Made by a program: the position numbers and the translations under genes
Assembly (NCBI GenBank): GCA_027922465.2
Contig: BQMF02000055.1
Span: forward strand, 1,054,001-1,118,000
Reading direction: 5' to 3'
Source: Turritopsis dohrnii
Taxonomy: Eukaryota > Cnidaria > Hydrozoa > Anthoathecata > Oceaniidae
DNA length: 64,000 bases
In this document: positions 1 through 64,000 of the stretch, one piece after another
How the letters are laid out: each line of letters opens with the position of its first letter
Numbering within the stretch: the stretch's first letter is position 1
Notes under the pieces: model-generated
Databases searched by the model: none
Told to the model about the DNA's origin: nothing
What the model saw: only the letters and a program-made list of their open reading frames with translations

Positions 1-335
1 TTGAAGATCTTTCCGCCCTAGTTCTAGCTATAGTGCTTAATTCGCATGTGTGAAAATGGAAAGAGTCGTTCACTAACAAATACAGGTGAGAATATTTAAA
101 ACCCCAATCACGAACAAACCATCTTGTAACAGAAGAAACAGAAGTACATGTACAGTCTTGCCACAAAATTACGTAACAGAAAATTGCTAATAACCCTTAC
201 ACCATGCACATAATACTGTTTAAATTAGCTGCAAAACTTCAGTTACGAATGTACATCGGAACATAAGACTTTGTAATCCCAAGAACATAACAGTGTTAAA
301 AACATGTTTGTTTTGTGTCCATTTAAAGGATGAGA

Positions 336-613
336 TTTATGAGAGGTATCGGAAAGAAAATAGCGTTAAATTGAAGATGGGTTTTGAAACATTTAAGGTG
401 TATAACTTAAGAACATAATGAATATATTTAAGTTTCAAAAACTTTCTTTTGGTTCTCCATTAGATTTTAAAGGATTTATGAGAGGTATTGGAAAGAAAAT
501 AGCGTTAAATTGAAGATAGGTTTTGAAACATTTAAGGTGTATAACTTAAGAACATAATGAATATATTTAAGCTTCAAAAACTTTCTTTTGCTTATCCATT
601 AGATTTTAAAGTA
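336..613. repeat. Two-copy tandem repeat, period 139 bp
   Basis: The block starting TTTATGAGAGGTAT at 336 recurs at 475 with only scattered substitutions (for example ATCGG versus ATTGG). Both copies continue through GCGTTAAATTGAAGAT and AACATAATGAATATATTTAAG. The near identity implies a recent local duplication. No coding potential is seen. Confidence 0.85.
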
Positions 614-3600
614 TCTATGTGTAAAAGTACGTCTGCTGTGGTGCATATCAAACACTGATGGCCTCATATAAAATTGTTCGTAACAATGCCTAAATATTAC
701 CAAACCCTAAAATAACTGTAACAATACAATGGCGGATCTAGAGGTAACAATTTGTGTAGGACAGTGTCAACAATTTAACCATAATAGAAAAACGTTCAAA
801 TAATCCCACTGCTAATATAAATTGAATTCACAAATAACCAGGCAATGTGAAGTCATAAAAAAGTCTCTTAAAGAAGCTTGAAACATTAATCACCTTGATG
901 AACTATTTGAACAGTTCAGATAGATAAAATATCAGATCAATGTTAACAATGAAACCCAAAAGCAACATTTCTTGGTATAACAGAAATCATCTAAGCATGT
1001 ATTACAAACAGAAGCGCTTTTATAGTTAACTCTTAATCAAATCGTCCGGACACAAAGCCATAGTACAATTCAATAGAGAAAAATCCCACTTTTACACAAA
1101 AATAAGTATTGAACACATAGCAGAAAATAGCTCAGTTCTAGAATTACTTTTCGATTCTATAATACTTATGATAAGGAAGTCATTAAAGATAAAGAGGAAA
1201 TTCGTGCATAAAAAACATAACAAACTGGAGGAAAAGAAATTTTTGAATATCTCTGTGATGTGTGAATGCCTCCTAATCATATCACTTGCTTTGATAGCCG
1301 ACTTGAACAAACTAAGATAGACACATAATTCAAAATTTTAGTAAAACTATAATTGAAAGTTGACATTTTCAAAACTCGAAGTATCCACAAGTTTGATGAA
1401 TAAATCCTATTGAAATCTTTCGCTTTTAAAGCAAAAGATGTTATCATGAGTTTTTGACATGCTATATAATGTGATCGAAACAATACATTACAAACTAAAT
1501 CTATCCTTCTACTGATAGCTTCTAATTTCGGTATAATGGGCTACTTTCCACTTCCCTAATGTTTATAATCACCAGTCGAATAATTGCTGAGAAGATCATA
1601 TTTTGGTAACTACTTTTCATCTTCTAATTATTTTCAGTTTCAAGAAAGGATAATCACCAGATTTATCTTAAATGGATTTATTTGCAGACAATATAGTTTT
1701 CGGTGACATACAAAGTAACTTAATTTACTAAACTCAACCCTTTTTTCACATTTGTAAAAATAAATGGGAATGGAATGAAGAGCAAAATCTTCGATAAGAA
1801 AGCAAATGAGATGTTTTTGACGTTAAGCAGCCAAATAAGACACAGTGTTACCAGATAAACGATAATAGATCAACGTAACCACTAATGAGTTTCATGCGGT
1901 AGTCACATACATAACACATCTAACTGAAAGATGCACTGCAGTCGACTCACTTTAACTTGTCAAAAAAATTAGTGGGAGATACCGCTGCTTCCTATCGACC
2001 CAATTTGTTGAAAAATCATAGCGAAAGAGTACATTTCTGTGTATAAAGAAACAAAAAAAATAAATGCCATCAATGAAAATCAAATTCGTTGACGATTTTA
2101 CCAACTGGTCTAGTGCAAATTACTTAATGATCGTAAATACCAAAATGTGAGATTACTGAAGGTGAGTTTTCAGATAACTGACTACAACCTAACATATTCC
2201 CATATTATCGCATTAGGTCACACCATGGTCACACTATCATTATTAAAAATGCAGTCAGATAAAGGACAAACGAATGCAGGCACATACCAGTAGATCTTTC
2301 TCCCGGAATACATAAAAGTGTACAAAGTTAGAATATGTTACGATTGCATCAAATTTTAGTGTTCCTTTATGAAATGGCTGTCTCGTTCGTACAATCCTGA
2401 ATAGGATTTCCCCATCACATAAATCGCCTGAGAAACAAGCCAGAAAATGTCGATGTGGGAAAAACCTTCGTTTCCTCGGTAAGTGCGGAAATCACCTGCA
2501 ATTGCATGTTTTAAAAGAAAGAAATTTTGGTGACTAAGCATGGTTTTTACCGCTAACCGAGGAAATTGTAAAAAAAATGTTCTCCGGAATACCGATTCCT
2601 GCTCACTGGGAAATTTCTTTTCCCTTATATCAACACACATTATGACTTGAGCGAATGATGTTAATGACACATGAAGTTCATACCGAGGTTATTTCATCTG
2701 CTCATCATTTCATATCCTTTCATGACCCAGTACGTTTTAACTGATTGAAGAAAAATCAAATCAATCAAACAGAAATATAACTAGGTTAAACCTCCAACAT
2801 CTTATTAAATGAAAATATTTTAATTTTAAACTTTGGAAATAAAATGGAAACTCACAAATTGAATATAAATCAACATAAATCATTTATGAATTGTTTCAGC
2901 GAATGGAAACAAAACGTTTAATAAAAAAACGTTAGCCAACCCTATTCATATAAAACCCACTGTTATGTGAATTATGCATGTGTATGTTTATAGAAAGAAT
3001 ATGTAACTTTAAATCATTGTCTGTTTATTTACCAGTGTCCAATAATATGCAATGAAATAGATTTGTTACAGTTATGAGTGGGATGTGTCAAAAATGCAAA
3101 CATACGGACAAAATTTAGCTGATGTTTTCGAAATTCAATTCCTGTATAATAGAAAATCGTGCAGATATATTGACTAACTTTTGCTGAGTCGGAGAAACTG
3201 TTCTGGAAGCATAGTATCGACATTTTTGGACAAGTTATTTATTCGTGGTTATTGCTTGTAAAACATTGTAAAAACGTGTTGACGTTAGTACAGCAAGTTA
3301 AAAAGTTTAAAATTTCCATCTTTTGTCATAAATAAACTTTTGTTGAAAGCAACACTCTTGTTTCATCATATTGATTTTTTAACACTAGAAACCAGAGCCA
3401 AGTAAACAAATATGACAAAAAAATTTGATGTCATGTCCATGCGCAAACCCGAAAATCGTTTTTTATAAATCGAAATAGTTTCGATAAAATCAAAGCATAA
3501 TAGATTGTGGAGACATGCTCCACTTTGGAATTCACCACTCATGTTATTTTCAAGGGTACTTGTAGGAATCATATTTGCGACACTATGACACTTTTTGACG

Positions 3601-4432
3601 CAGATTGCGACACTTCGATCAAACTGGCGCGTGTTCGACAAACTTTCTTACAGATTACAGCAATTTGATCTTTGATATCTTCAAAAACTTTTCACAATTT
3701 CGTAAATAAAATATTCATTTCTCACTAAATACACATTTTAAACCATAAGTATAGAAAGATTTTTCTCTGTAAAAACGCAGCTATTACAGAAAAAATAAAT
3801 TCGTTTATTTAAACCATAAATCAAACTCACATATCTGATGATTTTTTTCTTCTCTTTTCTGAAATTCAAGTTTGTTGTAATTAAAAAACTCAAAACAAGT
3901 CATTAAAGCAATATTACAGAAACATTAAAATAAAATTTCTCCATCGCAAGGGATTAAAAAGAATTTCTCATGAAAAAGATACGAAAATTTAAAAATCCTG
4001 ACGGAGAGTTTTCTGTTACCTTGGCAACTTGTCATGTTTTTACGTTAAGAAATTGATTACTATCGCCTTGGCGCAAGCAACGACAATAGATACACAGAGA
4101 GAGAGAGAGAGAAGAGAGATTCTGTGTGTAATCTTTGTGACTTGTTGCCTGTAAGAATTTTCCATATAAATATTTGAACCGAGATTACATGAATAGAAAG
4201 GGCAGGATAATTATTTATGTGAATATTCGTTGATTTTTTTTCAAAAAGAAATTTAAAAAATATAAAAATATAAAAATATAAATATTCTGCATTTATTCAA
4301 ATGGATTTTTTTTTATTAATGGAATGAATGATTTATTTATTTCTTATTTCTTCCATATCACCATTCCAGTAAAGGTTTGTTCACACTGTGTCTTCTTGTG
4401 TGACCAAAACCAAAAGAATCATCGCTTAAGCG

Positions 4433-4438
4433 TTTATT
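4433..4438 (-). terminator. Candidate poly(A) signal AATAAA for the SGNH hydrolase gene
   Basis: On the minus strand the hexamer AATAAA lies about 215 bp downstream of the hydrolase stop codon. Other copies exist further downstream, so the exact cleavage site is uncertain. Confidence 0.4.
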
Positions 4439-4654
4439 ATTAAGTATTATAAACTAGTGTGTAAAATGTCAATGGCGGGACGTCCCCAATTACACGATGA
4501 TAAAAATTAAGAAGTTCTCTACAAAATAGGGATTGTGCCCTAAACTATCGTCCTAAAAAATTGTTCTTACCTCCTTGGAGAAAATAAAGAGCTCTGGTTT
4601 AAAGAACGGAAAATGCAGGACCAGAATCTTGGCATTTTTTTTTACTGTGAAAAT

Positions 4655-6603
4655 TCAAAATTTTCCCTTGATATCTTTGTAAATAATTTCACCAATACGA
4701 TCATAACCTTTCTCTGTTGGGTGGATGTTATCCGCCCAAAATCCTTCCATACTATTACCACCCTTTGCGCCTTGTCTCGTCAATTCATCGGCTAAATCAC
4801 TCAGCATCACTTGGTCTGGCTTTTTATACGTTGACACATACAACCGTAGTTTTTGATTAATTTCGTTCCAGGCCTCTTTAAATTCATCACGTGACATTTG
4901 TTTAGTACCGTTTACCGATATAGCGATTTCAGGTATCGTAACAACGGCAGATTTAATACCACGCTCATGAACGAGTTCATGAAGCTTTTTAATCTCTTCA
5001 TATAAGTCTAAATCCTTCCCGCAATTTTCAGTCAGCAAGTCATTGGTACCTGCCAAAATTACCACCAGGTCCAAAGGCTTTTCTTCCTTGAGGACCTCAG
5101 GAAGTCTTTTTTGCATCTCTTTACTGGCGCATGCGCCGTTGACACCATTTGTGATGACCTCATATTCTGTTTTCGTATCATCTTCCAATAATCGTTCGAG
5201 TTGATTCGAGTATGGATTTCGAGTTTTGTTGCTCCCGAAAAATCCATTAGTGAGTGAATCTCCGAAGCAGAGGATTTTCTTTTTCACTTTTTGACGTTGG
5301 TGTTGGTCTGAATCAGTTCCGTTGGATGTCGTGTTTGTCGCATTTTTGCCAGCCGTCACTGTCGCGTTTTTACTCGCAAGATAGTCCTTCGAAAATTTTA
5401 TTTTCTCTGGCTTATCTTTCTCATGTTTAGAAATTGTTTTATTCTTTTTCTCAATGGCGGGATGTGTGTCCATGCCTACTATACCAACTCCAGCATCAAG
5501 ATGATCGGCATCCGGTTCCTTTTCTGTTTCATTGCTCGGAATCATAGATGGGTCGGGCGTCATCGTTTTATTTTCTATATTCCGGTCGTCTTGTGTCACT
5601 TCGGCTGGTTCTGGTGCATCGTGGATTCCGTTCAATATCTTGTACTTGGTTTTCTCAAGGTCTTTGGCGCGTTCTTCGTTGGATTTTGCTCGTTCGTTGT
5701 TTGTCTTCTGTCGCTCTTTGTTTTTCTCGTCTTCTTTTTTATCGTCTTCCGTCGTTTTTTCGTCTTTTTCAGTCGACGTTCCGTTACTGTGGGTTGTCTT
5801 GCGATGCGTCCGATGATTTGTCACCAAACGCCGCCGTGTCGCCGTCACACAGTTGATATTTGACGCGGCAACATCATCATCATCTTCTCGACTAAACATA
5901 TCGAAAAGGTCGGGCTGTTTAGATTCGACTGTGAGTTTTTTCGTCTTGCATTTTTTAGAAACGATATCTTGGTCATCACCGCTGGCCGAACCGTCATCCA
6001 CGGATTCATTGTGCCCCTTCTCAGCGCCATTAGAGTTATCCATAGATTCTTTGCTTGTATTTTTATCTCTCATGCATCCACTGCAATTATGAGTCGAAGT
6101 GAGGTTAGTGAGTGTGTAACTTCTATTTCCCATATCGAACTCTCTAGTTTCATTTAGTGTGGTCACACTTCGACTGCCGTTTAGTTTATCGCTGTCACCA
6201 ACAGTTCCCAATTCAAGTTTGTCCATGCTACCGTTAAAAGTTGATAATGAGGCATGGTTTTTCCCTTTTATGATATCATTTCGTGTGCTACTTGTATTTC
6301 CAGAATCAAAAAAAGCTTCAGTTGTTTTGATATTTTTGTCCACCGAAACATCCTCTTTGCTTTTGTTTACGTTCTGCAAAGTCTCAAGACCAGCATTTAA
6401 AGAACTGTTTTCTCCCTGTGCATTCTGAGTGCTATTGTTCGTAAAGGCGGTAATATTATGGTTTCCATTACTCTCATTGGTTGAATTATTTATATCATTT
6501 ACAAGATGGCTCTCATTGGTTGAATTATTCGTAGTATTTACAAGATGGCTGGTTGCTAAGATACGTGCGGTGTCATTCTTAATGATTGACGAATTTTTGA
6601 AAT
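4655..6603 (-). CDS. Secreted SGNH/GDSL-type hydrolase, terminal exon (5' exon not found)
   Basis: The last ~200 residues are an SGNH-hydrolase domain, an esterase/lipase-type fold with a Ser-Asp-His triad. Block I is CFGDSLTNG with the nucleophile Ser at 5255-5257. Block III is the GTNDL segment, and the C-terminal block is DNIHPT, with the catalytic Asp and His three residues apart. The preceding ~440 residues are low complexity: many N-x-S/T sequons, two copies of a TSHLVN/NNSTNES-like unit, then a Lys/Glu/Asp-rich charged stretch. I start the exon at 6603 because TTCTTCAG there is a strong acceptor that leaves a phase-1 exon. The open frame continues to 6664 but lacks a signal peptide. 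A short upstream exon carrying the signal peptide is therefore expected; I could not identify it. Substrate is unknown. Hydrolase fold is confident, exact 5' structure is not. Confidence 0.8.
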
Positions 6604-8439
6604 CTGAAGAATAAAATGATGGACAGACGACAGTCATTGTTAAGGCATATGCAGGGTCAATCACAAAAGTGGAGGTGAATAAGTACGATACTAAACTTAG
6701 ATTTTATCTGACAAAGATAACACTGTTGTATAATCCAATTAGAACTTGTTCAACTATGCTATGTGAATATTCAGAAACACCTAGTAGGCCCACGACAACA
6801 AATGACTAGAAATCCAAGTTTTTAGTCTGATGGCCATACTCAGTGGAACAAGCAAACAAACTAACAAACACACGATATACAGGGCCGCAATTTCTTCAAA
6901 AATATTGCGGGGGCTAAAGACAGGCCGGACATAGGGGCTAAAAACAGGAGTTTTTCCTAATACTTTACTTCATTCCAAATTCTAGCTTTTTAGTGTTTTA
7001 AAAACAATTTTTATTTCAACCAAAAAGTATTGAAGGGGCTACAACTCAAGCAAAATAAGGAAATGTTTGGCTGGAGATTATATGGCACAAAAACTGCTGA
7101 TTAACTTTTTTCTCGACCTAATGATGGTTCGTCTTTAAACAAGATGAACGTTTAACTGATTAAAACAGATTGGTAGGAATACTTTCAGCATTTTGAAACT
7201 AATGTTTTCTCGCAAACAATTTACAAAAATACTTGCCGGAAAATGGTTTGGCTAGCACTTCCGTCCGCAACACAAGACAAATTATAAAATATAGTCCAAT
7301 AAGGTGGAATTCTCTTCCAAATCGAATCTTCATATTTTCGTATTATCTCTTTACCTCTAAACATTAATTTTCCTCGATCATCCAAAAAAAATATGGAAGA
7401 CAAAAATTATTTTGATTATTTCACGCTCTAATGGTTTTTGATTAATACGAGGCACAGTTTTCGGTGCAGCGAGATTTTCACCTTAAGCATGATTTAATTT
7501 TCTTTGTCAAGCAAGACATATGACCGCGGATATAGAATGAATGACCACGGACATTTGAGAAATTCTGTTCATTTATTTATATAGCTCTTGAGCATAAAGG
7601 TGATCTCGCCTGTTTGATGACCTCCTAAACCTTTTCCAGCAGGCAAAATTGTAAAAAGTCACTAAAAGTCACATTTCCATTGAAACTGTGTGTATATTTT
7701 TGTACTTTTGTATAAAAAATGTACTCCTCCGCAGTGATTTTCTCCGGAGGGCTGATGCTCGTGGAAAATTGCAATTGCGCATAATTTCAGTTTTTCAACA
7801 AAGAAGTGAATAGTTTGAGCAATTAATTTCCAGAAACACTAATATGGTTTGAAGACTGGATCCAAATAAGTTTGCAGTGTGCAACATCTTCCACAAGTCA
7901 CTGCGATGAAGAGCATTTTCATTGAAATAGTGTGTATATTTTATAGAAATGAACTCCTTTGCAGTGATTTTTCAGCAAATTAGTACACTGGGTAACTAGG
8001 TGTTTTGAGTCCTTGGGGTGAAAGCCCAAGAATAGATTGGCTATTCTGCCCGCCAACTTGCAACTAGTAGTTGAATTACCGCCAGAGATACGTATAGCAT
8101 TGTTCTAACTTGTCCGAAAGTCACTGCGCATGATGGTGGAAGTCCAATGCTCAAAATAGTGTATAAAGCTTCGTTAACAATACTCTTCTTTGCTTTTTCA
8201 AAGAAAATCTTGAAACCAATCCTAAAACAATTGTAGCATTGCATTGTGGGATTCTCACGAATTAATAATAGAAATAATAAAAAACCGGGCGTGTCATGCC
8301 GTAACGGAAACATCGTATGGGCGTTGTTGGCTTTAATATTAATTTGAGTGGCAATTGACAGTTATCTCCGCAACACATTTATTACTATTAGGCCTTGTTT
8401 TACGTGACTGGCCAAACTCAGTTGCTACTGCATCTGTTT

Positions 8440-8685
8440 TCCATGCTTAGGTTGGAGGCTTCGAAGTATTTGACACTCTCATGAGTGGCACGAACCCAAT
8501 CAAGGGCATGTGCTCCACTGGCTAACCTCCTGCAACACTTGATTACTACCTACCCAATTTCCCTCACATGGCATGGGTCGACCTGACGTTGTGGTACATT
8601 CACTCGCGCATGGTGAATCAAAGGGGAATTGAACCCCGATCTCTCGCATGACTTCTGAGAGTGATAACCACTAAACGACGGAGTC
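8440..8685 (-). mobile_element. tRNA-derived SINE-like element
   Basis: Read on the minus strand from 8685, the sequence starts GACTCCGTCGTTTAGTGG, with TAGTGGTTATCAC matching a tRNA A box. About 35 nt on, GGGGTTCAATTCCCC forms a perfect T-arm and B box. The anticodon arm has too large a loop, and the 3' acceptor strand does not pair with the 5' strand. A working tRNA is therefore unlikely, and a SINE head or tRNA pseudogene is the better reading. The unrelated ~170 bp that follow would be the SINE body; the 3' boundary is a guess. Confidence 0.5.
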
Positions 8686-8704
8686 ATTTAAACACAGATA
8701 CTTA

Positions 8705-8938
8705 TCACCAGCAAGTAGTTCTTGGCTGTGTGTAATCCTGAAATAAAGCTGTACAGTCAATATGTTCGTCTGACAACTCGTTTTCATCAGACTTTACGGT
8801 GTAAACCTTACGAAATGTGTCTGGGTTAGTGAGGGTAAGGTTCGGGCTTAGCCTCATTTGCTCAAATACTTTTATGTTTTCATCGTTTAAATGTAATGTT
8901 AACGATTTGTCAGATGAGCATACTTCAACAGTGGACAA
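8705..8938 (-). other. Orphan open frame, possible exon
   Basis: A 77-residue frame with protein-like composition (rich in Asp, Glu, Thr and Leu, containing RLSPNLTLTNP and DENELSDEHIDC). It begins at a TTG just after a stop codon, so it would have to be an internal exon. There is a weak AG at its 5' side and a possible GTGATAAG donor near 8707. I recognise no family and no neighbouring exons in phase. It may be a relic of a mobile element. Confidence 0.2.
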
Positions 8939-9613
8939 ACTTTACAATGCATCAGAAAAGACAGTTCTAAACAAGTAACTGTGATAAGCAGTACTATCGC
9001 GTGTATTGATTGCGATAATAAAATTATCAAACGGATGAAAAAGAAGTCATTCAACACTCACTGTTATTGCTTTGATCAAACACTTAAGCAAGCCAGATAA
9101 AACTGTTTTTCAGATATATTTGCCAGCCAGTACAATTGTTTAGAAATCTCTACGAAGGGGTGCATTTCTTTAAAATCCCAAAGCAATTAATTAAAGTATT
9201 GCATTGTGGTATTTGCAGTATGTATCAGGGAGATAACTGTATTAAAGGAAGGGGCATTTGGGACGATGAAAAACACGAATACTTGAAGGAATAGATTACA
9301 AACCGTGTTGCTACGGGTAACTTACATAGCACGTGCCATTTATTTCTGCTTCTAATCACGTGCTTTTCCATTGTTTTTTTGATAAGATACAGATGTTGCT
9401 ATGGGTAACTTCCACAGCACGTGCTATTTATTGAGCTTTTTATCACGTGTATATCCATTGTTCTTTAATCATACCATCCCCTTGGGTGAGGAGTTTAAAT
9501 TAAAGCACATAGCTCTTTTAAATACTCTTTTAAATACTCACAGCTTACAAGTGATGGTAAGTGCTTTGTTAAACCTAGTGTTAGTTTTGTCAACATACGT
9601 TACTGACATACTT

Positions 9614-9730
9614 AACTTGCACATCACATTCTACTAGTACAAGTAACAAGTTAACTTGCACATCACATTCTACTAGTACAAGTAACAAGTTAACTTGCAC
9701 ATCACATTCTACTAGTACAAGTAACAAGTT
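9614..9730. repeat. Tandem repeat, 3 x 39 bp
   Basis: Three apparently identical 39-bp units beginning AACTTGCACATCACATTCTA and ending ACAAGTAACAAGTT. Each unit starts and ends with complementary AACTTG/CAAGTT, so it can fold on itself. Perfect identity points to a recent or variable minisatellite. Confidence 0.95.
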
Positions 9731-10140
9731 AACTTGCCTGTGCATTAAGTTACACTGCTTACCATATACATGTTAATATTCTCTTTTGAGTTCATTTTTC
9801 TGTGGTTAAAATATGAAGGTGGTTAGTAATCGCGTCCTCAGACAGTAGCAACAAGAGTGCATATGGTTTCATTCCATACACATTTAACTTTATCAAGGCA
9901 AAAGGCAAGCTTAGGGAAATGGACATAACACAATATGAAACAGTCTGTTCTAATGAATCCAATTTTTCATGATACAGATTGAACATATAGATAGTGTGAA
10001 ACAAATTTCGATAGCACAGTAACCAATACTGTCGTTCTTCTGAAGTTCTTCCACGTCTCAAAGATTCTTCTCCTTCCCACCAGAAGTTGAAGGACACGCA
10101 ACAGTTTCAGCAGAGACATTAAGCTTTTCGAAGATTGCCA

Positions 10141-10200
10141 ATAAATTATAAATTAAAAAAATAAATTATAAATAAATTATAAATAAATTACAAATAAATT
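10141..10200. repeat. AT-only low-complexity repeat
   Basis: Repeats of ATAAATTATAA and related units immediately downstream of the TSR gene stop codon, within its presumed 3' untranslated region. Confidence 0.85.
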
Positions 10201-10265
10201 AACGGACGGAAGTAAAAGGTGCTTCCGTTTGGCTCCATGTTAGATTTGCACGGTCTTTCGTGGTT

Positions 10266-12989
10266 TCAACCGGTGCAAGGATGTAGGTTGCACACTCCCA
10301 CCATGCTTTGTGATCCGGGACACGGCCATGTGTTACAATTACGGAAACGGAATCTGACACCACCATTACAAGGGAGCGTGCATAAACTCCAACTACCCCA
10401 TCCGGACCAACCTGCATTGAATAAAGTTTTTGAAATAGCATGTGTTTCTGACCTCACTTAACTAAGAAACAGATTGTTTTTTCATTTATTAATTTTAAAT
10501 ACTCAAGCATCACCGCAGTGATGTTACGTATCTCGACAAACAAATTGTTCGATGGAGAAAAACGTTGGACCAACAGCAGTTGATATAAGTTACCGATAAA
10601 GGCTGGGAAACGTTCACTTTAGTCATGATCGTCAAACAATCACTGCAACGAAGAGCATTTTTATTGAAATTGTGTGTAAATTTCTATAGAAATGCACCCC
10701 ATCGCAGAGAATTTGAATGTTGGGTGTCAACACTCATTGACTCATGCCATACACCATAACAGCGAAAGTAGATTTGATGTCTGAGAGGGCTGTCTAGTCA
10801 AAGCAAGCTTTCGTATTTCGAAGAGGAGCTTTATAAATATTCTATGACTTCCTTCGAACGACTCTCATTAGTTACAAAGCATGGTCACACGCCTCATAGA
10901 TCCTTCTCCTCAGAACTACAAATAACGTTCAAGTTTACCTGAACACGCCTGTGTGTTGCATGCTTTCACCATTTTACTGCTACCAGCACAAGCCTTTCCA
11001 CCGTTAGCCGGTGCGGGGTTGTTACAGGATCGGAAACGCTCAGCGACGCCACCACCGCATTTAGCGGAGCATGCTCCATACGCACCCCAAGAACCCCAGT
11101 TACCATTCACTAAATAAATACAATGTTAGAATACAAAACTGAACAATATTATATTCTTTTATCTTATACTGCCAACACTAGGCTGAGTACAGACAGGAGT
11201 TAAAATAAAAGACATAACTGGTGACCACGTGCATGAAGGCTTACACATTTAGCAATCCACAACAATCACATTTAGCAATCCACAACAATAACATGCTTTC
11301 TGAAAAACCTGTGTTTTTCGGGCTAAATGTGCTTATACTTTAACAGAAAAAGAACAGAAATGTGCTATAGAAATTTATAGGGCGTGTAGGAAACCCATGC
11401 TATATTACGACGTAATGTTTATCTATCAACTTCAGAACTTCACGGTCTATACCCTTTTATAAGGAACGAGAATTTTGTTTATAAACTCAATCACGCAAAC
11501 AAAGTTCACAAGATTGATACCATCAAGTGTTGATGGTCTGGGATTGATGAACTGATCTCAAGTCTGACATTCTTATGAATAATGCTTTAAGTAGTTATCG
11601 ATTTCCGCGTTACCTGCACATTTATGTGTGTTACAAACATGAACCATTCGACTGGAGCCTGCACATGCGCGACCACCATGAGCTGGGGCGGGATTATTAC
11701 AAGACCTGTAGCGTTCCATTACGCCACCGCCACAAGATTTCGAACAACCGCCATAGCGGCCCCAGTGACCCCAATTTCCATTGACTAAAAAAGGTAAAAA
11801 TACAATACAGTGCATTTTATATTTGAAGAGTTTCCCTCTCTACCATAAATTGCCATCACGTCAATTTTGGGGGGCATACTGAAAGGACTAAATTAAGTAC
11901 TTCATGAAAATTCAAATACTAAGGATCTCCGAAGTTTCCCCTCTTCTTTTAAGTAATTGACACCTGTGCTGCCCGTCTTATAAAGGATTTCCCATGTTGG
12001 AATTGTTCGCCTTAAAGAGGTACCCGTCTTATAAAGGCATTCCCATGTTGAATTGTGCGGGGGAATGGCTAAGTACCCCTTAAAGAGGGGTGTTCGTCTT
12101 TCACTGTACCCATACACATACAATTACCATGGAAACCATCTAGATAATGAAATTTTAACTGTTATGATCCGGGCCGTCAACCTACCTGCACATTTGTGGG
12201 TGTTACAAGCTCTAACCATTCGATTCGATCCAGAGCAACCGCGCCCGCCGTGAGCTGGCGCAGGAGAATTACAGTATCGGTATCTTTCTTGAACGCCACC
12301 GTTGCAGTGGGCGTTACAATTTCCGTAATGGCCCCAATTGCCCCAGTTGCCGTTCACTAAAACAAAATAGGAAACATGAAAATCTGGTAAAAGGATATAG
12401 AGAGAGTATGGAAAAACTACTGTGACTATATCGAAAAACACAAATCAAAAACTGATGAAGAATGATGTAAGAGGTTTATTTTCATTTAAATTATTAGGCG
12501 TTTTTGGGATACAGAGAAACAACAAAGTGGGGAAATAAAATCCACCACACACGCCCGTCACTTACGCCTCATAGTTAAAAATATGAAGTCGAACTGCTAA
12601 TAGAAATATTCTACCATAATTTCAATAGGAAAGAGTTTCGAAACTAGAGCCTACACCGTGTTAAACATTTTTATGAATTGCTGTGTATATTTGTGAGCCT
12701 TTCTATATACATGTACTCCTGCACAGTGATTTTTTAACAAATCCTTTTATATTTTCCATATGCAGTAAAAATACAGGTTCAAAGACTTGAATACATAAAA
12801 TATACGAAATGTACATACCAGCACAGTCTCTGATTTTGCAAGTTCGACTTTCCGAAGTGTGTCCATGACAACCTCTTCCTCCGTGTGCTGGTCTTGGGTT
12901 TGTACACGACCTTGTTCGGATCTGGGAACCAACTCCACAACTCTTAGAGCATGCACCAAACCTTGACCACGCAGAGAAGCCACCATTAA
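10266..12989 (-). CDS. TSR gene exons 45-49: TSR42 to TSR46 and stop
   Basis: Exons: TSR42 12819-12989, TSR43 12186-12356, TSR44 11614-11784, TSR45 10939-11109, TSR46 10266-10411. The terminal exon starts after CAATGCAG and encodes [18 protein letters not shown], then NCNTWPCPG, ending HPCTG and TGA. It lacks the middle PAPAHGG loop and the O-fucose residue, so it is a shortened, divergent cap repeat. TSR43 has CNAHCNGG. No hydrophobic tail follows, in keeping with a secreted product. Confidence 0.88.
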
Positions 12990-15900
12990 CTAACCAAGAC
13001 AAAAAAGAAAATTATCAGCTAGTCATGGTCGCACTCACGAGAATTTTAAAATATAACGATGAACACTATAAGATACTTCAGGTTTTTCGAGTTAATAAAA
13101 GTTCAAGTTCTGGAGGGTTATGCCAAGATGATATCTCTTGTGAGACAAAATCATCAACACGTCATTACGGTGAAGAGAGCATCTTCTTTGAAGTTGTGTA
13201 AATTTTTCTATAGAAATGCACTCCTTCGCAGGGATTTTCTAACAAGTGTGCCCAATGGGAAGTGTTCTTACCTGGACATTGATGGGTGTTGCAGGCTCGC
13301 ACGTATCTGTTGGAGCCAGGGCAGTTCTTTCCTCCATGTTTCGGGGCAGGGCTGTTACAAGCTCTGTAACGTTCTTGAACACCTCCACCGCAGTGTTTGT
13401 TGCAAGCTCCGAATCCTCCCCACTTGCCCCAATTGCCGTTCACTATAAGAAAAGGAAAAAGAAAAAGATTTTTTTAACAATCATTTTCCAGACATTTCGA
13501 AGCACCGTCAGACGTTCATTAACAAGTTTACAAGAAGAACAAATTTTCAATTTCGTCTTGACATTTTCGTTTTTCATTTTACGTTTAATTCGTTTTTGAC
13601 GCATAACTATTGAACAAAGGTGCGGGATGCTTACGTTTTATTCCTTTTTGACGCACAGTTATTGAACGAAGGCGCGGGATATTTCAACAAGGACAAAAAT
13701 CAAAAGTTTTTTTCATTAATTTTTTCAAGTGCTTCATTTCCGAACAACATAAAACGTATTAAGTATTTACCTGGACAGGCGTGAGTGTTACAAACTCGGA
13801 CTTGACTGTTCGAACCCGGACAATTCTTTCCACCATGTCTTGGTGTTGGTTTATTGCAGGACCTATATCGTATTTGAACGCCACCACCGCATGGTTTGTT
13901 GCACGCGCCGTAACTTCCAAAGCTACCCCAGTGACCATCAACTGCAAAATTGACAATGGTAAAATTAGAAAGAGTGTGACTAAAACATTAGATATCACTA
14001 CAATGGTTCTCTTCAATTACTCCTAATACGTTCTACTTGGAACTGGGCAATGAGCTTTCAACCATATTCTTGCAGCAACATCCTTACCCGAGGAAAGCCC
14101 AGGTTTCAACTAATCAGTGACACGGAATGGGATGAAAGTAATCAAAACATTGTCAAAACTTTATCACCATGACAACATAGGAATTACAGTACACTCATTA
14201 GAGAGGTCGAAAGAGGTTTTCTGATATGGAGTTCACGTTGACAAAGGTGTCACGGTCTACACTCAGTGATCAAAATCTTCACAAAGTCACTGCGACGAAG
14301 AGCATTTTGATTGAAATAGTGCATTTATTTCTTTAGAAAGGCATTCATTCGCAGAGATTTTGTTGGTAGAATTCATATCTTACTTGGGCACGGGTTTCTG
14401 TTGCAAGCGCGTACACCTCTGTTCCCTCCATAGCACGCTTTACCACCATGTGCTGGGGCGGGGTTGTTGCACGATCTGAAACGCTCTTGAACACCACCAC
14501 CACAACGCTTGTTACACGGTCCAAAACTGCCGAAGTTGCCCCAGTTTCCATTAACTATAAAAACGAAACAAAACAATGTCAAATAAATTATATGGGCAAA
14601 AAGGATAAAGTTGTCTCTATTCTAAGGTGGCTTTGCCTAAGAAGCATATATACACCCCTTGAATTCATGTGTTTATTATTTTACGTTTCTTTGTCACGAG
14701 AAATCACGTGACATTTCTTAACAGGATTCAAGAAAACACAGAAGCCGCTACAACAGTGCGTCTATTTGTCACCGGATCATTCCCTGGATCATTCCTTTAC
14801 TTCGAAATATTTCATTACTTGTGCTTCTCTATTTGAAATAAAAGATTGTGGCCTTGATTAATCAACTGTTCAGCAAAGCTTTTCCATTTGAAACAGGATT
14901 GATTAACGAATTTCCTTGGATGAAATATGAGAAGGTAGCCATAAATCCTTTTCATCCTTACATTGCCTGGCTTCCAAGTTTAACAAATATTACATTCTTA
15001 ACCTCAAGAATTTTGTGTTACATTATTCCACGAAGCGTCGCTTCTCGTTGTACACAATGCAAAGGTCACTAGTATGGAGTTTGAAAACGAGGCGTTGAGT
15101 GACGTCACTGATGGAAGGTCTGTTGTTTTCAGTCTCAAGCAAAACAGAAGAGAAAACAGAAATAATTTTTTCGGTGCAATTTTTTCGGTTTTCGGTTGGA
15201 AACGAGGCTATATCATTGACTCACTTGGACAATATCTGACGTGACAACTCTTCGTTTGGGATGTTGCGCCACTGCATGTCTTTCCGCCATGGGCGGGTGC
15301 TGGGTGGTTACAGGCACGTGTTCTTGTTTGGAAGCCAGTACCACATGTTCGTGAACAAGCGTTGTAACTAGACCATGAGCCAAAACCACCATCAACTAAA
15401 GATAGAAAGTTAGATGTGAGCTTAAGAAAGGAATTATACGTTTGTTGTTAAAGACCACATAAATGAGATGAGATGAGACATTATACACGTGTCATGATTA
15501 TTGGGACTTTTCATGGGTTCCATTCTCCCGGACCAATTCAGGGTTAGTACATGATTCCATAGATAAAAGTCCATGACTTATACCCAACTTTCTTATAATT
15601 GAAAAAATCCCCGATTATTCCAGATTTTTCTTGACTTCAGTCAAAAACCAATCTAGTGATCCTGTTCTCTTTGGGTCTCATACTCCCAGACCATGACATA
15701 CCGGGACTCTTGAAACCAAGGACTATTTCTTGTGTCCGTTCACGAGTTAACTTTCTCAAGAAACATAATAGAAGCGAAGTGTGTTTTCTTTTTTCTTTCG
15801 GAATGTTAAAGAATGCGTGAATTCAAAAAGAACTTGGAAGCTAAAAGCAGCATCTTCCAAATGTGGGTTCAAGTTCAGAAGAGCTATTTTTTAGTGCAGC

Positions 15901-18900
15901 CTTAAAAAGGGGAGCTGCATTTTATTCAGACGAAGGCGGCTGAAAGTATGCTAGAAGAGTTTGATGAAAATTTAACTTACCAGGACATTTGTGTGTGTTA
16001 CAAACACGTACAAATTTGTTCGATCCTTTACAGTTGGATCCACCGTGAGCTGGTGCAGGATTGTTACATGATCTGAAGCGTTCTTGAATACCTGTACCAC
16101 ACTTCTTGTTGCATGGTCCATAGCTACCAAACGGACCCCACTGTCCATTCACTAAAAAGGATTTGAAAATAGTTTACATAAAGTTTTATAAATGAATGAT
16201 GAAAGCAAGGAATAGTTCTTTCAAATAAAAATAAGAAACAGATAACAGAGAAATAACAGAGCATGATCACAAGTTTTAGACAATAATTCTGAAGATATCA
16301 ACTTCACAGTTCACCTTATTAAATCCTCATTATTATCTACCTGCGCATTCCTTCACTTTACAAGTTCGACTGTGTGTGGTTGGGCCAGTACATCTACTGC
16401 CGCCGTGAGCTGGTGCTGGGTTTGTGCATGACCTTGATCGTACTTGGCTACCAACTCCGCATGATTTCGAACAGGGACCGTAGCTTGACCAAGATGAAAA
16501 TCCACCATTAACTAAGAAAGGTAAAAATGAAACTATCATCTTACATACCAAACCAAGAGGTTGAGTTTATGTATTGAACCAAAAGGCTGTCTAAGAGGCA
16601 CATTGACATATCATTTGTGAGACATGAAGCCCCCTTAAGTTACTATTTTTCTCCAATTAATTGTCTCTTTGTTGCCCATCTGAATACCACCCAATACTGC
16701 TTATCAATGACATATACTAGCTTTGTATGGGCATCAGTGCTAGCACATTTTGAGTGCTAGGGTATTCTGAATGTCAATAAGCCTGTTTTCTGTAGTTTAA
16801 AAATGTGGTTTACCAGGAAAAACTAAGAAAATTAAATCTATCATGTTGTAAAGCTGTCTAATAAAAATTCAGTGAATATACCAATCAAAAACTACATGTT
16901 TTTCGACAAATCCATGTTTATTTGACTAACAAGCTTTCGGAGGCGTACCGCTCTCCATGATCACGTCAATAGTGTACAAACAGATTAAATTTTTTTCTAA
17001 AATATGTTACATAATACAATAATTATAATACAATAATATTGTATTATGTAACATATTTTAGAAAAAAATTTAATCTGTTTGTACACTATTGACGTGATCA
17101 TGGAGAGCGGTACGCCTCCGAAAGCTTGTTAGTCAAATAAACATGGATTTGTCGAAAAACATGTAGTTTTTGATTGGTATATTCACAAAATTAAATCTAC
17201 TAAAAAATTTCCTTTATTGAATGTTGATCATGATCATATTCTCCTTACTTGGACATTCTCTGTACTTGCATTTTCTGGTTTCAATCATCGAACCAGGACA
17301 GTATTTTCCTCCATGATTTGGTGGTGGATTAATACAGAAACGCATGCGCTGTTGTTCACCATATCCGCATGATTTCGTGCAGAATCCATATTCTGACCAG
17401 CCGCCCCAGCCACCATCAACTGAAGATAACAATTATATAGAGTCACTGTTTAAGTTTAAGAATCATGGATAACCATGAACCTCGATCTCAGGGTTTCTTT
17501 TATGTTCATATTTTTGAGAACAAGAAGAAACAAGTCCTGGAATCAAGATCAGGAAAATTAAAATTGCTTAGTTACCAGGACAGGGTTTAACACTGCATGA
17601 CTTTTCTTCAGTAGCTGAACCAGGGCAGGTTTTACCACCGTGTGCCGGTGAAGGATTATTACATGATCTTTTACGTTGTGAGATACCAACACCGCAGGTT
17701 TTACTGCATCCACCGAAACTAGACCAGCTAGACCATCCTCCATTCACTAAAAACAGTCGACAATTACATCCTTCATGTGGCAAGATGGAGAATAGAAAGA
17801 GAAACTTGAGTATGGCAGGCAAAAAGTAACCTTTAAGTCATCAAGATCTAATGGCTTTCAGACAAAAGGACATGACAATTACACTGAAGACACAGTTTAA
17901 GATCGTTGTTTATAATAATGAAAACAGGATAATCTTATAATCTTTGATGATGATTCCTAAACACACCTCTGAAGCAATTGATAGAATGTACAGAGATATC
18001 TATGGGAGTGCCTTTTGATGGAAATTATTATTTTTTGTTAGGGTCATTTTCGACAAATTCTTCTTGTTGCGAGGAGAGCATGACCAGCATACATGAAGTA
18101 CCGCCTTGTGGTTGATAGTTTCTCTTACAATATTCTTATTTTTCCATAAAAAGAGTATTTATATATATGACATGTACTCGAAATAATATCCCAAAGAATA
18201 GAAAAAATCTTTCAGTCAAAAATCTATACAATCACCAGAAAGCTCCCATTCACAAAACCTTTTTACAGATAAAACTATGTATCCAAAAAATGACAAGTAA
18301 GAGTTGGTGAATGATCATTAGATGCATGACTACAGGCATCATGCTTTCATGATGAATTATTTTGCATATTTTTCTTTTCTCAAAGATTACAAAGAAGTTT
18401 AAGGGAAGAGACCACATCAGCCAGAAATAATCATTTACCTGGACAAGGATTCAAATTGCAAACTTTAACATATTTATTAGAGCCAGGACATTTCTTTCCA
18501 CCATATTTTGGAGACGGGTTATTACACGAACGGTACCTCAATTGTACACCGCCTCCACACTTCTTATTGCAGCTTCCATATGTACCCCATTTTCCCCAGG
18601 CACCATTAACTATGATGACAAATTAGTTTTGAAACATTATTATATAACAGAAAATGATAAGACTTTTTGAGCATTACGAAGATATTGATCACATGATCAT
18701 TTTTTATCAAACAATGAACTCATTTTCTGTATTACCTGGACAATGTCGAACGTGGCATGACTTTGAATTAGTTTTGGGGCCACTGCACCCTTTACCACCA
18801 TGTGCTGGAGCAGGATTAGTACAAGTTCTTCTTCTTGTCTGTGTGCCACGTCCACATGTCTTTGAACAGGCACCAAATTTGGACCAACTTGAAAATTTAC

Positions 18901-21900
18901 CATTCACTAAGAAAAAATAATGTATCACAGTCAGAAACAAAAAGAAGAAAGTATGAAATAAGAACTCTTTTCAGGGCTATTAAAGAAAAATGAGTAGAAA
19001 GCTTGCAACATACCTGGACAAGGGTTTGTATTGCAAACCTTCGCATAAGTATTGGAGCCACTGCATGCTTTTCCACCATGAGCAGGAGCTGGGTTATTAC
19101 AAGGGCGGAAGCGTGTTTGAATTCCACCACCGCATGTTTTACTGCATGAACCATAAGCTGCCCAGCCGCCCCAATTACCATTAACTGAAAGGAAAAGATT
19201 GTCAATATTATTCAATCTAGTAAGTATGACAGGAAAACTGCATGAATTGATGTTCAAACATGAACGCTACAAAAAGGTAATGTAATTTCCGTATCTGTAC
19301 TTCACCTACCGGCACATTCACGAACTTTGCAATTTCGTACATGCTCTGGGGAACCACTACACTTTTTACCACCATGAGCAGGAGCTGGGTTGGTGCATGT
19401 CCTTGTGCGTTTCTGTTGGCCAACTCCACATGTTTTGGAACAAGCGGAGAATGATGACCATTTAGTATAGCCACCATTAACTAAAAACATTTAAGAGAAA
19501 GCAAAAATAAAATCAAAAGCCTAAAGGAGTATTGAATGCATTTACAAAACCCCTGTATAATCACAGCTTACATATCTTTCAAGGTTCGAATTAAGATTTC
19601 AAAAGTGTATCGCAATTTTATAGCGAGCGAAGCGAGCTGAAAAGCCTGCCGAAGGCGCGAAAATTTTTGCACTTTTGCGATGCGTTTTTATGAATTTGCG
19701 ATGTAGTTTTTGTTATAGTAAGAATGAACTATTGCATATATTAAGGCCAGCGCTCCGTCTACATGCTAACACCCAAAGCCCTGACGTTATTGCTTCTTTA
19801 CCTAACAAATACATTACAAGCCGTATGTACTATGTACTGATCTTGATCAACATACAGGCAAAAAACTCACTGCGGCAGGCCTGTAAATAAGCATCGGATA
19901 TTGTCCGGCAAGAAATACGCTACGTCCGACCTGAGATCCTGTACTGCCAGACATGATGTCCGACAGAAATTTATCGCCGTTTCTATCGACCATTTTGAAC
20001 TCTAACATGCTGCGAATAAAAAGTGTGCAGAACATGCTAGGAATAAAAAGTGTGCAGAATGAATATCATAAGATACAGGATATAAACTCGTTAATTATTG
20101 ATTTTGTTTACTGTTTAAAATTTTCAAGTTAAGCTATATTTGAATAGCTAAAAGATTCATCAATGAAGCAATTGTTTGTTTTCTTTTTATAATTTGAGGA
20201 ATTGAAAAAGCAAGTCGCTCTCCTCCTGATTTTATATAAAAAGTGTAGAAAGTGTGAAACAAGATGATATCATGAGACAAACAAAAACAATTTAGCATTA
20301 ACTTGATGGGCCCCGTCAAGTTAATGTTTAAATTTTATGCACCCCGGGGGTGCATAAGTTTTATTATGAATCACTCACCTTTAATTTTTACGGCGCAACA
20401 ATCATCTTACTTTCCTGAACGATCCCAGATACCACTGGAAAAGAGACTTAGAAAAGCATGTCCGACATGAAATGATAATCGTGTCCGGCAAGGGAAAAAA
20501 CTTATTTACAGGCTGTTGCGGGTGAGTGCACATCTGTGCTGGGTCAGATAAATCCGCAGCTCACAGAAGGGTTGGAGTGCTTCATTATAGATTTTGACTT
20601 TCAGGCGAGTATACACACTATGATGATATGTTTTCAATGAAACCTGACGAAATAAGAAGTACTAGACATAAAAATTAAATAAATGTTGCATCGCAATTTT
20701 AATGAATTTTGAGATTTTTGCTTCGTGGTTTTTCAAAAACGCATCGCGAATCGCGAAATGCGATACGTTAATTCGAACCCTGTCTTTAGTACAAAAAGCT
20801 AAGTCAACTACTTACCAGGACATTCTTTTACTTTACAGCTACGAGTTGATACTGTTGTACCTCCACAATTCTTGCCACCGTGTGCAGGTTTCGGGTTAGT
20901 GCAAGAGCGTGTTCGTGTTTGTGTGCCAGCACCGCAAGTCTCTGAGCATGCCCCGTATTTTGACCATGATGAAAATCCTCCGTCCACTACAAACAAAAAG
21001 AATAAAAAGATCAGAAAAAATAATTCGTTTCATTTTTTTAACCTTATAAATTAAATTGTATCAGGTTAATTCATTTTCTTCGGTAGAAACTTCATATTTA
21101 ATATTACCACTATGCTAACAGTAATTTGCAATCATTTACCAACCTCCCAAAAATTTACAAACATAAATTATTAATGACTCCACCTGGACATGGGTTTGTA
21201 TTGCAGACTTTAATGCTTGTTGTTCCTCCAACACAATCTTTTCCACCATGAGCAGGTGTTGGATTATTGCATTTACGAAGTCTTTGTTGTAAGCCAGAAC
21301 CACAAGTTCTAGAGCAATCTCCATATGATCCCCAATCGCCCCATTTTCCATCAACTAAGATTTTCAGAAAATAAAATATACAGGAATAGATGGAAATAGC
21401 GAACATCAATTTTTATCTATTTTCCCGAAAATAAATGCATGACAACATCCATTATTAATACATCAACATACATTAAATCAACATACATTAATACATCAAC
21501 ATCCATTAAGATCAAATTCATAACTTAATTACTTGCAACATAGCTCACAACTATCTAACTTAGATGGACATGAGAGCATTCAAAGCATAAATTAACTTAC
21601 AAGTTAATAAAAAGGAAAAAGACCATTTACCTGGGCAAGGTCTAGGGTTGCAGACTCTAATACTTGTCGATCCTCCGCTACAGTCTTTTCCACCATGAGC
21701 AGGTACTGGGCTGTCACATTTGCGAAGTCTTTGCTGTAGCCCCAAGCCACACGTCTTGGAGCAAGCTCCATATGAACCCCATTTTCCCCATTTTCCATTG
21801 ACTGGGAAAGAAAGATATAAGAACAATGATAAAAAGACAACCCCATGATAGCAGCAAAAAAACTACAATAATAATACAATAATACGTCTGTACTAAATTT

Positions 21901-24900
21901 TTCATTGCAGAAATTAATTACTGTAACAGCAATTAATTCCTTGGTTACATCTTAAGCTATCCTGGCCTTCAAAGTAATAGAAAAAGTAACCAAAACCTTT
22001 GCCATAACACAGACCTGGGCATTCCTTGACTTTACATGCTCTTGAGTTGGTCAAACTTCCAGAACAAGGTTTTCCACCATGAGCTGGAGCTGGGTTTGTG
22101 CATTTTCTTGTTCGAACTTGAATTCCTGCACCACATGTTTCTGAACATTCTCCAAATGATGACCATTTGGAGAAGCCACCATTCACTTAAAAGAAAATAT
22201 TGAATTTTACATGCACACTAAACAAGAATTACAGAGTAGCTCTTTGTACTGAAAGATTAGCAACAGGAATTTGGAGTTTTACTCCATCGAAAACAAAACA
22301 TAAGAAACATGGCTGTTATTAAATTCCTCTGCATTAGTTTGTGAAAAAATGTTACATTTCAGGGGATTTCAAGGACAAAATTATAAAACATTACATTATT
22401 GTAACGGCTATTAGCCTTCTATGTTTTTGTGTCGATTTACTGTCATTCATAATTACCTTTGTCATTTGTTAGTTGTTCTATTTTGTTAACTCTAGTTTAT
22501 AATTGTTATTGTCCCTTTGATAATTGCTCTTACTGCACGCTTCTCTAGGCATTTCAGGTTTTATACACCTTTTTTCTACACTTGAATTCTAACGTTCAAA
22601 GTGAACAAAGAGAGAAGAGAAGTTTAACATTTGTTGATTTGTTATAATTTATTTTGTATACCATTTCCTATTTGTGGTTTGCTTATACAGAGGGATGCAA
22701 TATATGTTTCAGTAAGTTTATTTTATGTTAGATTCATACAATAATTTAGTTTGGATATTTTACTTTTTCATAGTGGGTGAGCTTTGATTTTTTGCCTTGT
22801 AATTTTTCTAGCCTCATCTTTTTCTAGCCTCATATTTGAACGTTGAACAAAATTCCCCTGCAACCACAAATACAGTAATTTATCTTTCTTCTATAATGTT
22901 ACCAAGTCAAATTGTTTGTTCACTAACACAATGACACTATAACAACATTTTAAAGTTAAAAACTGATTGAATAAAAATTAAATCAGTAAACACAAAGAGC
23001 AATACCTGGGCATTCCTTTTCTTTACACGATCTTGATTCTTGCAGCTTTCCAGAACAACCTTTTCCACCATGGGCAGGGGCTGGGTTAGTACAACTTCTA
23101 CTTCTGGTCTGAGTGCCATCACCGCATGTTTTCGAACAAGCAGTAAAACTAGACCATGGTGTAAGACCACCATTTACTATAAGGAAATATTAATCAATAA
23201 AACATTGAGTGATGTCAGAAAAGGTATCAGAAAAGTACAAAGGCTACATTTTCATCTTAAATATTTCTGCCTTACAAATGAATAGTTTCGCCTTGTAATT
23301 GAAATTTGGTTGTTATAATAAGAAGCTTATTAATGCACAAACACACTGCTGTAAAAAGTTTGTCATATGAAAACCAATGAGAATGATTTGCAACAAACAT
23401 CAAAGACCACAATCAGTTATTGGCCTTGACAGGTAAAAGCTTTATAAGGGAAGACCCAGATCAACTTAAGGCTGTCATCACTCAAACCTCAGAAGAACAA
23501 GTACAAACAAGCACCTTCAACTTTAAGTCATGGGAGCTTCAAGTCACTCACCCGGACACTCCTTAACTTTACATTTACGTGTATTCCTAGAGGGACCACT
23601 GCAATCCAGCCTTGTGTTGGTACATTTTCTTTTCCTGGTTGCAGTACCTTCCCCACATGTTTTTGAGCAAGCACTAAATTTGGACCATTGCCCATATCCT
23701 CCATCGACTACGAAGAAATCCAAAGGTTAAAAATAACATCAATAAAAAAATCAAAACTAATCTTGCTTCGTTTAGAAAAATCACAATTATCTTACCCACA
23801 CACTTCTGTGTATTGCAAGCTCTTGTTTGCGAAATTGCACCTGAGCAATCTTTCCCACCGTGTGCTGGCTTTGGATTTGTACACGACCGTGTCCGCTCTT
23901 GGTCCCCGCCACCACATAACTCAGAACATTCGTCATATTTTGACCACGATGTGAATCCTCCATCAACTATCAATAAAAATTGTGAAAAGATAATAACACG
24001 AAAAAAAGCAAGTATATATTTGTGTTTCCCTGATAACAAGCTACACATTCTAAAAACCATAAGACAGCATACTTGGACACTCCCTTTCTTTGCATGATTG
24101 TGTTTCTTTAGCTGGTCCAGAACAACCTTTTCCACCATGAGCAGGTGCAGGGTTTGTGCATGATCTAGTCCTAACTTCGCTGCCGTCGCCGCAGGTCTTT
24201 GAGCATTCACTGAATGATGACCATGGGCTGTAACCACCATCAACTAAATGGAATTTTGATTTTATTATTTTAGGTAAACAATCTACGTGTTAATGGTTCT
24301 ATGCAATTTTTACCAGACAGTTCTTCTTGCAATTAAGTGTAATGGTTACCATAACGATTTAATTTGTAAACAAAGAGAAACCTCTTTTGATAAAATCTTA
24401 CAGAAAGGTAAATGTTTTACCTGGGCATTCTTTGACCTTGCAGGAATCAACACTTTCAGTTGCTCCTTGACAAGGTTTACCACCATGGGCAGGAGCCGGA
24501 TTTGTGCAAGTTCGAGTTCGGGATTTGGTACCATCACCACACTCTTTACTGCAAAGACCAAATTCTGACCAAGGTGTAAAACCACCATCAACTGTAAAAA
24601 AAACATGTGAATAGAAAAGAATTGTCGCAGATCCATTCAATAAAAACAAACCTTGTTTGGATATCAAACCTGGGCACTCCTTAATCTTGCAAGATTTGGT
24701 TTCTAAATCATCTCCACTACAGTCTTTCCCACCATGTGCCGGTGCTGGGTTGGTACATGTTCTTGTGCGCTCTTGTTCACCAACTCCACATTCTTCAGAA
24801 CAGTCACTGTATTTGGACCATGGGGTGAAACCACCATCAACTTAAATGAAATATATAAGTATTTTGTCATATGATCCTAAGCTAATACAAAAGTCCTCTT

Positions 24901-27900
24901 ATTTCAATTGAACAAAGATCAGACTGTATTCTGAATAGTTTTAAGAATAGGAAACCCACAAATTCATTCTATAAAGATTATATGAAGACACATCTTTGTA
25001 GATATCAGATACATGATTGAAATTTAACGTTTGATAGACATCCAGTTTGGACCAACTTAGGGTTGTTTTCAGAGAAGTTTCAATGCTGTTAAATAGCAAA
25101 AAGCATCATGGGAAAAATGTTAACCAGCAGTATAAATACATTTTTCAAGATGGCTGCAGCTCTCCCTCACCTGGGCATTCTCGTATTTTGCAAGGAACTG
25201 TTTGAGATGCCGATCCAACACATGGTCTTCCACCATGATAAGGACCATCACAAGTACGAGTTCTAGTTTGTGTCCCATCTCCACAAGTCTTTGTACAGGC
25301 AGTGAAGCTAGACCAAGGATTGTATTTACCATCAACTAGAAAAAACACAGAAAATTAAGCTGCCAGACACTAATGAACCATTTCGAGAGTCTTTCATTTT
25401 ATTTAATAAAAACATTTTCAAGTCCACTTTTAATCAAATTTAACTTCTTCTTCAACTTCTGTCATGAAGTTGGTGCAGGTTGAAGTTTGAATCATAGAAG
25501 TCTGCGATTACGTACTTGGGCATTCTTTGACTTTGCAGTCACCGCGGTCTTCTGTTGGTCCAGAACAAGACTTTCCACCATGAGCTGGGGTTGGGTTGGT
25601 GCATGTTCTTGTTCTGACTTTTACGCCAAGTCCACATACTGCTGAGCAAGCACCATAAGATGACCATGAAGTGAACCCACCATCAACTATATCATATGGA
25701 TAGAATAAAAACGTTTATGATGGTAAAAAAAAATTAGGGATTATTTGAAAGGCCTGCAAGCTGTGACATTACCTGGACATTCTTTCAATTTACAGGCTTT
25801 AGTATTAGTCAAATCATCAACACAATCATCTCCTCCATGGGCTGGTTTCGGATTTGTACATGTTCGCGATCTTTCCTGAACTCCTGCACCACATGTTTCT
25901 GAACATTCACCAAATGATGACCATTTGGAGACGCCACCATTCACTGAAAGAAAATGTTGAATTACATGCACACTAAACAAGAATTTATGCTAAACCTAAG
26001 CAGAGAAAACTAGAAAATCCACAGGCACAGGTCTAACTTCATCACAAATCTACAAATCATTTTTTGTATATTAAGTAATTTTTTCTCATTCGAATGAAAT
26101 TCTGATATCCCATTGCTTAATACACAATTACCAACATGGAAACACAGAAAACCCAAAGGTGATCAATCTAATGAATAACAACATGAACTCAACCTGGACA
26201 CTCTCGGACTTTGCATGATTTAGTTTCTTCTGCATTCCCAATACAATCCTTCCCTCCATGTGCTGAAGGTGGATTAGTGCAACTTCTGTTTCGTATTTGT
26301 AGTCCATCCCCACATGTTTCTGAACATCCACTGAAATCTGACCACTCTGTATAACCTCCATCAACTAAAAAACAGTTTTGGTGTTCTAGTTACCATGAAG
26401 GTTGCCGTCTAGAACATGCTGTACAAAGCCTTTAAGAAACAGTAAACTGTTTTTATTCCTTATCTGTGCGTTGTGTCTAGATTTCATCATGTTTTTGTTT
26501 CTTGAGTGGTACTCCCTTTAATTTCGTGATTACAATAAGAAAACATTTATTCCTTATCTGTGTGTTGTGTCTGGATTTCATCATGTTTTTGTTTCTTGAG
26601 TGGTACTCCCTTTAATTTCGTGATTACAATAAGAAAACAGTTTAAGGGAGTTTTTATATTTTATCTTTCTTACCAAAATTCCACACAGAAGAATTTGGTA
26701 AATGAACCAATGTTCATAAAAACTTGCTCATGAAAACATTACTATTGACGAGCAAAATTCTTATTGAGAGCTCTTTTTCTGATAACTCATACCTTGATGA
26801 GATATCTAACTTTTAAGCATAATTGTAAAAACTAAACCTTAATCATTTATCAAGTCAACTTCCGAAACCTTCTTAGGTCCAGTCCTATTTCGGTTTTAAA
26901 TTCTATGATATACCTGGACATTCTCGTAATTTACAACCTTCAACCTCTTTCAAATCTCCAACGCAGTCATCCCCACCATGTGCTGGTTTGGGATTGGTGC
27001 ATGTTCTTGTGCGTTCTTGAGTTCCGTCACCACATGAAGCTGAACATTTGCTGAAGTCAGACCACTTAGACAGACCACCATCAACTAAAACATAGGGAGT
27101 TGTTTGCTTTTTCTCATCCAAGCTTGATTTGATCAGTTTTAAGGACTTTTAAGCTTCAATTTATTTACAGTTTGCAACATATTTTTACCTGGACACTCTT
27201 TCAATTTACAAGTCTGGGTATCCTTAAAAGATCCATCACACTCTTTACCATCATGAGCAGGACTTGGGTTGGTACATGTTCTTGTTCGTTCTTCGATACC
27301 ACTGCCACAAGTTTCAGAACACTCCCCAAATGCTCCCCACTCACTGAAACCACCATCAACTAAACAAGATTTTATTTTAATAGTCTCCGCTTTTTATTAT
27401 ACAACAGTAAGTAATTAAAGTAGCAATTAAAATAAATTGGAATTGTTTGATTTGGAAACAAAGAAGAAAATCGGGGTTTTCTTAGTAGAAAGATTACAAT
27501 ATCATAGACAAGGAACTATTATAAAGACCATGAGAAACTTAAAGTCAGCATGCTTCTGCAAGGGAATCTTTTTAACTTGCTTGTTTAACTGTTTAGTCAG
27601 CTGCTCATTTCACATTTCTTACTCTTCTAATGAGAGATATCATTGCTGGTATCAGAACACTGCAAGCCTTAGTTCTATTTACAACAATGTTGTTTATACT
27701 TGTTTTTAGAAACCAATAAAGAAAAAAAGAAAAACATTGTTTCTACAATCACTTTGAGCATACCAGGGCATTCTTTGACTTTGCACGTTTTCATTTGCAA
27801 TGCTTCACCAATACAGTCGATTCCGCCATGTGCTGGGGCAGGATTGGTACAACTTCTTTTACGTTCTTTTGTTCCAAGACCGCATGTTTTGGAACATTCA

Positions 27901-30900
27901 CTGTAAGATGACCAACTTGTAAATCCTCCATCCACTGAAAAACAACAATGAAATGTTACAGTTACAGATAGATATATTACATAATAAGCACTGTGCGAAA
28001 AGTGAAGATGAAGAAAACATTCTTGTAAGAAAAATTTGGAAAGCGTTTTTAGAAAATAAACAATCGTCATTCAAATCAGATTGACTAACTCAATTCTGAT
28101 ATACCAAGGGACCAATGAAGCTGTTTAAGATATAACGACTGAGATTGGATATAATACAGGTGGTAATCTTTAAGTGAATTAAAGAATTAAGTCATTAAAA
28201 ACAGTCATGTTATAGTTCTGTGTGATTCTAGTAAAAGATAGCTAAGGAGCATAGTGAATGAGAAGGCTATCTGATATACATTCAAAACAGGGCTGCAAAC
28301 CAGTTCAAAACAACTTCTCTACCTGGACACTCCTTTAGTTTACAAAACTTTGATTCGAATAAAGGACCCGCACAGTCTTTTCCTCCATGAGCGGGTTCGG
28401 GGTTATTACACTCCCTTTCTCTCGTTTGAAAGCTATCGCCACATGTCTCCAAACATTCAGAAAATTTCGACCAGTCTGAGAAACCACCATTGACTAAATA
28501 AGAACATTAAGTGAAATTAAATATTGACTAGAATGAAGGGTTCCACGCAAATGCACCCCTAGGAAATTATAAAAACCAAACTAAATATTCCTATTCACGC
28601 AATTGCAAAGATAAAGCTTTCGTTTACCTGGGCATTCTTTAATTTTACATGCTCTTGTTTCTGAAGTATCACCAACACACTCTTGACCACCATGAGCTGG
28701 TGCGGGATTTGTACAAGACCTTGTACGTTCTTCAATACCATCACCACAAGTTTCAGAACATGAACTGAATGTAGTCCACTTAGTTAGGCCACCATCAACT
28801 GAAATGAATAAAATAGTGTATCAAACCTTTAGAAGGCACTTTGTTTTGGGTTTTCAAATAAACAGATCTGAGAGTACTTGTCTTTAATTGCTAATGATAC
28901 AAGGTACGTCAGGTAAAGGTATCCATTACTATTCACTGGATTAGCATTTAGATGGACCTACTTGGGCACTCTTTGTCTTTACATGCCCGTGTTTCTGTAA
29001 GGGTTTCTGTACAATCTTTCCCACCATGCTGAGGTTCTGGGTTTGTGCAAGTCCGTGTACGTTTGGAAAAACCAGTACCACAAGTTACTGAGCAAGATGA
29101 GAATGCAGACCAGGGCGAAATACCACCATCAACTAAAAAATATAAATACATCATCTTTCTAAAGTTAAAGTATCTTTTCAAAATCTTTTGTCAGAAAGTC
29201 ACAATTATGTATATACTTGAGAATGGGCACATATGACATTCAAAATGAGTTAACACATGGATTAGTTGATGGCTTGGCTCTTTATCTTTTCATTTTTATT
29301 ATAACACCGGATTTATTGATTTGTTTTATTTCTTCTGGTCAAAAATAGTGCTCAATACTTTTGTAGAACTATTTACATATTTGTATAAAAAAAACAAAGG
29401 TTGTTTTAAGTAAAATCATAAGCATAGACGGTAAAAAATCAAAAGATTAAAATTTGAGAGAAGCTTTTCGTAAAAACTATTTACATCTTCAGTCTCCTAT
29501 GTACAACTCAGGTTGTAAAGGTTGTTTTGTTTGTACTTAAAGTTTCATATCTGCATCGCAGACAATCTTCAAGCAAACACAAACAAACAGATTTATTAAC
29601 ATGACATATTTTTGACATAAAGAATTAACAGTGTAACATAAGTCCACCATCATTTGTCATTTACAAAAAGTTCCTATCAACTTCAAAGGTTAATCGAGGG
29701 AAAGAACACATACTTGGGCATTCCTTCACTTTACATGTTCGAATTTCCACTGGCTCACCAATACAATCGTCACCACCAAACTTCGGGGCAGGAGCAGTAC
29801 AAGTACGAGTACGCTGTTGTTCCCCTTCCCCACATGTTTCAGAACATTCTGAGTATGGTGAATAGTTCGACCAGCCACCATGAACTATCAATCAGAATTG
29901 GAATAATTTTTAAAATACCACCAACATCTAGGAAGCAGCTGCCTACAATTCTGATATTAAAATAGTGGAGGTAAAATAAAGCTATTACATTACCTGCACA
30001 ATCCTTCAGTTTACATTCTTTACTGTCTTCTGATGGGCCCACACAAGACCTCCCACCAAATTTGGGCTCCGGATTGGTACAACTTCTAGTTCGAGTTTGT
30101 GTTCCATCGCCACATGTCGCTGAGCATGATTTGAATGTGCTCCACTCAGTCCAGCCTCCGTCAACTAAGTAAATGAATCGATACATAATCATAGCAGATT
30201 TTATCATTCAAACTGTAGTTCAACTTAAGTCAAACGCTCAAATAAAAAGCCAAACTATTCATAACTTTAGGAGATTATTAGATTTATGGCAAAACTTGAA
30301 GAGATGTAAAAGGTTGAGTTTTTCAAACTATAAAGCTAAAAAGATGTAAAAATATAAACCAATAACACTTTACCTGGACAACCCACAATTTGGCATTCCT
30401 GCTCATCAATAACTGGTCCAATACATTCATTACCATTGTGTTGTGGTGGTGGGTTTGTGCAGCCTCTTGTTCTTACTTGGGTTCCAGAACCACAGGTATG
30501 TGAACAGCTTGAAAAGTTACTCCAGTTCGTAAACCCACCATCAACTAAAATAGAGCAATTGTTTCTAGTAGAGGGTAGCATCCATTTTATGCTATGAAAG
30601 TCTAATCAGAGGAAGATTCTGTTGCATCTCAAATTTAACGTCTTCATAATAAATTTCTTAGGATAATAGGATAATGGAATCATCACATTAAATTACTTAC
30701 TTGGACATTCTGCTACTGTGCAAGAAACCACGTCTTTGTCAGATCCAAGTCGAGAGCAATCTTTGCCGCCATGAGCAGGTGCTGGATTAGAACAGCTTCG
30801 TGTACGACTTTTTTCGCCAGCACCGCAACTGACAGAGCACTCGGAATATGTTGACCAGGGACCATAAAAACCGTCCACTGTAAGGGAACAGTGACAATGA

Positions 30901-33900
30901 AGTACTGACACCATGCAAATTAAAACAAAACTAAATTCTTAATAGTTGTACCACATAAAAAATTAGGGGGGGATGTCTTGACAAAGACCATAGACACATT
31001 GGACTGCATTTGTATTTTGTAATCACTGTTTACAATGTTAAAATTGAGTTTTTCGAAAGCAGTGCACTTATTATTTATCATAGGTTGGTAAACATTCCAG
31101 AAGTTATGCAATCACATGTTTCTAACACTGTAAGTCATTCAAAAGATTTTGATCACCTCTTGCACCACTGATGATATGAAGCTTTTGTGACTTTTTATGG
31201 TTTAATTAAGAAAACTCAATACCCTCATTTTATTAAGGTTCATTGAACAGACTGACAGAAATCCTAATGTCTTTCCAGCTTCTAGAATATGCTATATTTG
31301 ACAGCCAACAAAAATGAATCTACCTGCACATTCTTTTATTTTACATGGTTTGCTTTCTTCATTTCCTCCGATACAAGCGGCACCATTGAATTTTGGTGCT
31401 GGATTGTTACATAATCTCTTACGAGTTTGAACTCCATCTCCACATGTAGCAGAACATGACGATAGCTCTCCCCATTCTCCCCAATTGCCGTCAACTATAG
31501 AAAATAAAAGATGTTAATGAAAATTAGATAACCATTAAGTTCTTTAACTGAAGTATTTTTAAATCAATAGACATAATTAATTTAAGATTGTTGTAAACAC
31601 AATACACATAGATACTTGATATTGCAAGTAGTTAAATATCTCATGTTAGTTCTAAGGTTATTTTGTAGATTATTGGATGCTATGATTTTTCTAGGAAGTT
31701 GAAAGAAAGTTTGTTTTTCATTTTGTTTGTTTTTTATTTTTATTTTTTTATTATTTTTTTTGTAGCACAAACAATGACATTTTTTGTGACCAAAAAACTT
31801 GCATCACAGCCTCTTTGAAGATAAAGGCATTACACATTTTTTTTTTTTATAAGCAACCTCGATTTTGGGCGCAGGGCTGGAGTTGCTAAGCATTTTTAAG
31901 AATCCAGGGCTAAAGTTGTTTGTAAGGCTGCTTAAAAATTTTTCAAGCAATAAATCGAAGAAAAACACATTTGAGCAATGTTTAATTTTTCTTCATTACA
32001 TTGTTGGTATTTTTCATAGATTTTGGTTATACAGTATATCAAACATTTGATTCTTCATATTATTATGACTATTTCCATCAAAGAGTAAGAAAAATGCTTA
32101 CAATGCACAAATTGACTCATTGTACCCATCTATCACCGGTAATTTTAGTCTGTCTTGATGGACAAAAAGAAATTTTATAAAGGTTTACAAGTCTCCCTTT
32201 TAACTTATTTGAATTTTTTTGATTTTGTAGATTAAAAAAAGTTGTTTATTTTTTTGGCCATTTTGATGGCTGAGCCCTTAGCAACTGGGTTGCTTATAAA
32301 AAAAAATGTGCACATCACCAACAAGAAAAGTTTTGGAGAGTTAATGATAAGGATAAAGACTGAATCTTTTGCTAGGAACTTTTCTTTCTGATAGTTCAAT
32401 ACTACTATGGGTTTACTTTCATGACTGTTCTAAGAAACACATCTAAAATGAATACGAGCAATAATTTTGAAAAACAGATTTCGCTACAATTTTAAGATCA
32501 TATTGTAAATCTCTACTCTTGAATGTGTACTTTGCATAACAAGCTCTTACTATAGAAAGCAATGCTATTCATCTTCATATAATCTGTCAGCTTAAAATTA
32601 CATTTTTCATTTGATGTGATATAGTTATGTCTTACTTGGGCATTCCATTACTTTGCATATAGCTGTCTCTACATCCTCTCCATCACAATCTTTTCCACCA
32701 TGAGCTGGTGCGGGATTATTACAAGTTCGATTTCTTGTTTTGGTACCATCACCACAGGTTGCAGAGCAAGCAGAATAACTACTCCATGGACTATAAGCAC
32801 CATCAACTATAAATGAATTAAGGATCAGAATAAACGTTTTCCAAAGGTTAGCTTTTGTTTACTTACTAATCAATTGTCAGGATAAAAGCAACTAGAAAAC
32901 TACAATGATATCAATTATTGGAATTATATCAATGTTCGCAACTTCCAGTTTTTAAATTATAATTAATCACTGATCAACATCGCAAGAAGAAAATGTTTTC
33001 ATTTATGTTGAAAACATAAAAATGTTTATTTTATGAACGTGTTTTTTGGAATTGTCATTTACAATTTCATGTTATGTGGCGAGAAAAATAAGTAAAAAAA
33101 ATCTGTCATGAAAATGATTAAAACACATGAACTTTTCTCCCTATGAATATACCTGTCCTGGCAGTATTTCATCAACCTCTCTTCAAGAAGTTATCGGAAC
33201 TATACCTGGACAAGGCATTGTTGCACATAAAGTAGTCTTTTCAAGTTCACCAACACAATCTTTCCCACCATTTGATGGAGCTGGATTTGTGCACGTCCTT
33301 GTTTGAATGATTACTCCTGAGCCACATGTTGTAGAGCACTTTGAAGGTTCACTCCAATCAGTAAATCCCCCATTTACTAAATCAAAAGAAAAATGCTGAA
33401 TGAATACTTCTTGTTGCTATAAGGACTGTACCACAGTTTGACTTCGTAAAATAGTTGCAATGATTTAGTGGATGGATAAACTGTGAATGTTGGATATAAG
33501 AATGAAAAAATAAGAACCCATATACCTGGACAAGCAGGTTTTTCACAATGTTTTGAATCAGAGGCAGATCCTATACATGGTCTGCCACCATGTTCAGGTC
33601 TGGGATTCGTACAGAACCTGTTTCTCAAGGTCACGCCACTACCACAAGAAACTGAACACTCGTCAAACTGTGTCCATTGTGTGTATCCACCATCAACTGA
33701 AAAAATTTCAAAATTTTAGATTCAGTTACGTTTTTTTATAATCTTTGATAAAGGAAACTTTGTATTTGCATAAGTTGCTACAACTGCAAAAGAAAACAAA
33801 TATTATTCAAATGATTTGAATTTTATATTAGATACAAAAATTTCCCATTGCTTTTGGTTGTAACATGGTTATGTTTGAATAAAATAGTATTATTTTAACA

Positions 33901-36900
33901 TGATGTCCTGATGAAGACTGTTGAAGAGAATAGAATCCGGTTTGCCAATATTATAGTGGAGTTGGTATTGATTTCCGAACATACTTCAGCTGATTTGTTT
34001 TATAACAACTAGAATGTCTCAATGGAATAATAGCTTGTAAGGAAGAATAGGAAAAGTTGCATATCAATGCAAATGTTTCTATACATACTTGGACAGTCAG
34101 CTAACTTGCATGCTTTTGTTTCAGTGGATGGACCAATAGACGTGCAGTCTTTACCATTTCCCAAAGGTATCGGATTATTGCAGACTCTTTCACGAATGAT
34201 GATGCCATGGCCACAAGTCAATGTACATTTTGACCATTCTGACCAATCTCCATAACCACCATTAATATCTGCATCACAAAAAGTATTTATATCATATTTA
34301 ATCAATTTAGCTGCTTTGATATGTTCAAATGAATAGAAATTTAACTGGCAATAGCATCAAATTACAGACCAGAACTATAATATGTTTTTAATAATTCAAA
34401 GTATACTCTTACCTGGATCGGTTTTGGCTGCTACACTGTACAAATATTCTGCACCACCTCGGCCAGCACACTCAGTACCATCCTCATGGTTCATACAAGT
34501 TTGGAATCTTATGTTGGCACAATTATTTGATTTACCCTTCCCAGTTGTAAGCATCTCAGTTAGGGCATAATCATCACGTCCCGCAACACAAATACCCCAG
34601 AATCGGATACCAAAGTATGTATAGCCCCTTTCCTTGGCCATTTTATAGCAACGGCATGCAAGACTAAATAGGTCAGAATTGTTGTCATAAAAATAATTCA
34701 TAAAGTCTATAAAAAATGAATTATAGTATTATTTATATATTTAGTGAAAACTGAGTGAAAAAATGTATGGGTATGTTTTGCTAATGTTTTATGGCCAATA
34801 AAGATATTGTTGACTAAAGATTTTAATGACTGTCACGTCTCCAAATATTTTTGACCCAAATTGTTTTGCCACTCCATTGCCAAAAAACGTTACCTATCCC
34901 TATTGGTTCTCAAGATATTTTCCCAAAAATTTCATGTTTGATTGGGGGATGCAATGCAATGATTAAGAAAAATACAGGTTATTTTTATATTATTTTTATT
35001 TATTTATTTATTTTTCTTTTTTCTTTTTAGATTTATATGATGATGTTTTGTTGTTGCTTCCAATGACTTTTGAAAACCTGTTCTATGCAACAAAAACAGA
35101 GATAAAATAAAAGTTGTAGAACTTTTATGAACAAAAACTTGCTTTCAAGGAATCTGTTTTCTGGTTAATTAACATAGCGTCATTTTAGGGGTTTTTTTAA
35201 ATATATATTTTTTTTTATTTTTTCCAGATATTCAAGACCCTAGATTTGATTTATGGAATTTTAATGAAATCATTGGATATCTAGATGTTCTCATTATTAT
35301 TTATAACTGATGTATATATAATAATTATGTATCATCTTTTACTTATATATAAATAAATCAGGAATTCCAATTGAAATAGAATTATGAAGTATGGACTTAG
35401 GTATGCAATCAATCAATTAATATTTATTTGCCAAAAAAATTAAATGAAAATGAAATTACAATAACAGTATTGCTCTCCTATTACGTAATAATACCATTGC
35501 GTAATTGCATAATTTGATATTTTTAAATTATATCTGACAATGGAAAGAAATGAGTCCAAAAACTGTAAACAAGACTTATTAATCAAATTTTGAACACTTA
35601 TTTACCGGTCAAATTGTCATTTTTCATCACAAGATCCCTTTGATTTGAAAGGTTTCAACTGAGAAGTTGACACCTTTACTTATACTAACTGTACTTTCAA
35701 ATTTACAAGTAAAATTTATGAGAATAACAAACAATTATTTTTACAGGCCATCCATGATAGCAGTGTTTTATGCAAATGAGAATTTATCCTGTTTAAATAC
35801 TAAATAAATAAAGGTTTAATTGAGGTTAATTCCAAAGTCCATTGCATTGTTGCGTTCGTGAAAACGAAAGCGAAAGAGAATTTATCTATGAATTGTCTCG
35901 CACAAAAAGTGTCTGAGTGATAAATCAATTTCGACACAATACAAAAGTTGAATGTAAAAGCTGCTCTTTAAGGGAAACAGTCAAAAGTAATTTTGTTTAC
36001 CTGTGAATAGATTGACTGAATTCACGCCAGTTTAGATAATGGCCGACTTGATGATGTTTACTGGTTGTGTCTCGATCATTTATGAGTATATCTGTAGCGA
36101 TACTCGATGACTCGGAAAAGCATCCAATCTTTTTATATTTTCGTTCACATGTTACATAAGCTGCTCTAACTACAAGATGAGAAGGAATACATTGGAAAGA
36201 CAAATTAGACAAAGGTGAGTCATGGGAGTTTTATTACAGGATAGGGGAAAAGTTTGAACAATTGAACAGCGCGTATTCCTTCTAGTCAATATGTCATGTG
36301 ACTTGACATTTAGCCAATAGATTTGCTGTGTTTTCAAAGGCACCAAACGTCACTTTTTGGTGATTCCCGTTTTGTGATTTTCACTTTCACTTTTGCGGAC
36401 TTTTCTTCTTTTCGAGGTTTTTACATTTGTGGCCTTTCTGACGAATATTTTAACCGTTATGTTTTTCTATGTATATTATGATGATTTTTAGGACTTAGTT
36501 GTATTTAGTTTTCCAAACGCCATGGTCAAACATTCCAATAAATTTTTCCTGACAAATTTAGCATTTAGGTAAGTGGTCTGTTATCCCACAACTATGACAT
36601 CCCTGGCCAGAAAATTCAAGACCCAGGACCTAAACCCAGGAACCACTAACCAACCATCAAATATACTCGTTACCTTTTGGAGTTGATAAAGAACCCAAAC
36701 TTAATAGCTAAGGGGACAACGGAGTTGGCCGCGAACAATTTAAGGCCTAACAGTCTTATTTTAAAATGAAAACTACAGAGAAAACAGTGAAGATTAACAA
36801 GTTTTTGGATGGACGAAGCTTTCCTCCTAAGCAGGACCATTACATCATCTTACCTGTCGATTGTTGGACTGCCAGCAAAAGAAAAAATACCGCTGACAGC

Positions 36901-36905
36901 AGCAT
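10266..36905 (-). CDS. Giant secreted protein with 46 thrombospondin type 1 repeats (49 coding exons)
   Basis: The spliced model has ATG at 36905, two exons for an N-terminal domain, 45 internal TSR exons and a terminal TSR exon ending in TGA at 10266-10268. The coding length sums to 8,307 nt, about 2,768 residues. Every internal TSR exon starts (G)TT-GAT/AAT-GG after AG and ends CC(A/T)-G or CCA-A before GT. All are phase 1-1 and stay in frame; 41 of 45 are exactly 171 bp. A typical repeat reads W..W...CS.TCG.G...R.R.C.NP.PAHGG..C.G.......C....CPG, with six Cys. WxxW motifs (possible C-mannosylation) and CxxS/TCG (O-fucosylation consensus) are frequent. There is a signal peptide but no transmembrane or GPI signal, so the product is probably secreted into matrix or mucus. 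Hydrozoan rhamnospondins are smaller TSR lectins that may be relatives. No in-frame stop was seen. Confidence 0.9.
11960..12105. mobile_element. Remnant of a pogo/Tigger-like terminal region
   Basis: CCTTAAAGAGG-type units alternate with CGTCTTATAAAGG (three degenerate repeats) and end GTTCGTCTTTCACTG followed by TA. This is the usual look of a Tc1/mariner-pogo end with a TA target. The other end was not found, so this is a fragment in the intron between TSR44 and TSR43. Confidence 0.4.
13158..13250. repeat. Member of a dispersed ~85 bp repeat family
   Basis: Core pattern: TCACTGCGACGAAGAGCATT, then ATTGAAATTGTGTG, then ATAGAAATGCACTCCTTCGC and AGNGATTTTTT. Other copies or partial copies are at 7668-7745, 7897-7975, 10636-10712, 12660-12745, 14281-14362, 39693-39790 and 40071-40100. 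Several sit in TSR-gene introns. They are diverged from each other, so the family is old. Confidence 0.7.
13272..19480 (-). CDS. TSR gene exons 33-44: TSR30 to TSR41
   Basis: Exons: TSR30 19310-19480, TSR31 19014-19184, TSR32 18736-18906, TSR33 18439-18609, TSR34 17576-17746, TSR35 17249-17419, TSR36 16341-16511, TSR37 15981-16151, TSR38 15225-15395, TSR39 14384-14554, TSR40 13771-13941, TSR41 13272-13442; all 171 bp. Two repeat types intermix here: NGGFS..WS...[12 protein letters not shown]...C and NGNWG.WG...[14 protein letters not shown]. The second type mostly has CNKxCG (x = K, R, H or P) instead of CSKTCG. TSR35 is the most divergent ([20 protein letters not shown]). Confidence 0.9.
16872..17186. 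repeat. Perfect 150-bp inverted repeat with 15-nt spacer
   Basis: The left arm 16872-17021 and the right arm 17037-17186 are exact reverse complements base for base. The spacer 17022-17036 is ATTATAATACAATAA. It lies in the intron between TSR36 and TSR35. A direct repeat AAAATTAAATCTA occurs on both flanks (near 16828 and 17187) and might be part of a target duplication. It could be a fold-back element, a head-to-head pair of retroelement ends, or an assembly artefact. Confidence 0.95.
19582..20781. mobile_element. Possible non-autonomous DNA element with short inverted ends
   Basis: Left end AGGTTCGAATTAA and right end TTAATTCGAACCCT are inverted copies. Both are followed inside by ATCGCGA-type motifs (TATCGCAATTTT on the left, GCATCGCGAATCGCG on the right). 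Inside, 20296-20350 holds two adjacent strong hairpins. No matching 8-bp target duplication is clear, so hAT membership is only a suggestion. It fills most of the intron between TSR30 and TSR29. Confidence 0.4.
20816..25335 (-). CDS. TSR gene exons 22-32: TSR19 to TSR29
   Basis: Exons: TSR19 25171-25335 (165 bp), TSR20 24670-24840, TSR21 24421-24591, TSR22 24073-24243, TSR23 23796-23966, TSR24 23552-23707 (156 bp), TSR25 23006-23176, TSR26 22015-22185, TSR27 21631-21801, TSR28 21184-21354, TSR29 20816-20986. TSR19 and TSR24 have in-frame deletions in the usual NPAPAHGG loop; TSR24 reads [10 protein letters not shown] and loses the HGG entirely. TSR20, TSR21 and TSR23 lack the CxxS/TCG residue (CSEECG, CSKECG, CSELCG). 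TSR27 and TSR28 are a closely similar KWG.WGSYG pair, probably one recent duplication. Confidence 0.9.
25516..30877 (-). CDS. TSR gene exons 9-21: TSR6 to TSR18
   Basis: Exons: TSR6 30701-30877 (177 bp), TSR7 30374-30544, TSR8 29994-30164, TSR9 29714-29884, TSR10 28962-29132, TSR11 28628-28798, TSR12 28323-28493, TSR13 27764-27934, TSR14 27189-27359, TSR15 26914-27084, TSR16 26194-26364, TSR17 25773-25943, TSR18 25516-25686. This is a uniform block of the DGG-type repeat ending C-K-(V/L/I)-(K/R)-EC. TSR9 starts VHGGW instead of VDGG. TSR12 has CLETCGDS, losing the final Gly. TSR18 has CSAVCG and so lacks the O-fucosylation Ser/Thr. Confidence 0.9.
26452..26639. repeat. Two-copy tandem repeat, period 94 bp
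   Basis: TTTATTCCTTATCTGTG at 26452 recurs at 26546, and the copies differ at only about two positions (GCG/GTG, CTAG/CTGG). It is in the intron between TSR16 and TSR15. Confidence 0.9.
31324..34268 (-). CDS. TSR gene exons 4-8: TSR1 to TSR5
   Basis: Exons: TSR1 34089-34268 (180 bp, 60 residues, with an insertion [12 protein letters not shown]), TSR2 33526-33696, TSR3 33206-33376, TSR4 32636-32806, TSR5 31324-31494. All five keep CxxS/TCG. TSR5 is the first NGNWG-like repeat (DGNWGEWG). TSR1 begins D-I-NGGYGDW, its first codon completed by the G of exon 3. The long intron between TSR5 and TSR4 contains a small inverted-repeat element. Confidence 0.9.
31832..32312. mobile_element. Possible MITE with T-rich inverted ends
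   Basis: The left end ACATTTTTTTTTTTTATAAGCAACC is mirrored at the right as GGGTTGCTTATAAAAAAAAATGT. The inverted similarity continues inward with GCTAAG/CTTAGC. It lies in the intron between TSR5 and TSR4. No reading frame is seen. Confidence 0.4.
34413..34663 (-). CDS. TSR gene coding exon 3: second half of N-terminal domain
   Basis: I place the acceptor at CTGACCTATTTAG because it supplies the single nucleotide needed to complete the split Ser codon. It gives [18 protein letters not shown], then [16 protein letters not shown], and a Cys-containing tail ending TDPG. This aromatic core (YFGxxFxGxC) recurs, from memory, in several cnidarian extracellular proteins, often before TSR or other adhesive domains. 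An acceptor at 34707 is out of phase and was rejected. Function is unknown. Confidence 0.7.
36001..36169 (-). CDS. TSR gene coding exon 2: first half of N-terminal domain
   Basis: Acceptor CTTGTAG, phase 1 in; donor AG|GTAAAC, phase 2 out. It encodes [13 protein letters not shown] near its start and ends in [10 protein letters not shown], with two Cys. A bare lectin- or WSC-like role is possible but not shown. The phase 2 donor fits only the exon 3 acceptor chosen below. Confidence 0.75.
36854..36905 (-). CDS. TSR gene coding exon 1: signal peptide
   Basis: Encodes [18 protein letters not shown] (the last codon is split), a typical hydrophobic signal peptide. The exon ends ACA-G before GTAAGATG and leaves phase 1. 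The start codon is the only ATG that follows the upstream acceptor. Confidence 0.85.
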
Positions 36906-36921
36906 TTTTCTTTTCAAAATC
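36906..36921 (-). promoter_or_regulatory. Splice acceptor 16 nt upstream of the TSR gene start codon
   Basis: The minus strand reads CTTTTCTTTTTTTTTAG followed by ATTTTGAAAAGAAAA and then the ATG. A long pyrimidine tract plus AG so close to the start means either a 5'-UTR intron or a trans-spliced leader acceptor, as known in hydrozoans. A possible cis donor, CCTAG|GTAAAT, lies near 37055. Confidence 0.55.
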
Positions 36922-37699
36922 TAAAAAAAAAGAAAAGTGAAAAAAATTAATCCATCAATGGCATGTTAAAGAATTAGTTTCTATGTGGCAGGTTGCGCCT
37001 AACCAGCCCGCTCGTTTGAAAGAATATTTTATTAAGTTTTTATTTTGAAATTTACCTAGGTGTAGTGTGTCTTCCTTCCACACACCTCGTTATGAATAGT
37101 GGAACAGCAACATGGTCTTTTCTTAAAGGAACCCTACGGAAAGCAAAAGTTCTGGTATGTATCAGGGAAAATAAACAAAGTCTCAATACTATTGATTACT
37201 TTTTGTTTACGTTCTGTAAACAAGTTTCGAATACATGAACAAAAGTATAAACAAACAGGGAACGAACAACATAGAGATGCAAGGTCTGCAATTTATTCTG
37301 GTGGAATTACACCTGTCTCATCAGCTGGATACACAAATAGTAGATGTTACTAATGCATATTTATTTACAAAGGATATACTGGTATTGTGTTAAGTATCTC
37401 GCCTTCTTTCGAAGACGATTTTTATTAACTGCCTGCAGTGAAGATCGTTACCGCTTCCTTTCTCCCATTTTTTGTCTACCCATCGGCGTCTGCATAAAAT
37501 GCACTAGCATAAAAGATAAAGAAGAAGATGAAAAAATGTTAGACAAACTCTACAATATATTGGAATTCGATAGGAATTCCGAAAGTCAATTTTCTGCCAA
37601 ATAGACCTTTCCCGAATTTCTGGTTTCTGTTTAAAAACAGTGTTTTTGCCTTCTTTGAAGATAAAATCCTTGATTTAAATTTATCAGAATTATTAATAT

Positions 37700-38260
37700 A
37701 ATGATAAGACAGACACTTGTCCGTTTTGGAAAGGTGTCTATCTTATCAGGGTTTTTCCCATGTTGGGTTAGTGGTACTGGTAGTATCAGGTAATACAGAA
37801 TTCTTATCCGTTATAGACTGCGTACCTCTTATATGATGTTCGTATTAAAGAGGCTTCACTGTAGTAGCCATGACAACTGTTCTACCTGTATCTATCTACT
37901 AAATGAACTCTTCATGTTCTTGTAGAAATGCTTTCGATGGAGGGACATGTAAACGAGGTTCTACAATATTTAAAGTACACAGTGGATATCACAAGGTGCA
38001 TATTGCTTTAGTCATTCACCCAACCGTTCTCTCGGGCTAAGTGTTGACCTGAGTGGATCCAGTCACACTTTGATATTTGCTAGCATAGCTTGACTAGCAA
38101 AGCGTGACTTGCCCTGTTGGTGACAAATAGTCCACTACTGTTCACCCTCGATAACTCGAACCCATAGTCAGTCGAACCTATAGTAATTTGAACTGTTTAA
38201 GAAATCCCCTTGAACCTATACCCTCATAAAAGATTCTCGATAACCCAAAGATATGAAGAT
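37700..38260. mobile_element. Remnants of pogo/Tigger-like elements
   Basis: GTTCGTATTAAAGAGGCTTC then ACTGTA near 37840-37863 looks like a pogo-type end with a TA. A hairpin TGATAAGACAGACAC/GTGTCTATCTTATCA lies at about 37700-37750. Around 38148-38260, CTCGATAACTCGAACCC, CAGTCGAACCTATAG and similar units resemble subterminal repeats of another such element. Boundaries cannot be paired. Confidence 0.35.
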
Positions 38261-39220
38261 TAGAACAATACTGATAAATCCCTGACAGGTTGGATCTATC
38301 GAGAAAAGTTTACTGGAGATATTTTTTAAGTATTATTCAATGTCAAATCTGCTCTCAATGGCCATTGAGGGAATTTTTAGAAAAGAGGATAATTATTAAA
38401 TAACAAAGTCACAGCAAGGTGATGTACTAACTTGATCAAACCAGGGTGTTTAAACAGAGATTCGGGAAAGTGTAATATATAACACAAAAGGACGCTTAAC
38501 CTTTTTGAGGATTTAATCATTTCCGAGCCAGAACGAAACAGAAAAGAAAGTTTTGTACTCATTCCATGTTTTATTAAAGATCTGTTCAGGTCCATCTCTT
38601 CAAGTTTTTACAGTCCAACCAGCTTCCATGTCGCTTCATACTAGAATGAAAATTGGTGTACCCAGATAAATGCTATATACACCTAATCACCAGACTCTTG
38701 AAGAGGTGACAAGCAGTCATCGCCTTTCTTTTGGTAGAATTTAAATGTAAGTTTGTTCAAAACTCTCCACAGGTCGACTCTTAGTAAAAGTCTTGTTGAT
38801 ACAAACATGTGAAAGAATTGCATTCAATGTCCTTTGCATATGTGTCAATTGAAAGGTCTTTGCTTCAACACTTGCAACGACCTCAAAAAACTCAAAAAAA
38901 ACTCCCCCGAAATTTACGGAACCGGGAATGATAAAAATGTTCCCGTATGTTGATATGATCTTAAACATAACTAGAAGCCATTAGGTTTGAACAATTTCCG
39001 CATCAGCCCTTGAGAAAATTGCTTTAGGCTAATTTTCAAGATATCTGAATGATTTGTACACTGACTAATAATTTGATACAGTCTGGAATTCATGAAATTA
39101 CTCCCTTCTTTAATTTATTTAACTTAATCTTGACAGCTTTGCAATTTACTATGATATTTTGCAGTCAGAAAAACAGTTCACCAATATGCGATATCAATAT
39201 CACAAAAATTGAAGATTTTT

Positions 39221-39480
39221 CGAAATTTGATCCAAATTTGGCCCAAATCGTCCAATTTTAGTCAAATCTGACAAAATGATTGCCAGAATTGAAATCAGCA
39301 CCTTTCATATGTAATCCATGCAAAATTTCATGAAATTTGAAGAACTTTCGAAATTTGGTCCAAATTTGGTCCAAATTGTGCAATTTTAGTCAAGTCTGAC
39401 AAAATGACCGTCAACTTCTAAATCAGCACCTTGTCTAAATTACCCAATTTTAGTCAAACCTGTCCTAAGTTCCTTGCATA
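39221..39480. repeat. Diverged tandem repeat, period about 128 bp
   Basis: CGAAATTTGATCCAAATTTGG at 39221 recurs near 39349 as CGAAATTTGGTCCAAATTTGG. Each is followed by CAATTTTAGTCAA and TCTGACAAAATGA; a third partial copy begins near 39440. A related phrase occurs inverted or degenerate near 41530. Confidence 0.7.
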
Positions 39481-41776
39481 GGTCAGTCATTTTAACTATT
39501 CTGAATAAACAAACAATCCAAAATTCGAACAGACTTTCCGAAAACGACGAAAAACTGTGACAGAGATAGATAGATGCATAGATAGATAGAATGTGTAAAC
39601 CAAACAATTTCCTACGCTATAAGCGCGGAAATTGAATAAAACGTCAGAAAGGTCGTGAGATAACTGAATAAAATGAGAAGAATTGTCAAAAAGGCACTGT
39701 GACGAAGAGAAATTTTATTGAAATTGTGTGCATATTTTTATAGAAATGCACTCCTTCGAGAGGTTTTTTAACAAATGTGCCGGCTGGGAAGGAATCTTCA
39801 TGAGGCAACCAATATTTTGTTTACTTGTCTTGTTTGAAATTTTAACATAAGTCGGTAAATGAAAGACTTTTATTAACAATTCGGTTTTTTTTGCATACAA
39901 CCTCACGCTATTGATTGAAATTTGGTCGCTAGTGATTACGATTTAACAAGCTCATACTCTTCTTTTATGACATCCAAAAAGTGTTACGACAGTATAGAAT
40001 ATGTCAAACACGGAACAAAGGCTATAGATTTAGAAGCAATTCGTATGAGTTTGCAAATCCAACCTTGTTTTAGTCACTGCGATGAAGAGCATTTGCATTT
40101 AAATGACCACATGAAGCTATTTAAAATATCCTTTGTAAAGAGTGTTTTAAACACTGTGCACATTTAAAATACAATCAGACTTTCAAGCACAAGCAGGTAA
40201 CCGATGGGTGAATGACTTCAAGATAGGAAGCTATGTTTACTATGGTCTGCAGTTTCTGTCATGATATTTCTTCCCCTTTCCTTATTTATAAGTTAAGAGA
40301 TCCTCATGATACATTTATTAAATTATTGTTGTACTTCGTCTAGAAGGGAAGGCTTAACCTTTAAAATCAGGACCACGTAGTGTGCAGTGTTTAAAATCAG
40401 GACCACGTTGTGTCCAGTGGTTAGCTTTTTGAATGTTGAAGCAACAAATAAGAAGCAAGTAATTTCAGACACACTGAACTCCACCGAATGTTGTTTCTCA
40501 CACTGAACTCCACCGAATGCTGTTTCACACATTGAACTCCGCATGTTTCATCGAATTTAGGATAACTCTGATCGAAAGTATTTTTCACTACAATAGAAGT
40601 AACTGTGAATAGTACTAAACATATTTATTTATGGTCGACAAAAAAGCAAAAATCCAACAACAAGTAAGGTTTATATGTTAAACAGGTGTAGCCTTTTCGT
40701 ACTACAGATTCTACAATGTACGATAATGTCAAGTGTTACACTGAGGTTTCTCAATGGAGCTTGTCCTGAGAATTAATCACACTGGTACGAAATATCCTAT
40801 TCAGACGACAAACCGCATTTTCCGATATATGAATTCAAGTGAGCTGTAATGCTTGTTAAGATTGAAGTTGTTAACGGCCTACCATTAACAGTGAATCGAT
40901 TGCTTCGCGCTTTTCACTAATAGCTTTCTTAGCTACTGGGACTTTGTTAGGAGTTGTCGGCTCGTCAATTTTGCTATCAATTTAAATGGATTTTAAGGAA
41001 GCCCTGCCATAACATCAAACCACAACAAAAATGTAATTTTCGTGGAGAGCAGAAGTAGCACACTGTAACAACGTAGTAACGTTGTAGTATTTTTCCAGGA
41101 TAAATACACTTCCAGTTTTAACAACTGTGTCCTGACGCGGGAAAAAGCCAAGAAACATCGACGATTTACAACAGCCGGGCGCATCTCTCTATTCGTAAAT
41201 TTTGTCAGTTTTTGATCTTGCCAGAATAGCTCCTTTCCCACTACGCTCCGTTCTGCAAAAAATAATTTGCATATGAAGTGTGACATTAGAATCCTATGCC
41301 AGTAAGGAAGTAACTGAGAGATTTTAGGGTTCCTCACTTCTTTCCCATTAGACTGTGGTATGATTTGTTGATGATGTCATATATACAGCGAGTATTGATC
41401 TTGGATACGACATATCATCTTCGCTTACTGTGACCTCCTTCCATTCTGACGCAGTAATTACGGTATAGAAGCGAAGCATTTGTGTGACGCTACCGTTTTG
41501 CCGCTACCATTTTGGACTATCTGAGAGCCAATTTTGGTCAAACCTGACAAGTTCTTCGACAACCTTTCCACTTTTAAATTCGAAATAGATTCCTTCAAAT
41601 TTTGTTTTGTGCAAATTGTTATAAAAATTTAAGAAATTTTGCCCAGCATTTAGAATTTCATGCTCTGTTATTGTTTTAGGTTTATCACACTGCAAAGCCA
41701 CACATGTTTTAACTCCATAATGTCAAGCCACAACGAAATGGTGTTTCACAATGGTGTTTCACAAGGGTGTTTCCAT

Positions 41777-42153
41777 ACCGTAGCAGCCAGCACTTATTGC
41801 ATAATAAGGATTTTTTTTTTTTTTTTTTTTTTTTTTGACATTTATTCGGGTTCCATTATACAAATGGTTCTTATCCCTATAATAACATAATAATAACAAC
41901 AATAATAATAAAAAGTTGTTTAGAACAAAAATGATACAAGAAGCATGGAGATCTAGGTTTCAATAAGAGTTGTAGATTTTGGTTTTGTTAAATGGTCGTT
42001 GATAGATTAAATAGAGGAAAGGCATAGGCTGTAGTTGTATATCGGCGGAAGGTCTCCTTCAACTCAGAAAGACATCGTTAGAGATAAAACGTTGGCTGTG
42101 TTGAAATAAACAGCTCATTGAAACCGTAGCAGCCAGCACTTATTGCATAATAA

Positions 42154-42198
<45 letters not shown>

Positions 42199-42604
42199 AT
42201 GTGATAACTATATATATATAGATATAAAAAAAAAATTCTATAATATAAAACCCAAGCATAGGAAGGCTCACTGTGGAGGCTCAGAGATTATCGTATGGTT
42301 CGATATGTCTAAACGAGGTTTCAATGAGCTGTTTATTTCAACACAGCCAACGTTTTATCTCTAACGATGTCTTTCTGAGTTGAAGGAGACCTTCCGCCGA
42401 TATACAACTACAGCCTATGCCTTTCCTCTATTTAATCTATCAACGACCATTTAACAAAACCAAAATCTACAACTCTTATTGAAACCTAGATCTCCATGCT
42501 TCTTGTATCATTTTTGTTCTAAACAACTTTTTATTATTATTGTTGTTATTATTATGTTATTATAGGGATAAGAACCATTTGTATAATGGAACCCGAATAA
42601 ATGT

Positions 42605-42640
<36 letters not shown>
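41777..42640. mobile_element. Head-to-head pair of near-identical poly(A) retrocopies
   Basis: Arm 1 (41837-42125, sense on minus) and arm 2 (42317-42605, sense on plus) are 289-bp inverted copies with no difference that I can see. Each ends in sense GAATAAATGTC followed by a homopolymer A tract (T26 at 41811-41836 for arm 1, A33+ after 42605 for arm 2). A 34-bp direct repeat (41777-41810 and 42123-42156, ACCGTAGCAGCC...AATAAGGA) brackets arm 1 and its tail, like a target-site duplication. Arm 2 extends ~75 bp further 5' and has a B-box-like GGTTCGATA at 42297. The AATAAA 4 nt before the tail suggests retroposed poly(A) RNA or a LINE 3' end. Confidence 0.75.
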
Positions 42641-43256
42641 CTTTCGAAAGTTTATCTAAAGTGACAAAGGAGCACGACCAAAAAGCTCGTCAAAGTTTTA
42701 AAATGATTAGTTAGTGTAATTGGGGTCTAATCAGAAAACAGCAGCAAATGAATTTTTAAAGGCTGAAATAAGTTTAAATTGTTTGAAATAAAAGAAAACG
42801 TGATACATATAGCGAATTAAATAGAAATATAGACCCCGTGGGCAAAACCGTCATAAATAGAACAATTTAAAACAATTTAAAGTGATCCATTAAATGATAA
42901 TGTATTTCAGCCTTAAGACAAAAGAATCATACATTTTTTTTAAATGATAAAACTTGGGTGTCGTATCCAGGGTGTCTTTCGCAGTGCGACAAAGGATATA
43001 ATATTTTGGACTTTTCTATAAGTTGAAATCTTCTCATGATGGCCTATAGTGAGATATTTGAATCCTGATTTGTTGGAAGTTCCAAAAACAATGTGTGTAG
43101 AAGTAAATGTTTTGTTTGTTTTGATCAATCGTTCATCAAAACATGTTCAGTTTCGTAACAGCTGCAATCACCAAGTCATTATGATAACTGGACGTATTCG
43201 GCAATTTACTTAAGTGACAACAAACAAAAACCACAAAAACGCTCAGACATTTTCCA

Positions 43257-43313
43257 GGAGCAAGTCTGACTAGGAACAAGTCCGACTAGGAACAAGTCCG
43301 ACTAGGAACAAGG
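43257..43313. repeat. Tandem repeat, 17-bp unit, about three copies
   Basis: Units of CAAGTCCGACTAGGAA (first copy has T for C) repeat at 17-bp spacing. Confidence 0.85.
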
Positions 43314-44506
43314 CAGAATCTCACATGGTGTGGCTCTTTTGGTTATGCCTTTCCACAAGGCACTACACCATCGCTGCAAAGACCGTATAACTCGTTTTCT
43401 CTTCGTCACATTCGTCGTAGTTAACGGAGTGATACTAGTGCTCTTCATTGCTCGATTCTCCACAAGAAAATTTTTATCTTTCATGTCAATTTTCAAATTT
43501 CTGAAAAGGGAAACGATTAACAGGTTGAATTAAAACTACGTTAGTGAGTTTCATTGCGTGGGTTTATTTATTATATTAGTTAAGTTTACTTCTTGACCTT
43601 GTTCGAGACATACTCTGATATAGTTATTATAAACATTTGTGTATGACGTCGAAAGTTCTTTATATTTCAATCGGTGGCTTTTAATGCTTTTGGTTGGTTG
43701 GAAATTATCAGCTGATCAAATGATTGCGATAAGAATAGCCTTTTGAAAAGGCAAACGAAAAATATAAAAGGTCAGCTATTTGTACAAATGAATATTTGCT
43801 CTCATATTTTCCACACTGCTCAGGATAGTTGCTAAGGAGAATTTTCATGGCCATTTTCATGGCTATTATATATGTAAAAACTTAATGATCTTACGGATAC
43901 CTAGTTATTTTTCTAATGTGTTTTCGATTGACGTTGGATAAGATTTAATAAACTGATAAATTATAGATGTGTGGTTGCAGCAATTTAACATTGTCGATGA
44001 AGGAATGTGTTGATAGCCATGATCTTCGTAGCTTCATCTAACAATGAACTTCTCCAGGCAATCTGCAACAGCTTGATTCATTGAGCGTATTGATCTGAAT
44101 TTATTTGGTTATATCTGTATAAGATTTGCACAAATGTGACTTTGTATTTCCCCAAAGCAGTCAAAATTTTATCAGCTGTTATGATGATGACCATAGAAAA
44201 AATATATATCACTTTCAAAAACAATAGTTAAAAATATTTTATAAAAATTTTATGCGAAGCTTTTCATTCTCTCGAACATCTTCAGGTATATGTTACAATA
44301 AAAATTAAAACTATACTATAGTATAAAATTGCGTAATAAAAATTGTCTAGGGGATTCTTAAGTGATACCGTTTCTAAAAAGTCGTAAACATTTTATGTCT
44401 AATTGGTCGTTAATCCAAAATTTATATCTCATAACGCTTCTTATTGTTCTGTGGTGCCTTAGTAATTATTTTCCATGAGAAAGCATGACCATTGTTGTTC
44501 AATATA

Positions 44507-45436
44507 CAGTGTGTCCACCAGAAAGTGGGCACCCTGTTTAAAACATAAATAACTTTTCGAATTTTCAACAATACAATGCGGTTCTTATACCGTTGGAAAG
44601 AAGATTTTTTGAGCTTTCCAAAAATATAAGTTGTTATTTATGAAAAATTTTATTTTAAAGAATATTAAGTATTTTTTGTTTCGACACGGTTGTTAATTTT
44701 ATAATGATCAATAAAACAGACTTTCAACGAGCAATTAACCTTTTGTTTCGTTGAAACAACCGCTGTTGATGGTGTTGTGCTAATTTTGTCACGAAATTTT
44801 TTGAAAAGACACAAACTTTTTTTCATTGTGTAATACCTTAAATTTTTTATTATGATCTAATAATTTCGTACTCCCAAGCATTGCCAACATCTTTATAAGC
44901 GAGAAAACAAACTTTTTATGAAATTCATTCAATCACGCAGTTAACAGTGCAGCAGCGAACTTTCGTTGTAAGAACGTTTCGGGATACAAAAAGTTATGTA
45001 GCTGTTATTCAGGCTTTTAGAAAACAGTTTTTGGGTAGAAATCCACCATAATAAAGCACGATTCAAAATTTTTAAATCTTTTGTAAAATAGTTTTAGAAA
45101 TGAAGATTTCATGTTTCAAGCTTGTAAAAAAGTAAAGTTTTCCTTGTATAAACGCAGCTTTATTACAATATTTTAGCTTTTTATGATTTTTCATGCTACT
45201 TGAGTCGTTAACACCTATTCAAGAAAGCGTTAATTGATCATTATTGATTTAATGTTATGGTTTCATGGTAAAACCGATTATATTTCCCGAAAAATTGGTT
45301 TTTCTATGAAAAGGGTCATATTTAGAAAGAGCAAAACATTTTCTTTCTGTTAGTATAAAAATTGAAAAAAACAAGCACAAAAAACAAAAGATATGGTTAT
45401 TGAAAGTTAGGTGCCCACTTTCTGGTGGACACACTG
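44507..45436. mobile_element. Non-autonomous Tc1/mariner-like element
   Basis: 27-bp perfect terminal inverted repeats starting CAGTGTGTCCACCAGAAAGT, each flanked by TA (44505-44506 and 45437-45438), the target duplication used by Tc1/mariner elements. The 930-bp interior holds no transposase frame. Perfect ends suggest recent mobilisation by a transposase supplied elsewhere. Confidence 0.85.
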
Positions 45437-45507
45437 TATGTTTTGCCGGTTCCAAATTACCATTCATTTATCGTGTTCAGGTAGCTGTGTAATAAGCCTG
45501 GAATTTG

Positions 45508-45745
45508 GGCATGCGCAGTAAGAGACTGTTAATACAAGCAGCAAAATCAGTCATAATTAAGCAAAACACATGAACGTCTTTATCAAGTAGCTTTGTAAGG
45601 GCTGTCAAGTGTACATATAGAAAAATCCAAAAATTGCGCATGCGCAATAAAAAAATGCTAATGTGAGTTAAAGAAACCATAATTAGGCATAACTCATCAA
45701 GTATCAAGTAGCCATATAGTAGAACCCAAGTTTGCGCATGCACAG
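45508..45745. promoter_or_regulatory. Three NRF1-like palindromes in diverged tandem copies
   Basis: GGCATGCGCAG near 45508, TTGCGCATGCGCAA near 45635 and TTGCGCATGCACAG near 45732 occur at roughly 100-125 bp spacing within similar contexts (ATAATTA.GCA.AAC..AT..A, ATCAAGTAGC). GCGCATGCGC is the known NRF1 core. No adjacent gene start is visible, so they may simply belong to a repeat. Confidence 0.3.
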
Positions 45746-48700
45746 TCGAAAAAATTAGGGATCATCATTATAAATTAAGTTTGTGGTAAATTTAATAAGT
45801 GTATACATGTTTTCAGCGTATACTCTAGGCATGCGTAAATGCTGTAAAATCTTGATTTGCTGCTTTGAACTAAACGGTCCCAATACTTGGTATCCTATTG
45901 TACTACAAACAATGCAGTACCATCGGTAAAAATATCAAATGCATTGAATTGGAGCGTGAGGGATGATCTTATGCAAATAGATGTGGCCTTACTTTTACTT
46001 CAACAGGTTTGCGTAATTGGTATCTTTTATGTTAGTGCGTCAACAGTGTGAACACATTGTATTACAAAAAAAACCCTTATAGTGCAAATCTAGAATAACC
46101 ACCTGGTTTAGTGTCGTTCTCAAAAAATAACCAGTTGTACTCTATTATATCTTACAGCTTCACCTACTCGAGAGGAGCACAAATACTTAGTTTCTTGCTT
46201 GTGTTAATTTTTTAATTAATATTGACGAAATGACTGTATAAGCGAAAACGTCCTTCTCTGATAGTATATGTTACAGAGAGCTGACATATGCTTATAGTAA
46301 GAACTTTTTTTCGCTCAAAAACGTTGCATAACACAATAACGGAAGATAAAAGCCTGACTGCATAGACCTTTAAAAGTTACTTGGTTAAGACCTTCGAGCA
46401 TTTCACCGCAGAATATTGGACTCCATCTATTTGTTTATATAATTTACCGTTGGCAGAAAACGTACATTCCTCAGTAAGTTTGTTCATAAGTTTCACGTAG
46501 TATAGTTTTAATTTTTATTGTAAGACATACCTAAGATGTTCGAGAGAACGAAAAGCTTCGTATAAAATTTTTATAAAATACTTTTAACTATTGTTTTTGA
46601 AAATATATTAGTATATTTCATGGCTGCGTATTTCAACAAAATATATCACTTTGCCGAGTAATTCCCATGGAATAAATTACCATGGCTAAGAAATATAAGG
46701 CAGATGTTCGACTAATATTTCCCCTCAAACAGCTGATTAGTTTTGGCAGAACACATCAACAAGATAATTTCGTCATAAAAAATGTAAAAATCCTTATTCT
46801 TGCAGAAACTTTTCAGGTTTCCTTTTGTTTGTACAATAAAATAAAGGGAACTCGATGGAACAAACAGCACTTGCTTTTATAACTCAGCTAAAACTATCTT
46901 TCAATACGTATATACAATCAAATTTATATTCACAAAAGAACAAAAGAAAACCGCTCAAACCTATTTTCAATGCTACAGTAGCATTAAAATACCACACCTA
47001 ACTATCAAAGGCAATAAAAAACCAATGACTTGATTAATGTGTTTTCATTTGGCATCAACACATCATCTCCATGAATATAAATACATACCATTCTACGTAG
47101 ATAAACTTTTTGGAGTTTCTTTATAGATGTTTCTATTTTCATCGTAAATTATTTTTCTGGTGTTAAACGACCATCCAGGAAGCACTCTCTTTCTTTCAAG
47201 TACTTTATGTCTTGATCTTCGTGTCTCAATCCTGTGATTGGTTTTCTTGAACTCTTTGTGTTGTATCACATCATTTCCACTTTTTGTTATATACTCTTTG
47301 AATACACTAAACAGGGTTTAGTCGAGCTTTTATCCGGAAACCATGATTTATTGTTCAAAACAAACTAAATACCAACCATCATTCATCATTTATTGCATGT
47401 CTAGAAAAAGCTCGATACTATTAAAAGAATTATGGTACTATAAAATATTGTAGATGAAAATTCTAGATGAAACGGATTTTGAAGGAGTTTTGAAGAAATT
47501 TCACTAATGGAAATTCACAAAGGACAAAAATCGTTAGTCAGTTCATAAAAATACCATTCATAGATTTTGAATACTTAAAGGCGCCAAAAAATGGAAGATT
47601 ATGATTACAGTCAATTCATCTATCTCTTTGCGTTAGCGCTTGAATAACCTAATGATATTTACAAAACGGATAGTTGTATTGGCCATGAGACGACAATATC
47701 TGTTTATAATTACATGTTATCGTAACAGAACATTTTTGTTGTAAGTAAAAGTAACATGTTGTTTTTTTTAACTGCCGGAAAAAAAGTCGGTTCAGTAAAA
47801 ATATTAACAATATTTTTGAGTTAGCCCTACACTCACACCCACACATCCCTCGGTTTGAACAATCTTTTTCATCTATAAATTAGTGTCAAACCTTTTCATC
47901 GCAGATTTGATTATCTTTTGTGGACAATTACAAATAAGAAAACTTAGCTGCAAATCATACACGTTATGCTAGGAAATTATACCCCTAGTTTTATGTGGCG
48001 GTAATTCTATGTACATAAATTTCATGAGACATTAATTTAAAATACGCTATTTTTCGAAACAAAATCGTAACATTACAATTTTTTAAACCCACACTGATAT
48101 AGTGCACTATGGAAATGAAAACTATGCTTTCAAGGAGAAAAGGTAGTCTTGGACAATCTTGATCCGTGGATGTAAAGATCTTCATGTGAAATGTTGATAT
48201 CATGTTTGTTACTGTGATAGTTAAGAAATTCTAAAACTTTCAAAAACCGCGTTAATTTTATGCTATAAATGAAAGTCTTTTTAAAATATTTTGGTCCATT
48301 CGCCCTAATTTTCCTGGCGTAAATTTCGCTTGGTAGCTGAGCATTGTGATATTGTTATTGTGATAAAATTGATTTTTATATCATTCGATAGGAACTTTTT
48401 TAAATTTGTCAAAAGTTTTTGGAAGGTGAAAAAACCATAGAAAAAGAAATAAACAACTTTTAAGTTAACTTTGTAAAAGTCAATCACTAATGACGAAGTC
48501 TATTTACATCGTGTTTAGTGTGTCAAAGAGCTAAATCCATACAAGTACTTTATTAATGTGAATTTTATTTCTGTACCTCAAAATTGATATTAAAAAAATC
48601 ACTTCGTGAACACGCTTAAACCTGTTTAGCTTGAAAATTATTTTCCTGTCATTGCTTGAATAAACTATTTCTTTTCATTCACCTCTTAATCTTTTTCCTG

Positions 48701-49032
48701 TCAAATTTTCATTTTTCACAAAAATATACTACACTCTTTTTTTATAAGGATACTAAAAATTTTGCTTCAATATTCTTGCGGGAATTTTAATTTTGAGCCT
48801 CGAATATTCTTAACATACTATTAACTGTTAGATTAGAACACAGCTTATAATAAACAAACATAGGAAATCAAAGATAAACTATATCGTAAATGTATGTTTA
48901 TGAATAAAAAAAATTACAAGTAGAATGCTTAGACCAATAAAGTTATTTTCAACACCATCTATTTCCAAAAATTCACCCTTACAATATTCTTGGACTATTC
49001 TGAGTCTGAATATTCTTATAAAGTATATTCTC

Positions 49033-50886
49033 TTACTTTACTTTACTTTACTGCATATCCCAATTCTGAGACTTTGCCCACGTGTTGACACATTTTCTCC
49101 ATTCTCCCCTGTCACTAGCTATTCTCTTAAGATCTTCACTTGCCAACCCAGTGTCTTCAGTTAGTTGGTCAGACCATCGTTTTGGAGGTCGACCTCTTTT
49201 TCTTTTTTTGTTGAAGTCACCGTTCATGGCTTGTTTGACCAGACTGTTCTGCCCCATTCTCGTGACGTGACCATACCATTTAAGTCTTTGCTTTTTAACA
49301 AAATCAACAATTTCTGGTTTTGTCCTTGCTCTTTCATGTAAGCTTTTGATAGACACTCTGTCTATTAACTTTACACCAAGAAGTTTTCTTAGGCAGTTGT
49401 TTTCAAACACCCTGAGTTTTTCAGTATCTTTTTTCGTCAGAGTCCACGTGGCACATCCATATGTGGATATTGGCATGATTAGTGCATACATTAGACGAAT
49501 CTTTAACTTCATTAGTATTTTGCTGTTGCACCAGACGTTTTTGGATAGTCTACCAAATGACGAGTATGCCATTGCCAGTCTTTTATCAATATCGTTTGTA
49601 GTACCTGGAATGAGGGCCCCTAAGAAACTGAATTGGGTAACTTTCTCAACATTTTTCGAGTCAATTTTAATATCATCATGTACATTTGGACTGATGATTC
49701 GGCATTTATCACCATTTATTTTCAAGCCATATTTTTTACACGCAGCCTGGAGTTGTGCAGTCGACATTTGAAGTTTTTCAAAGGTAGCTGCAATAAGTGT
49801 TGTATCGTCAGCATATCTTATATCGAAACATAAATTTTCGTCCATGGAGAGCTCATTCTGTAAACATGTCAATTCTTTCATCACAAAATCCAGGAACAGG
49901 TTAAATAGAGTCGGCGATAGGAGACATCCTTGCCGGACGCCCACGCATACTTCAAACCATTCTGTCAATTTGCCATTTATAACTACTGCACATTTCGTGT
50001 TTTGGTACATGGCTTTAACTACATTTACAATTTTGACAGGGACATCTATTGCAAGGAGCATTTTCCACAGTGCTTCACGCCATACAGTGTCAAATGCACT
50101 TTTAAAGTCGATAAAATTAATATGGAGCTCCACGCCTCTTTCTCTTGCTTTTTCCATTAGCTGTCTCATAATAAATATAGCGTCTACAGTACCCTTGTTT
50201 CTTCTAAAACCGAACTGTGTTTCACTAGTGAATGCTTCAGTTTTTTCACGTATTTTTTCAAGGATAATTCTGTTGAACACTTTCCCAGGTATTGAGAGGA
50301 GGGCAATAGCGCGGTAGTTTTCTGGGTTGCAAGTATCCCCTTTCTTGTGTATAGGGGTGACTAACATTTTTGACCATTCTGTTGGTACATTCTCTTCACT
50401 GAGTACTCTAATGAACATTTTCTCTAATATTTTCACCATTATATCTCCACCTGCTTGCAAAACTTCTGCAGTAACTCCATCATGCCCAGGAGCTTTTCTT
50501 TTCTTAAGCATTTTAATTGCTTTTTCCACATCAAGTTTTCCAATGGAAATATCCTCTGTGTTGGGTACTAGTGTATGAAGATCATGAACAGTATCTGTCC
50601 TTCTAGGGAATGTTGTATTTAAATGCTGTTGAAAGTGCGATTTCCATATCCTAAGGACTTCTTCAATCTCTGTTTTTTTTTCTCCAAGATTGTTCCGAAC
50701 TGCTATTAAGGGTTTCTTTGGTTTGTCTTCTAGGGCTTTAACATCTTTAAAAAGGTTGTATGATTTATTTGTGAGAAAGCTATGTTCCAATTCTTGAACT
50801 TTATTTTCGAGATTTTTTCGTTTTTGTTTTTGGACAGCTTTCTTTGCCTCTCTGTTGAGGCTTTTGTAATTACTTCGAATTCTCAT
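49033..50886 (-). mobile_element. 5'-truncated non-LTR retrotransposon (LINE)
   Basis: The reverse-transcriptase frame is followed on the minus strand by a (TAAAG)n tail at 49033-49051, typical of LINE clades that end in short tandem repeats rather than poly(A). The endonuclease domain expected upstream is absent; above 50886 the sequence becomes unrelated AT-rich DNA. No clear target-site duplication was found. Confidence 0.85.
49048..50886 (-). CDS. Non-LTR retrotransposon reverse transcriptase
   Basis: A 612-residue open frame. RT motifs in order: VTPIHKKGD, NYRAIALLS, FGFRRNKGT, motif A FIDFKSAFDTVW (catalytic Asp about residue 260), motif B GVRQGCLLSP, motif C RYADDTTLI (catalytic Asp pair about 360-361). 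It ends with LKWYGHVTRM and RKRGRPPKRWSD, a C-terminal stretch common in invertebrate Jockey/CR1-group-like elements. Clade assignment needs a tree. The frame is uninterrupted, so the copy is young, but with no endonuclease it should not transpose alone. The first Met follows an AT-rich stretch and may be accidental, since the element is truncated. The TAA stop is formed by the first unit of the 3' tail. Confidence 0.92.
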   Translation of the reverse strand: MRIRSNYKSLNREAKKAVQKQKRKNLENKVQELEHSFLTNKSYNLFKDVKALEDKPKKPLIAVRNNLGEKKTEIEEVLRIWKSHFQQHLNTTFPRRTDTVHDLHTLVPNTEDISIGKLDVEKAIKMLKKRKAPGHDGVTAEVLQAGGDIMVKILEKMFIRVLSEENVPTEWSKMLVTPIHKKGDTCNPENYRAIALLSIPGKVFNRIILEKIREKTEAFTSETQFGFRRNKGTVDAIFIMRQLMEKARERGVELHINFIDFKSAFDTVWREALWKMLLAIDVPVKIVNVVKAMYQNTKCAVVINGKLTEWFEVCVGVRQGCLLSPTLFNLFLDFVMKELTCLQNELSMDENLCFDIRYADDTTLIAATFEKLQMSTAQLQAACKKYGLKINGDKCRIISPNVHDDIKIDSKNVEKVTQFSFLGALIPGTTNDIDKRLAMAYSSFGRLSKNVWCNSKILMKLKIRLMYALIMPISTYGCATWTLTKKDTEKLRVFENNCLRKLLGVKLIDRVSIKSLHERARTKPEIVDFVKKQRLKWYGHVTRMGQNSLVKQAMNGDFNKKRKRGRPPKRWSDQLTEDTGLASEDLKRIASDRGEWRKCVNTWAKSQNWDMQ

Positions 50887-51163
50887 ATATATAAAAATGA
50901 GTTTAGTTTGAAATTCAGTATAGTCCTCGAAAAAAACAGGTTTGAAATTTGATGAGACACTCTATGGAAAAACTCGAGTTTTAGTAAAAGTCACACAATG
51001 AAAAATAGATCTCTAAAGGCATTTATTGTGATTTTATTATTTAGGGTTCACAGTAGCGAATCATAATTGTAGACTTTAAGAGTCTACCAGCATTTGGTCT
51101 CTGTACTGAGATTCTGTAAACAATACTCAAACTTCGATCGTCTTTTAAATTCCAAAAAAAGAT
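50887..51163. other. Short intergenic gap, no gene
   Basis: AT-rich sequence between the truncated LINE and the cystine-knot gene. I see nothing in it beyond the LINE junction. Confidence 0.5.
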
Positions 51164-51169
51164 TTTATT
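51164..51169 (-). terminator. Poly(A) signal AATAAA for the cystine-knot gene
   Basis: The minus-strand AATAAA lies about 65 bp after the stop codon, a normal distance for a compact 3' untranslated region. Confidence 0.6.
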
Positions 51170-51231
51170 TCTAATTGTCAACTGAAATAATACACGTGTC
51201 AAATAGTGTCAAACTCCTTTGTCAATGTCAA

Positions 51232-51657
51232 TTAGTTTTCTTCCTTGTCGATCACTCGGCAACTAATATGACTACATTTACAGGATTTTATGAGATAATG
51301 CTTCAGCGCCACCGTATTATTGCAAACAATATCCACTTTCTCCACTTCATCCTCTACGCATGCTGAAATACAGACGAGCTGATGAAATGCGGCTGTAAAT
51401 GATTTGCAATATCCACTGCACGAATTCATTGATATGGTTATAAAATCTGGACATTGTTCTGGCCTCAGAACCAGCTTGCTAGGCGTCACTGCACATTCAC
51501 TGAGCTTTTCTTTCTTTCCATCCAAGCTTTGTTTATTCAGGATCCGTATTAAACGACGAATTGCTTTGTCCTCAAAACTAGAATATGCTTCCACCTCTTT
51601 TGTAGGAATACTTGACATTAAGACGGTGATAAAAATGAAAATGCCCCACCACTCCAT
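51232..51657 (-). CDS. Secreted cystine-knot protein, bursicon/DAN/glycoprotein-hormone-like
   Basis: 141 residues in one exon. MEWWGIFIFITVLMSSIP is a signal peptide with likely cleavage near VEA. About 25 charged residues follow, then ten Cys. The pattern is ECAVTP (residue ~54) - QCP - NSCSGYCKS - VCISAC - VDIVC - SCKCSHISC. The CxGxC ring (CSGYC) and the C-terminal CxC (CKC) are hallmarks of the C-terminal cystine knot. The C-x-x-T-P then ~12 residues to the next Cys resembles bursicon alpha, but DAN-type antagonists or GPHB5-like hormones are alternatives. It probably acts as an extracellular signal or antagonist, possibly as a dimer. The start is well supported: TTCTTAG ends one base before the ATG, an acceptor for a 5'-UTR intron or a spliced leader. 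Confidence 0.72.
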   Translation of the reverse strand: MEWWGIFIFITVLMSSIPTKEVEAYSSFEDKAIRRLIRILNKQSLDGKKEKLSECAVTPSKLVLRPEQCPDFITISMNSCSGYCKSFTAAFHQLVCISACVEDEVEKVDIVCNNTVALKHYLIKSCKCSHISCRVIDKEEN

Positions 51658-52675
51658 TCTAAGAATCAGATGTAAATACTTTCCACCTGACAGGCAAGTT
51701 AACGCTTCATATGTTGAAAGTGACTAAGTTTCTAAAAAGGTGTTGTTATTTAAACTTCATTGAAGTCATGTGAGACATTTGAAAGCAATTAATTTAATTG
51801 CAAAATTATTAACTTTCAGCAAAAAGGTGAGGAACAATTTCCAGTAATAATACAGGGCCATGTTTTAATTTATGACAAGAGAGATAGAAAGGTTTATGAC
51901 AAGGTAAGATAGAAAGGTCAGTAGTGACAGGTAAAACAAAGTAAACATAAACCTCAATCGGTGTACCCACAAGTAAACTTGAATCTAGGAGTAGAACTCC
52001 CTTACGCGAGTAATAAGAATCTATTATGAGACAGTCATCTCCCTCTGATGTCGTGTTGGCCAGTGTTTTTTTATTTATTTACTTTCATGGAACTAATCAC
52101 GATAGCAGCGAAAGCGAATACTAAATTAAAACACGTCTTCAGAAAATTCTAAACTAATATTTCATTTTGTCTGTTTGGAAGACCTTTTTTCAAAACAAAC
52201 TATATTTAGATGCCTTTAAGACCTCTAAAGAAAGATGTCTTAACAACTACTTCTTTTGGATTTAATCTTTTAGTAGAGATATTTTAGAAGTTCATTTAAG
52301 AAATGTAAAACATCAAGGCTGAAATAAAGTATTTTTTGTATGAATATTGACAAAAAAAGTGGAAAGAAAACTGAAAAATTATCATGTACTTGGAAAAAAA
52401 ATAAACATATAAAAAACATTTTATGTGCACTGACGATGGTTTTACACCGAAAAGCTTTTGCTTAATTTTAAACTTGTTGTTTTTTATTTTCTTTTATCCA
52501 CATTTAATGGCGAATCATACCAACACTATCATGTAGCTACTTCTCTTTTACCATTTGAACTAACCTTTTTCAATAAATGTGTGAAATAAATTTATGATAT
52601 AGCAACTTGTAGCCTTCTTGAAAACTTGCACGCTCATACTGGGTTAGTACCGAATGGCTACCATCTTAAAATAGC
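51658..52675. other. Intergenic, no gene seen
   Basis: Upstream region of the cystine-knot gene up to the insertion site of the HIRAN-carrying transposon. No coding frame or clear repeat was recognised. Confidence 0.5.
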
Positions 52676-52677
52676 TA

Positions 52678-52803
52678 CCTTAGTTCCCTTAATTTTCGCG
52701 CCCCTTTAATTTTCGCGCACTTGACCCGCGCGAAAATTAAAGGTGCGCGAAAAGCACCTATTTTCGCGCACTTGACCGCGCGAAAATTAAAAGGTGCGCG
52801 AAA
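52678..52803 (+). repeat. Left terminal inverted repeat and subterminal repeats
   Basis: The 41-bp perfect terminal repeat (52678-52718) is followed by two larger palindromic units built from TTTTCGCGCACTTGACC and CGCGCGAAAATTAAAGGTGC. These repeated CGCG-cored motifs, about 20-40 bp apart, are plausible transposase binding sites. Confidence 0.88.
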
Positions 52804-52958
52804 TAGCAAAATTCTTCATTTTTCTCAATTTTCGAGCTTTTATATAGAAATATACCTTATTATACACTTATATAACTAATATAATTAATCAAGTATTTAA
52901 GGCGGGTAAACAGAGTGCGGCAATGAGACTCAGGAATGAAAAATGGAAGTGAAAATGC

Positions 52959-52964
52959 TTTATT
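52959..52964 (-). terminator. Poly(A) signal for the HIRAN gene
   Basis: Minus-strand AATAAA about 100 bp after the HIRAN stop codon and inside the transposon, so the cargo gene appears to be a self-contained transcription unit. Confidence 0.5.
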
Positions 52965-53065
52965 AATCTGAAAAAAATGAATCGAGCTTTTTTGGTTAAG
53001 ACATCGTTGGTGGTGATTCTTGTTTCTTCATTAATACATGAACACTTAAAAAATACTACAGTATT

Positions 53066-53734
53066 TCAGTCATCAATAACTATAACTTCAGAAATAGTTT
53101 GAGTTTCTGGTACTGCTTGTGTGTTACCGATACCCTGAGTTTCAGGAATGACTTGAGTTTGTGTTTCAGGTATCACCTCTATCGAATCATTACCGTCATG
53201 CTCATGGTTCTCAGCAGTAGGTTGACTTTCTTCAATTTCTGAGTCTGGGACAAATTCTACATCTAGATCAATCTCTTCATCGTAGTTTTTATTATTGGTC
53301 GAAACAACAATCCGGTCTGGTTCTATGTAGTAACTTTTGATAAATGTTTCCATTTCGGAAAAAACTTTCTCGGTCGCATCTTCTTTCTTAACACTTAGAA
53401 GAATAGGAATTTCCAAACCTCCTGATGGAATAGGAGATGGCCTATATTTGGCACAAGTAACATGTGCTTCTAATTTTCCACCATAATTGATAAAAAAGTA
53501 ACAAAAGCGACTGATTTCGCGAGGAATATGGCCAACTATTTCATTACTTGTAAGCTTTCCATTTAACTTGGCTCCCAATGAAATCGCAAAAGGATCGTGA
53601 ATATTATTGATTTCTTGGTTGACTTGAAGCTTTTGTCCTGTCTTTGGATTCCAGATTTCTCGATAAACATGAAATCCTCGGCTAGCACATGCAATTTCAA
53701 ACTTTTGTTTTCCACTTCCTGACATACCTGCCAT
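53066..53734 (-). CDS. HIRAN-domain protein encoded inside the transposon
   Basis: 222 residues. About 16-115 fit a HIRAN domain: RGFHVYREIWNPKTGQ, QEINNIHDPFAISLG, EIVGHIPREISRFCYFF and GGKLEAHVTC. In HLTF-type proteins this fold grips 3' ends of single-stranded DNA at remodelled forks. The second half is acidic and low complexity, with three (I/V)PETQ units, and ends SEVIVIDD, a textbook-like SUMO-interaction motif (hydrophobic core plus acidic residues). No helicase or RING domain is attached, unlike HLTF/Rad5. The first ATG is used; a second in-frame ATG follows three codons later. It is divergent from the transposase and ends near the left terminal repeat. A role in transposition (end protection, fork targeting) is inferred; a captured host gene is the alternative origin. 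Confidence 0.8.
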   Translation of the reverse strand: MAGMSGSGKQKFEIACASRGFHVYREIWNPKTGQKLQVNQEINNIHDPFAISLGAKLNGKLTSNEIVGHIPREISRFCYFFINYGGKLEAHVTCAKYRPSPIPSGGLEIPILLSVKKEDATEKVFSEMETFIKSYYIEPDRIVVSTNNKNYDEEIDLDVEFVPDSEIEESQPTAENHEHDGNDSIEVIPETQTQVIPETQGIGNTQAVPETQTISEVIVIDD

Positions 53735-54113
53735 ATCAAATCAGATGAATGGGATGTTACGATTTATGAATGCCAGAATTCGAATGTTTATACAATTATG
53801 GTCGAATTTCGGGATTCGAATGGCGAGTCTTTAGGCCCTGTTCAGACGTTAAATATTTTTTCTGAGAACTTTTCAAACAAGAAGTTTGTCCCTTATCCCA
53901 AATTTTTCTTTACCAGCAGAAATCTCATTTTGATGAAAAAAAATTGGAGACAAAGGAAATCCTTAACTCCATTTTAAATCTTACAACATCTGAACGAAAC
54001 CTTAAGGAATAAGAGAATCCATTGCATTGTAAATTCGAACGCCTTCAACTTTTTAGAGTGGCTTACTTTTTCAAAAGTTTTCGGAAGTGCGGAAGTGTGA
54101 GCGGTGAGCTTCT
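53735..54113. promoter_or_regulatory. Shared divergent upstream region of HIRAN and transposase genes
   Basis: 379 bp between the two start codons. No reading frame crosses it. I see no clear TATA box; the region must carry both promoters if the genes are expressed from within the element. Confidence 0.45.
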
Positions 54114-55724
54114 ATGATGTCTTTGCACAAGTTCTTTAGCAAGTCCAACACCACTATCAAAGTGGCAGCGGCAGCAGGGAATCTTAATTCGACGGAAGAA
54201 GAAGAAGTGGTAAATGCGTTAGAAAATATTTCCAATCCTTCTCCTCAAGGACAAAATACCGCAGCAAAAAAGAGAAATGCAAAAGGGTAAGCAAAATTTT
54301 ATTTTTCTCAGCGATTTTTTATAAGAATTAAAAACTTCTCAATAACTCTTAAGTCTAAATTACATAGTTCAATAAAGTAATGCCATCTTGACATTTTAAA
54401 TGTTTTTTAATAATGAGGGCCTTTTCTACTTTCTTCTAGGCTTACCTACAAGAAGCATATTCCTGAATTCCGATGTACCGTAGCCAAATATGCAATCGCT
54501 AATGGCAACCGCCCAGCTGCTAAAAAGTACGAAGTGTCAGAATCTACCGTCAGAGGATTTGTGAAATCGTTTAAACAAACACAACAAGAAAATCCTAACA
54601 CCGACTTGGAGGTCGTACCATTACGAAAACGAGGACGCTCAACCCTCCTTCCAGAAGAGCTCGATCATAAGGTAATGGCAATGATCAAAGAGATGAGAGA
54701 ATCTGGAGCTGTGATCAACTACAGTATAATGATGGCTGTGGCAACTGGACTCATTATGGCCAATGACAGAACATTACTTAAAGAATACGGTGGAACAATT
54801 CAATTAGGAATCAAGTGGTGTGAATCTATTTCGCGACGGCTTAAATTCGTCAAAAGAAAAGCAACCACAGCTAAGCCTTTGATAGCACCTGGCCTTATCA
54901 AGGAGATTGGGCTTACATTTTACAAAGAAATCAACGAAATCGTTAATGCCCATCAAATTCCAGCTGATATGATTATCAATATTGATCAGACTCCGCTTCC
55001 ATTTGTGCTCATCAGCAAGTACACACTGGAAAAAAAGGGTAGCTCCCGCGTTTCTGTACCAGGGACTTCCGACTACCGCCAGATTACTGGAACATTCGCC
55101 ATATCTCTGTCTGGCAATTTCTTGCCTATCCAGCTTATCTACCAGGGAAAAACTCAAAGAAGCCAGCCCAAATTTGAGTTTCCCAGCGAATTCCATGTCA
55201 CTCAAACCCCGAATCATTGGGCTGACGAAAAAACCAGCATTGAGATGGTGAAGAAGATTTTAATTCCTTACATAAAAGAGAAGCGAAAAGAATTGAACGC
55301 TCCGCAGAAACCATGGCTGTTGCTTTGCGACGTCTTCAAAGGACAATGGACCGAAGCGGTTAAGAGCGTTGTCAAAGAATCAAATGGTAAAATGGTTCCT
55401 GTGCCAAACAACTGGACTAACTACTTCCAGCCATTAGATCTTACCGTCAACAAGAGCAGCAAAGATTTCTTACGGAAAGAGGCTCAAAACTGGTACTCAC
55501 AGGAGATCATGAAGCAGATGCAAGCAGGAAAACGTTCCGACCAAATAAAAGTCGATGTTCGAATTTCTGTGGTTAAACCACTACACGCTAAGTGGATAGT
55601 CAAATACTACGATTATGCAAGGAGTAAACCGGAAATTATCATCAACGGGTGGAAAGAGTCCGGAATTACTGAACATCTTCAAAAGAAGATAGATTTGGAC
55701 CCTTTTTCTTCTAAAGTTATTTAA
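54114..55724 (+). CDS. Pogo-like DDD transposase, two exons
   Basis: Exon 1 is 54114-54286 (donor GG|GTAAGC); exon 2 is 54440-55724 (acceptor TTCTTCTAG). Joined, they give 485 residues. Residues 1-10 (MMSLHKFFSK) resemble a PIP box (M-x-x-L-x-x-F-F). A basic stretch AAKKRNAK follows near 50. Residues ~60-105 form a helix-turn-helix (KYAIANGNRPAAKKYEVSES) of the psq/CENP-B type. Catalytic residues are D240 (INIDQTP), D355 (LLLCDVFKGQ) and D391 (FQPLDLTVNKS). The last two are 35 residues apart, giving a DD35D triad in place of the DDE of Tc1. TA duplications fit the IS630-Tc1-mariner-pogo group. The frame is intact. The short 153-bp intron fits host splicing. Confidence 0.88.
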
Positions 55725-55868
55725 CGAATGCCTTACTATTGTAACCATAGTATGTTGTAACTTATATCTGTTGATAAAAGGAAGAGCCGACTAAAAGTAA
55801 ATACCAAAGTGTGTGGTTTATCCATGTCTTTGTGTTTTGGCCAAATAACCTGTTTTGAAAAATTTATG

Positions 55869-55993
55869 AATTTGAGGGTGCGCGAAAATTATTGGGTGCG
55901 CGAAACTGAGTTTTTAAGGGGTGCGCGAAAATTAAAGGCGCGAAAATTAAAGGCGCGAAAATTAAAGGGGCGCGAAAATTAAGGGAACTAAGG
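55869..55993 (-). repeat. Right terminal inverted repeat and subterminal repeats
   Basis: The outer 41 bp (55953-55993) are the exact inverse of the left end. Inward are four to five further GCGCGAAAATTA-type units in direct orientation at ~15-30 bp spacing. Their arrangement differs from the palindromic layout at the left end. Confidence 0.88.
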
Positions 55994-55995
55994 TA

Positions 55996-58575
55996 TATTT
56001 GATTCACTGCCACGCGTTAAAAATTAATACGAATTGCAAAGATAGAAACAAAACAATACTTGTAGCAAAGTTGTTTTCTAAAAAGACCTATTTATTACTT
56101 TAATGGAAGTTTCATAAATATGAACAAAATGAGGCTAAACTCTTAAACTGTGAAAAAAGCTCAATAACATCAGAACAGCCAGACGGAGGTCTGATTTTAC
56201 AGGTTCTTATAAAAACAACTCAAGATGTAACTCAAAATGGCCTTTAAGGTTTTGATAGATCAACACTGAGTTTCGATAAACCAACACAATCCGATAAACC
56301 TCCAACTGAAATGCCACTGTACCAAAGTTTTAATCTTCAGCAAGAACTATAACTATGTTTAAAGGTAAGAATATTAGAGACCTGGAACCGAGCCAGAGTA
56401 ACAACAATAATGAAATTATTTGCTTATTTTTCAATTGCAGTTATTTGCTGCACTTTATACATTCCAACAATATCTTATTGTGATTGATTTGCACCATAAC
56501 ATGTAATGCCTAAAAAGTTATTCAAAATAACAACAATTCCCTCCATAAAATAGTCATTATGGCTATTTGAGTTATTTATATATTTATATATTTATAATGT
56601 TTATATGTTTCCAATCAATCGAGATCGTGCTTTAGAAAAGAAAAATACTTTAAATGACAAAATTCCAGTTGTGTTGTTGTCACAAGTCAAAACCATATAC
56701 TTCTAAACCATTTATTGTTAGCTTTTGAGAGAATTGCAACAGAATTCACATCCTAAATTGCTCTCATTTTACAAGAAAAGTCAGGTTCAGGTTGTTCTTA
56801 AATTTTGGAACAATGATTTGAGCTTCGGGCTGTCCTTATATTGTTTTAAACTTTGTGTTCTTATAAAAATTTTTGTTTTTTGTGTCTTATGTGTTCTTAT
56901 AAAACCTTTTCTAATATTATCATTACTAATGCTTCTGCTATTGCTATGGTTTGCAACTTTGAAGAAGGTAGATCTGCTCTATCACAACATCAGATAGAGA
57001 CAAATTACAAGTGCATTTTTTTTCAAATCGAAATATATCCTTTGTTTGTTTCATAAACGAGAAAAAAAACATGGTTGCTTAGAGTAATAACAAGAAATAC
57101 GTAATAAGAATTAGCGATAAGAAAGACCTGAACTTTGTTAACATCTGCAGAGTATCAGGCAAGCACCACAGAGAAAACTGAACTGTACAGTCAACAGTTG
57201 CATTTGATATACAAGAAAGTCGATGATAATTTCATATTTAAGCTGTCGTGTAGCTATCAAAACACCTCAAATCCGACATCTTGTTTTATCATTTATATGC
57301 AATTTAAAAATAACAATACAAGCTTTCAGATTAATTTATTTTTAATTATCTACGGTGTAAGAATAATAAATACCAAAGCTATCTTTCTTTTTCGAAGCAC
57401 TGGGAATGTAGATAATAGCGTTCACATTTTCAAGACGTACTCCCTTTGAAACCAAATCTCATCAACCGAGAATTGTCAAGTACGTTAGCTGGGTAAGTTT
57501 CGTAAAAAATTGTTTTTTATGTTTTGTAATTTCTTCGAAATTTTCAGTTAAGAATTTACTGTAGTCACTATAACATATCTTCGTGGCCATTATGTCATTA
57601 TTTTTTGACTAGTATCCCGTGTAAAAATCTTTTACGGTTTTCAAAGCTAAATTAAATCAAAACTGTTGTTGAACGTCAACAGCAAAAAATCTTTACTTTC
57701 CTGAACATGCTACTAACACTATGTAAACAATATCTTTGACGAGCCATTCATAAAACGTCTCAAAGCCGTCCCAAAAAAACTCTTTCAGTAGACGGCATAA
57801 AGGCGACTTTGACGGTCATTTCATAAAATGTCTTTCACGTCTGTAAATCTCAAAAGACGTCTCAAACACATCTTCATTGAGACATCTCTACGACATCCCA
57901 ATAACATCGCAACAACGTCGTAAAGATGTCCGATTAACAGCCTCTTTTTTGTGGGATCATCGCAAAAACAAAACTAATACATATTCTTGATGTGTCCTTT
58001 TTCATTCTTGTTAAAACTTTACAACACAAAAATTTACAATTCAGCGTCATTAGTACTAGTAATAACATGGCTTTGAGAGAAATTAATCCCAAATTTCACG
58101 AATAAATTTGTTATTACTAGTTTATCAAAAAAAAAAAATCACTCTGCATTCTACTTTGTTTCAACTCAAAGAAATAAAACTTGTTTTCTATTGTCAAAAC
58201 ATTATTTTTTATGACGGCTTGTTGCGAAAAATTAATTAAAATGTCAATTTATTTTGTGAACTCATCAGAGAATTCGAAAATAGTTGTCGGTTTCAGCGTT
58301 TCGAATGTTCTATTCAATTTGGCGGAATATTTCATATCTGTCGGATTAATTTTTCAAAAACTTCAATGAAATTTCAGCGGATCATGTGTCTAATCACATT
58401 TAAATCATATGTATTTCCACATTTAAAACACCCCTCGGCAAGCATTTTGACAACCTCCTTGTCGATCAAGGATATCTTTAAGCACCAACTGAAATTTTCT
58501 TTTATGTCATCTTCAGTGCTTTTTTGATGCTTGAGTACCGAAAATAAGTACAACAACCGTACGTAAATACGCATA
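55996..58575. other. Intergenic, no convincing gene
   Basis: Small open frames (56725-56997 and 57135-57449 on plus) show no motif. Around 56255-56320 GTTTCGATAAACC and CCGATAAACC units look like pogo-type subterminal repeats. Around 57750-57930 ACGTCT/AGACGT units recur in both orientations and may be a decayed element. Confidence 0.45.
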
Positions 58576-59039
58576 CCGTATTTCCTCTGAATAACGCCGC
58601 CCTCTGATAAACGCCGCCCTCTATTAAACGCCGCACTTATAGCCGAACGTTTGTAGTAAACGCCGCCCTCTAATAAACGCCGCCCTCTAATAAACGCCGC
58701 CCTCTATTAAACGCCGCATCTTGAAAAGCGGTGTTTATTAGAAAACAGGTTAAACAAGAATTATAAAAAAAAGCTTTCATCTCATACAAAGAGAACGGCG
58801 ACAGTGATATTGCTCTTCTTTGATATTTTCGTGAACATATCTTTTGTGTAAAACATTTTCACACAATCTTTTGTAACCTTTTTAAGGATAAGGAAACATT
58901 ATTGTTTAAGTTTGCTTCTGTCCAATTTTTCATTTTGTAATAAACGCCGCCCTCTAATGAACGCCTCCCTCTATTAAACGCCGCATCCAAAAACTTGAGT
59001 TTGTAATAAACGCCGCGGCGTTTAATGGAGGAAATACGG
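58576..59039. mobile_element. Non-autonomous TA-flanked element with CGCCGCC subterminal repeats
   Basis: Ends CCGTATTTCCTC and GAGGAAATACGG are inverted copies flanked by TA (58574-58575, 59040-59041). Inside each end, units of TAAACGCCGCCCTCTAT repeat (about six on the left, three to four on the right). The architecture parallels the CGCG-repeat ends of the autonomous element at 52678, which suggests the same superfamily, but the sequence is unrelated. No transposase is present. Confidence 0.8.
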
Positions 59040-59041
59040 TA

Positions 59042-59695
59042 ACTATATTCAGAATATGTAAAACGAATTAAGAAAACATAAAATCACTTTTAATTGCATC
59101 GAACAACTTTGTATCTTTATAAGGTGTTTTTCCATTTCACCCTGTCGAACTTTAACAAAACACCACTGTTAGTGACTCTAAATCAGAATAAGTTTGATTA
59201 TAGAAATGAGGGTTATTAATGTTAGGAGTAGCCCGACCAAAAATTACTTATTTTTTATTTTTTTATTTTTTTTTAATTTTTTTTGTTTAATTAAACATAT
59301 TTGATTTTAGTATGACGCCTTATTTTTTCTTTGTTTTGGTATTCTATTGATTAAAAATGAAGCATTGAGGATTTTAAGGATCTATAGAAAGAACACCTTG
59401 CCTTTCTTGTGACGTCATGGTTGTTCTCGTGCCATTTTATTCAAGAGAGAAAAATCAGAAAGTAGTTTCTCTAAAAAGGTTGTCAAAGAAAGTACTTCTT
59501 AAACTATACTTTTATATAGCGTTTTGTAGCAAAACTTCGAAAAGCATTGTTTCAGAAGAGGAAGAAATAGAACACTTTGAGAAGGAATCAAATTATGACG
59601 ATATAAACACCTTATGTGAAAATGAGAAATTTCCAAATCCTGTGTTTGCGAAAAACAGTTTAACAAAATTTTTTGGTTGGCTTACATGTTCTCAG
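59042..59695. other. Intergenic; one unassigned open frame
   Basis: A plus-strand frame at 59417-59710 encodes a Lys-rich then Glu-rich peptide (SEEEEIEHFEKESN). It has no family I recognise and is not in frame with the following exon. Confidence 0.3.
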
Positions 59696-59895
59696 GGGAA
59701 ATCATCTTGAGAAGAAGATTACCAACCGATCATACAAATATGCTGCGTATAAACAATTCGCATGGTAGGATTTACCACAACCTTGGAAAAGGTAACGGAA
59801 GAGTAATTCCATCATGTGAAATTACTAAAATACGAAACATATTTCCCGAAGAAAATGGCGTACATGTACGCTATTATGAAGAGGAAAAAGACTAA
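59696..59895 (+). CDS. Possible terminal exon with P2X7-like C-terminal motif
   Basis: The frame after the acceptor GTTCTCAG (phase 1) reads GEIILRRRLPTDHTN, then LGKGNGRVIPSCEITKIRNI, FPEENGVHVRYYEE and a stop. From memory, L-G-x-G-x-R-x-x-[IV]-P-S-C-x-V-x-x-I-R-x-x-[FY]-P marks the end of the Cys-rich cytoplasmic domain shared by P2X7 receptors and many cnidarian and fish proteins. The usual Cys/His residues upstream are not visible nearby, so either the other exons are elsewhere or this is a detached relic. Confidence 0.4.
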
Positions 59896-61412
59896 TTATA
59901 TCCCAGATATTTTATGAACTACTTATTTACTACAAGCGAGATTGCACATAATACATCGCCAGCCGTTTAACTTGTTTAGCAATGAAACAAAATTTTACTT
60001 TAGTGAAATCAATATAGAGTTGCCACTCCGAAAAAAATGGTTCCACATAATGAAAATTCCACTTATCCGAGGTTCCACAATCGAGAGGCAATCTCAATAT
60101 CTTGGTACGTTTTACCACAACGCATAATTCATAATCAAACAATTATCTTAGATGCTAACTGTTAGGAATTTCATGGCGGTTCATGTTAAAGCTTAACTTA
60201 CTTGTAAATCTCTTTGAAAAATTCTTCAAAATGTAGATGGCAAAGTATGGCATCTTTAGGTAAGTTAGTCCTTTTGATTTTGGCAATCAATATCTTCTTC
60301 AACTTCGTCTCGTGGTACCTTGTAAATATAATTTGTTTTTGAACTACTTACGCAATGAACTGCACAGCAAAGAACCATTATAATTTTTCGTTTATTTTTT
60401 CCTTAATTTTTAATATCTAATCGCTTTTTAACTCTACTTTCCACTAATCTGTATCTTTTTTATAAAGAATAACTACGAGAACGTAAGTGACGTCACAGAT
60501 TCGTAACGGCTGTTTTCGGTATATTTAAAAAAGATTATTTAAAACTGAAAGACAATTGTAAATACGAAAAAAAAGAAAAAAATTATTTCTTACTAAATCA
60601 GACTTCCTGATCACGAAAACGACATTTTCAAAAAAATGGGTTTTTTTGGCTGGACTACTCCTTTGAAATCAATAGATGAAAGTTATTATGTAGTAAGTTC
60701 ATAGTAAAATGACATACATAAATAAACATAAGACTCACCTTAACAAATTCAATTTAATAGTATTTCTACCATTACAATTGTTTAACCTGTTAAGGATATT
60801 TCACCATTAAAACATGGCATTATAAAAATGACTTGTCTTATTTATAATGATATATACCAACCAGATTTTTTGAATTCCTCTTCGTCATGTTTGATTAATT
60901 CTTCTAACTTTCATCTAAACAGAAAGAAAGATAAACAACTCACTGTTTCTCGTAAAAGCTATTCGTGTCCCTTTTTCTGGTGTAAGTATTGTTTCGCGTT
61001 TTAAATATATAATTACCTCTAATTGTTAAAATTCTAAATATTCATTGGTTGAAAATTAAAATTATATGAATATTCATTGCATAATTTGCATAATTTTTCC
61101 TAGTTTCGCATATTCTAATATTTATTAAAGCTCTCGTTCACCGTACATGCCGAACTATAGACGAGTACATTAATTATGACGAATGTTTCATCTGTAAACA
61201 CCGAATTTTAGGTCTAACTTATCTCAAAATATCTCGTTGTAAAACGAATGTTAAATAATCTTAATTAAATAAACTGGTAAATAAGAGCATAACTTATGTG
61301 TTGCTTACATCAGATTCACTACTTTTATTGAAAAATTGATTTTAATGAGAGTGACTTCTCTTTTTATGACAAAAATTTACCAGCATATGACTTTTGCTTA
61401 TTTCTTTTTCTA
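59896..61412. other. Intergenic, AT-rich, no gene seen
   Basis: I see no conserved motif or strong repeat in this stretch; it contains long T-rich and A-rich runs. Confidence 0.5.
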
Positions 61413-61612
61413 AGGGGCTGTTTATATGGAAGCCGAGCCAGCCCGTTTAGCCCTCTAGCCGGGCTGGAAATTTTTTCTGTTTATTTGAAGCCAGCCCTCC
61501 TGTTCATATAAACAAAATTCTTAATTACTTTTAAATTAACATGAATGCGAGATCTCGGCTAAAGGGCTAGCCCTGCAAACGGGCTGGCTCGGCTTCCATA
61601 TAAACAGCCCCT
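61413..61612. mobile_element. 200-bp MITE with 36-bp perfect inverted ends
   Basis: AGGGGCTGTTTATATGGAAG and the next 16 bp recur in perfect inverse at the right end. GAGCCAGCCCG and GGGCTAGCCC motifs inside allow near complete folding. No coding capacity. The target duplication is unclear (TAA/TTA context), so I do not assign a superfamily. Confidence 0.85.
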
Positions 61613-61710
61613 AAATTGATAATCTTTAATATTAAGAAAACTGTAAAGTACATGTGTGAGATTAAGATTCGTCTGCAAAATATCGAAATCTCTCAGGAGA
61701 TATTTATGAA

Positions 61711-62172
61711 AGACAAATCAAAAAACAACATAAATTGTCGGTTACACTTGTAATATCTTAATCTTTCTGAAGTTTAATTATTCGCAAAAAAAAGAGTGTG
61801 GAACTGGGGACACGGATCGCGTTGAATAGAGGCGCGAAACAAAAGGATTAACAATAGGTGTCAATCAAATTCAAACGAGTTGTTCATCTTAAAGAGGCAT
61901 TGGCCGGCTTAAAATGTAAATATTATTCTCACGTGATCAAAAGACAAATCAAAAAACAACATAAATTGTCGGTTACACTTGTAATATCTTAATCTTTCTG
62001 AAGTTTAATTATTCGCAAAAAAAAGAGTGTGGAACTGGGGACACGGATCGCGTTGAATAGAGGCGCGAAACAAAAGGATTAACAATAGGTGTCAATCAAA
62101 TTCAAACGAGTTGTTCATCTTAAAGAGGCATTGGCCGGCTTAAAATGTAAATATTATTCTCACGTGATCAAA
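61711..62172. repeat. Perfect tandem duplication, 2 x 231 bp
   Basis: AGACAAATCAAAAAACAACA at 61711 recurs at 61942, and the two units appear identical throughout. Each includes the left end of the TTAA element described next. It is a recent duplication or an assembly duplication. Confidence 0.92.
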
Positions 62173-63485
62173 ACATTCAAAATCAAAACAAATATGGCAT
62201 AAACTTCGGAATCGCTTTAAACATCGTTTATTGAACTGCGAAGTGAGAAAATATAAAAATAAAACATGGCTTTAAATAATAGAAATATACCTGACACATG
62301 TATCTTGTGACATATGATTCAATGTGAAGACAGAAATAATATTTTACACAAGGTTTACACTTCCATTTTTGATCTGTTCCTTCCTATAAGAATGCAGCAG
62401 TGTGGGGACGGGAAGAAGAAGATAACTAGAGATAATTGAATCAGTGTTCTTCTTTCTTCATGATGCACACAATGAAACCAACCATGACCATATTGGAAAT
62501 CATATAGTTGAGTCGAAAAGAAAATGAAGTCATCATAAGGATATGATCATTCTTTCGTATCCAGTAAGAAATCAAATGCCCAAAAAGTCAAAAAAAAAAT
62601 CAAATACTATTTCAAACGTTTAATAGAAAAACACAAGTTTTTTTCAATGATTATCCAGATGTAATGTATAATAAACAAGAAAAATTGATCAGTCACAGAA
62701 GCGACTCCAGGCAGAAATTATGAATATGTCATTCTGACAAAATCAAGATTTGTGTTCTTATTAAAATTTTGGAAACAGTTAAAAAGTAAGTTAATGAAAA
62801 TTAAAAAGAGAAAAACAAATTTAAAAACAAATTGTTTCCATAAACAGTGATAAATGTTTGAACTTATTTCCTTTTCTCCCTTGACAATGCCTGGCCTTAT
62901 ACAAGGCCCATGTTGAAATGGCTCCTTCTTTTACAAAATCAAAAAAGGTTTTTCTAGCTACGGCGTACAAATATAGACACAAAAGTTGTAGAGCGTGCAC
63001 TTGAAGTCAGTAATGAAAAAATCTTATTCCATAAGAAATGTTTTTCTGTGATTGTCAGAAAGAAAGTGGATTTTCTTTTACATTTTAAATAATAAAAATA
63101 ACAGACATCACAAAAATAAAAATAAAAATTGCAACAAAAAGTCAAATTTTTGCTTCGAAAAATCCATTACATGAATGTCGTGATACATCCACATATATCC
63201 AGATGTATCCACGTATATCTTTATAATGACAGATATTCCCATTGATATGTTAGTACATTGTTGTTCGGAGGAGAGGTCAGATGAATAATTTGTCTCTAAG
63301 CAATCAACAACTTTAAAACAAGACTTTGAAAAAATAATTCTATCACCAATGAAAATTTTCGATCTTCTTGCTCGAAGTTTATTTTCTCCTCGATAAGTCT
63401 GTTTTTTGATAAGTAAATCCGCATAAGTATTTGAATAATCGAGAGTAACTCAAACTCTATTGTTTTTAAGCCGGCCAATGCCTCT
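62124..63485. mobile_element. Non-autonomous TTAA-flanked (piggyBac-like) element
   Basis: Inverted ends AGAGGCATTGGCCGGCTTAA plus AA (22 bp) are at 62124 and 63485. TTAA lies immediately outside both (62120-62123 and 63486-63489), the target duplication of piggyBac-type elements. The 1.36-kb interior has no transposase frame. A second copy of the left end sits 231 bp upstream because of the tandem duplication. Confidence 0.75.
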
Positions 63486-63489
63486 TTAA

Positions 63490-64000
63490 TTTTTTACATA
63501 TCTCTAATCTAAACCTTTTTTTAATCTTTTTTTATGTAAACAACACACAGCAACGTTTTGTGAGTCCCTGATACGTTTAATACTTCGCTATCCTACTCCA
63601 TTTTTTAATTACATATTGTTGCTTCGGGCCCACTAGGTTAGAGTCCATTAATAGCAAGTATGTGTAACGTCTCACTTTGTAATCCCATCGCATTTTCTAC
63701 TCCCTGTCACACTTTGTAATCAATGTTGTTGCAATTTGTATTCCAAGACCCATCGCAGTTTGTAATCCCCCATAGATAAAATAATACACAAGAAATAAAT
63801 AAAAATGTATACAAACATTGGTATTGGTATTGGTATTGATATTGGTATTTGTGATATTTTTGTCAGTTCTAACAAGTTCTCTTGTTAGGGGTTTTGCCGT
63901 TTGGTCTGTTGCTTGCATTGAGAGGCAATAACGGCCAAAACAATTGTTGGAAAATTTTCCTTCCTTCCACCAGCACCTTTGGCGTTGATTGAATAGGGAT
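63490..64000. other. No gene seen at the window end
   Basis: Around 63670-63770 the phrase CACTTTGTAATC / CGCATTTTCT / CAATTTGTAT repeats about three times in diverged form. No coding frame with a recognisable motif is present. Confidence 0.4.
63816..63856. repeat. Hexanucleotide repeat (ATTGGT)n, imperfect
   Basis: ATTGGT units with occasional A or T substitutions, about six copies. Confidence 0.85.

What the first reader, a model, noticed from the sequence alone, without database searches (positions are those of the whole stretch)
52678..55993. A pogo-like transposon carrying its own HIRAN-domain gene
Seen: 41-bp perfect inverted ends, TA duplications, an intact two-exon DDD transposase and an intact divergent HIRAN gene, all inside one 3.3-kb unit. 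Known: HIRAN domains of HLTF bind 3' single-strand ends at forks; pogo elements normally encode only transposase. Inference: the HIRAN protein is an accessory factor that targets or protects transposon ends or exploits replication/repair. I do not know of a described family with this gene pair, but cannot search.
Basis: partly seen in the sequence, partly recalled or inferred. Interest (0 to 1): 0.88.

Follow-up and report, generated by a model that had tools for sequence, protein, structure and literature searches.

The report
Transposon carrying a HIRAN-domain gene
This is a recently active cut-and-paste transposon that, besides its transposase, carries a second gene for a HIRAN-type (DNA-binding) protein; the same two-gene layout recurs in many distantly related transposons of the same genome, so the second gene looks like a working part of the element and not an accident.

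The parts
52678..55993 (.). whole element, 3316 bp, pogo-type DNA transposon with an accessory HIRAN gene
   Evidence: inverted ends and flanks; near-identical copies elsewhere
52676..52677 (.). TA target-site duplication, left
   Evidence: sequence; TA-TA in 7 of 8 complete copies fetched
55994..55995 (.). TA target-site duplication, right
52678..52718 (+). left terminal inverted repeat, starts CCTTA
   Evidence: the same CCTTA start after TA in C452, C296, C164 and one end of C178
55953..55993 (-). right terminal inverted repeat
52694..52803 (.). left cluster of seven TTTCGCGC motifs (candidate transposase sites; also fits the recalled E2F consensus)
   Evidence: 16 in the window against 0.65 expected; 13 lie in the element, all in its two ends
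55880..55977 (.). right cluster of six TTTCGCGC motifs
53066..53734 (-). HIRAN accessory gene, 222 aa, no intron
   Evidence: open in 20 of 20 full-length copies listed; model and fold search
53324..53710 (-). HIRAN domain (about residues 9-137); N44, D47, G68, H69 conserved
   Evidence: conservation; equivalence to HLTF N91, D94, G109, H110 through
53069..53086 (-). C-terminal VIVIDD, SUMO-interaction-motif-like
   Evidence: motif definition recalled
53735..54113 (.). 379-bp spacer between the two divergent start codons, candidate shared promoter
54114..54286 (+). transposase exon 1
54114..54137 (+). MMSLHKFF, PIP-box-like N-terminus of the transposase (no Q)
   Evidence: published PIP form from PMC5371812
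54287..54439 (+). GT-AG intron
54440..55724 (+). transposase exon 2 with DDE_1 domain
54984..54986 (+). catalytic D240
55329..55331 (+). catalytic D355
55437..55439 (+). catalytic D391

Best explanation
SHOWN: a lineage of DD35D, TA-inserting pogo-type transposons has as a standing part a second, divergently placed gene for a small HIRAN protein, and the two genes have diverged together. INFERRED: the HIRAN protein is an adaptor that brings the transpososome to replication forks. Its HIRAN pocket would hold single-stranded ends or forks (3'-end preference of HLTF HIRAN is recalled), its C-terminal SIM would read SUMO, most simply SUMO-PCNA, and the PIP-like N-terminus of the transposase (in a distant clade a PIP-like motif in the HIRAN protein itself) would bind PCNA. 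Moving from replicated into replicating DNA would raise copy number. Clustered TTTCGCGC motifs at the ends could also couple expression to S phase. By function, not ancestry, this would be a eukaryotic counterpart of Tn7 TnsE.
For: Conserved pair: 63 of 78 diverged transposase hits have a HIRAN hit within 3 kb, each with a divergent partner. Five further families read with both genes. Distances correlate, r 0.79, p 1e-4, 12 pairs. dN/dS about 0.15. Specific: 13 of 150 best DDE_1 hits have a divergent HIRAN hit within 3 kb. Fold. Pocket: HLTF NN90,91AA HIRAN bound none of the DNA substrates tried, wild type bound ssDNA and forks (PMC4666394 passages); N44, D47, G68, H69 kept in 44-45 of 48 homologs. 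PIP-like N-terminus 32 of 68 against 22 of 597 internal-Met controls. SIM-like C-terminus 40 of 70 and 20 of 45 against 7.1% and 3.1% in shuffles. DIRxFF-like plus terminal SIM in 10 of 17 of the C164-type clade. pogo transposase is a known PCNA interactor, and TnsE binds recessed 3' ends and the beta clamp (PMC5371812 passages). TTTCGCGC 16 against 0.65 expected, 13 in the element ends.
Against: No binding or transposition was measured. The published PIP form Qxx[ILM]xxF[FY] occurs in 0 of 68 transposase homologs, and the strict xxFF form at the N-terminus in 2 of 68 against 10 of 940 windows: most read YF without Q. The tail of the window HIRAN lacks a PIP-like motif (loose pattern in 6 of 70 homologs). 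30 of 70 homologs lack the SIM form. HLTF N90 is matched by N in only 7 of 48 homologs (G in 30), and the position of Y93 is H or F in 42 of 48; the N pair is not kept in C598, C296 and C405. Pfam finds no HIRAN in L072 and P0024; profile A1 found no PDB sequence. TTTCGCGC is absent from C296 and C598. Among young copies pN/pS is 0.89 for HIRAN and 0.77 for exon 2, near neutral. 12 of 78 diverged transposase hits have no listed HIRAN within 5 kb.
Confidence: 0.45

Rival explanations
1. The HIRAN protein is an end-handling factor: it binds free ends made by excision (transposon ends or donor break), protects them or steers repair so the donor copy is restored, without a role in target choice.
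For: HIRAN fold and partly conserved pocket; a transposase makes free ends directly; acidic TQ-rich tail (PETQ repeats) resembles a damage-kinase target (recalled).
Against: Explains the PIP-like and SIM-like motifs less directly, though repair also uses PCNA and SUMO.
Confidence: 0.24
2. The HIRAN protein is an anti-host factor: it mimics the HIRAN domain of host HLTF/Rad5 or reads SUMO in silencing complexes, blocking fork remodelling or SUMO-dependent silencing.
For: Conserved core with a fast-diverging tail and SIM-like end; very many HIRAN hits of many families in one genome.
Against: Tight divergent pairing and co-divergence with its transposase suggest work with that transposase; no host target tested.
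Confidence: 0.16
3. The HIRAN protein is a DNA-binding or transcriptional regulator of the element (binding end repeats or the shared spacer).
For: Divergent layout kept across families; a PDB entry shows HLTF HIRAN with duplex DNA (6kcs title).
Against: HLTF HIRAN showed no affinity for dsDNA in gel shifts (PMC4666394 passage).
Confidence: 0.09
4. Captured passenger gene without a role in the element.
For: Near-neutral pN/pS among young copies; two young copies with open transposase and truncated HIRAN (C68, C231).
Against: Pair kept in 63 of 78 diverged hits, dN/dS about 0.15, correlated distances, HIRAN open in 20 of 20 full-length copies.
Confidence: 0.03

Closest known systems
pogo superfamily (Passer/Fot-like DD35D elements; PMC7386202 and PMC7325037, passages and one section)
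   Same: TA duplication, DDD with 35 spacing, DDE_1, 3.3 kb within the published 1.2-5.2 kb, end length in the published types; PCNA link reported for pogo, PIP box for Tigger and Lemi1 (PMC5371812)
   Different: second, divergent HIRAN gene; the passage read gives one or two ORFs encoding transposases, and the word HIRAN occurs 0 times in either paper
HIRAN domain of HLTF/Rad5 (Pfam PF08797)
   Different: small stand-alone protein on a transposon, no SNF2 or RING; acidic TQ tail and SIM-like end; 14% identity; Y93 position is H
Tn7 TnsE
   Same: proposed job: bind DNA ends and the sliding clamp to aim transposition at replication
   Different: bacterial, different transposon; no homology tested or claimed
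Srs2 C-terminal tail (recalled)
   Same: PIP-like motif followed by a terminal SIM, as in the C164-type HIRAN clade
   Different: helicase, not a transposon protein; likeness in motif order only

Membership tests
pogo superfamily of DNA transposons | TA target-site duplication and terminal inverted repeats | tested here: met
   7 of 8 complete copies fetched with TA-TA
pogo superfamily of DNA transposons | DDE_1 catalytic domain with DDD triad and a spacing published for pogo (DD35D) | tested here: met
   Pfam above cut-off; D2-D3 spacing 35 in the window and 5 other families; DD35D published for pogo groups 33-40 and for almost all Passer and Fot
pogo superfamily of DNA transposons | Tc1/mariner-type RNase H fold | tested here: met
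pogo superfamily of DNA transposons | N-terminal HTH (psq/CENP-B/Tc5 type) | tested here: inconclusive
   only sub-threshold HTH_28, HTH_23, HTH_psq and HTH_Tnp_Tc5 matches in the window protein and relatives; PF03221 precomputed for P0228; helices present in the model
pogo superfamily of DNA transposons | placement in a transposase phylogeny with named pogo families | not tested
   no reference set of named pogo families was at hand
pogo superfamily of DNA transposons | canonical PIP box Qxx[ILM]xxF[FY] (reported for pogo, Tigger, Lemi1; not a defining feature of the superfamily) | tested here: not met
   0 of 68 transposase homologs; only Q-less look-alikes at the N-terminus
HIRAN (PF08797) | Pfam gathering score | tested here: not met
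   window protein 14.2 bits against 24.7; reached by the related L071 protein (27.4) and P0049 (24.7)
HIRAN (PF08797) | HIRAN beta-barrel fold | tested here: met
   model; profile of a related clade hits HLTF chains at E 1.3e-4
HIRAN (PF08797) | pocket residues HLTF N90/N91, D94, H110 | tested here: met
   window has N43, N44, D47, H69; N44 44/48, D47 45/48, H69 44/48, but N43 only 7/48 in homologs; equivalence
HIRAN (PF08797) | stacking tyrosines HLTF Y72 and Y93 | tested here: inconclusive
   Y93 position is H46 in the window (H 35, F 7 of 48); Y72 position not assigned
HIRAN (PF08797) | binding of ssDNA ends / forks | not testable with these tools
   needs purified protein
Tn7 TnsE-like target selector | homology to TnsE | not tested
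   claimed only as a functional parallel
Tn7 TnsE-like target selector | 3'-end plus sliding-clamp binding that directs insertion | not testable with these tools
   only motif evidence

The most novel reading that the evidence does not exclude
A whole lineage of eukaryotic pogo-type transposons carries its own replication-fork targeting module: a HIRAN protein that reads free DNA ends and SUMO(-PCNA), working with a PCNA-binding transposase, so that transposition is aimed at replicating DNA, an independently evolved counterpart of Tn7 TnsE.
Probability: 0.35. Interest if true: 0.92.

Novelty: new variant of a known kind. Interest (0 to 1): 0.8.

Why it matters
pogo transposase is reported to touch PCNA, but the functional relevance of its PIP box is called unclear (PMC5371812, passage). 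A transposon lineage that also encodes a HIRAN protein with a SUMO-interaction-like tail gives a direct way to ask whether eukaryotic cut-and-paste elements aim at forks. It would also show a repair-type DNA reader taken up as a transposon part and kept over deep divergence, and would supply many stand-alone HIRAN proteins to study. Some HIRAN genes counted in eukaryotic genomes may in fact be transposon genes.

Tried and rejected
One-off host capture: rejected by conservation. Chance ORF: rejected by homologs (238 at E<=0.01; 1510 at E<=0.001 with profile A2). Occurrence in viral contigs: three scans (HIRAN protein, A1, A4) found no relative. Profile A1 against PDB sequences found nothing; A3 from a related clade did. 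Per-copy selection among young copies is uninformative. TIRs of the C405 element were not found and those of C598 are uncertain. Host species was not determined.

Literature: ten searches. 'HIRAN domain' + 'DNA transposon' gave 0 papers, HIRAN + cnidarian 0, HIRAN + transposable element 2, of which passages showed one author's name and one phage context. HIRAN + transposon gave 14; I saw titles and abstract starts, and passages of one. One search (word starts) gave 377 papers; the 25 listed looked like author names or chance, judged from titles only. Papers seen in passages: PMC5371812, PMC4666394, PMC4103810, PMC7386202 (with outline), PMC7325037 (passages and its pogo section). Repbase and Dfam could not be searched.

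Limits of the counts: protein searches list 120 rows each. Motif counts concern 68 of 120 transposase rows (at least 430 aa), 70 of 120 HIRAN rows (at least 180 aa), and 45 of the 59 new rows. Two PIP-like patterns were tried: the first gave 28 of 68 against 51 of 940 windows, the second, anchored one 32 of 68 against 22 of 597; the strict FF form gave 2 of 68 and the canonical Q form 0 of 68. The pattern for the SIM was slightly wider; the stricter one gives the same 15 of 17 and 10 of 17.

Recalled, from no call: SIM consensus, E2F consensus TTTSSCGC, N-terminal PIP boxes without Q, Srs2 tail, TQ as damage-kinase site, 3'-end preference of HLTF HIRAN, Helitron and PIF1 likeness.

Full report

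Is it part of the transposon? The transposase search returned 105 scored hits of 1,684 candidates; 78 are below 90% identity. Twenty-five of these have a HIRAN hit within 3 kb, four more one, and 34 more appear with HIRAN queries from other families (tally): 63 of 78. Each of the 63 has a divergent HIRAN; for C113 the hit is on the same strand, but a divergent one lies 661 bp away. Three more lie 3.7-4.8 kb away; 12 have none listed. All lists are capped, so these are lower bounds. The other way round, 26 of 125 diverged HIRAN hits had a listed transposase; the rest were not examined. Control: of the 150 best DDE_1 hits, 13 have a divergent HIRAN hit within 3 kb; two others have one on the same strand, of which C137 is a DDE_1 element nested in a copy of this element. 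So most well-scoring DDE_1 elements here show no HIRAN partner. Five more families were read: C178, C598, C296, C164 and C405, with HIRAN 53, 43, 39, 34 and 42% identical to the window protein. Each has an open HIRAN frame and a transposase frame open over all or most of its length; C405 has it in two open pieces. C452 is a decayed closer relative. Ends starting CCTTA after TA recur in C452, C296, C164 and one end of C178. HIRAN and transposase distances correlate over 12 pairs (Mantel r 0.79, p 1e-4). For the six own-genome pairs alone r is 0.60, reached by 21 of 720 permutations. Against C452, HIRAN has pS 0.563 and pN 0.143 over 103 codons (dN/dS about 0.15); transposase pS is saturated, with pN 0.141. 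Among young copies there is no sign of constraint (pN/pS 0.89 for HIRAN and 0.77 for exon 2, 20 full copies each), as expected for copies after insertion. C68 and C231 have both exons open but a truncated HIRAN.

Hints at mechanism. (a) Transposase N-termini such as MSLHKYF, MSLYRYF, MSILNYF, MDITKYF and the window's MMSLHKFF look like PIP boxes: 32 of 68 long homologs against 22 of 597 internal-Met controls; an earlier pattern gave 28 of 68 against 51 of 940. But the published form Qxx[ILM]xxF[FY] is in 0 of 68 and xxFF in 2 of 68, so PCNA binding is a guess. Candidate upstream exons in C178 (MSLFKYF) and C452 (MSPIKNYF) agree with the pattern; their splicing was not checked. pogo transposase was the first transposon protein seen to bind a sliding clamp, and its PIP box is kept in Tigger and Lemi1, role unclear (PMC5371812, passage). 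(b) HIRAN C-termini: VIVIDD, IIIIDE, TIVID, SVVILD and the like sit at the very end: 40 of 70 and 20 of 45, against 7.1% and 3.1% in shuffled tails and 12 of 786 and 4 of 439 internal windows. Thirty of 70 lack it, in part apparently truncated predictions and in part proteins ending in acidic FDF/FDL-like tails. (c) In the C164-type clade 12 of 17 HIRAN proteins carry DIRxFF-like motifs in the tail (0.05% in shuffles), 15 of 17 a terminal SIM, 10 of 17 both. (d) Several HIRAN relatives carry an N-terminal CxxC cluster, only sub-threshold zf-HIT. (e) TTTCGCGC occurs 13 times in the element, only in its two ends; it fits the recalled E2F consensus but may simply be the transposase site, and it is absent in C296 and C598.

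Reading. The anatomy (ssDNA/fork-type pocket, SUMO-reader-like end, PIP-like transposase) fits a device that finds replication forks. Tn7 TnsE does this job in bacteria by binding recessed 3' ends and the beta clamp (PMC5371812, passage). I give this reading 0.35-0.45; end protection, host interference and regulation are rivals. Steps shown: element, gene pair, fold, conservation, motif enrichment. Steps inferred: DNA binding, PCNA/SUMO binding, fork targeting, S-phase expression.

Known or new? The two pogo surveys, seen in passages and one section, do not contain the word HIRAN, and one gives the structure as one or two ORFs encoding transposases (PMC7386202). Full-text search found no paper joining 'HIRAN domain' and 'DNA transposon'. 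Repbase and Dfam were not searchable, so a family may be listed there without comment. I rate it a new variant of a known kind: pogo chemistry with a new standing accessory gene.

Noticed in passing
G000 C172:833400-835058, C172:852893-854551, C50:716859-718517: Three copies share one internal deletion (element positions 442-2096), an amplified non-autonomous derivative; C72 and C66 are shorter deletion forms.
   Followed up: no
L036:1153-3164 (+); P0064: A HIRAN ORF followed on the same strand by an ORF that reads like a Helitron N-terminal region, and a 373-aa database protein with HIRAN running into a PIF1-helicase-like stretch: possible HIRAN capture by, or nesting with, Helitrons (likeness recalled).
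   Followed up: no
L038:1243-1938 (+), L035:1171-1935 (+), P0049: HIRAN relatives with an N-terminal CxxC...C zinc-type region (zf-HIT sub-threshold in L038 and P0049), absent in the window protein.
   Followed up: partly
window 53069-53200 (-); P0002-P0024: PETQ/TQ repeats in the acidic tail of window-type HIRAN proteins, possible damage-kinase target sites (recalled).
   Followed up: no
window 55698-55706 and transposase homologs: A [DN]P[FYL] motif near the transposase C-terminus in 38 of 68 homologs against 10 of 545 control windows; meaning unknown.
   Followed up: partly
G000 C137:716226-716693: A multi-copy DDE_1 family with a 423-aa frame has a copy nested inside the C137 copy of this element.
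   Followed up: no
window 61709-62173: Perfect tandem duplication of a 231-bp unit, with two of the three TTTCGCGC motifs outside the element.
   Followed up: no
window 58584-58984: Arrays of a 17-bp unit resembling CCTCTAATAAACGCCGC.
   Followed up: no
G000 C242:310552-356470: The three strongest Pfam HIRAN matches lie on one contig within 46 kb, possibly host HLTF-type genes or fragments.
   Followed up: no
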